Source: Lentimicrobium sp.
GTDB taxonomy: Bacteria; Bacteroidota; Bacteroidia; Bacteroidales; Lentimicrobiaceae
NCBI GenBank assembly: GCA_024709105.1
Contig: JANJXJ010000181.1
Location: 1-35,290, forward strand
DNA length: 35,290 bases
Reading direction: 5' to 3'
Below are positions 1 through 35,290 of the stretch, piece after piece; position 1 is the stretch's first letter; each line of letters opens with the position of its first letter. The position numbers were made by a program, and so were the translations under genes. The notes below the pieces were generated by a model. That model saw only the letters and a list, made by a program, of their open reading frames with translations, searched no databases and had not been told where the DNA came from.

Positions 1-1000
<1,000 letters not shown>

Positions 1001-1102
1001 TTAGTACTACGTCTTCTACTGTTTCTTTTTTGAAACCATTTATAGTATTTATCTTCTTCCATCAACATGTCGATCTGCATTTTTGCAGACCCTTAAAATA
1101 CT

Positions 1103-1213
1103 TAAGGTGACTTTAGCGGCGGTGTCCACCTCTTCCCATTCCGAACAGAGTAGTTAAGCCCGCCAGCGCCGATGATACTGCCATACCCGGTGGGAAAGTA
1201 GGTCGTCGCCAAT
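1103..1213 (+). rRNA. rrf: 5S ribosomal RNA
   Basis: The conserved 5S core TTCCGAACAGAGTAGTTAAG lies near 1138-1157, followed by AGCGCCGATGATACTGC. The terminal helix can be drawn between GGTGAC (1106-1111) and GTCGCC (1205-1210). It lies about 100 nt after the 23S 3' end, the usual 23S-5S order. No tRNA lies in the 23S-5S spacer. The exact ends are uncertain by a few bases. Confidence 0.93.
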
Positions 1214-1221
1214 TTTCTAAC

Positions 1222-1252
1222 AAAAAGGCTGTCCAACTGGATAGCCTTTTTT
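1222..1252 (+). terminator. Rho-independent terminator of the rRNA operon
   Basis: AAAAAGGCT and its complement AGCCTTTTT enclose a GTCCAACTGGAT centre that also pairs (TCCA/TGGA). The hairpin is followed by a T-rich stretch. It lies about 10 nt downstream of the 5S gene and closes the rRNA operon. Confidence 0.85.
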
Positions 1253-1383
1253 GGTTTTTGGCCAATATTCCTACTCCAGGTTACAATAGTCCTCCACCTC
1301 CCTGTGCAAAAAATTATATTCAATCAAGCGAAATAATTTACTCATTATTGTCATTTTCAGCAGAAACTTTCAAGCATATTTGA

Positions 1384-1392
1384 TACCTTTGC
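1384..1392 (+). promoter_or_regulatory. Bacteroidota -7 box ahead of the dgkA operon
   Basis: TACCTTTGC matches the TAnnTTTG(C) -7 element. It sits 14 nt before the dgkA ATG, which would give a very short leader. I do not see a well-spaced -33 TTTG, so this is a candidate only. Confidence 0.5.
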
Positions 1393-1405
1393 TAAAATTT
1401 TTAAA

Positions 1406-1783
1406 ATGAATCAGAAACCTTCACCTTTTATAAGGTTTATCCGTTCGTTCAGGTTCGCCTGCAATGGTTTAGGGATAGCCCTGAAAGGTGAGCAAAACCT
1501 CCGGTTTCATTTTATTATGGTTGTGGTTGTTTCAGCATTCGGATTTGCTCTGCAAATCAATCTTGTTGAATGGCTGATTGTCCTGATCCTTTTTGGTTTG
1601 GTTATCGCAGTTGAAATGCTGAACACATCCATTGAAAAACTTTGTAACCTGATTCATCCCGAAAAGGATGTCAGAATTGCTGAAATTAAGGATATTGCTG
1701 CCGGGGCTGTCCTATGGATATCCATTGTGGCTGCGATAACCGGATTAATAATCTTTTTTCCAAAAGTGTTAAATTTCTTGTAA
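1406..1783 (+). CDS. dgkA: Diacylglycerol kinase family protein (DgkA/UdpK type)
   Basis: A small integral membrane kinase that phosphorylates diacylglycerol or undecaprenol using ATP. It recycles lipid by-products of envelope synthesis. The 125-residue length fits the family. Three hydrophobic segments lie near residues 34-50, 54-70 and 97-118. The active-site block AVEMLNTSIEKLCNLI carries Glu70, Asn73 and Glu77, followed by Lys95-Asp96 in IKDIAAGAV. These match the catalytic Glu69, Asn72, Glu76, Lys94 and Asp95 of the E. coli enzyme. The family cannot be split into lipid and undecaprenol kinases from sequence alone. It is the first gene of a likely operon with the BadF kinase (15-nt gap) and a serine hydrolase. 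Confidence 0.93.
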   Translation: MNQKPSPFIRFIRSFRFACNGLGIALKGEQNLRFHFIMVVVVSAFGFALQINLVEWLIVLILFGLVIAVEMLNTSIEKLCNLIHPEKDVRIAEIKDIAAGAVLWISIVAAITGLIIFFPKVLNFL

Positions 1784-1798
1784 ATATAAATAATTCAT

Positions 1799-2635
1799 AT
1801 GCTGCTAATTGCCGACAGCGGTTCAACAAAAACCCACTGGTGCGTTATTGATAAAAATGGTAAGAAACTCATTCAAACCATCGGTATCAATCCATACCAA
1901 ATGAACGATATTGCCATAAAAGAAGTACTTGAGAAAGAATTATACCCATATTTGAGTCCTTCAAGTATTAAAGATGTGCACTTTTATGGAGCTGGTTGTT
2001 CAACTGTACAGAAATGTAATTTACTGGATTCTGTTCTCCAGGATTTCTTTAGTGACGCCAGGATTGACGTACACCATGATTTACTCGGGGCCGCCAGAGC
2101 GTTATGTGGTCATGAAAAAGGTATTGCCTGTATTCTGGGTACCGGATCAAACTCATGCTATTATAATGGTTATGAAATAGTTCATAATACTGCATCTCTT
2201 GGCTTTATACTTGGAGACGAAGGCAGCGGTGCTTTTCTTGGGAAAAGGCTATTGAGAGATTTTTACCAGGATCAGATGCCTGCTGATGTTGCCATGCTGT
2301 TTATTAACACTTTTAATCCTGTCCTTGAACAGATTTTGGACAACATTTATAACCAACCCAGACCTAACAGGTTCCTTGCGTCATTTTGCCCATTCATTGC
2401 ATCGAACATAAATCACCCGTACTTTCACTCACTCGTAAGTGAGGCTTTTGACGAATTCATCTTGAAATTCGTACTTAAATTTGAAGAAGCCAAATATACA
2501 AAAGTTCATTTCCTGGGTTCTATTGCTTTTTATTTCAGCAATATACTTCGTGAGTCGGTTGCTAAAGCAGGTCTTTCCACAGGGAGAATCTACGAGTCAC
2601 CTATTCAAGGTTTGGTTGATTATCACATAAACTAA
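1799..2635 (+). CDS. BadF/BadG/BcrA/BcrD-family ATPase, probable N-acetylglucosamine-type kinase
   Basis: A cytoplasmic ASKHA-fold kinase. The first phosphate-binding loop DSGSTKT is at residues 6-12, and the second loop is ILGTGSNSCYYNG near residue 112. The block GFILGDEGSGAFLGKRLL follows, which is typical of the N-acetylglucosamine kinase branch rather than of 2-hydroxyacyl-CoA dehydratase activators. No 4Fe-4S cysteine pair of the activator branch is visible. Its length of 278 residues is normal. Bacteroidota usually carry one such gene for amino-sugar salvage, often near cell-wall genes. That fits its place between a lipid kinase and a beta-lactamase-like hydrolase. The exact sugar is not determined. 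Confidence 0.88.
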   Translation: MLLIADSGSTKTHWCVIDKNGKKLIQTIGINPYQMNDIAIKEVLEKELYPYLSPSSIKDVHFYGAGCSTVQKCNLLDSVLQDFFSDARIDVHHDLLGAARALCGHEKGIACILGTGSNSCYYNGYEIVHNTASLGFILGDEGSGAFLGKRLLRDFYQDQMPADVAMLFINTFNPVLEQILDNIYNQPRPNRFLASFCPFIASNINHPYFHSLVSEAFDEFILKFVLKFEEAKYTKVHFLGSIAFYFSNILRESVAKAGLSTGRIYESPIQGLVDYHIN

Positions 2636-2640
2636 TTAGT

Positions 2641-3936
2641 ATGAGGAAGTTATTTAACTTGTTTTTTACTCTTTTAATTGTTTTTTCAGCCAATAACATT
2701 TCTGCTGCTCAAAAAACTCCTGATGTAAATGCATTAAGAAATTACATTGAAGAAGCCAGACAGCTTTGGAAAGTCCCAGGAATGGCTGTAGGTATTATAT
2801 ATAATGATAAAATTTTTCTCCTTGAAGGTTTTGGTGAAAAAGAGTATGGTACTGGTAAAAAAGTTGATGGAAACACAGTATTTGCGGTAGCTTCCAATAC
2901 CAAAGCCTTTACAGCTTCAGCTCTGGCAATGCTGGTGGATGAAGGCAAAATCAGTTGGGACGATAAAGTAAACAAACATCTTCCATGGTTTAAACTTTAC
3001 GACCCGTATGTAAGTGAGAATCTAACAATAAGGGACCTTTTATGCCATCGCTCCGGCTTAGTGACATTTAGCGGCGATCTGATATGGTATGGAAGTAATC
3101 ATTCGCGTGAAGAAATCCTGCGCAGAGCTTCATTTTTAAAGCCGAAACATGGCTTCAGATCCGAATATGGGTATTCCAATATTCTTTACCTTGCTGCCGG
3201 GCAAATCGTTGAAGTGGTTTCCGGATTAAAGTGGGAAGATTTTGTAAAAACCAGAATCTTTAGTCCTCTCGGTATGAATGAAAGCCATACAACAATATCC
3301 ACACTCAATCTTAAGGGAAATACAGCGCTACCTCATAACGATGCAGATGAAAAAATTATTACTATATCTTACCTGAATTGGGATAATATCGGTCCGGCTG
3401 GATCTATCAATTCCTCCGCTGCAGATATGTTAAAGTGGTTACAACTTCAACTAAACGAAGGCATAGTGAATGATAACCAGCTTATTAGCAAGAAAAACCT
3501 GAATGAAATGTGGTCGCCGCAAACCATTCAGAAAGTCTCGGCTTTTTCTCAGCGAAACTGGCCATCAACTCACTTTAAAAGTTATGGCCTGGGTTGGGCT
3601 TTAATGGATTATCATGGAAAAAAAGTCATTTCACACTCCGGAGGTTACGATGGAATGATTTCCTACTCATCATTTATTCCTGAAGCAAAACTTGGATTTG
3701 TTATTCTTACCAATAAAAATTCTTCGCTATATTACCCTCTGGCATATAAAATCATGGATACTTTCCTTTCTGATGAAGATAAAGACTGGAGTAAGATATT
3801 TCATGAGTTGATTACCAAAAACGAAGAGGCTTCAAAAAAAGAAGAAGCAGAAAAAGCTGCAGAAAAAGTATCAGGAACTGTTCCAACCCTGGATTTAAAA
3901 TCCTACTGTGGTACCTACACTTGCGACATTTACTGA
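2641..3936 (+). CDS. Exported serine hydrolase (beta-lactamase/class C PBP family), truncated at an in-frame TGA
   Basis: A serine hydrolase of the class C beta-lactamase / penicillin-binding-protein-like family. A signal peptide spans about residues 1-22, ending near SANNISAAQ. The catalytic motif SxxK appears as SNTKAF, and the second motif YxN appears as YGYSN. The third motif reads HSGGYDGM near the C-terminal end of the catalytic domain. The catalytic part is complete, so the product may be active. The frame then enters a DUF3471-type domain (YCGTYTCDIY) and stops at TGA 3934-3936. Translation in the same frame continues sensibly for another 81 codons, so the gene is read as interrupted. 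It starts 6 nt after the BadF kinase stop codon and is probably co-transcribed with it. Confidence 0.88.
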   Translation: MRKLFNLFFTLLIVFSANNISAAQKTPDVNALRNYIEEARQLWKVPGMAVGIIYNDKIFLLEGFGEKEYGTGKKVDGNTVFAVASNTKAFTASALAMLVDEGKISWDDKVNKHLPWFKLYDPYVSENLTIRDLLCHRSGLVTFSGDLIWYGSNHSREEILRRASFLKPKHGFRSEYGYSNILYLAAGQIVEVVSGLKWEDFVKTRIFSPLGMNESHTTISTLNLKGNTALPHNDADEKIITISYLNWDNIGPAGSINSSAADMLKWLQLQLNEGIVNDNQLISKKNLNEMWSPQTIQKVSAFSQRNWPSTHFKSYGLGWALMDYHGKKVISHSGGYDGMISYSSFIPEAKLGFVILTNKNSSLYYPLAYKIMDTFLSDEDKDWSKIFHELITKNEEASKKEEAEKAAEKVSGTVPTLDLKSYCGTYTCDIY

Positions 3937-4182
3937 AATGTAGAAGTGGAACTCGTTGATAATAAATTGAGTATGAGATTTGTTCATACGCCGATTTTTC
4001 ACAGTACACTCGAGCACTGGCATTACAATACTTTTACGGTTAAATTTCCCGATGTACCTTCTCTGCCTTCCGGGAAAGCAGCATTCGTGATAGGAATGGA
4101 CAACAAAGTTGAGAAACTTCTTATTGATGTTCCAAACCCTGATTTTGATTTTACAGAGCTTGACCTAATTAAAAAAGAATAA
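3937..4182 (+). pseudogene. Detached C-terminal DUF3471 half of the serine hydrolase
   Basis: In frame with the upstream hydrolase and separated from it only by one TGA codon. The peptide contains TLEHWHYNTFTVKF, the characteristic core of the C-terminal DUF3471 domain of this family, and it ends normally at TAA 4180-4182. The expected residue at the stop position is Gly (DIYGNVEVEL), so a GGA to TGA change would explain it. A GTG at 3946 could allow re-initiation, but half a beta-barrel domain on its own is unlikely to fold. A sequencing error is possible. Confidence 0.75.
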
Positions 4183-4187
4183 AAAGC

Positions 4188-4739
4188 CTAATCTTTCTTT
4201 TCCCTTAATCTCTCCTGCTCAATTTCGTCATCGCTTTTAAAGACAAGTGATGCAGAATTAATGCAATATCGCAAACCAGTTGGCGGAGGTCCATCGTTAA
4301 AAACATGCCCCAGATGGCCGTCACACCTTGAACACACCACTTCTGTTCTTACCATGCCATAACTCATGTCAAGGTTTTCTCCTATTGCAGTTTTATCTGA
4401 TGGAACACTAAAACTGGGCCATCCACATCCGGCATCAAATTTTGAGCCCGACTCAAAAAGCTCCAATCCGCAGCCAGCGCAATAGTATTTACCTTTCACA
4501 AAAAACTGATCATACAAGCCGGTGCCGGGTCTTTCAGTCCCTTTTTCTCTTAATACCCTGTACTGTTCAGGAGTGAGAATATCTTTCCACTCCTCATCAG
4601 ACTTAAAAATCTTTTCTGTTACCTTTTTGTCACTTTTTTGCATTGTTATGGTTGTTTGAGTTTGATGTGTGCAATTGCTGAGAATTATAAGCGTTGATGC
4701 TGACAACAAACAAAATATTGCAAAATTTGGAAATTTCAT
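4188..4739 (-). CDS. msrB: Lipoprotein peptide-methionine (R)-S-oxide reductase
   Basis: Reduces methionine-R-sulfoxide in proteins. The N-terminus is a lipoprotein signal ending in LSNC (Cys23), which places the enzyme in the cell envelope. The SelR domain follows. It has zinc pairs CAGC and CSRC, the GCGWPSF block, and GHLGHVFNDGPPPTGLRYC with the catalytic Cys at about residue 159 in RYCINS. The length of 183 residues fits a full MsrB with a lipoprotein leader. The gene faces the serine hydrolase tail to tail with a 5-nt gap. The role is repair of oxidised envelope proteins, an inference from location. Confidence 0.95.
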   Translation of the reverse strand: MKFPNFAIFCLLSASTLIILSNCTHQTQTTITMQKSDKKVTEKIFKSDEEWKDILTPEQYRVLREKGTERPGTGLYDQFFVKGKYYCAGCGLELFESGSKFDAGCGWPSFSVPSDKTAIGENLDMSYGMVRTEVVCSRCDGHLGHVFNDGPPPTGLRYCINSASLVFKSDDEIEQERLREKKD

Positions 4740-4899
4740 TTCAAAGCAATTGGAGATTATTTCAATAAAATAACACCCATTTTATAAGATTTGTTGTTTA
4801 TAACTGTGAAATTCGGTTGACAAAACTATAGAGCACAATTAAATTTGGTATTACTATTATTGCAGATTTTGTAAATTTACAGTCAAATCAGGATCGTAT

Positions 4900-5364
4900 A
4901 TGAAGTCAAAACAGCTGTTACTTTTGTTTGTATCGTCACTTTTCATTTTATCGTGTAACGAAAGTTCTTTTAAAACGAACGAAAAGTTCCCGCTAGAATG
5001 GATAGCCGGAGATTATACTGATTCAGAGAAGAATTTTTTCGAATCCTGGCAAATTTCAGGTGATTCTCTGCTTAATGGTGAGGGCTATTCTGTTAATGGC
5101 GCTGATACCGGGTTTCATGAAAATCTTAGTATAAGAAAAGTTGACGATGTCTGGAACTACATTGTTTTTACCGGCAACACCGAAACCCGTTTCACCATGG
5201 TCAACTCATCGTTCGATAGTCTTGTTTTTGAAAATACAGAGAATGAATTTCCCAAAAGGATTACCTATATTAAAAAGCCCGAAAACTCCATCCTGGCGAT
5301 AGTTGAGAATCCCGGGAACCCGCAGATGAAAATATTATTTAACCTCACTCCTAAAACCAAATAA
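4900..5364 (+). CDS. Lipoprotein, DUF6265-like
   Basis: A 154-residue protein with a lipoprotein signal peptide (lipobox LSC, Cys19). The mature part starts FPLEWIAGDYTDSEKNFFESW and continues as a small beta-rich domain. The opening W-x-x-G-x-Y pattern and the E-S-W resemble the DUF6265 family, which is common in Bacteroidota, but I assign it only tentatively. No catalytic residues are evident. It heads a tight plus-strand run with the DUF456 protein (3-nt gap) and the two transketolase halves. A functional link to them is not evident. Confidence 0.75.
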   Translation: MKSKQLLLLFVSSLFILSCNESSFKTNEKFPLEWIAGDYTDSEKNFFESWQISGDSLLNGEGYSVNGADTGFHENLSIRKVDDVWNYIVFTGNTETRFTMVNSSFDSLVFENTENEFPKRITYIKKPENSILAIVENPGNPQMKILFNLTPKTK

Positions 5365-5367
5365 GTT

Positions 5368-5844
5368 ATGGAATGGATTTGGATTACTCTGGGTGTATTA
5401 CTCACCATTGCAGGAATAGTAGGCTGTATTCTTCCCTTTATTCCAGGCCCTCCCCTATCCTACGCGGCTTTGGTTGTACTGCAATTAACCATGAATGAAC
5501 CATTCACCTACAGATTTATGGTTATCTGGTTATTGCTTACCATAGCTGTTACTTTGCTTGACTATTATGTTCCGATCTGGGGTACCCAAAAATTCGGTGG
5601 TAGCCGGAGTGGAGTTTGGGGCTCAACTATTGGGCTGATCATAGGACTGTTTTTCTTCCCTCCGTTTGGGCTTATAATCGGGCCATTTATAGGAGCTGTT
5701 GCGGGCGAACTGATTGCAGGCAAAGAAATGCAAAAAGCACTTCGCTCAGGACTGGGTTCCTTCCTCGGATTTATAGCCGGTACAGTAATGAAACTCGCAG
5801 TGTCATTTATCATGGGTTTTTATTTTTTTAAAACTATAATTTAA
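5368..5844 (+). CDS. DUF456 family membrane protein
   Basis: A 158-residue protein built almost entirely of glycine-rich hydrophobic segments (about residues 3-20, 30-70, 85-115 and 130-155). The N-terminal block LGVLLTIAGIVGCILPFIPG is the signature of DUF456, and GxxxG-like repeats follow (IGLIIGLFFFPPFGLIIGPF). The family has no established function. The stop codon directly abuts the transketolase start codon at 5845, so the two are co-translated. Confidence 0.88.
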   Translation: MEWIWITLGVLLTIAGIVGCILPFIPGPPLSYAALVVLQLTMNEPFTYRFMVIWLLLTIAVTLLDYYVPIWGTQKFGGSRSGVWGSTIGLIIGLFFFPPFGLIIGPFIGAVAGELIAGKEMQKALRSGLGSFLGFIAGTVMKLAVSFIMGFYFFKTII

Positions 5845-6705
5845 ATGCAAAAGATCAGTGATGCTGAGACGCTTTTAAAGTTGAGTTTCCTGATCAGAAA
5901 TTCGGTAGTAAGAATGCTGTGCAAGGCTGGATCAGGACATCTTGGAGGGTCGCTCAGCCTTGCTGATATCTGCACAACACTCTATTTTAATACGCTTAAT
6001 CATCAGCCAAATAATCCAGACTGGCCTGATCGCGACCGCGTAATACTGTCGGCAGGTCATCTTGCTCCCGTTTTGTATGCAACCCTTGCACATGCCGGAT
6101 ATTTTGAAATTGAAGAATTGTACTCTCTTAGAAAAGTTGGGTCAAGGCTGCAGGGGCATCCTGCCAAAGATAAAGGCTTGCCAGGAATTGAAACATCGTC
6201 AGGATCACTTGGACAAGGTTTAAGCATTGCACTAGGTATGGCACTCGCAGCAAAAATTGACTCTCAAAAAATAACTATACACACCTTAATGGGTGACGGA
6301 GAATTACAGGAGGGACAAGTGTGGGAAGCTGCTATGGCTGCTGCTCATCATAAGCTTGATAACCTGATTGCCATTGTTGATAAAAATGGACTTCAGATTG
6401 ATGGAAAAACTTCTGATGTCATGAATCTTGAACCTCTAAGAAATAAATGGGAGTCATTTGGCTGGAATGTTATTGAATGTAACGGACATAATTTCAATGA
6501 ATTGATTGTTTCATTTGAATCCGCAAAAAAGAGTAGTAAAAAACCCACTGTAATCCTTGCAAGAACAATAATGGGCAAAGGGATAAAGACTATTGAAAAT
6601 GACAGCAGGTGGCATGGTAAAGTACCAGGTCAGAATGAAATTGCCGATTTTTTATGCCAGCTCGAAGAAAGCTACAAGGCAGAGTTAAATCAACCAAACC
6701 TATGA
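5845..6705 (+). CDS. Transketolase, N-terminal (thiamine-diphosphate-binding) subunit
   Basis: One half of a split transketolase of the non-oxidative pentose phosphate pathway. The 286-residue product carries SGHLGGSLSLADI, the SAGHLAPVLYA block and the thiamine-diphosphate/Mg motif GDGELQEGQVWEAAMAAAHH (from residue 150) followed by DKNGLQIDG. These are the usual features of the N-terminal half. It overlaps the C-terminal half by ATGA (6702-6705), typical of translational coupling for a 1:1 complex. Split transketolases are common in anaerobes and archaea. A role in another transketolase-like reaction cannot be ruled out from sequence. Confidence 0.93.
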   Translation: MQKISDAETLLKLSFLIRNSVVRMLCKAGSGHLGGSLSLADICTTLYFNTLNHQPNNPDWPDRDRVILSAGHLAPVLYATLAHAGYFEIEELYSLRKVGSRLQGHPAKDKGLPGIETSSGSLGQGLSIALGMALAAKIDSQKITIHTLMGDGELQEGQVWEAAMAAAHHKLDNLIAIVDKNGLQIDGKTSDVMNLEPLRNKWESFGWNVIECNGHNFNELIVSFESAKKSSKKPTVILARTIMGKGIKTIENDSRWHGKVPGQNEIADFLCQLEESYKAELNQPNL

Positions 6706-7655
6706 GTCTGCATTACAAATCATTAATTCCTACACGAACAGGTTTTGGGCTGGGAGTTTTGGAAGCGGGCAAAAAATCAGATAACCTGATAGCTCTTGGT
6801 TCAGATATTACCACTTCGGTGGGAATGAATTATTTTGCTGATGCTTTTCCTCAACGTTTTATCTCGTTGGGGATAGCAGAACAAAATGCTGCAGGAGTTG
6901 CTGCCGGCCTGGCCTTAATGAGAAAGATTCCTGTTTTTTCGACTTATGCAGTTTTTTCGGCTTTAAGAACTACTGACCAAATCAGAGTATCAATATGTTA
7001 TAATAACCTTCATGTTATTATAGGCGGAGCTCATGCTGGAATATCGGTTGGCCCCGATGGAGCAACACATCAGGCTTTGGAAGATATTGCCGTAATGCGG
7101 TGTCTGCCCAATATGATGGTACTATCACCCTGCGATGCTACACAAGCCAAAATTCTTACAGAAAAAGCTATTTCAGATTGTTTAGGGCCGGTGTATATAC
7201 GTTATGGACGTGAACCAGTCCCTGATTTTACTGATGAGGACCAATTATTAGAGATAGGTAAGGCTCAAACCATGAAAGAAGGTAAAGATGCTACTATTAT
7301 TGCTACCGGCCACATGGTTTTTCCTGCTTTAGAAGCTGCTTATGCACTGTCAGAGAAAGGAATGGATTTGAAAGTTGTCAACATTCATACCATAAAACCT
7401 ATTGATAAACAAGCAATTATAGATGCTGCTAAACAAACAGGTCTTATTGTAACCATTGAAGAACATCAGGTTACAGGGGGATTGGGAAGTGCCGTAGCTG
7501 AAACAGTGGTACAATCACATCCAGTTCCTGTTCATATAATTGGTATCCCCGACTGCTTCGGAGAATCAGGAAATCCTGAAGAATTGCTGGATAAATTCGG
7601 ACTAACCTCCGAAAAACTTGAATCCAGAATATTGCAAATACTTAATGACAGGTAA
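6702..7655 (+). CDS. Transketolase, C-terminal (pyrimidine/C-terminal domain) subunit
   Basis: The partner half of the split transketolase, 317 residues. It contains the pyrimidine-binding domain with GIAEQNAAGVAAGLALMRK, where the Glu activates thiamine diphosphate, then FSTYAVFSALRTTDQIR and GGAHAGISVGPDGATHQALED. The transketolase C domain follows (ATIIATGHMVFPALEAA, then TIEEHQVTGGLGSAVAE). I chose the ATG at 6702 because it overlaps the upstream stop codon. The frame is open 16 codons further upstream, but that would lie inside the N-subunit gene. Its TAA (7653-7655) directly abuts the truA stop codon on the other strand. Confidence 0.93.
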   Translation: MSLHYKSLIPTRTGFGLGVLEAGKKSDNLIALGSDITTSVGMNYFADAFPQRFISLGIAEQNAAGVAAGLALMRKIPVFSTYAVFSALRTTDQIRVSICYNNLHVIIGGAHAGISVGPDGATHQALEDIAVMRCLPNMMVLSPCDATQAKILTEKAISDCLGPVYIRYGREPVPDFTDEDQLLEIGKAQTMKEGKDATIIATGHMVFPALEAAYALSEKGMDLKVVNIHTIKPIDKQAIIDAAKQTGLIVTIEEHQVTGGLGSAVAETVVQSHPVPVHIIGIPDCFGESGNPEELLDKFGLTSEKLESRILQILNDR

Positions 7656-8417
7656 TTAAAATCTTATATCTGTCGGATAGGAAATATTTTCCAGAAACAA
7701 ACCTCTTGCAGGAACCGATTCGCCGGCATCAGACCGGGTACCTTCCTTTATCAGCTCATGCAGATGACTTATGTTCATTCTTCCCTTCCCAACCTCAAGG
7801 AGGGTGCCCATAATTGCTCGCACCATATTCCGTAAAAAGCGGTTTGCCGATACCCGGTAAATTAACAGGTTATCATCCTGAATGAAATGAGATTCAAATA
7901 TTGTACACAAATTATTTCCGGTCTCAGATCCGGTTTTGGCAAAAGCAGTGAAATCAGAATACATTTTAATTATTTCTGCAGCAGCTTCCATTGCCGGGAC
8001 ATCAAGATTTCCGACATAATTCCATGCAAAATTATAGTTGAAAGGATTTTTGGTTCTTGAAATGTAATAATGGTAAGTTCGGCTAAGTGCAGAGAATCTT
8101 GCATGAACATCATCCTTCACCCGAAAAGCTTCGTACACTGAAATATCCGGAGGCAGCATCCGGTTCAGTTTATAAACCAGTTGTTGCAGTTCCTGAGCGT
8201 TCAGTAGTTTCGGGAGATCGAAATGTGCAAAATAATTTCTGGCATGAACCCCGGTATCTGTCCGTCCTGCCCCAGTAATTAAAACATTGCCTCCCAATAA
8301 TTTAGACAAATCCTTTTCAATAACTTCCTGAACAGTAATTGCATTTGGCTGTAATTGCCAGCCGTGAAATGATGTCCCGTTGTAGGCCAGATGCAAAAAA
8401 TACCTGAAATTTTCCAT
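7656..8417 (-). CDS. truA: tRNA pseudouridine(38-40) synthase TruA
   Basis: Modifies uridines 38-40 in the anticodon arm of tRNAs. The catalytic Asp is in GRTDTGVHA (Asp54 from the chosen start). The N-terminal block AYNGTSFHGWQLQP and the C-terminal block RVSANRFLRNMVRAIMGTLLEVGKG are family signatures. I chose the start at 8417 (MENFRYFLHL, 253 residues). The frame is open to an ATG at 8441, but a -7 promoter box lies between the two ATGs at 8423-8431, which makes the upstream one unlikely to be transcribed from it. The 3' end meets the transketolase gene without any gap. Confidence 0.95.
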   Translation of the reverse strand: MENFRYFLHLAYNGTSFHGWQLQPNAITVQEVIEKDLSKLLGGNVLITGAGRTDTGVHARNYFAHFDLPKLLNAQELQQLVYKLNRMLPPDISVYEAFRVKDDVHARFSALSRTYHYYISRTKNPFNYNFAWNYVGNLDVPAMEAAAEIIKMYSDFTAFAKTGSETGNNLCTIFESHFIQDDNLLIYRVSANRFLRNMVRAIMGTLLEVGKGRMNISHLHELIKEGTRSDAGESVPARGLFLENISYPTDIRF

Positions 8418-8422
8418 TTCGT

Positions 8423-8431
8423 GCAAAGATA
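8423..8431 (-). promoter_or_regulatory. Bacteroidota -7 box for truA
   Basis: Read on the minus strand this is TATCTTTGC, a match to TAnnTTTG(C). It lies 5 nt before the ATG at 8417, so the transcript would be nearly leaderless. No well-spaced -33 TTTG was found. Confidence 0.5.
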
Positions 8432-8527
8432 ACCAAATCATCAGGATATTAATTCATGAACAAAGATGAGTTGCATGGAATTTAGAATAGTTATAAATTA
8501 AGGGAAAAACGTGAAAAAAGTTGTCTA

Positions 8528-8545
8528 TTGTTAATTAATTCACAA
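8528..8545 (+). promoter_or_regulatory. Rex-type operator 1 of the hydC1 operon
   Basis: TTGTTAATTAATTCACAA. It fits the Rex operator pattern TTGTKAA-N4-TTMACAA at every specified position. It lies just upstream of the -7 box (8555-8562), over the region where RNA polymerase would contact the -33 element. Rex is an NADH/NAD+-sensing repressor of fermentation genes. No rex gene is in this window, so the regulator is inferred. Confidence 0.75.
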
Positions 8546-8554
8546 AAGAATTTA

Positions 8555-8562
8555 TATTTTTG
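8555..8562 (+). promoter_or_regulatory. Bacteroidota -7 box of the hydC1-hydB1-hydA1 operon
   Basis: TATTTTTG matches TAnnTTTG. Transcription would start near 8568, giving a leader of about 80 nt that contains the second Rex-type site. A clear TTTG at the usual 19-nt spacing is not seen, but TTG occurs at 8528-8530. Confidence 0.6.
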
Positions 8563-8569
8563 AGTCGAA

Positions 8570-8587
8570 TTGTTAATCAATTCACAA
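8570..8587 (+). promoter_or_regulatory. Rex-type operator 2 of the hydC1 operon
   Basis: TTGTTAATCAATTCACAA, identical to operator 1 except for one base of the central spacer. Its start is 42 bp downstream of operator 1, about four helical turns, so two dimers would bind the same DNA face. It overlaps or directly follows the expected transcription start, a classical repressor position. Confidence 0.75.
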
Positions 8588-8646
8588 GTCACACTCAATT
8601 CACTAATCACAAACAGTATTTTATCAAACTAAAGTTGGAGGATTAC

Positions 8647-9117
8647 ATGTCAACAACAGAAGTACTAGTAAAGGAACTGGTAGAAAAAAACGGCCGGACA
8701 CGCAACAGTCTTATGCCGGTTTTACAGGGAATTGTTCAGCAGGAACATTACCTGTCGGAAGAGGCCATGCTATTTGTAGCCAAAGAGCTCGATCTGGCTG
8801 CTGCAGATGTTTACGGAACCGCATCTTTTTACACATTTCTTGACACTGTTCCGCGCGGAAAGAACATTATCAGGGTATGTAAAACGATTACCTGCCACAT
8901 GAAGGGAAAAGATGAAATAGTAAATGTCCTGAGCAATGCGCTGAAAATAAAAGTGGGAGAAACCACTCACGACAAGAAATTTACACTTCTTACAGCCAAT
9001 TGCCTGGGGTGGTGCCATAAAGGACCCGTTATGCTTATCAATGATGAGGTATATCCTGATCTGACCCCGCAAAAAGCACTGGAAATAGTTGAAGAGTACG
9101 CCAAAACGACTCACTAA
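8647..9117 (+). CDS. hydC: HydC1: NuoE-like [2Fe-2S] subunit of a trimeric [FeFe]-hydrogenase
   Basis: A 156-residue NuoE/HydC-type electron-transfer subunit with a thioredoxin-like [2Fe-2S] domain. The ligands are Cys78 and Cys83 (C-x4-C) and Cys119 and Cys123 (C-x3-C, in NCLGWC). The N-terminal half has the usual helical VYGTASFYTF segment. I chose ATG 8647 because GGAGG lies 6 nt upstream (8637-8641). The frame is open to 8560, but that lies at the -7 box. It is the first gene of hydC1-hydB1-hydA1, with only a 5-nt gap to hydB1. In related complexes this subunit passes electrons to and from the flavin subunit. Confidence 0.93.
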   Translation: MSTTEVLVKELVEKNGRTRNSLMPVLQGIVQQEHYLSEEAMLFVAKELDLAAADVYGTASFYTFLDTVPRGKNIIRVCKTITCHMKGKDEIVNVLSNALKIKVGETTHDKKFTLLTANCLGWCHKGPVMLINDEVYPDLTPQKALEIVEEYAKTTH

Positions 9118-9122
9118 ACCAA

Positions 9123-10316
9123 ATGGTCACAAACAAAAAAACTACCCAAATGGAAAACAATCTTAAGAAAGTTGATATTATTTTCGAGGTTGATGAAAAA
9201 GTTACTCCCATAGACGTACTTGACAAAACCCTGAAAAGAGCAGCAGATGAAATCATACTCGACCTTATTGACAGCGGACTTAAAGGCCGCGGTGGAGCAG
9301 GATTTCCAACAGGTTTAAAATGGAAATTCACCAGAAACGAAGATTCGGATGTAAAATATGTCATTTGCAATGCCGATGAAGGTGAACCAGGAACATTCAA
9401 AGACCGTGAGATACTTGACCGGGTACCTGAAAAGATTTTTACCGGAATAGCCATCTGCGGTTATGTGGTTGGAGCAAAAGAAGGCTACATTTATTTGAGG
9501 GGGGAATATAATTTCCTGTTAAAAACCTTACAAAGAAAGCTTGACATCTTCAATTCCCAGCTGAAGGAGCGCAATTTTGATTTTACTGTATATCTTAAGT
9601 CCGGATCAGGCGCCTATGTTTGCGGAGAAGAAAGCGCCCTTTTCGAGTCGATGGAAGGCAAACGCGGAGAACCCCGCAACAAGCCCCCCTACCCTACTGT
9701 TGCAGGATATAACAGTAAGCCAACAGTAATCAACAATGTTGAAACTTTGGTTTACACCACAATGATCTGTCATATGGGCCCTGAAAAATTTAAAGCACTG
9801 GGCACCAACGACTCAAGAGGATCAAAGGTATTCTCAGTTTCGGGAGATACACCTAAGCCAGGCATTTACGAACTTGAACTTGGCATGCCATTACACGAAT
9901 TTGTTAATGAATTCGGCGACGGAGATGCAAAAGCGATTCAGGTTGGAGGCGCCTCCGGGCATTGTGTGCCCCGCAAAAAATTCAACGACACCATTATAGG
10001 ATTTGAAGGTATTCCTACCGGAGGATCAATGATGATATTCAATAGTTCAAGATCCATGTATAATGTACTGCACGACTATCTGGAGTTCTTTACCGAAGAA
10101 TCGTGCGGACAATGCACCCCTTGCCGGGTTGGCTGCCAGCAATTGCTCAAGGGCATAGAGGCAGTTAAACGCGGTGAGCGCCCGCCTGCATATCTCGAAG
10201 ACCTGAAAAAACTAACTGCTACCATGAAAATAGCTGCTAAATGCGGTCTTGGTCAGTCAGTTGGAAATCCGTTCAATTCAATTGTGGACAATTTCAGGGA
10301 AGAGATTATTTATTAA
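9123..10316 (+). CDS. hydB: HydB1: short NuoF-like NADH/FMN subunit of a trimeric [FeFe]-hydrogenase
   Basis: The NAD(H)-oxidising flavin subunit. The FMN loop is GRGGAGFPTGLKW. The NADH region is NADEGEPGTFKDREIL. The GSGAYVCGEESAL and NNVETL blocks follow. The C-terminal [4Fe-4S] site is ESCGQCTPCRVGCQQL plus CGLGQS. At 397 residues it contains only the NuoF core. The N-terminal [2Fe-2S] domain and the C-terminal two-cluster ferredoxin domain present in HydB2 (16678-18471) are absent. This matters because those domains are linked to ferredoxin use in electron-bifurcating enzymes, so this copy may work with NADH alone (inference). A start at 9150 (MENNLKK) is equally possible. Confidence 0.93.
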   Translation: MVTNKKTTQMENNLKKVDIIFEVDEKVTPIDVLDKTLKRAADEIILDLIDSGLKGRGGAGFPTGLKWKFTRNEDSDVKYVICNADEGEPGTFKDREILDRVPEKIFTGIAICGYVVGAKEGYIYLRGEYNFLLKTLQRKLDIFNSQLKERNFDFTVYLKSGSGAYVCGEESALFESMEGKRGEPRNKPPYPTVAGYNSKPTVINNVETLVYTTMICHMGPEKFKALGTNDSRGSKVFSVSGDTPKPGIYELELGMPLHEFVNEFGDGDAKAIQVGGASGHCVPRKKFNDTIIGFEGIPTGGSMMIFNSSRSMYNVLHDYLEFFTEESCGQCTPCRVGCQQLLKGIEAVKRGERPPAYLEDLKKLTATMKIAAKCGLGQSVGNPFNSIVDNFREEIIY

Positions 10317-10382
10317 TTCGTGTAAGAGCAAAGTTAATTTCTCTTCGAAAGAATTTAAAACTCACTTAAAAGCAAGCGAAAA

Positions 10383-12176
10383 ATGAGTAAATACATGGTT
10401 AACCTTAAGATAAACAACATGCCCATCGCGGTGGAAGAGGGCACTACAATTCTTGAGGCTGCAAGAAAATTAAATTTCAGAATACCCACCCTTTGTCACC
10501 ACCCCGACCTGACTGTTGCCGGAAACTGCCGCGTTTGCGTAGTTGAAGTCAAAGGTGCAAGGCTGCTTGCTGCAGCGTGTGCAACCCCGGTTTCGGAAGG
10601 CATGGAAGTTTTGACCAACAGCGAGAAAGTAAGAGTATCGCGCAAGCACATTGTTGAACTGCTTCTGGCTGAGCACAATGCAGATTGCACAAAATGCTTT
10701 AAAAACGGACATTGCGAATTACAGGATCTGGCCAGTGAATACCGAATCGGAGACCACGTGTTCCTCGATCTGGTAAGACCGGAATCAAAGATTCAGGATA
10801 TCTCTTCTCCTTCCATTGTTAAGGATGACAGTAAATGTATCCGCTGCCAGCGTTGCGTAAGAACATGTGCAGAATTGCAAGGCGTAAGTGCACTGGCAGT
10901 TGTTAACAAAGGAGATCATCAAAAAATCTCAACATTCCTGAATAAACCCATGCACGAGGTAGTATGCACCAACTGCGGGCAATGCATCAACCGTTGTCCA
11001 ACAGGAGCACTTACCGAGCGCAATTACATTGAGGAAGTATGGAATGCAATTTACAACCCATCAAAATTTGTTGTAGTTCAAACCGCTCCTGCTACCAGGA
11101 TAGCTTTAGGTGAAGATTTGGGTATTCCTATTGGAAACAGAGTTACCGGCAAGATGGTTTCAGCACTTAAGAAACTGGGATTCAACAAAGTACTTGATAC
11201 TGACTTCACAGCTGACCTTACCATTATGGAAGAAGGCACCGAGTTACTCACCCGGCTTAAAAAAGCGTTGGTGGATAAAGATCCTTCGGTTGTGCTTCCT
11301 ATGATGACCTCCTGCTCGCCGGGATGGATTAAATTCCAGGAACATATGTATCCGGATTTGCTCGACAATTTGTCAACATGCAAATCACCTCAGCAAATGT
11401 TTGGTGCTGTAGCCAAAACATATTACGCTGACAAAATCAACATCAAGGCTCAGGATATGATTGTAGTATCAATTATGCCTTGTACAGCTAAAAAGTTTGA
11501 GTGCGAACGTCCGGAGATGCGCGACAGTGGATATCAGGATGTGGACTTTGTACTTACCACCCGTGAGCTGGCCATGATGATCAAACAGGCAGGTATTGAT
11601 TTCGACAAACTTGAAGATGAGCATTACGACAGTATACTGGGCGAGTCAACCGGTGCAGCAGTAATTTTTGGTGCTACCGGAGGAGTAATGGAAGCAGCAC
11701 TTCGTACAGCCTATGAAATTGTAACAGGCCGCGAAGTACCTTTCACCAATCTGAATATCAAGCCAGTACGAGGCATGGAAGGAATCAAGGAAGCCAGCAT
11801 AAAGATCAAGAATGTAAAACAGGAATGGTCATTCCTGGAAGGAGTTGATTTGAATGTTGCCATTGCCCACGGTTTGGCCAACGCCAGAGCTTTGATGGAA
11901 AAAGTGAAATCGGGAGAGGCAGCCTACCACTTTATTGAAATCATGGGCTGCCCCGGAGGATGTTTGGGTGGCGGAGGCCAACCAATTCCTACTTCACCCG
12001 AAATCCGCAAGAAAAGAGCTGAAGCTATCTACAGTGAAGACGAGGAGATGCCCATCAGGAAATCTCACGAAAATCCAGAGGTAACAGAAATCTACAAACA
12101 CTTCCTGGGAGAGCCATTAGGTCATAAATCTCATGACCTGCTGCACACCCATTACAAACCCAGAAAGAGATACTAA
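10383..12176 (+). CDS. hydA: HydA1: [FeFe]-hydrogenase catalytic subunit with variant L1 motif (TSCSPGW)
   Basis: The catalytic subunit, 597 residues. From the N-terminus it has a [2Fe-2S] domain (CHHPDLTVAGNCRVC), the His-Cys [4Fe-4S] site (HNADCTKCFKNGHCEL), two [4Fe-4S] clusters (CIRCQRCVRTC, CTNCGQCINRCP), the H-domain and a small-subunit-like tail ending LLHTHY. H-cluster motifs are L1 TSCSPGW (Cys311-Ser312), L2 MPCTAKK (Cys367) and L3 MGCPGGC (Cys523, Cys527). In the usual TSCCPGW the second Cys is a ligand of the H-cluster [4Fe-4S] unit. Here it is Ser312, and a nearby Cys333 (LSTCKSP) replaces the Ala found in HydA2. The proton-path residues MEEGTE and the first Cys are kept. The reading frame is intact, so this is not decay. 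Confidence 0.95.
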   Translation: MSKYMVNLKINNMPIAVEEGTTILEAARKLNFRIPTLCHHPDLTVAGNCRVCVVEVKGARLLAAACATPVSEGMEVLTNSEKVRVSRKHIVELLLAEHNADCTKCFKNGHCELQDLASEYRIGDHVFLDLVRPESKIQDISSPSIVKDDSKCIRCQRCVRTCAELQGVSALAVVNKGDHQKISTFLNKPMHEVVCTNCGQCINRCPTGALTERNYIEEVWNAIYNPSKFVVVQTAPATRIALGEDLGIPIGNRVTGKMVSALKKLGFNKVLDTDFTADLTIMEEGTELLTRLKKALVDKDPSVVLPMMTSCSPGWIKFQEHMYPDLLDNLSTCKSPQQMFGAVAKTYYADKINIKAQDMIVVSIMPCTAKKFECERPEMRDSGYQDVDFVLTTRELAMMIKQAGIDFDKLEDEHYDSILGESTGAAVIFGATGGVMEAALRTAYEIVTGREVPFTNLNIKPVRGMEGIKEASIKIKNVKQEWSFLEGVDLNVAIAHGLANARALMEKVKSGEAAYHFIEIMGCPGGCLGGGGQPIPTSPEIRKKRAEAIYSEDEEMPIRKSHENPEVTEIYKHFLGEPLGHKSHDLLHTHYKPRKRY

Positions 12177-12195
12177 TCATTTCTGAAATTAATTT

Positions 12196-12229
12196 GGGAG
12201 GATGGCAAAAGCTGTCCTCCCTGCTTTTT
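12196..12229 (+). terminator. Terminator of the hydC1-hydB1-hydA1 operon
   Basis: GGGAGGA and TCCTCCC pair around TGGCAAAAGCTG, which also pairs with G-U wobbles down to an AAAA loop. The hairpin is followed by TGCTTTTTA. It lies 20 nt after the hydA1 stop codon and separates set 1 from the next operon. Confidence 0.85.
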
Positions 12230-12307
12230 AACATTAAATGTAATAAACACATTATCAGAAAATAAATCACCACACAGCGGCCCTTATTTGGAATCGAAAT
12301 AAATTCA

Positions 12308-12342
12308 TTGTTATTTTATTAACAGTGTGAATTTATTAACAA
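12308..12342 (+). promoter_or_regulatory. Pair of Rex-type operators ahead of the second hydrogenase operon
   Basis: Two adjoining sites. 12308-12325 reads TTGTTATTTTATTAACAG, 12 of 14 specified bases of the Rex pattern. 12325-12342 reads GTGTGAATTTATTAACAA, 13 of 14. The two share the segment TTTATTAACA, repeated 17 bp apart. Read on the minus strand the second site is nearly the same as the operators at 8528 and 8570. The pair ends 5 nt before the -33 TTG, so it sits upstream of the promoter core rather than over it. Confidence 0.65.
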
Positions 12343-12346
12343 ATAA

Positions 12347-12378
12347 CTTGTTTAAGTCACAATCAAGTTGTAATTTTG
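12347..12378 (+). promoter_or_regulatory. Bacteroidota promoter of the second hydrogenase operon
   Basis: TTG at 12348-12350 as the -33 element, 20 nt of spacer, then TAATTTTG at 12371-12378 as the -7 element (consensus TAnnTTTG). The leader to the ATG at 12438 is about 50 nt and holds a short GC palindrome, GCACCCCCGGGTGC (12409-12422), which could form a hairpin near the ribosome binding region. Confidence 0.65.
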
Positions 12379-12437
12379 CAGCACCATTTGGAAAATGTTT
12401 GTGACCCCGCACCCCCGGGTGCTTAAAGTTAAAGAAA

Positions 12438-12782
12438 ATGACGATAAAAGAGGTTGTTAAATTGCTTGACGCGAAGGTTGTTTCGGGAGAAGCACTTTTG
12501 GAATCGGAAGTTGAATATGCATTTGCTTCTGACCTTATGAGTGATGTGCTTACCGTTGAAATGGACAACGTTATGCTGATTACAGGACTTGCCAATCTGC
12601 AGGCCATCCGCACGGCCGAGATGTCAGACATAGGCAAGATAATCTTTGTAAGAAAAAAAAGGGCAACCGATGAAATGATCCGACTGGCCGCTGAGAATGA
12701 TATAATACTGATTGAGTGTGACTACTCCCTTTTCAAGACAAGCGGAATCCTGTTTCAAAACGGTTTAAAACCGGTTTATTAA
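12438..12782 (+). CDS. DRTGG domain protein 1 of the hydrogenase regulatory cassette
   Basis: A 114-residue protein made of a single DRTGG domain, with the family pattern ASDLMSDVLTVEMDNVMLITG and IGKIIFVRKKRATDEMI. Isolated DRTGG proteins have no proven biochemical role. The domain is found as a sensory or regulatory module next to CBS domains and phosphotransacetylase, and small stand-alone copies recur beside [FeFe]-hydrogenase genes in Thermotogae and Firmicutes (from memory). It is the first gene of the second operon, behind a promoter with Rex-type sites. A paralogue with the same fold is encoded at 14599-14937. Confidence 0.85.
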   Translation: MTIKEVVKLLDAKVVSGEALLESEVEYAFASDLMSDVLTVEMDNVMLITGLANLQAIRTAEMSDIGKIIFVRKKRATDEMIRLAAENDIILIECDYSLFKTSGILFQNGLKPVY

Positions 12783-12792
12783 AATACGAATT

Positions 12793-13209
12793 ATGCACTT
12801 TGAGTTTAATGTAGAAGGTGGCAATTTTTCTAAGGCAGGTACAGCATCGAGCCAGCTCAAAAAGATTCTGAAACAATTGAATGTTGACCCCAGAATTGTA
12901 AAAAGAGTTGTAGTTGCGCTGTATGAAGCCGAAGTGAATATAGTTGCACACGCATTCAGCGGCACCATTTACATTGACATTGACACCGAAAAAATTGAGA
13001 TTAAACTGGTTGATGAAGGCCCGGGTATTCCCGATATTGAACTTGCAATGCAGCAGGGATACTCAACCGCATCACCCGAAGTGAGGGAGATGGGTTTTGG
13101 AGCCGGAATGGGACTTCCGAACATGAAAAACAACACCGACAGATTATTGGTAACATCTGAAGTTGGCAAAGGAACAACTGTTGAAATGACCACCTATTTA
13201 AACAGCTAA
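12793..13209 (+). CDS. RsbW-like ATP-binding protein (anti-sigma-factor type kinase)
   Basis: A 138-residue stand-alone HATPase_c_2 domain. The N box is YEAEVNIVAHAF, the G1 box is VDEGPGIPD and the G2 box is GFGAGMGLPNMK. A conserved GKGTTVEMTTYL strand ends the domain. There is no histidine phosphotransfer domain, so this is like RsbW/SpoIIAB serine kinases or a hydrogenase-associated offshoot. No sigma factor or STAS antagonist is encoded nearby, so its partner is unknown. It sits 10 nt after DRTGG-1 and 11 nt before the HydS-like gene, in one operon. Confidence 0.88.
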   Translation: MHFEFNVEGGNFSKAGTASSQLKKILKQLNVDPRIVKRVVVALYEAEVNIVAHAFSGTIYIDIDTEKIEIKLVDEGPGIPDIELAMQQGYSTASPEVREMGFGAGMGLPNMKNNTDRLLVTSEVGKGTTVEMTTYLNS

Positions 13210-13220
13210 ACCTAAAAAAG

Positions 13221-14597
13221 ATGGAGCACAGCAACTTTCATCATGCATTAAAGATCAGGGAGGACCTTTGTATAGGTTGCTCCCATTGCATGAACGTGTG
13301 CCCTACCGAGGCCATCAGAGTTAAAAACGGGAAATCTGTCCTTTATGGTGACCGTTGTGTTGATTGCGGTGAATGCTTCAGGGTATGCCCTGTAAGTGCG
13401 ATAATTATTGACCACGATGATTTCAACTACATCTTTGACTACAAATACCGCGTAGCACTCGTACCTGCTGTATTTACAGGTCAATTCCCTGAAGACATCT
13501 CACTGCGCCAGATCTACAGTGTAATTATGGACATCGGGTTCACTCACGTTTATGAGGTTGAAAACGGTGTAGAAGTTCTTGCTGAAGCTATTAATGAAGT
13601 GGCTGCAAAGCATCCTGAAAAGAAACCACTGATATCTTCATTTTGCCCGGCCATCGTCAGATTAATCCAGGTTAAATTTCCTTCTTTGGTTGAAAACATC
13701 ATGTTGCTCAAACCACCTCTGGATATTTCAGCTCTTCACATCCGCAAGGAATTAACATCAAAAGGCATTCCGGAAGAAGAAACTGGAATCTTTTATGTAA
13801 CCCCGTGTGCGGCAAAGATAGCTGCCATTAAAGATCCGGTTGGAGAGAAATCGTCTGCCATAACCGGAGTGATAAACATGGATATCCTGTTTAACAAGGT
13901 TTACCGGCAGGTTAAGCAGAAAAATAATCAGCTTTGCACACTTCCGGTTGAAGGGATGATGTCAAAAAAAGCTACCTGCTGGTCTCTAACCAATGGAGAG
14001 GCACCGTATGTTAAAGGACGTTCACTGGCGATTGATGAAATAAAAAACGTGATTGACTTTCTTGAAAGGCTTGAAAATGAAGAAGTAAGTGATATTGACT
14101 TCCTTGAATTAAGAGCCTGTGACGAAAGCTGTGCCGGAGGTGTTCTGACCATCAGCAATCGCTTTCTTACTGCTGAAAGGCTCAGAAACCACGCTGAGGA
14201 TTATCATCCCAATCTTGATGTCCAACATCCGGATGCAACTCCAAAAATTATTGAAAACAAAGAGTATCTGATGCAGCACATTGAAATTGGCGAAATTAAG
14301 CCCAGGTCAATGATGAAACTCGACGAAAACATGGCTGAAGCCATGAAAAAAATGGAAAAGGTAAACCGCATCATGCAATTGTTGCCTATGGTAGATTGCG
14401 GAATATGCGGTGCTCCCAGTTGTCAGGCTCTGGCTCAGGATATTGCACAGGGAGAGGCCACCATAAAGAACTGCATTTTTATACAAAAGATACTTGAACA
14501 AAGGGGCGAGCTCAGTCTTGATGAAAGTATACAAATCATGCAAGATATCTGGGGCTTTGGTAAAACCAACAAATACCGGGATTTAAAAGGAATTTAA
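13221..14597 (+). CDS. HydS-like [FeFe]-hydrogenase homologue, putative H2/redox sensor
   Basis: A 458-residue iron-sulfur protein. The N-terminal ferredoxin domain has CIGCSHCMNVCP and CVDCGECFRVCP (two [4Fe-4S]). A shortened hydrogenase H-domain follows. The C-terminal [4Fe-4S] motif is DCGICGAPSCQALAQD with a further Cys in NCIF. All four H-cluster cysteines are kept: Cys142 (SSFCPAI), Cys196 (TPCAAK), and Cys300 and Cys304 (ACDESC). The surroundings differ from HydA: Phe141 replaces the proton-relay Cys, Thr replaces the Met before PC, Arg replaces the Met in L3 and the PGG tripeptide is DES. Similar proteins are described as putative sensory hydrogenases. Its place between two ATPase-type signalling proteins supports a sensing role. 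Slow catalysis or an electron-carrier role is the alternative. Confidence 0.88.
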   Translation: MEHSNFHHALKIREDLCIGCSHCMNVCPTEAIRVKNGKSVLYGDRCVDCGECFRVCPVSAIIIDHDDFNYIFDYKYRVALVPAVFTGQFPEDISLRQIYSVIMDIGFTHVYEVENGVEVLAEAINEVAAKHPEKKPLISSFCPAIVRLIQVKFPSLVENIMLLKPPLDISALHIRKELTSKGIPEEETGIFYVTPCAAKIAAIKDPVGEKSSAITGVINMDILFNKVYRQVKQKNNQLCTLPVEGMMSKKATCWSLTNGEAPYVKGRSLAIDEIKNVIDFLERLENEEVSDIDFLELRACDESCAGGVLTISNRFLTAERLRNHAEDYHPNLDVQHPDATPKIIENKEYLMQHIEIGEIKPRSMMKLDENMAEAMKKMEKVNRIMQLLPMVDCGICGAPSCQALAQDIAQGEATIKNCIFIQKILEQRGELSLDESIQIMQDIWGFGKTNKYRDLKGI

Positions 14598-14598
14598 T

Positions 14599-14937
14599 AT
14601 GAAAGTAAAAGAAATCGCCGAAAAACTCAACCTCACTGTCATTTGTGGGGGAAATGGTTTAGACAATGAAGTAAATGGAGGCTACTCCTCTGATTTACTT
14701 AGTGATGTGATGGGAAGTGCACAAGCCGGAAACATCTGGATTACCCTTCAAACGCATAAAAACGTTATGGCCATTGCTTCATTAAAAGATTTGGCTGCTG
14801 TAATACTGGTAAAAGGATTCTTACCAGATGCCGATATGGAAGCACAAAGTAACGAAGAAAATATCCCTGTGTTGGGAACAAACGATGAAACTTTTGAGGT
14901 TAACGGAAAACTGTTTAACTTGCTCAACGGCAAATAA
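14599..14937 (+). CDS. DRTGG domain protein 2 of the hydrogenase regulatory cassette
   Basis: A 112-residue single-domain protein, related to the first DRTGG protein: both start with an amphipathic VKEIAEKL/IKEVVKLL segment and share the S-D-L-x-S-D-V core (SSDLLSDVMGSAQAGNIWITL here). The gene starts 1 nt after the HydS-like stop codon, so the two are translationally linked. That pairing hints that the DRTGG protein and the HydS-like protein act together, an inference from gene order only. Confidence 0.85.
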   Translation: MKVKEIAEKLNLTVICGGNGLDNEVNGGYSSDLLSDVMGSAQAGNIWITLQTHKNVMAIASLKDLAAVILVKGFLPDADMEAQSNEENIPVLGTNDETFEVNGKLFNLLNGK

Positions 14938-14946
14938 ATAAAACCA

Positions 14947-15684
14947 ATGAAGGAGTTCAGGGCCGACCTTCATATACACACTGTGTTATCGCCATGTGGC
15001 AGTCTGGAGATGAGTCCACGCAACATAATACAGCAGGCCCTGGAAAAAGGTATTGACATAATTGGAATTACCGACCACAACAGTACCAGACAATGTCAGG
15101 CTGTTGTAAATGAAGCTGTAAAATCAGGCATTACAGTTTTTTGCGGAGCGGAAGTCACTACAAAAGAAGAAGTTCATTGCCTGGCGTTCTTTGAAAATTT
15201 TGACATACTTAAAGCATTTCAGGATTATCTCGACAATCATCTGCCTGAAATCATGAACAATCCGGATATATTTGGTTATCAGGTTGTTGTTGATGAAGAG
15301 GAGAATATTGTATTCGAGGAACCCCGGTTGCTTATTTCAGGTTTAAATCAGAGTATAGATCAGTTGGAAGCCGAAATTCACAAGCTGGGGGGAATATTTA
15401 TTCCTGCTCACGTTAACAGGCCAAAATACAGCCTGATCAGCCAGCTTGGTTTTATCCCACCCGATCTCAGAGCAGATGCCTTTGAATTAAGCAAGCATGT
15501 TGAAACAGAAGAATTTCTCAAAAAATATCCTTATCTTAGAGGCAAAACTTTTGTAAGAAATTCTGATGCACATCATCCGGAGACTATCGGAGAAAGTTTC
15601 ACAACATTGGTTATGGAAGAAGCCACTATTGCTGAGTTCAGGTTGGCCTTGCTAAATGAAAACGGAAGGAGGGTAATATTATGA
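14947..15684 (+). CDS. PHP-domain metal-dependent phosphoesterase
   Basis: A 245-residue PHP hydrolase. The metal-binding residues are present in order: DLHIHT near residue 6, TDHNS near residue 43, a Glu in GAEVTTKEEVH near residue 69, PAHVNRP near residue 156 and NSDAHHP near residue 206. The site therefore looks catalytically complete. The family hydrolyses phosphoesters of nucleotides or nucleotide ends. The substrate here is unknown. The stop codon overlaps the next start codon (ATGA at 15681-15684). Its constant company with hydrogenase regulators suggests it may remove a signal nucleotide or a protein-bound phosphate, which is speculation. Confidence 0.88.
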   Translation: MKEFRADLHIHTVLSPCGSLEMSPRNIIQQALEKGIDIIGITDHNSTRQCQAVVNEAVKSGITVFCGAEVTTKEEVHCLAFFENFDILKAFQDYLDNHLPEIMNNPDIFGYQVVVDEEENIVFEEPRLLISGLNQSIDQLEAEIHKLGGIFIPAHVNRPKYSLISQLGFIPPDLRADAFELSKHVETEEFLKKYPYLRGKTFVRNSDAHHPETIGESFTTLVMEEATIAEFRLALLNENGRRVIL

Positions 15685-16232
15685 TGAAGGACTTTGCCAT
15701 GCACATCATGGATATTGCTCAGAACTCCGTATCAGCAGGCGCTTCAGAGATTACAGTTGAGATATTTGAATCGGAAAGAACTGACCTGTTTGCTCTGACC
15801 ATCAGAGACAACGGAAAAGGAATACCGGCTGACATGATTGATAAGGTAACTGACCCTTACGTAACCAGCCGTACAACCCGAAAAGTAGGTTTGGGATTAC
15901 CCTTGCTGAAACAACACGCCAATTCAACCGGAGGAAGCCTGATGCTGGATTCGGCAGAAGGAAAGGGAACTGAAGTAAGAGCAACATTCGGGCTCAGCCA
16001 TCTCGACAGGCAGCCGCTCGGAGATATAGCAGGAACCATAGTATTGCTGGCAGCAGCGAACCCACAGATAAGGTTTGTTTACAAACACAGCACCGATACT
16101 GGTTCATATATTTTTGACACTGTTGAGGTGAACCAGATGCTTGAAGATATGTCAATAGCAGAAGCGCCTGTAATCAGGTTTCTGCGCGAAATGATTGAAG
16201 AAAATTTGAAAGAAATCAAGATTTCAGGATAA
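15681..16232 (+). CDS. Stand-alone histidine-kinase-type ATPase
   Basis: A 183-residue protein with a GHKL ATPase fold. The N box is HIMDIAQNSVSAGA, the G1 box is RDNGKGIP and the G2 box is KVGLGLPLLKQHANSTGG. An extra 65-residue tail (DRQPLGDIAGTIVLLAAANP onwards) is not part of the standard domain. No dimerisation/phospho-acceptor His domain, receiver or transmembrane segment is seen. It may phosphorylate or bind a partner from the cassette. An AAGGAGGG sequence lies upstream (about 15665-15672), one of the clear ribosome binding sites here. The PHP stop overlaps its start. Confidence 0.87.
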   Translation: MMKDFAMHIMDIAQNSVSAGASEITVEIFESERTDLFALTIRDNGKGIPADMIDKVTDPYVTSRTTRKVGLGLPLLKQHANSTGGSLMLDSAEGKGTEVRATFGLSHLDRQPLGDIAGTIVLLAAANPQIRFVYKHSTDTGSYIFDTVEVNQMLEDMSIAEAPVIRFLREMIEENLKEIKISG

Positions 16233-16266
16233 CAAATCAACACACAAACAAAAACAACATTAAAAC

Positions 16267-16665
16267 ATGGGACAAGTAAAATCGCTGGCTGACCTGCGCA
16301 AGATCAAGGAAGATCTGCAGGTTAAAATGAGCCTGAGAGAAAAGAGCAACAATCCCGAAAGCCTGGTACAGGTTAAGGTTGCAATGGCAACCTGCGGAAT
16401 TGCTTCAGGAGCCAAACAGGTGATGGATTTTTTTATTGATGAGTTCGATAAAAGAAACATACAGGCTGTGGTTACTCAAACCGGCTGCATGGGCTATTGT
16501 TTTGCAGAGCCAACCGTTGAAGTTACACTTCCGGGGCAGGAACCTGTAGTTTTCGGCTATGTAGATGCCAAAAAAGCAGATGACATTATTGAAAAATATG
16601 TAAAGAACGGTGAACTGGTTGAAGGTATTATTCCGGTGAACTACCAAACCATTGAAAAGAAATAA
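16267..16665 (+). CDS. Small thioredoxin-like [2Fe-2S] protein
   Basis: A 132-residue protein. The C-terminal two thirds form a thioredoxin-like [2Fe-2S] domain of the NuoE C-terminal type. Only three cysteines occupy the ligand positions: Cys43 (ATCGIASGAK), Cys74 and Cys78 (TGCMGYC). The usual second Cys of the first pair is missing, which may mean an unusual ligand or a degenerate cluster. The N-terminal 30 residues are charged and helical. It lies 12 nt before hydB2 and is probably a fourth small subunit or an electron or redox link between the cassette and the enzyme. Confidence 0.85.
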   Translation: MGQVKSLADLRKIKEDLQVKMSLREKSNNPESLVQVKVAMATCGIASGAKQVMDFFIDEFDKRNIQAVVTQTGCMGYCFAEPTVEVTLPGQEPVVFGYVDAKKADDIIEKYVKNGELVEGIIPVNYQTIEKK

Positions 16666-16677
16666 GGAGGAGCGGGA

Positions 16678-18471
16678 ATGTCAAAATTTAAAATGCACAT
16701 ACTGGTTTGTGGCGGCACAGGCTGTCATGCATCGGAAAGCGATATGCTTCTCGATAATCTTAAAACCATTGTTAGCGACAAGGGACTCGATGGCGAAGTA
16801 CAGGTAATTGCCACCGGATGTTTTGGCTTTTGTGAAAAAGGCCCCATTGTCAAAATTATGCCCGACAATACCTTTTATACTCAGGTAACTCCGGCAGATG
16901 CCCGCGAAATTATTGAAGAACATATTGTTAAAGGCCGTAAAGTAACCCGCCTTCTTTATGTTGATCCTGAAAACAAAGAAACCATTGCCGATTCAAAGCA
17001 TATGGGTTTCTACAAAAAGCAACTCAGGATTGCCTTGCGTAACTGCGGATTTATTGATCCGGAAAATATTGATGAATACATTGCCCGCGATGGGTATGAA
17101 GCTCTTGCCAAGTGCCTCACCGAAATGACTCCTCAGCAGGTAATCGAAGAAATGAAAAAATCAGGTCTTCGCGGACGTGGAGGCGGAGGTTTTTCAGCCG
17201 GGCTTAAATGGGAGATTACCAGTAAATCAGTTTCTGATGAAAAATATGTAGTTTGTAATGCTGATGAAGGTGACCCGGGCGCATTTATGGATCGTTCCAT
17301 CCTTGAAGGAGACCCCCATTCAGTAATAGAAGCAATGGCTATTTGCGGATATTGCATTGGTGCCGCCTTCGGATTGGTATACATCAGGGCTGAATACCCA
17401 TTAGCAATTGACAGGCTAAAAATTGCCATAAAACAAGCCAGAGAATATGGCTTGCTTGGCAGTGATATACTGGGTACAGGATTCAATTTTGACATTGAAC
17501 TGCGCTATGGAGCCGGAGCATTTGTCTGCGGTGAAGAAACTGCGCTGATTCACTCCATGGAAGGCCTGAGGGGCGAGCCTACAGTTAAGCCACCATTCCC
17601 ATCGGTATCAGGATACTATGGCAAACCAACCAATGTTAACAATGTTGAAACTTTTGCCAATGTTCCGGTAATTATTAATCAGGGAGCTGAATGGTTTGCC
17701 AGTATCGGAACTGAAAAATCAAAAGGAACCAAAGTATTTGCTCTGGCCGGAAAAATCAACAATGTTGGTTTGATTGAAGTCCCCATGGGAACTACCCTAA
17801 GGGAAGTAATCTACGAAATCGGCGGCGGAATAAAGGATGGCAAGAAGTTTAAAGCTGTTCAAACCGGAGGACCATCAGGAGGATGCCTCACCGAGAAACA
17901 TCTTGATACACCCATTGACTACGACAATCTGGTAGCCAGCGGATCTATGATGGGTTCGGGCGGTATGATTGTAATGGATGAAGACGATTGTATGGTTTCC
18001 ATGGCGAAATTCTATCTGGATTTCACTGTTGAGGAATCATGCGGAAAATGTGCTCCCTGCCGCATCGGTAACAAAAGGTTGTATGAAATTCTTGATAAAC
18101 TCACACAAGGCAAAGGAACCCGCGAGGACATTGACAGCCTGAGAAATCTTAGCCATGTAATTAAAGATACTGCCCTTTGCGGACTTGGCCAGACATCACC
18201 CAACCCGGTTTTGTCAACCATGGACAATTTCATGGAAGAGTATCTGGAACACGTACATGATAAAAAATGCCGTTCAGGACAGTGTAAAGCACTGCTTCAG
18301 TACATTATTGAACCTGAAAACTGCGTTGGATGTACCGCATGTGCAAGAAATTGCCCTGTTAATGCCATTTCAGGAGAGCGCAAAGGAGTTCACATTATTG
18401 ATCAGGCCACCTGTATCAAGTGCGGCGCTTGTCTTGAAAAGTGCAAATTCAACGCTGTGTTTATCAAATAA
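16678..18471 (+). CDS. hydB: HydB2: full-length NADH/FMN/Fe-S subunit of an electron-bifurcating-type [FeFe]-hydrogenase
   Basis: The 597-residue HydB of the Thermotoga type. Residues 1-100 are a [2Fe-2S] thioredoxin-like domain with all four cysteines (Cys11, Cys16, Cys48, Cys52). The NuoF core follows, with FMN loop GRGGGGFSAGLKW, NADEGDPGAF and CGEETALIHSMEG. The [4Fe-4S] site is ESCGKCAPCRIGN plus CGLGQT. The C-terminus adds KKCRSGQCKAL and two [4Fe-4S] clusters (CVGCTACARNCP, CIKCGACLEKC). This arrangement is that of enzymes that couple NADH and reduced ferredoxin oxidation to H2 production. AAGGAGG just upstream is a strong ribosome binding site. Confidence 0.95.
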   Translation: MSKFKMHILVCGGTGCHASESDMLLDNLKTIVSDKGLDGEVQVIATGCFGFCEKGPIVKIMPDNTFYTQVTPADAREIIEEHIVKGRKVTRLLYVDPENKETIADSKHMGFYKKQLRIALRNCGFIDPENIDEYIARDGYEALAKCLTEMTPQQVIEEMKKSGLRGRGGGGFSAGLKWEITSKSVSDEKYVVCNADEGDPGAFMDRSILEGDPHSVIEAMAICGYCIGAAFGLVYIRAEYPLAIDRLKIAIKQAREYGLLGSDILGTGFNFDIELRYGAGAFVCGEETALIHSMEGLRGEPTVKPPFPSVSGYYGKPTNVNNVETFANVPVIINQGAEWFASIGTEKSKGTKVFALAGKINNVGLIEVPMGTTLREVIYEIGGGIKDGKKFKAVQTGGPSGGCLTEKHLDTPIDYDNLVASGSMMGSGGMIVMDEDDCMVSMAKFYLDFTVEESCGKCAPCRIGNKRLYEILDKLTQGKGTREDIDSLRNLSHVIKDTALCGLGQTSPNPVLSTMDNFMEEYLEHVHDKKCRSGQCKALLQYIIEPENCVGCTACARNCPVNAISGERKGVHIIDQATCIKCGACLEKCKFNAVFIK

Positions 18472-18486
18472 TACCCCTGAAGAACA

Positions 18487-20256
18487 ATGGAAACAATCAA
18501 ACTAACTATAGATAATAAAGCAATTGAGGTAGCCAAAGGCACCACAATTCTTAAAGCAGCCAGGGAAGCCGGTATTCACATTCCTACCTTGTGCTACCTG
18601 CACCTGCACGACCTGAATATTGAAAATAAACCTGCCGGATGCCGCATTTGTGTTGTGGAGGTTGAAGGCCGCCGCAATCTTGCTCCTGCATGTGTTACCG
18701 AGTGTACCGAAGGTATGGTAGTAAACACTCATAATATCAAGGTTTTAAATGCAAGGAAGACTGTTCTCGAGCTCATTCTTTCTGATCACCCGACCGACTG
18801 CCTTATCTGCGCCAAAAACGGAAATTGTGAATTACAAACCATGGCTCAGGAATTCGGCATTCGCAAACTGCATTACGAAGGTGAGCAATCACACTATCGT
18901 GAAGACACCTCCCCTGCCATTATTCGCGATGTTGACAAATGTATTATGTGCCGCCGCTGCGAAATGATGTGCAACGAAGTTCAGACTGTTGGAGTACTCT
19001 CGGCTGTTAACCGCGGTTTCATGTCGGTAGTGGCTCCTGCGTTTGAAATGAACCTCGACCACAGTGTGTGCACATATTGCGGACAGTGTGTTGCAGTTTG
19101 TCCTACTGGTGCATTGACCGAAGTAGATCATACCAATTCTGTTATCAGAGCTTTGGCCGACCCAACCAAAACAGTGGTAGTACAAACAGCACCTGCAGTA
19201 AGAGCAGCGCTGGGCGAAGAATTTGGCATGGAAGCAGGCACTCTCGTTACCGGAAAACTTGCTGCAGCATTACGCAGGCTTGGGTTTAACTATGTATTTG
19301 ACACCGATTTTGCTGCCGACCTTACCATTATGGAAGAAGGCACTGAATTACTTGACAGGTTAACCCGTCATTTGAATGGTGATAAAAATGTTCCACTGCC
19401 TATCCTTACTTCATGCTGCCCCGGCTGGGTAAACTTCTTTGAGCATCAGTTTCCAGATATGATGGATATTCCATCAACAGCAAGAAGCCCGCAGCAAATG
19501 TTTGGTGCCATTGCAAAAACTTACTTTGCCGAGAAGATTGGCATCAACCGCGAGAATATGGTGGTGGTAAGTATTATGCCTTGTCTTGCGAAAAAATACG
19601 AATGTCAGCGCGATGAGTTTGCAACCAATGGAAACCCTGATGTTGATTTCTCAATTTCAACCCGCGAGCTGGCTCATCTGATCAAGCAATCGAACATAGA
19701 TTTCAATGCGCTTCCGGATGAAGACTTTGACAATCCTCTGGGAGAATCAACCGGTGCAGCTGTTATTTTCGGAACTACAGGCGGAGTAATTGAAGCCGCT
19801 GTTCGTACTGCTTATGAAGTACACACCGGAAAGAAACTTGCCAAAGTTGACTTTGAAGAGCTGAGAGGAATGGACTACATTCGCAAGGCAACCATTGATT
19901 TCGACGGACTACCCATCAACATTGGTATTGCTCACGGATTAGGGAATGCCCGCAAATTGCTTCAGGACATCAAAGATGGAAAATCTGAATTCCATGCCAT
20001 TGAAATTATGGCTTGCCCCGGTGGATGTATTGGTGGCGGCGGACAGCCCCTGCACCATGGAGATTCCAGCGTAATTAAGGCTCGTCAGAAAGCTATTTAT
20101 GTTGAAGATGCCGGAAAAACCATTCGCAAGTCGCACGAAAATCCATACATTGTGAAGTTGTATGAAGAGTTCCTTGGAAAGCCTTTGAGTGAAAAATCGC
20201 ATCATCTGCTTCACACCCATTATTTTGATAAAAGCAACGAAACTTTTATTGAGTAA
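18487..20256 (+). CDS. hydA: HydA2: canonical [FeFe]-hydrogenase catalytic subunit
   Basis: A 589-residue catalytic subunit, very like HndD of sulfate reducers and HydA of trimeric enzymes. It has an N-terminal [2Fe-2S] domain, His-Cys cluster site (HPTDCLICAKNGNCELQ), two [4Fe-4S] clusters (CIMCRRCEMMC, CTYCGQCVAVCP) and a full H-cluster: TSCCPGW (Cys310-Cys311), MPCLAKKYEC and MACPGGCIGGGGQP. The C-terminal small-subunit-like tail ends at HLLHTHY. All catalytic and proton-path residues are present, so it is expected to be active once matured. The maturases HydE, HydF and HydG are not encoded in this window. It lies 15 nt after hydB2. Confidence 0.96.
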   Translation: METIKLTIDNKAIEVAKGTTILKAAREAGIHIPTLCYLHLHDLNIENKPAGCRICVVEVEGRRNLAPACVTECTEGMVVNTHNIKVLNARKTVLELILSDHPTDCLICAKNGNCELQTMAQEFGIRKLHYEGEQSHYREDTSPAIIRDVDKCIMCRRCEMMCNEVQTVGVLSAVNRGFMSVVAPAFEMNLDHSVCTYCGQCVAVCPTGALTEVDHTNSVIRALADPTKTVVVQTAPAVRAALGEEFGMEAGTLVTGKLAAALRRLGFNYVFDTDFAADLTIMEEGTELLDRLTRHLNGDKNVPLPILTSCCPGWVNFFEHQFPDMMDIPSTARSPQQMFGAIAKTYFAEKIGINRENMVVVSIMPCLAKKYECQRDEFATNGNPDVDFSISTRELAHLIKQSNIDFNALPDEDFDNPLGESTGAAVIFGTTGGVIEAAVRTAYEVHTGKKLAKVDFEELRGMDYIRKATIDFDGLPINIGIAHGLGNARKLLQDIKDGKSEFHAIEIMACPGGCIGGGGQPLHHGDSSVIKARQKAIYVEDAGKTIRKSHENPYIVKLYEEFLGKPLSEKSHHLLHTHYFDKSNETFIE

Positions 20257-20307
20257 CAGGGCTGATGGGCTAAAATCAGATTAATCAATTTCAAAGAACT
20301 TTTAATC

Positions 20308-20787
20308 ATGGCAAACATAAAAATATCTGCAAACAAACTCGATGAGTTAAAAGCCGTTTGCAAATCGTTTAACAACGAAAAAGGAGAACTGATTAATGTG
20401 CTTCACAAAGCGCAGGGCATATTTGGATATCTTCCGGCAGAAGTGCAGGAAGTAATCGCCAAAGAACTCAACGTATCGGTAGCACATGTATACGGCGTGG
20501 TGTCTTTCTATTCATTCTTTACCATGCTTCCCAAAGGCGAACATCCGGTTTCAATTTGCCTTGGAACTGCCTGTTATGTAAGGGGTGCAGAAAAAGTGAT
20601 TGATGAATTCAAACGCTTACTCAACATTAATGTAGGAGAAACAACACCTGATGGAAAATTTTCACTCGCATGTCTGCGCTGTGTTGGCGCCTGCGGACTC
20701 GCTCCGGTAGTACTTGTTGGTGAAAAGGTTTACGGACGTGTTGCTCCCGACGGAGTAAAAGACATCGTAGCCGAATACGCAAAATAA
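20308..20787 (+). CDS. hydC: HydC2: NuoE-like [2Fe-2S] subunit of the second [FeFe]-hydrogenase
   Basis: A 159-residue NuoE-type subunit with ligands Cys84 and Cys89 (C-x4-C) and Cys125 and Cys129 (CVGAC). It carries the usual helical VYGVVSFYSFF segment. Unlike set 1, the hydC gene is last here (B-A-C order rather than C-B-A). It is followed 24 nt later by the operon terminator. It completes the second trimer. Confidence 0.94.
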   Translation: MANIKISANKLDELKAVCKSFNNEKGELINVLHKAQGIFGYLPAEVQEVIAKELNVSVAHVYGVVSFYSFFTMLPKGEHPVSICLGTACYVRGAEKVIDEFKRLLNINVGETTPDGKFSLACLRCVGACGLAPVVLVGEKVYGRVAPDGVKDIVAEYAK

Positions 20788-20811
20788 GTTGTTTTCATAG
20801 TGTTTTGGTGT

Positions 20812-20845
20812 ATAGCCGGGCCGTATTTTGCCCGGCTATTTTATT
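20812..20845 (+). terminator. Terminator of the second hydrogenase operon
   Basis: A perfect 10-bp stem, ATAGCCGGGC with GCCCGGCTAT, around an 8-nt loop and followed by TTTATT. It lies 24 nt after the hydC2 stop codon. Confidence 0.9.
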
Positions 20846-20854
20846 ATAAAGTCA

Positions 20855-20884
20855 TAAAAAAAGCCCCTGCCAGAGGAGCTTTCA
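20855..20884 (-). terminator. Terminator of sucC (minus strand)
   Basis: Read on the minus strand, AAAGCTCCT and AGGGGCTTT pair with one mismatch around a CTGGC loop, then a run of T follows. It sits 20 nt after the sucC stop codon, back to back with the hydrogenase terminator. Confidence 0.8.
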
Positions 20885-20903
20885 ATTACACCGGAACAAG
20901 TAA

Positions 20904-22097
20904 TTAGTTTGACAATACTTGTGTAACCAATTCAGCGGCTTCCTGCAGAAGTACTGCAGAGTATACTTTAAGACCAGATTGTTCTATCAGCACCTTGGCT
21001 TCTTCGGCATTGGTTCCCTGTAGCCTGACAATAATAGGCATATCAATATCACCTATATTTCTGTATGCATCAACAATTCCCTGTGCAACGCGGTCGCAAC
21101 GAACAATACCGCCAAAGATATTCACCAGAATAACTTTAACATTGGGATCTTTCATTATGATACGGAAAGCTTTCTCAACACGCTCGGCATTGGCGGTTCC
21201 TCCAACATCAAGAAAATTGGCCGGATCACCTCCCGAAAGCTTGATAATATCCATAGTAGCCATTGCCAATCCGGCTCCATTAACCATACAGCCAACATTT
21301 CCACTTAACTTAACATAGTTCAGATTATGTTCGCCAGCTTCAACTTCGGCAGGGTCTTCTTCTGTGAGGTCGCGCATGGCCTGAATATCAGGATGGCGGT
21401 ACAAAGCGTTCTGATCAAGCCGCATCTTGCAGTCAGCAGCCATTATCAGATTGTCAGATGTTTTGAAAACCGGATTTATTTCAAGCATTGCAGCATCGCT
21501 TCCCATGTATGCATTGTAGAGTCCTTTTACAAACTTCTGCATATTCTTATGGGCTGCTCCATCAAGTTTCAAATTGTACGCAATTTTTCTGCACTGAAAA
21601 TCCTGAAGGCCAACTTTTGGATCAATTTCTTCAACAAAAATAAGATGAGGAGTTTTTTCAGCTACCTCTTCAATATCCATACCTCCTTCGGTTGAGTACA
21701 TCACCATAACTCGTCCGGTTGCACGGTTAAGGAGAAGACTCATGTAAAATTCCTGCGGCTGAGATTCACCCGGATAGAAAATATTCTGCTCAATTAAAAC
21801 CTTGCTTACGAGTTTCCCCTCGGCTTTGGTTTGAGGAGTAATGAGCATCATTCCAAGAATTTGCGACGATTTTTCCCAAACTTCATGCAAAGACTGCGCA
21901 ATTTTTACACCACCGCCCTTACCACGGCCACCGGCATGAATCTGAGCTTTTACAGCCCATTTTTCAGAATTTGTAATTTGTTGTATTTCTTCAGCAGCCT
22001 TTACAGCTTGCTCGGCTGTTTCTGCAACAATGCCTACCGGCACAGGAACTCCATATGAACGAAGTATCTGTTTGGCCTGAAATTCGTGAAGGTTCAT
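20904..22097 (-). CDS. sucC: Succinyl-CoA synthetase beta subunit (ADP-forming)
   Basis: The beta subunit of succinate-CoA ligase, which links substrate-level ATP formation to succinyl-CoA. It has an ATP-grasp domain with IHAGGRGKGGGVKIA near residue 54, ALYRHPDIQAMRDL, the GNVGCMVNGAGLAMATMDII block and the C-terminal NIFGGIVRCDRVAQGIVDA. The length of 397 residues is normal. No sucD is adjacent in this window, so the alpha subunit must lie elsewhere. Being next to the hydrogenases may be coincidental, though both belong to the energy metabolism of a fermenting cell. Confidence 0.95.
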   Translation of the reverse strand: MNLHEFQAKQILRSYGVPVPVGIVAETAEQAVKAAEEIQQITNSEKWAVKAQIHAGGRGKGGGVKIAQSLHEVWEKSSQILGMMLITPQTKAEGKLVSKVLIEQNIFYPGESQPQEFYMSLLLNRATGRVMVMYSTEGGMDIEEVAEKTPHLIFVEEIDPKVGLQDFQCRKIAYNLKLDGAAHKNMQKFVKGLYNAYMGSDAAMLEINPVFKTSDNLIMAADCKMRLDQNALYRHPDIQAMRDLTEEDPAEVEAGEHNLNYVKLSGNVGCMVNGAGLAMATMDIIKLSGGDPANFLDVGGTANAERVEKAFRIIMKDPNVKVILVNIFGGIVRCDRVAQGIVDAYRNIGDIDMPIIVRLQGTNAEEAKVLIEQSGLKVYSAVLLQEAAELVTQVLSN

Positions 22098-22173
22098 AAG
22101 TAAAATTTAAAGATCATTAAAATTTGATTCATTGAATTGATCACAAAAAAACAGTCGTTTTACTGAAATCTGT

Positions 22174-22181
22174 TATATTTG
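22174..22181 (+). promoter_or_regulatory. Bacteroidota -7 box ahead of the DUF5916 gene
   Basis: TATATTTG matches TAnnTTTG. It lies about 135 nt before the ATG at 22317, giving a long leader. A -33 TTTG at the right spacing is not clear. Confidence 0.45.
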
Positions 22182-22316
22182 CGCAACTTATCAGCCTGTA
22201 AACAATAATACAGCCTGTGAGTTCAGCAAATTTAGAATTTTTTTTATTCACGGGAGTAATCCATGAAAATACCTTTATAATCTTACGTAAAACAAGCCCA
22301 ATCTCCTGAAAATTAG

Positions 22317-24776
22317 ATGAGAAGTTTCTTATTACATATTATTTTCATAACCCTTTGGGGAATATTTTTCCCAAAATTTGCCAATTCCCAATCAGGAAGT
22401 GTTAAAGCTGCAAAAGCTGTAAGGTCTGTTTCTGCACCAAAAATTGATGGAATTTTGTCAGCAGGAGAATGGGAAAATGCTACCTATCTCAATGATTTTA
22501 CCCAATATGAGCCAGTCTCAGGTATTTCTCCGCGTTTTGAAACCAGTGTTTATATCCAATATGATGATGATGCCATTTATATTGCAGCTGATATGACCGA
22601 TTCATCACCAGATAGTATTTCAGCACAATTGGGCGTGCGCGATAATTTTGACTTGAATGCAGATTACTTTGCCATAGGTTTCGACACATATAATAATCAA
22701 CAGGACTCTTACTATTTTTTCGTTTCAGCTTCTGGCATCCAGGGTGACGGACGAGAACAAGATGAAACATATAATGCTGTTTGGTACAGTTCAGCAAAGA
22801 TATCCAGTACAGGTTGGGTTGCTGAGATAAAAATACCTTATTCAGCTCTCAGATTCCCGAAAAAAGATACTCAGGACTGGGGAATGCAGATTTTGCGAAA
22901 AGTCAGGCGTTTCAGAGAAGAGTACCATTGGGCTCTTGAGGAAAAAGGTGCAGGTAATTCGCTGGTTTACTGGGGAAAAATTACGGGGCTCGACAATATT
23001 AAACCACCTTTGCGCTTGTCTCTTACTCCTTATGTTTCGGCCAATTACCAGCATAACAGCGATCCTGTTTTCAGGGAAAATCCATGGTCATCTTCATTTA
23101 ATGGAGGAATGGACATTAAGTATGGTATCAATGAGAGCTTTACGCTCGATATGATTTTATTGCCTGATTTTAGTCAGGTTAAATCCGATGAGGTTGAAAA
23201 CAACCTTACCGCACTGGAACTTATTTATGATGAGAACCGAAGCTTCTTTAATGAAGGAACCGATTTGTTCCAAAAGGGCGATCTTTTCTATTCACGCCGA
23301 ATAGGCAGAACTCCCCTGCTCGCGAATAGTGTAAAAGATTCCGTAAACCAAAACGAATGGGTAAGTGATAACCCATTAAATGCCAAGCTACTGAATGCGA
23401 CAAAACTTTCCGGAAGAACTTCAGGAGGGCTGGGGATTGGTTTTTTCAATGCGTTGACCGGAGACACCAAAGCCACCATAACCGATAGCATTACAGGCCG
23501 CAAACGCGAAGTCACCATTGACCCTTTAACAAACTATAATATTGTTGTACTTGACCAGGCATTGCCAAATAATTCATCAGTTTATGTAATCAACACCAAT
23601 GTTTCAAGGCCGGGAGGCTGGGATGACTCAAACGTTACCGGAGTTGGTGGTGTTGTTGGAAATAAAACCAAAACTTATCAATTGGGAGCCAATCTGGCAG
23701 TTTCAAAATGGTTCAGTGCAGGAGATGATTCCCATTATCCTATTGCAGAATCCAAAGCCGGCTATAATTATGGCTTGTTCTTTATGAAGAGCAGGGGAAA
23801 ATTTCAATTCAGCCTGTACCAGAGTTCGCTTGATAAATATTTCAATATTAATGACATAGGGATAAACCGCACCCGCAACCAACTGAACCGGGGCATCTAC
23901 CTGAGCTACAGAGTATATGAACCATTTGGCATTTTTCTTAATTTTAAACAAAGCATTGCCTGGGATCAGCTGATTACACCTGATACAAAAAAGAATATCT
24001 CAACCAAATTTACCTATAGTGGAAATACCACCTTTAAAAATTATTTAACCATTTGGTGGGGAGCAACGGTTTCGCCTTTCGAACGATATGACTTTTATGA
24101 ACCCCGCAGAGCAGGCCGATACTACATCATGCCCGGTTATTACAGTGTAAACGCTGGTTTATCAAGCGATTACAGAAAAAGATTGGCCATTGACGGAAAG
24201 ATTACCTATACCAAAGATTTTGACAAGATTGAATCATACTGGACAGATTTCGGACCGATACTCAGAATCAGCAACAAGTTGCTCATTAAACACGAAACCG
24301 GTATAGGTTTTAATCCAAATAATCTGGGATATGTTTACCAGAATGCAGAGGGTATTTATTTCGGCCGAAGAGATATTTACACCCTCGAAAATACATTCAC
24401 AGGTAATTACATGATCAGTAAAAAGATATCTACCGGACTGGCATTGAGGCATTTCTGGCAAAAAGCAGAATATACTGATTATTATACTTTGCTTGAAAAC
24501 GGGTATCTTCAAAGTTTTTCAGAATATCCGTATCAACACCATTACAACTTCAATTATTTTAGTATTGACCTGAATATCGCCTGGGAATTTGCCCCCGGAA
24601 GTATGCTCAGCCTGGTGTGGAAGAACAACATTCAGCAATACAACAACCAATACGATATTCATTTTGCAGATAACCTCAACGCGATGTTTAATGCACCTCA
24701 AACCAACCTGATTAGTTTAAAAGCGCTGTATCATCTTGATTATCAAGATATAAAAAGAGTATTTAAGCGAGAATAA
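22317..24776 (+). CDS. DUF5916 outer-membrane protein with N-terminal CBM9-like domain
   Basis: An 819-residue exported protein with a signal peptide (residues 1-22, FAN-SQSG cleavage region). An N-terminal CBM9-like sugar-binding fold follows (KIDGILSAGEWENA, then TDSSPDSISAQLGVRDNF and YFFVSASGIQGDGREQDET). The rest, from about residue 200, is the DUF5916 region, rich in alternating aromatic beta strands and ending in a likely membrane barrel. The family is frequent in Bacteroidota and its function is unproven. It stands alone between sucC and a 460-bp gap. A carbohydrate-binding role is an inference from the first domain. Confidence 0.88.
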   Translation: MRSFLLHIIFITLWGIFFPKFANSQSGSVKAAKAVRSVSAPKIDGILSAGEWENATYLNDFTQYEPVSGISPRFETSVYIQYDDDAIYIAADMTDSSPDSISAQLGVRDNFDLNADYFAIGFDTYNNQQDSYYFFVSASGIQGDGREQDETYNAVWYSSAKISSTGWVAEIKIPYSALRFPKKDTQDWGMQILRKVRRFREEYHWALEEKGAGNSLVYWGKITGLDNIKPPLRLSLTPYVSANYQHNSDPVFRENPWSSSFNGGMDIKYGINESFTLDMILLPDFSQVKSDEVENNLTALELIYDENRSFFNEGTDLFQKGDLFYSRRIGRTPLLANSVKDSVNQNEWVSDNPLNAKLLNATKLSGRTSGGLGIGFFNALTGDTKATITDSITGRKREVTIDPLTNYNIVVLDQALPNNSSVYVINTNVSRPGGWDDSNVTGVGGVVGNKTKTYQLGANLAVSKWFSAGDDSHYPIAESKAGYNYGLFFMKSRGKFQFSLYQSSLDKYFNINDIGINRTRNQLNRGIYLSYRVYEPFGIFLNFKQSIAWDQLITPDTKKNISTKFTYSGNTTFKNYLTIWWGATVSPFERYDFYEPRRAGRYYIMPGYYSVNAGLSSDYRKRLAIDGKITYTKDFDKIESYWTDFGPILRISNKLLIKHETGIGFNPNNLGYVYQNAEGIYFGRRDIYTLENTFTGNYMISKKISTGLALRHFWQKAEYTDYYTLLENGYLQSFSEYPYQHHYNFNYFSIDLNIAWEFAPGSMLSLVWKNNIQQYNNQYDIHFADNLNAMFNAPQTNLISLKALYHLDYQDIKRVFKRE

Positions 24777-25238
24777 AATAATTCAGGCAATTGAATGCCA
24801 GACAATTTTTTCGGTGTATTGCATCGGTTTACCGGGCTGATTCCGTACTTTTTAAATGTAGCTTTCTTATCGGACCAAACCTATGCAAAAGTTCTTGTCC
24901 TTGCATAATCAGGCAATACCATTCCCTGAATTCGGGTTCACAAATCTTAACAACAACTGATATTCAGCAAATTAAGGATTTTATAAAATCAAAGTTGTGC
25001 ATAAAATATTTAATCATGAATGTAAAATATTCAGTTAGTGTTAAAAACACACTCAAAATTTTCTTCTCTGCAGCAATAGAAAAAGCAATGGTTTAATAAG
25101 ATTTAAAGAACTTATTCACAAAATAATAAATTTTTGTTAAAATTTTACTTTTTACGCAACTTTTTTGAAAATAACGAGTTACATTATAAGGAAAAGCTAA
25201 TTAACCTAAAAGACTTGTTACACTAAATACTCATCACC
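24777..25238 (+). other. Intergenic stretch of about 460 bp without a supported gene
   Basis: AT-rich DNA between the DUF5916 gene and a short ORF. A frame of 101 codons from a TTG at 24791 has no recognisable motif, irregular composition and no promoter signal, and I do not accept it. No tRNA, clear terminator or repeat was found. A weak partial match to the Rex pattern at 25134 is noted under rejected items. Confidence 0.5.
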
Positions 25239-25379
25239 ATGTTAGCTACATTAAAATTTCCCATTATGGGATACACCAAAATCAGACTTGTTGTAAAGAA
25301 TGGTTACAAATGGCTTGCCGAATTGGTTGGCGCAGATCTTGAAGTTGAAGTTTACGAAGAAGATTTTGTTCTTGACTAA
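25239..25379 (+). CDS. Possible small protein of 46 residues
   Basis: An intact ATG-to-TAA frame of 46 codons. The peptide starts MLATLKFPIMGYTKIRLVV, is basic in its first half (Lys14, Arg16, Lys20, Lys24) and ends in an acidic tail (LEVEVYEEDFVLD). The half-and-half charge and balanced codon use look protein-like, unlike the flanking DNA. No family is recognised. No Shine-Dalgarno site or clear -7 box was seen directly upstream. It is isolated in a gene-poor stretch, 273 bp before lolD. Confidence 0.5.
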   Translation: MLATLKFPIMGYTKIRLVVKNGYKWLAELVGADLEVEVYEEDFVLD

Positions 25380-25619
25380 ACTTTTTCATCACGGATTATA
25401 GACTGATATGATAATTAAATCATATTCAGGAAGATTTGTTTTGCCCGGCGGACTGCCATAGAAATATCTGAAAAACTCTGTTTATCAGCGATATAGCATC
25501 TATTATTTCTCTCAATGTATTTGCTTCTTCGGTAAAGCCAAACTTTCAACCTACAGATTCTTTATTTCTTAAATTGTGTCTGTTGTTAACAGTTACATTT
25601 TTACCATTTGTAAAACCCT

Positions 25620-25628
25620 TAACTTTGC
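25620..25628 (+). promoter_or_regulatory. Bacteroidota -7 box ahead of lolD
   Basis: TAACTTTGC matches TAnnTTTG(C) 24 nt before the lolD ATG. The nearest TTTG upstream (about 25607) is too close to be a standard -33 element. Confidence 0.5.
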
Positions 25629-25652
25629 CAGTGATTAAAATGATGCTGTCAG

Positions 25653-26321
25653 ATGATAAAGGCTGAGAATATTGTAAAGTCCTACGGGCAATTGAAGGTG
25701 CTTAAAGGGGTATCGTTGCAGATTGACCGTGGAGAGATTGTATCAATCACAGGGGCATCAGGAGCTGGAAAATCAACACTTTTACACATATTGAGCACAC
25801 TGGATCAGGCTGATTCGGGTGAAGTATGGATAGATCAGGTATCTCTGGGCAAACTGGCCGATAACAAACTGGCCGAATTCCGTAATCAGAAGATTGGTTT
25901 TGTTTTTCAGTTTCACCACCTTTTGCCTGAGTTTACAGCACTTGAAAATGTTTGTATTCCAGCATTTATTGCCGGCATTGGTAAAAAGGAAGCAGAAAAA
26001 CGTGCAATTAAACTGATGGAATTCCTGAAAATAAGCGACAGGGCATCGCATAAACCTTCTGAACTATCAGGAGGTGAACAACAGAGAGTGGCTGTGGCCC
26101 GGGCTTTGATCAACAAGCCAGCTGTGATTATGGCCGATGAGCCCTCCGGAAATCTTGATTCGGAAAATGCAACACAACTTCACAAGCTCTTTTTTGAATT
26201 GCGCGACAGCTTCGGGCAAACTATTGTTATAGTGACTCACAATGAAGAACTTGCCGAAATGTCGGACCGAAGGTTTTATATGCGTGATGGAAAAATTACA
26301 ACAATAAAATCAGCAGAATAA
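25653..26321 (+). CDS. lolD: ABC transporter ATP-binding protein, LolD type
   Basis: A 222-residue ABC ATPase of the MacB/LolD group. Walker A is GASGAGKST, the Q-loop is [17 protein letters not shown], the signature is LSGGEQQR, Walker B is [13 protein letters not shown] and the switch His is in VTHNEE. The [13 protein letters not shown] segment is typical of LolD, which powers release of outer-membrane lipoproteins by LolCE. The membrane partners LolC and LolE are not next to it, as is usual in Bacteroidota. A related MacB-type function cannot be excluded. No sign of an operon with its neighbours. Confidence 0.88.
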
Positions 26322-26630
26322 ACTTCTTTTAATAAAATTCGTTTTCCTGCGTTATTTTTGTTGTGCCTGAAAAGCATCATTTTCATTGATTTAATTTCGG
26401 TTTCTAAATTTCTTCACCTGACACCTTTGTTTAAATATAATCAGGTTTGAAAGAGAAGCAGATAAAAATCAGTGAAATGAACCTGATCAATTGCTAATTT
26501 ATTTTCATACACAAATTGTATGATAATAATAGTCAGAAAAATGGATTTCAGCACTCCTTTATTGCAGGGTAATTGTCGAACACAAGTAAAAAATCTGCAT
26601 AAAGCAGTCAGAACCACAAAATTGTTACCA

Positions 26631-29600
26631 ATGAAATTCTCCGGATTAAACTTTAAGTTTTGTTTCAGCATTATTCTTTCAATCTTTCTGTTAACGATTG
26701 CTACCTCTGCATATACTCAATCGCTTGATCCGGCGAGGCTTCAGCAATTTGAAGAAGCCATTTTAAAAGGTGAGGATTTTTTCAAGGCAGGAGAATATGC
26801 CAAAGCCAAGGCTGAATACCAGAAGGCTCTGGCAATAGATCCAGGTGCTAAATATCCCAAAGACAAACTAACCCAGATTCGTAAATTTTACATTGATCCT
26901 GAAGATGAAGCCAGGTTCAAATCAGCATTCGACAATGGCAATCGTTTGTTTCAGGCAGGAAAATATGACGAAGCACGCGATCAGTTTTCGATTGCAACCA
27001 ATATAAAACCTGAGGATAAACCAGCCAGAGATAAACTTATTGAAGCAGAACGGGCAGCTCAGGCATATAAAGAAGCATTTAAACAATATACACGACTTAT
27101 TGCCGATGCCGACAAGCTTTATAACGAAGGAAGGCTTAAAGATGCCAGGCCGGTTTATGTTTCAGCTTCCGAAGTTTTGCCTTCAGAAACATATCCGCAA
27201 GTAAGAATTCAGGAAATTGACAGAAAAGAAGCTGCGGCTGAAGCATTAAAACAATCATACGAAACTACTCTGGCTGAAGCAGATGAAGCTTACATGAACC
27301 GCGATTTTACTACTGCCAGGTTAAAATACGAACAGGCATTAAAAATTAAGCCGGCAGAGAACTATCCCAAAAGTATGCTTGAGAGGGTAGCCGAAGGAAT
27401 GGCACAACTTAAAGGGAATCAGGAAAAATACAATGCTGCAATAGCTGCAGCCGACAAACTTTTTGACTCCGGAGATTTTGAAACCGCCCGAAGTGGTTAT
27501 CAGAATGCTGCTTCATTAATGCCTGGCGAAAAACATCCTGCTGAAAGAATAAACAGAATTGATGAAATTCTTGCGCAAAGAAAACAATTGGATGAAAATT
27601 ACAATAAGGTACTTGCAGAAGCCGACAAACTTTTTGCAGAAAAAAAATATTCTGAAGCCAAAACTGAGTATCAGAAAGCCAATGATTTAAAACCCAGCGA
27701 ATCGTATCCCAAACAAAGGATCGAAGAAACGGCTCAGCAACTGCTGGCCATTAAAGAAGCTGAACGAAATAAAAATTATAACGATGCCATTGTTCTGGCT
27801 GATAAGCTCTTTGGGGAGAAGAACTATAAAGAAGCCCTGAGTGCCTACAACGAAGCCAGAAGTATAAAACCTGAAGAAAAATGGCCTGCAGAGCAGATTG
27901 CTCAGATAAATAAACTGTTTGAAGACCAGAAGACACTCGAAAATGCATATCAGCTTGCAATATCATCAGGAGATAATTTATTCTCGGCCAATAGTTTAGC
28001 AGAAGCTAAAGCTGAATATCAGAAAGCGTCGGGATTAAAGCCAAACGAAGATTACCCTAAGGGCCGCATTGCAGAAATAGATACGAAATTAGCTCAGGCC
28101 CAAAAAAATGAAGCCGACTTCAATGCAGCAGTTACAGAAGGCGACACCTATTTTTCGGAAAACAACTTAGTAAAATCTGAAGAAGCTTACCGCAGGGCAA
28201 TTTCTCTGAAACCAGGAAGCAAATACCCGGCAGATCAGATTGAAATAATACAAAGAAAGAAACTGGAATTGCAATCAAAAGAAGATCAGTATGTTTCGTT
28301 GGTTAAAGAAGGCGACGATAAGTTTTTGGCCAAGGAACTCAGTCTTGCAAAATCAAGTTATCAACAGGCTCTTGAACTGAAGCCCGGGGAAAAACATCCG
28401 GCAGACCGAATAGCCTTGATAGACAAAACGCTGGAAGAAGAGCAAAAACGTCGCAACGACTATACAATTAGTATTAAAGAAGCTGATCAACTTTTTGAAA
28501 AATCACAATTTGATGCTGCTTTAAGTTCTTACCAGAAAGCCGGACAGATTATCCCTGAAGAAAACTACCCGAATGAACAGATTGCCCGCATCAGGCAGAT
28601 TCAGGAGGAGCTGAAATCAGCTGAAGAAAACTATTTAAAATATCTGGGCAACGGCGACGAGGCTTTTAAGAACAAGAGCTATCAGCAAGCCATAACTGCC
28701 TATGAAAACGCGCTGAAGCTAAAACCTGCAGAAAAATATCCGGCAACTCAAATTGAACTGGCACGCAAAAATTTAGATGCACTTGCTGAACTTAGAAACA
28801 AGTATAATGCAACCATAGCTGCGGGTGATAAAAACTTTGAAGCCGGGCTGCTTGATGAAGCCTTAAAAAATTACAATGAAGCCATCAGTTTGATTGCCGG
28901 AGAGAATTATCCTTCGGAACAAATCGAAAAGATTAATGCCCTGAAAGCATCACAACTGCAAAGAGAAGAAGAATACAGACAGGCGATAGTTAAGGCAGAT
29001 GATTTTTTCGCAAAAACCAAATACAGCGAAGCACTTTCTAATTATGAAATCGCATTGACTGTAAATCCTTCATCGGAACATGCGCTTTCAAGAAAAGCTG
29101 AAATCGGAAGGATTCTTGGCGAAATTGAGCTTACATCGCAACAGTTTGAAACGGCTGTTAAACTGGGAGATGAAAAATTCAATATGCGTTTATGGGACGA
29201 ATCGGAAGCTGCATTTAAACAAGCGCTGAAGTTAAAACCCGCCGAAACCTATCCAGCCACGCAGATTGAACAAATTAACAAAGAAAGAGAAGCTGAACGC
29301 ACAGCCAGTGCCGGCTTTGCTGAATCTATTGCAGCAGCTGATGCAGCCTTTACATCCAAAGAATACGATAATGCTCTTGGCCATTATAAGCAAGCATTGA
29401 ATTTTAAGCCACAAGCAGAGCACCCAACACGCAGAATTGCTGAAATCAATTCAATACTTGAAGAACAAAAACGCCTGGCTGATAAAGATTATTACGAAGC
29501 CTTAGAAAAAGCAGATGCTCTTTTTCAGGAAAAAGACTACAATTCGGCTGTCAGGTTTTATGAAACCGCAACTGCCATAAAGCCACTGGAAAACCATCCC

Positions 29601-30164
29601 AAAGACAGGATTCTGGCTATCAGAAATATTCTGCAGGAAAGAGCCCGTAATCAAATGGAGGCCTACAACAAAATTATCCTGAATGCTGACCGCTTATACC
29701 AGGCCAAGGTTTTCGATCAGGCCATTGATGCCTACACCGAAGCATCACTTGCCAAACCCGATGAAAGTTATCCGGCCGACATGATCAGAAAAATCAGAAA
29801 ATACCTGGAAGACCATACCATGGTTGACCTGGTTGTATCCCCGACATCTGTTGAAACAGATACAGAGAAAAAATTCAATTTTACTCCCATTGAGTTCAGG
29901 TTGCGCAAAAACAATTATATCTCAATAAAAGCAAGAAAAACCAGCGAAACCGACCCCAAAGTCTATGTAAATTATGGCAAAGGATCGCAGAAAAACGGCG
30001 GGATCGTGCTAAGGAGCATCACAACCGATGAGCATGGCGACTTTTTGGTAAGAGTTAGTATTCAGGATCGCTGGTACCGCGAAGACAACAACTGGATTGG
30101 AATTTATGCCGAAGGAGGCAGCATAGAAATTGAAAAGATGCAGATCGCACAGGGTGGGGAATAG
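26631..30164 (+). CDS. Exported giant TPR-like repeat protein with 18 repeats of about 57 residues
   Basis: A 1177-residue protein. The signal peptide covers about residues 1-30 (LLTIATSAYTQS). From about residue 36 to 1062 it is a run of 18 homologous units of about 57 residues, each with the pattern AD-x-LF, Y-x-x-A, Y-x-x-A, LKP-x-E-x-YP and RI-x-x-I. Each unit is a TPR-like helix pair followed by a longer spacer helix. The last 110 residues form a beta-rich domain (FNFTPIEFRLRKNN onwards) found nowhere else here. I chose ATG 26631; the frame is open to 26520 but the upstream stretch lacks a signal peptide. It may be a periplasmic scaffold. Substrate and partners are unknown. Confidence 0.88.
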   Translation: MKFSGLNFKFCFSIILSIFLLTIATSAYTQSLDPARLQQFEEAILKGEDFFKAGEYAKAKAEYQKALAIDPGAKYPKDKLTQIRKFYIDPEDEARFKSAFDNGNRLFQAGKYDEARDQFSIATNIKPEDKPARDKLIEAERAAQAYKEAFKQYTRLIADADKLYNEGRLKDARPVYVSASEVLPSETYPQVRIQEIDRKEAAAEALKQSYETTLAEADEAYMNRDFTTARLKYEQALKIKPAENYPKSMLERVAEGMAQLKGNQEKYNAAIAAADKLFDSGDFETARSGYQNAASLMPGEKHPAERINRIDEILAQRKQLDENYNKVLAEADKLFAEKKYSEAKTEYQKANDLKPSESYPKQRIEETAQQLLAIKEAERNKNYNDAIVLADKLFGEKNYKEALSAYNEARSIKPEEKWPAEQIAQINKLFEDQKTLENAYQLAISSGDNLFSANSLAEAKAEYQKASGLKPNEDYPKGRIAEIDTKLAQAQKNEADFNAAVTEGDTYFSENNLVKSEEAYRRAISLKPGSKYPADQIEIIQRKKLELQSKEDQYVSLVKEGDDKFLAKELSLAKSSYQQALELKPGEKHPADRIALIDKTLEEEQKRRNDYTISIKEADQLFEKSQFDAALSSYQKAGQIIPEENYPNEQIARIRQIQEELKSAEENYLKYLGNGDEAFKNKSYQQAITAYENALKLKPAEKYPATQIELARKNLDALAELRNKYNATIAAGDKNFEAGLLDEALKNYNEAISLIAGENYPSEQIEKINALKASQLQREEEYRQAIVKADDFFAKTKYSEALSNYEIALTVNPSSEHALSRKAEIGRILGEIELTSQQFETAVKLGDEKFNMRLWDESEAAFKQALKLKPAETYPATQIEQINKEREAERTASAGFAESIAAADAAFTSKEYDNALGHYKQALNFKPQAEHPTRRIAEINSILEEQKRLADKDYYEALEKADALFQEKDYNSAVRFYETATAIKPLENHPKDRILAIRNILQERARNQMEAYNKIILNADRLYQAKVFDQAIDAYTEASLAKPDESYPADMIRKIRKYLEDHTMVDLVVSPTSVETDTEKKFNFTPIEFRLRKNNYISIKARKTSETDPKVYVNYGKGSQKNGGIVLRSITTDEHGDFLVRVSIQDRWYREDNNWIGIYAEGGSIEIEKMQIAQGGE

Positions 30165-30317
30165 CAGAAACACTTCCGGTTTTTTGCCTTACTGTTAATA
30201 TTTTTGATGAAATTCAGTCTCAATACTTTTTAAATTTTCACTTTAAGAGTACAGACTTGTTTATCAATCAAAAAAATACAGACATTTGCAGCCATTGGTT
30301 TTAACACTAAGCGCTGT

Positions 30318-31778
30318 ATGGAAAGTTACTTTGAACCATTCAGAATAAACACAATAGGTCACGACCTTATATATCCGACTCCTTACGGGAATCAGAAACT
30401 TATTTATGCCGACTGGATTGCCAGCGGCAGGTTGTACAAACCCATTGAGGATATTCTTTCCTATGAAATCGGGCCATTTATTGCCAACACCCATACCGAA
30501 ACCAGTGAAACCGGATCTTCGATGACACGTGCCTATCACGAAGCCCACAAAAGAATAAAAAAACATGTTAATGCAGGCCCCGATGATGTAATTATCACTT
30601 CCGGCTTTGGAATGACCGGTGTAATAGTGAAGTTCCAAAGGATGATGGGTCTGAAAATGTGTGGACAACTCACTGACAGCAGGTGTTTTAAGGAAAAAGA
30701 GCGACCGGTTGTTTTTGTAACCCATATGGAACATCACAGCAACCATACGTCCTGGTTTGAGACCATGACCGATGTGGTGGTTCTGGCTCCCGACAAAGAT
30801 TTATTGGTTGATCCGGAAGAGCTCAGAAAGCAGCTCGAAAAATACAAGGACAGGCCATTAAAAATCGGCGCTTTCACAGCCTGTTCGAATGTAACCGGCA
30901 TAAATACTCCTTATCACAAACTTGCCAGACTGATGCATGAGTTTGGCGGTGTTTGTTTTGTTGATTTTGCAGCTTCTGCGCCCTACGCTCATATTAACAT
31001 GCATCCTGAAGATCCATTGGAAAAACTGGATGCCGTTTTGTTTTCACCGCATAAGTTTTTGGGTGGTCCGGGTTCTTCCGGTGTTTTGGTATTCGACAGA
31101 AAAATGTATCACAGCCGCACCCCCGACCAGCCGGGCGGAGGCACCGTTGACTGGACCAATCCCTGGGGCGAATATAAATATGTTGATGATATTGAATCGC
31201 GCGAAGATGGCGGAACTCCGGGTTTTATGCAGGCAATAAGAACAGCCCTTAGCATTGAACTAAAGGAAAAAATGGGTGTTGAGAACATGATGAGGCGCGA
31301 AGAAGAACTTCTGAAAATCGCCTTTTCGGGAATGGACAACATTCAGGGATTAAAAATACTAGCCAACGAACAAAGACATCGCTTAGGCGTGATCTCTTTC
31401 TACTTTACTGATATTCATTACAATCTGGTTGTAAAGCTGCTCAGCGACCGCTATGGAATACAGGTACGGGGCGGTTGTGCCTGTGCCGGAACCTATGGCC
31501 ACTATTTGCTGGATGTAAGCTATGAACATTCCAGGTCAATCACTGAGTTGATTAATCATGGCGACCTCTCGAAGAAGCCGGGCTGGGTAAGGTTATCGCT
31601 GCATCCCACCATGACCAATGCCGAATTGCAAACAGTACTCCAGGCATTGGAAGACATCAGCAAAAACCATAAAATCTGGCAGGAAGACTATGCTTACAAC
31701 AAACACACCAACGAGTTCAGGCATGTAAGTGACAACTGCCAGATCTCTGACCGTGTTAATCAGTGGTTTAAACTATAG
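30318..31778 (+). CDS. Class V aminotransferase, cysteine desulfurase-like
   Basis: A 486-residue PLP enzyme of fold type I. The PLP Lys is Lys246 in SPHKFLGG. The Asp-containing block is CFVDFAASAP, and the Ser/Thr phosphate ligands are near SGFGMTGV. A His ring-stacking segment THMEHHSNHTSW is present. Near residue 384 lies RGGCACAGTYGHYLL with Cys387 and Cys389, at the place of the SufS/NifS catalytic loop. It is longer than SufS (about 405 residues), and no SUF genes are nearby, so I call it SufS-like rather than SufS. It may be a selenocysteine lyase or another beta-eliminating enzyme. Confidence 0.85.
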   Translation: MESYFEPFRINTIGHDLIYPTPYGNQKLIYADWIASGRLYKPIEDILSYEIGPFIANTHTETSETGSSMTRAYHEAHKRIKKHVNAGPDDVIITSGFGMTGVIVKFQRMMGLKMCGQLTDSRCFKEKERPVVFVTHMEHHSNHTSWFETMTDVVVLAPDKDLLVDPEELRKQLEKYKDRPLKIGAFTACSNVTGINTPYHKLARLMHEFGGVCFVDFAASAPYAHINMHPEDPLEKLDAVLFSPHKFLGGPGSSGVLVFDRKMYHSRTPDQPGGGTVDWTNPWGEYKYVDDIESREDGGTPGFMQAIRTALSIELKEKMGVENMMRREEELLKIAFSGMDNIQGLKILANEQRHRLGVISFYFTDIHYNLVVKLLSDRYGIQVRGGCACAGTYGHYLLDVSYEHSRSITELINHGDLSKKPGWVRLSLHPTMTNAELQTVLQALEDISKNHKIWQEDYAYNKHTNEFRHVSDNCQISDRVNQWFKL

Positions 31779-31805
31779 GAAGATTAGGTGATTTTGCGGA
31801 TAAGA

Positions 31806-33164
31806 TTATCTGGCTTTTTCCAGGGTAATCAGAGTGATTTCGGGCAGAATCCCTACCCTGCCGGGATAAGCAATGTGTCCAAGCCCCCGGTTCACATACA
31901 GATAACTTTTCTTGCCCGTTGAGGTTGTCTCATAGGTTAATCCTGCCCAATTTTCGTAGAGATAGCGTGCCGGGCTCCACTTAAACCCAAATGCTTCAAT
32001 TCCCATTTGCATGCCATGGGTATGACCTGAAAGGGTAAGGTCAAACTCAGGGAAGCGGCTGAATACTTCGGTTTCCCAGTGAGTTGGGTCATGCGATAAT
32101 AAAATGTTTACATCACCGGTTTTAGCGCCTGACATGGTTTTATCCATATCTCCATATTTTCTAAACCGGGCCGTTGCACTCCAGTTTTCCACACCGGCAA
32201 TCAACAGGGAAGCATCTCCCACATTTAGGCTGTCAACTGAATTTCTTAACAATTTCCAACCAATATTTTCGTAAAAATCCACAAGCTGCTGAAGGTTTTG
32301 CTCCTTTTCGCCGGGAGACTTCCAACTTACATAATCACCATAGTCATGATTGCCGAGAATTGCATAAACACCATACTTTGCCTTTAACTGTGCCAAAGTT
32401 GATTCAAATCCTCTTACTTCCAGAGTACTGTAATTTACCATATCGCCGGTAAAAACAATCACATCAGGATTCAGCTCATTTATTTGATTTACTGCCCTTT
32501 GCAATGATTTTGCTGAAATCCAGCTGCCCAGGTGAATATCTGAAATCTGAACTATGCGCAGGCCCTCCAGCGAGTGAGGCAATGCCTTGATAGAAAGACT
32601 GATTTTGTGCAATCTGAATTTATAAACCCAAACTGTGCTTCCGACCAGTAAACCAGCCAAAGCGAGGCTTCCAAGAAAAATTCCCATTTTTTTAAAGAGA
32701 TTGATTCCTCTTTCCAGCTTAATTTTCCGAAAAGAAGATGATGTAAAGTGCTGCAGCAACCATAGAATAAATGCAGGCAGCAACGGCAGAAAAAGAAAAA
32801 ATTTTGAAATAAAAAACACCAATGCCATCCCCGGAAGGTAAATTCTTAAAGATTTTGGCATTTCTGTCATTGGGACAACCACCGATCCGAAAAGAAAAAA
32901 CAGCATAATGGCCAGGGGCAGCCACCAAAATATTTGAATGGCCGTCTTTACCATCCCCGGATAGTTTTTCCACAATGGGCTTAAAAATCCAAGTACCAGT
33001 AAATCAAGTACAAAGAGCAGTAAAAGATACGGAACCCTTGCAGCATATTTGGGCAGAGATTGCTGCATAAGCACATAAAGTGCTGCAACAAAAACAATGG
33101 CTACAGCAGCCAGAATCAGCCTGATGTACTTTTTCGTGAATTGCGGATGGTTAAAGGCAGTCAA
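31806..33164 (-). CDS. Membrane metallophosphoesterase
   Basis: A calcineurin-like phosphoesterase with an N-terminal membrane part. Four or five hydrophobic segments occupy about the first 190 residues. The metal-binding blocks follow: SDIHLGSW, VFTGDMVNY, AILGNHDYGDY, LLSHDPTHW and SGHTHGMQMG. The site is complete. The frame is open to an ATG at 33248, but the DNA there forms the terminator of the upstream gene and is followed by a -7 box at 33186-33194. I therefore chose TTG 33164 (452 residues); the ATG at 33068 is also possible. Families of this kind act on nucleotide or lipid pyrophosphates, and the substrate is not known here. Confidence 0.85.
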   Translation of the reverse strand: MTAFNHPQFTKKYIRLILAAVAIVFVAALYVLMQQSLPKYAARVPYLLLLFVLDLLVLGFLSPLWKNYPGMVKTAIQIFWWLPLAIMLFFLFGSVVVPMTEMPKSLRIYLPGMALVFFISKFFLFLPLLPAFILWLLQHFTSSSFRKIKLERGINLFKKMGIFLGSLALAGLLVGSTVWVYKFRLHKISLSIKALPHSLEGLRIVQISDIHLGSWISAKSLQRAVNQINELNPDVIVFTGDMVNYSTLEVRGFESTLAQLKAKYGVYAILGNHDYGDYVSWKSPGEKEQNLQQLVDFYENIGWKLLRNSVDSLNVGDASLLIAGVENWSATARFRKYGDMDKTMSGAKTGDVNILLSHDPTHWETEVFSRFPEFDLTLSGHTHGMQMGIEAFGFKWSPARYLYENWAGLTYETTSTGKKSYLYVNRGLGHIAYPGRVGILPEITLITLEKAR

Positions 33165-33185
33165 ATTCCTGTGGATTATCGGGTT

Positions 33186-33194
33186 GCAAAAATA
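33186..33194 (-). promoter_or_regulatory. Bacteroidota -7 box for the metallophosphoesterase
   Basis: Read on the minus strand: TATTTTTGC, matching TAnnTTTG(C). It lies between the terminator of the DUF6340 gene and the metallophosphoesterase, and so argues for a start codon downstream of about 33180. Confidence 0.6.
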
Positions 33195-33197
33195 AAC

Positions 33198-33237
33198 AAT
33201 AACAAAACAGGCCCGACCGCCATTAGGGTCAGGCCTG
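33198..33237 (-). terminator. Terminator of the DUF6340 lipoprotein gene (minus strand)
   Basis: An 11-bp stem with one mismatch, CAGGCCTGACC with GGTCGGGCCTG (minus strand), followed by a T-rich tract. It is 26 nt after the stop codon at 33263. Confidence 0.8.
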
Positions 33238-33262
33238 ATGTTTAACAATTTCTTAACGCTGA

Positions 33263-34303
33263 TTATTGCATTTGAATATTCAGCCTGTCTTCTTCCTGCA
33301 TTCTGAAGCGCAGGAGATCAGCATATCTTCTCCCCTTCTTAAGTCCATGCTGCTGCCAGGCGCGATTGGCCCATTCTTCAGCAATGCTAAGATTTCCATC
33401 AACTTCGCTGGCCAAAGCCATGTTGTAACAAGCACGGGAAGCAATTTTTGCATCCTGGCTCAGGGTATATTTTTTCCAGATTGCAATGGCTTCGTTCCAG
33501 TTGCCACGTTTCACCATTCGCGATGCTTCTTTAAACTCATCGTTGGCTTTTCTGTAATAACTGCGCGTTTCGTAAACCCATGTTGGAGAAATCCGCCGGG
33601 CATATTGCTGACCAGAATAATAACCCGATTCATTAAGTGCCATTCTTTTGGAAGGAAGCTTACCCAGTACTTCATCAGGGCTATCGCCACTTTCTCCCCA
33701 TGACATATTATCATTGAACGAATTACGATCTACCACCTGCCTTTGCTTTGGGTAATATATGGTCCATCCCGAACGTACATTCATATCCAGATCGGCGTAG
33801 TATTCCTTAACTATAACTTTCTTTTTATCAATTACACGTTCAACGTCGGCAGAGCTGGTTTTAAGAGAAACATCAGAATCAAAGGTCTCCAGAGCAACAA
33901 TAGCATCCACCCTGAATCTTTCGCACAGTTCATCAACCTGCTTCCAGTCGAGAAATTCGGGCCAATGCCGTGTGCCAGTTCCCCTGAGTTCAACACCTTC
34001 AACCACAACAGCAGTAAAACGGGGATTATTATTTAATCCTGATGCCAGTCCGCGTAAACTTTCATTGGAAGCATCACGATCAGCTCCAATGGATTCGCCG
34101 GTCACCAGCCCTTCCAGAAAATTTTTCACACCTTCACCTTTGGCAGGAAGCGAGCGGTTAACAACCCCTACTTGTTTTATTTCAGCAGGAAGAGTAATAT
34201 CGGCAGGTTTTAAAATCTGCATCTGATGCGATGCGGTGCTGCATGAGGCCAAAATTACCGGCAGGAGCAATAAGAAGAATGGCCGTGATAAAAAAGTTTT
34301 CAT
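33263..34303 (-). CDS. DUF6340 family lipoprotein
   Basis: A 346-residue lipoprotein with signal peptide and lipobox LASC (MKTFLSRPFFLLLLPVILAS). The mature part starts with the QILKPADITLPAEIKQVGVV strand typical of DUF6340. It continues with a conserved VDAIVALETFDSDVSLKT block and a helical repeat region near the C-terminus (NEAIAIWKKYTLSQDAKIAS, then MALASEVDGNLSIAEEWANR), which looks like tetratricopeptide repeats. I chose ATG 34303 because it gives a proper lipoprotein signal. An upstream ATG at 34426 would place a long extra hydrophobic stretch ahead of it. Function unknown, widespread in Bacteroidota. Confidence 0.85.
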   Translation of the reverse strand: MKTFLSRPFFLLLLPVILASCSTASHQMQILKPADITLPAEIKQVGVVNRSLPAKGEGVKNFLEGLVTGESIGADRDASNESLRGLASGLNNNPRFTAVVVEGVELRGTGTRHWPEFLDWKQVDELCERFRVDAIVALETFDSDVSLKTSSADVERVIDKKKVIVKEYYADLDMNVRSGWTIYYPKQRQVVDRNSFNDNMSWGESGDSPDEVLGKLPSKRMALNESGYYSGQQYARRISPTWVYETRSYYRKANDEFKEASRMVKRGNWNEAIAIWKKYTLSQDAKIASRACYNMALASEVDGNLSIAEEWANRAWQQHGLKKGRRYADLLRFRMQEEDRLNIQMQ

Positions 34304-34497
34304 ATAAACGGGGTATTTGTTTTGATTCAGCACAAACCAACAATTGTACCAAAGTGAATGAAAAAGAAAGTAAGAAAAGACAATACGGAGAGCAGTAAAA
34401 CAGATAAGCCAGAATGAGAAATTCAATACAAATAATCTATGGCTTAAAACAGGAAAGGCAGCGGGTTAAAAATATTTTGCTTAAATCAAAAATAAAA

Positions 34498-34528
34498 TTT
34501 GTGATTAAAAAATCTCTTTGTACTTTTG
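34498..34528 (+). promoter_or_regulatory. Strong Bacteroidota promoter of the tRNA-Ser/tRNA-Pro operon
   Basis: TTTG at 34498-34501, exactly 19 nt of spacer, and TACTTTTG at 34521-34528. This is a full match to the Bacteroidota consensus TTTG-N19-TAnnTTTG. It starts about 10 nt ahead of tRNA-Ser and is the best-formed promoter in the window. Confidence 0.85.
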
Positions 34529-34539
34529 CACTCCCATTT

Positions 34540-34626
34540 GGTGAGGTGGGTGAGTGGCTTAAACCAACAGTTTGCTAAACTGTCGTACTGGAAACGGTAC
34601 CGGGGGTTCGAATCCCCCCTTCACCG
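34540..34626 (+). tRNA. tRNA-Ser (anticodon GCU)
   Basis: Acceptor stem GGTGAGG with CTTCACC (one G-U pair), a long variable arm (TACTGGAAACGGTA), and T arm GGGGGTTCGAATCCCCC. The anticodon loop is TTGCTAA in the stem CAGT/ACTG, giving anticodon GCT. The discriminator is G. CCA is not encoded. Read by eye; ends should be exact within 1-2 nt. Confidence 0.93.
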
Positions 34627-34627
34627 C

Positions 34628-34656
34628 AAAGAGGATGAAGAATCCTCTTTAATTTT
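34628..34656 (+). other. Hairpin between the two tRNA genes
   Basis: AAAGAGGAT and ATCCTCTTT pair around a short loop, followed by AATTTTTATT. It may be a partial terminator or a processing signal between tRNA-Ser and tRNA-Pro. The weak T-tract argues for processing or attenuation. Confidence 0.55.
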
Positions 34657-34664
34657 TATTGAAC

Positions 34665-34737
34665 CGGGGTGTAGTACAGTTGGTAGTATGCTTGGTTTGG
34701 GACCAAGAGGTCGTCGGTTCGAGTCCGGCCACCCCGA
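34665..34737 (+). tRNA. tRNA-Pro (anticodon UGG)
   Basis: Acceptor stem CGGGGTG with CACCCCG, discriminator A. D arm contains AGTTGGTAGTATG. The anticodon stem-loop is CTTGG-TTTGGGA-CCAAG, so the anticodon is TGG. T arm GTCGGTTCGAGTCCGGC is canonical. CCA is not encoded. It is the parent of the fragments at 34800-34820, 35121-35179 and 35241-35261. Confidence 0.93.
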
Positions 34738-34751
34738 CTACAATAAATCAG

Positions 34752-34788
34752 AAGCCTTGTAAGACAATAACTTACAAGGCTTTTTTTT
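34752..34788 (+). terminator. Terminator of the tRNA operon
   Basis: Stem GCCTTGTAAG/CTTACAAGGC (extended by A-T pairs) around ACAATAA, followed by eight T. It closes the tRNA-Pro transcript 14 nt after the tRNA. The same structure recurs at 35193-35229. Confidence 0.93.
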
Positions 34789-34799
34789 CTGAATCAACT

Positions 34800-34820
34800 T
34801 TCGAGTCCGGCCACCCTGAC
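34800..34820 (+). repeat. Detached tRNA-Pro 3' fragment, 21 nt
   Basis: Matches the T-loop to 3' end of tRNA-Pro (34718-34738) at 20 of 21 positions, with one C to T change near the end. It starts TTCGAGTCCGGCCACCC. No acceptor 5' strand is near, so it cannot fold as a tRNA. Found again at 35241-35261. Confidence 0.85.
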
Positions 34821-34825
34821 AGATA

Positions 34826-34857
34826 AGCATTCCGCGAAAACGGGAGGCTCTTTTTTT
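34826..34857 (+). terminator. Second hairpin with T-run ahead of the GIY-YIG gene
   Basis: AGCATTCCG and CGGGAGGCT pair with one mismatch and one G-U around CGAAAA, then CTTTTTTT. It ends 12 nt before the GIY-YIG start codon. The repeat copy at 35267-35290 is cut by the window end. Confidence 0.75.
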
Positions 34858-34868
34858 AAGTTTATTTT

Positions 34869-35123
34869 ATGGCTCACTTTGTTTACATTCTTAAAAGTCT
34901 GAAAGATAACAGGTTCTATATTGGCGAAACTGCTGATTTAGAAAGAAGAATTTTTGAGCATAATGAGGGATGGGTAAAATCTACCAGGGACAGAAGGCCT
35001 CTTGTTATTGTGTATACGGAAACCCTTGAATCCAAGTCTGAAGGAAAGAAAAGGGAAAAACAAATCAAAGCTTACAAAGGTGGTGAAGCTTTTAAAAAAC
35101 TAATCTCTTCTGATTCAAATTAG
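34869..35123 (+). CDS. Small GIY-YIG nuclease-domain protein
   Basis: An 84-residue single-domain protein of the GIY-YIG endonuclease superfamily (UPF0213/YhbQ-like). The domain opens with FVYILKS (GIY position) and RFYIGETADLERRIFEHNEG (YIG, then the conserved Arg and a His), and has the KKREKQIKAYK segment with the catalytic-type Glu near the C-terminus. It is short but complete for this class. It lies between a tRNA-Pro gene and a broken copy of it, inside a direct repeat. Its stop codon TAG (35121-35123) is the first three bases of the tRNA-derived remnant. Whether it cuts DNA or tRNA-like structures is unknown. Confidence 0.85.
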   Translation: MAHFVYILKSLKDNRFYIGETADLERRIFEHNEGWVKSTRDRRPLVIVYTETLESKSEGKKREKQIKAYKGGEAFKKLISSDSN

Positions 35124-35179
35124 TATGCTTGGTTTGGCCCCGCCATCGGCGGGGGTCGGTTCAAACCGGCCACCCCGAC
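35121..35179 (+). pseudogene. Degenerate tRNA-Pro copy lacking its 5' part
   Basis: The segment TAGTATGCTTGGTTTGG is identical to tRNA-Pro 34684-34700. Next, where tRNA-Pro has its anticodon 3' strand, the copy holds the palindrome CCCCGCCATCGGCGGGG (35138-35154). The T arm then resumes as TCGGTTCAAACCGGCC, changed and one base shorter in the loop, and the 3' end CCACCCCGAC is intact. The acceptor 5' strand and D-arm start are missing. It cannot be a functional tRNA. Confidence 0.8.
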
Positions 35180-35290
35180 CACAATGAATCAGAAGCCTTG
35201 TAAGACAATAACTTACAAGGCTTTTTTTTCTGAATCAACTTTCGAGTCCGGCCACCCTGACAGATAAGCATTCCGCGAAAACGGGAGGCT
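35172..35290 (+). repeat. Direct repeat copy 2 (about 119 bp, continues past the window end)
   Basis: Copy of 34731-34849, offset by 441 bp, with two substitutions. It carries the same terminator (35193-35229), the 21-nt tRNA-Pro 3' fragment (35241-35261) and the start of the second hairpin. Because the repeat is still matching at the last base of the window, the repeating unit probably continues. Confidence 0.93.
35193..35229 (+). terminator. Terminator hairpin, repeat copy
   Basis: Same stem as 34752-34788 (GCCTTGTAAG/CTTACAAGGC plus T-run), 441 bp further on. It would terminate transcription of the GIY-YIG gene. Confidence 0.88.

Follow-up and report, generated by a model that had tools for sequence, protein, structure and literature searches.

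A tRNA-Pro(TGG) gene of Lentimicrobium sp. is followed by a small GIY-YIG nuclease gene and then by a broken copy of the same tRNA gene. We consider it moderately probable that this unit is a homing-type selfish element of the chromosome that resides in a tRNA gene, and that it enters at the anticodon arm and restores the tRNA. The evidence read from the DNA consists of an architecture repeated at many loci, a tie between nuclease lineage and tRNA species, a hairpin in the tRNA copy, the presence of occupied and unoccupied sites, displacement of the terminator of tRNA-Pro in two genomes, and purifying selection on the nuclease. The recurrence of the arrangement beside many kinds of tRNA in related bacteria points to a family of selfish elements, not yet described, that live in tRNA genes.

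Results

Organization of the tRNA-Pro locus

The window, by which we mean the whole stretch of DNA that was analysed, is the entire contig C187 (35290 bp) and ends within a repeat. Its relevant features are as follows.

34540..34627, + strand: tRNA-Ser(GCT), the upstream neighbour, common to occupied and empty loci
34665..34738, + strand: intact tRNA-Pro(TGG), host of the element
34739..34798, + strand: terminator-like hairpin AAGCCTTGTAAG..CTTACAAGGCTT (hairpin at 34752-34782) with a T run
34800..34820, + strand: tRNA-Pro 3' piece (tRNA positions 54-74), 95% identity, probably an older remnant
34821..34858, + strand: second hairpin with a T run
34869..35123, + strand: gene for a small GIY-YIG nuclease of 84 aa that has the family's conserved residues
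35121..35179, + strand: broken tRNA-Pro copy, starting at tRNA position 20 and supplying the stop codon of the ORF
35138..35154, + strand: perfect palindrome CCCCGCC-atc-GGCGGGG, replacing the 3' strand of the anticodon stem and the variable loop
35180..35290, + strand: start of a second tandem unit (terminator, tRNA 3' piece at 35241-35261, second hairpin), truncated by the contig end

The first-pass annotation had described a complete tRNA-Pro followed by a GIY-YIG unit that contains a terminator, a tRNA-Pro 3' fragment and a second hairpin, with a broken tRNA-Pro copy behind the nuclease gene, and each of these parts was recovered. The ORF matched Pfam PF01541 (E=2e-14), and its stop codon, which had been said to derive from tRNA bases, is a TAG formed by the first three bases of the tRNA-Pro copy. 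The 441-bp unit, with a second one begun before the window ends, was likewise borne out by a direct repeat (34725-34849 and 35166-35290) of 125 nt, 98% identical, with a period of 441; because the window ends within this repeat at the contig end, the second unit was broken off by assembly. The palindromic hairpin inside the copy is a new addition to that description. The copy of the window retains tRNA positions 20-36, including the anticodon TGG, and has lost the 3' strand of the anticodon stem. The proposal that had to be given up is that the unit inserts at, or duplicates, the 3' end of the tRNA: the break was found at or in the anticodon arm and carries a palindrome, or it lies in the D-loop in several units with a downstream tRNA. 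By eye, the second hairpin is similar to the terminator behind the intact tRNA in the relatives G009 and G011.

A search of the whole genome with the unit of the window identified one further place, on contig C63, where a solo tRNA-Pro 3' piece with its terminator (6768-6859) lies near the end of an unrelated gene. Elsewhere in the window, positions 26520-30164 encode a protein of 1214 residues in which diverged repeats, each about 70 residues long and TPR-like by eye, occur many times.

The arrangement recurs beside many tRNA genes

The window's genome contains three small genes that match the window nuclease. An intact tRNA gene on the same strand (Pro, Asn and Asp) closely precedes each of them, and all three loci then show a damaged copy of their own tRNA that holds a hairpin or a hairpin-like insert. 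The Pfam model gave three more hits in this genome; their frames are 620, 459 and 52 residues long, and none has a tRNA within about 1.5 kb. When 60 genomes, the window's own included, were searched with the window protein, 28 contained matches, comprising 74 domain matches in 62 loci; an intact tRNA on the same strand lay within 700 bp in 42 of them, and some tRNA piece was present in 47. Rfam found no rRNA in 20 loci of the tRNA-less members, which rules out rRNA as their anchor, and the six tRNA-less loci that we inspected sit among repeated palindromic or otherwise repeated sequence.

At 1e-10, a profile built from 26 tRNA-adjacent domains matched 245 genomes out of the 395 sampled from the window's phylum. 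The tRNA context was checked in 29 new loci alone among these matches, chosen as the top-scoring ones, one per genome, and hence not a random sample; in 28 of them an intact same-strand tRNA was present within 215 bp of a nuclease, and the remaining locus ends at a contig end. For four of the 28 (L173, L176, L178 and L187) the tRNA is near a tandem neighbour nuclease rather than the locus's own. A profile of the Asp-type nucleases detected 65 loci in named genomes, with hosts that include a Lentimicrobium MAG, Perlabentimonas, several Flavobacterium isolates, Maribacter, Pedobacter, Pontibacter and Aequorivita, as well as MAGs labelled Neomarinimicrobiota, Cloacimonadota, Ignavibacteria and a few farther groups. 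The nearest tRNA within 300 bp was on the same strand in 40/65 of these loci and on the opposite strand in 0/65; 12/65 had no tRNA within 300 bp despite readable flanks on both sides (four of the 12 have one at 380-1166 bp), and a further 13/65 had no such tRNA in flanks that are cut short. The arrangement is real and is not confined to the window.

Some individual loci deserve mention in their own right. At L049 (G020:C3:5600-12600) an array of tRNA-Val- and tRNA-Phe-like copies with odd anticodons (aaa, or of two bases) surrounds two nuclease genes. At L081 (G009:C62:80594) an Asp-type nuclease lies amid tRNA-Asp pieces only, with the intact tRNA-Asp about 8.5 kb away on the same contig. In a Fluviicola sp. 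MAG (L244), a tRNA-like gene with the suppressor-like anticodon TTA adjoins the nuclease and may be an altered copy.

The tRNA copy is broken at the anticodon arm

Of 94 loci (93 distinct) with an intact tRNA near the nuclease, 88 could be read on the far side of the gene. There, 82/88 contain a piece of the same tRNA and 6/88 do not, whereas a control with five other tRNAs per locus gave a mean of 7.5%. Among loci with an upstream tRNA, coverage of the copy by tRNA position reached 25/60 in the D-arm and was 10-15 at positions 29-43 (18 at position 36) and 40-58 at positions 49-74; the 5' acceptor strand (positions 1-8) was present in only 2/60 copies. Where the tRNA lies downstream (mainly Arg and Ser, some Leu), the copy is mostly a 5' half, and several have a palindrome in the D-loop. 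At 34/90 loci the nuclease gene ends in a stop codon inside an exact 9-mer of the neighbouring tRNA; with another, randomly chosen tRNA as control the count was 0/90.

In 38 loci both anchors of the copy could be fixed, and the replaced part spans, by median, positions 27 to 46. The insert holds a stem of at least 5 bp in 36/38, with a mean stem of 7.1 bp versus 3.4 bp in shuffled sequence. The anticodon loop is gone in 24/38 under the stricter rule (a looser rule counted the whole arm as replaced in 34/38), and in three of the 24 (L073, L102 and L181) the right boundary falls in the loop. The other 14/38 keep the anticodon or most of the loop, or have a boundary inside it. The window's copy is among these 14, which include four Pro(tgg) and four Asp loci from the window's genus and two loci (L197 and L198) that seem to have been placed there by a chance five-base match. 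Several Ala and Val copies show the exchange in its simplest form, a 17-base anticodon stem-loop swapped for a 17-base TCCCG..CGGGA stem-loop.

The hairpins of the copies are often dispersed palindromes

The motif TCCCG..CGGGA was found in or near 38/82 copies versus 1/77 control windows. The longer TCCCGA..TCGGGA had 172 occurrences in eight chosen whole genomes versus 14 for the reversed pattern, an excess that is uneven, from 44 to 1 in G001 to 9 to 5 in G330. The Asp palindrome TCTCGTCA..TGACGAGA occurred at 15 places in five genomes, 13 of them within fragments of tRNA-Asp, -Gly or -Arg; the remaining two are an ordinary 23S helix and one other site. Insertion of the palindrome into the 23S rRNA of the window's genome was rejected, as two relatives keep the same helix with other paired sequence. 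By such counts, the hairpin of the copy is often a palindrome that is also dispersed in the genomes. The copy palindrome remains recognisable across the Pro and Asp genomes despite synonymous sites near or at saturation, and gene conversion from the intact tRNA cannot supply it, because the intact tRNA does not contain it.

Two arrays, L166 (G001:C2) and L168 (G012:C58), are built of tandemly repeated 5' pieces of tRNA-Gly and tRNA-Arg and contain the Asp-type palindrome; the 3.4-4.5 kb read around them showed no nuclease of the family. A different palindrome, which flanks the sister-branch nucleases L059, L062 and L064, was present in 123 copies in 12/18 genomes of the genus, and the reversed pattern in 0. 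A strict bond between this REP palindrome and the sister-branch nuclease was rejected, since G013 (19 copies) and G018 (27 copies) carry the palindrome and no such nuclease was found in them. On contig C101 of G018 (90412-90806), REP-type palindromes form a tandem array with 75-bp spacing.

Occupied and empty sites

The first-pass annotation had named a fixed ancestral arrangement with no empty sites, together with GIY-YIG genes elsewhere that lack tRNA fragments, as what would speak against it. In related genomes both empty sites and GIY-YIG genes that adjoin tRNA genes with duplicated fragments were found. The tRNA-Ser/tRNA-Pro locus matched in 17/19 genomes of the genus; 16 were readable past the tRNA, and 4/16 carry the nuclease. 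Of the Asp loci, six are occupied, six unoccupied and three unreadable. Occupied and unoccupied alleles at one site are thus present at both Pro and Asp, as expected of a homing endonuclease element. In G005 and G013 the flank, tRNA and terminator of the Asp locus are shared, and the sequences diverge, by eye, at the start of the nuclease gene. Two genomes at the Pro locus (G001 and G005) have no nuclease but do have a copy with a similar hairpin, again by eye.

The terminators at the Pro locus bear on the direction of entry. That of the empty G012 resembles the terminators that follow the displaced copies of G009 (z 4.6) and G011 (z 6.9). It shows no such similarity to the terminators directly behind the intact tRNA of G009 (z 1.8) and G011 (z 0.9), and these two are alike (z 11.0). 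The unit therefore seems to have entered the tRNA-Pro gene in G009 and G011, displacing its 3' end and native terminator downstream. Such displacement of the native terminator was looked for at the Pro locus, where it was seen in these two genomes and not in the window's genome (G000) or G018. The latter has a native-like terminator after the intact tRNA-Pro (z 8.2), which might follow from duplicated units, and the window's terminator after the intact tRNA-Pro fits neither class. The host tree at the Pro locus gave no settled branching order.

Two further sites near tRNA-Pro were recorded. In G017 (C65:62350-62375, the L113 region) a solo tRNA-Pro 3' piece lies about 2 kb from the tRNA-Pro gene, and no nuclease was found in the stretch read; in G006 (L115, C33) the unoccupied tRNA-Pro gene has a CRISPR-like repeat array downstream, beginning within about 100 bp.

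The nuclease lineage follows the tRNA species

By sequence, the window protein belongs to the GIY-YIG nuclease superfamily; PF01541 was the sole Pfam family that matched it. This superfamily is characterised by a conserved Tyr, a Tyr-x-Gly, an Arg, a His and a Glu, and Y6, Y17, G19, R27, H31 and E63 were invariant in 26/26 aligned rows (26 of the 36 tRNA rows). The nearest solved structures by profile were UPF0213 (8.6e-17) and SLX1 (5e-8), a structure-specific enzyme, with I-TevI behind (0.003). A bare GIY-YIG core close to UPF0213 and SLX1 suggests recognition of structure without a separate DNA-binding domain. Against the PADLOC and PHROGs libraries of phage-defence and phage families, 0/3 nuclease proteins had a match.

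The two trees that we constructed rest on about 70 columns, and many of their forks are unresolved. In the 60-row tree the tRNA-associated rows form one branch (support 96/89), which includes four tRNA-less rows; the other 20 tRNA-less rows fall outside. All labels together required 13 changes on this tree versus 34.2 when shuffled (0/200 shuffles as low), and within the tRNA rows 11 changes suffice for the tRNA type, compared with 26 for the host genome; all seven Asp rows fall in a single clade (100/99). On the 87-row tree of tRNA-adjacent nucleases the tRNA labels required 32 changes versus 61.9 shuffled, and the side of the tRNA (upstream or downstream) was weakly clustered, with 12 changes versus a shuffled mean of 14.9 and minimum of 13. 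As judged from the 60-row tree, the nuclease lineage tracks the tRNA species more than the host genome.

We tried 27 Pro/Asp pairs for estimates of selection, and seven had a finite dS. In the six of these that are between genomes, dN/dS was 0.07-0.12, with a dS of 0.66 in one and of 1.8-2.6, near saturation, in five; the near-identical tandem pair in G018 gave 0.46. By these ratios the nuclease genes are under purifying selection.

Discussion

The mechanism that we propose starts from a unit made of the 3' part of a tRNA (anticodon arm onward), a terminator, the GIY-YIG gene, the 5' part of the tRNA from the D-arm, and a terminal palindrome. The nuclease would cleave the DNA of the tRNA gene at the anticodon-arm hairpin of its own tRNA species, and repair of the break would copy the unit in and restore the tRNA. 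Entry at the anticodon arm would leave an intact hybrid tRNA followed by the element's own terminator and nuclease gene, and would push the old 3' half of the tRNA with its native terminator downstream, the palindrome taking the place of the anticodon arm or of one of its strands. The tandem arrays could arise if cutting went on and repair was unequal, and the palindrome may mark or protect the end of the element. Cutting of the tRNA gene or the tRNA by the nuclease, like mobility of the unit, is what we infer from the layout.

The weak point of this mechanism is that the restored tRNA should become a target again. Homing insertion usually, if not universally, removes the target from the genome that carries it. 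Here the anticodon loop is lost from the copy in 24/38, yet the intact tRNA stays beside it. Moreover, the intact tRNA-Asp reads identically in many occupied and unoccupied genomes, and the site left behind is therefore not visibly protected. Other observations also count against the homing-type explanation, namely the 14/38 copies that keep the anticodon or loop, the 6/88 loci without a piece of the same tRNA, the 12/65 without a near tRNA, the four tRNA-less rows within the tRNA branch, the terminators behind the intact tRNA-Pro in the window and G018, and the near-saturated dS of five of the six pairs. In addition, the different tRNA-Pro body of the occupied genomes is also present in the empty G012 and is therefore not bound to the element, so that the idea of an element carrying its own tRNA-Pro allele was rejected. 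Transfer itself left no direct trace, and little was found in favour of a phage or plasmid vehicle: 15 phage and two plasmid records matched, none named as Bacteroidota, and no relatives of the Asp profile were found in viral contigs. One phage and one plasmid hit were inspected, with no tRNA annotated beside the gene (the plasmid tables list no RNA genes).

One could envision a more far-reaching version, which we put forward tentatively, in which these units represent a new class of mobile DNA that exchanges hairpins. A minimal GIY-YIG enzyme would recognise hairpin structures, dispersed palindromes in one branch and the anticodon arm of one tRNA species in the other. It would spread by swapping the anticodon arm, or one strand of it, for its terminal palindrome, and would carry enough of the tRNA to rebuild an essential gene. 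The nuclease-free palindrome/tRNA arrays of Gly and Arg would then be non-autonomous forms.

An alternative at the RNA level, which we regard as unlikely, is that the GIY-YIG protein is an anticodon nuclease or a processing enzyme for the neighbouring tRNA, with the altered copy acting as a decoy, antidote or processing signal on the same transcript. The tracking of tRNA species by nuclease lineage would fit this, as would the fact that the anticodon arm is the altered part and retains a hairpin, and that the nearest tRNA, when near, is on the same strand. The existence of sister branches with no near tRNA, among repeated palindromes in the six loci inspected, argues against it, and so do the nearest solved relatives, UPF0213 and the DNA enzyme SLX1, and the 5' acceptor strand, missing from all but 2/60 copies. 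A tRNA-like RNA fold was rejected for the copy of the window (z -1.22) and for an Asp copy (z -0.67), which fold no better than shuffles, though one Val copy (z -3.90) and one Gly copy (z -2.73) do fold better.

Slightly less probable still is a repair or copy-number function adopted by the host, in which a vertically inherited gene helps to keep or amplify tRNA genes, as SegB does in phage T6. Purifying selection, the wide spread and the tandem arrays are compatible with such a function, and SegB, which amplifies tRNA in phage T6 (PMC13096335), is a precedent; the patchy distribution within one genus is not what it predicts, and broken extra copies should add nothing to tRNA dosage.

It is quite improbable that the loci are passive hot spots at which small genes and hairpin terminators gather behind tRNA genes by illegitimate recombination, with the pieces as decay products. 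tRNA genes are common integration sites, and further decayed pieces were seen; however, a piece of the same tRNA lies on the far side in 82/88, the hairpins of the copies are well above shuffles, and the palindrome can still be recognised among Pro and Asp genomes that have their synonymous sites near or at saturation. Finally, an assembly artefact at the contig end, to which the ending of the window inside a repeat might point, has practically no probability left, given that the same layout lies deep inside contigs and in named isolate records.

The homing-type element has partial parallels among known systems. Behind E. coli tyrT there are tandem 178-bp repeats, each starting with a tRNA 3' piece, and in this the units described here are similar; to our knowledge, the tyrT repeats have no nuclease gene and no altered anticodon arm. 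An integrase-type tRNA island was rejected, as the window's unit has one small nuclease gene and the break in the anchored loci is at or in the anticodon arm, not the 3' end. A group I intron with a GIY-YIG gene was rejected as well, since Rfam gave no intron for the window at the gathering score and the tRNA is uninterrupted.

SegB, for which Brok-Volchanskaya 2008 is cited, is a free-standing GIY-YIG homing endonuclease. It lies beside tRNA genes of phages T4 and T6 (PMC13096335), and both systems share a GIY-YIG gene that adjoins tRNA genes, tandem tRNA and nuclease units, and a microhomology common to the tRNA 5' end and the nuclease 3' end (PMC13096335). An origin of arrays by unequal repair has been proposed for SegB and its tRNA in phage T6 (PMC13096335). 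Unlike SegB, which resides in phage, the present element is chromosomal, and the available part of the SegB account mentions no altered tRNA copies with palindromes (PMC13096335). Here, moreover, the nuclease lineages are matched to many tRNA species, and the three proteins tried hit no PHROG family.

Fungal mitochondrial mORFs, such as those of Allomyces atp6 and Glomus atp6, atp9, cox2 and nad3 (PMC3630166), are similar in that an endonuclease gene has on one side an inserted gene end, which completes the host gene, and on the other the native end that was displaced (PMC3630166); one reported case (atp9) is GIY-YIG (PMC3630166). A duplicated or restored gene end is found here as the same-tRNA piece in 82/88 loci, and displacement of the native terminator, looked for at the Pro locus, was seen there in G009 and G011. 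Unlike the elements in bacterial tRNA genes, mORFs occur in protein genes of mtDNA, with no palindrome in the displaced part as far as the available portion of that account goes (PMC3630166).

Like REP/RAYT (REPIN) systems, the sister-branch nuclease genes lie among palindromes that are also dispersed, whereas the enzyme here is a GIY-YIG nuclease and not a tyrosine (HUH) transposase. CGTC REPs, which occur in Bacteroidetes among others, are described in the available part of one account as not associated with transposase genes (PMC3733652). In the open full-text literature, no such arrangement as ours was found among the matches listed, as judged by title and abstract start; subscription papers and preprints were mostly outside this search.

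If the homing-type explanation is right, most sampled genomes of the phylum (245/395 match the profile) carry small selfish nucleases, each living in one tRNA species and rebuilding an essential tRNA gene on entry. This would account for broken tRNA copies and some of the dispersed palindromes in genomes of the phylum, would give an enzyme candidate for the REP-like palindromes found there, and would offer a compact set of natural nucleases with targets apparently set by tRNA identity.
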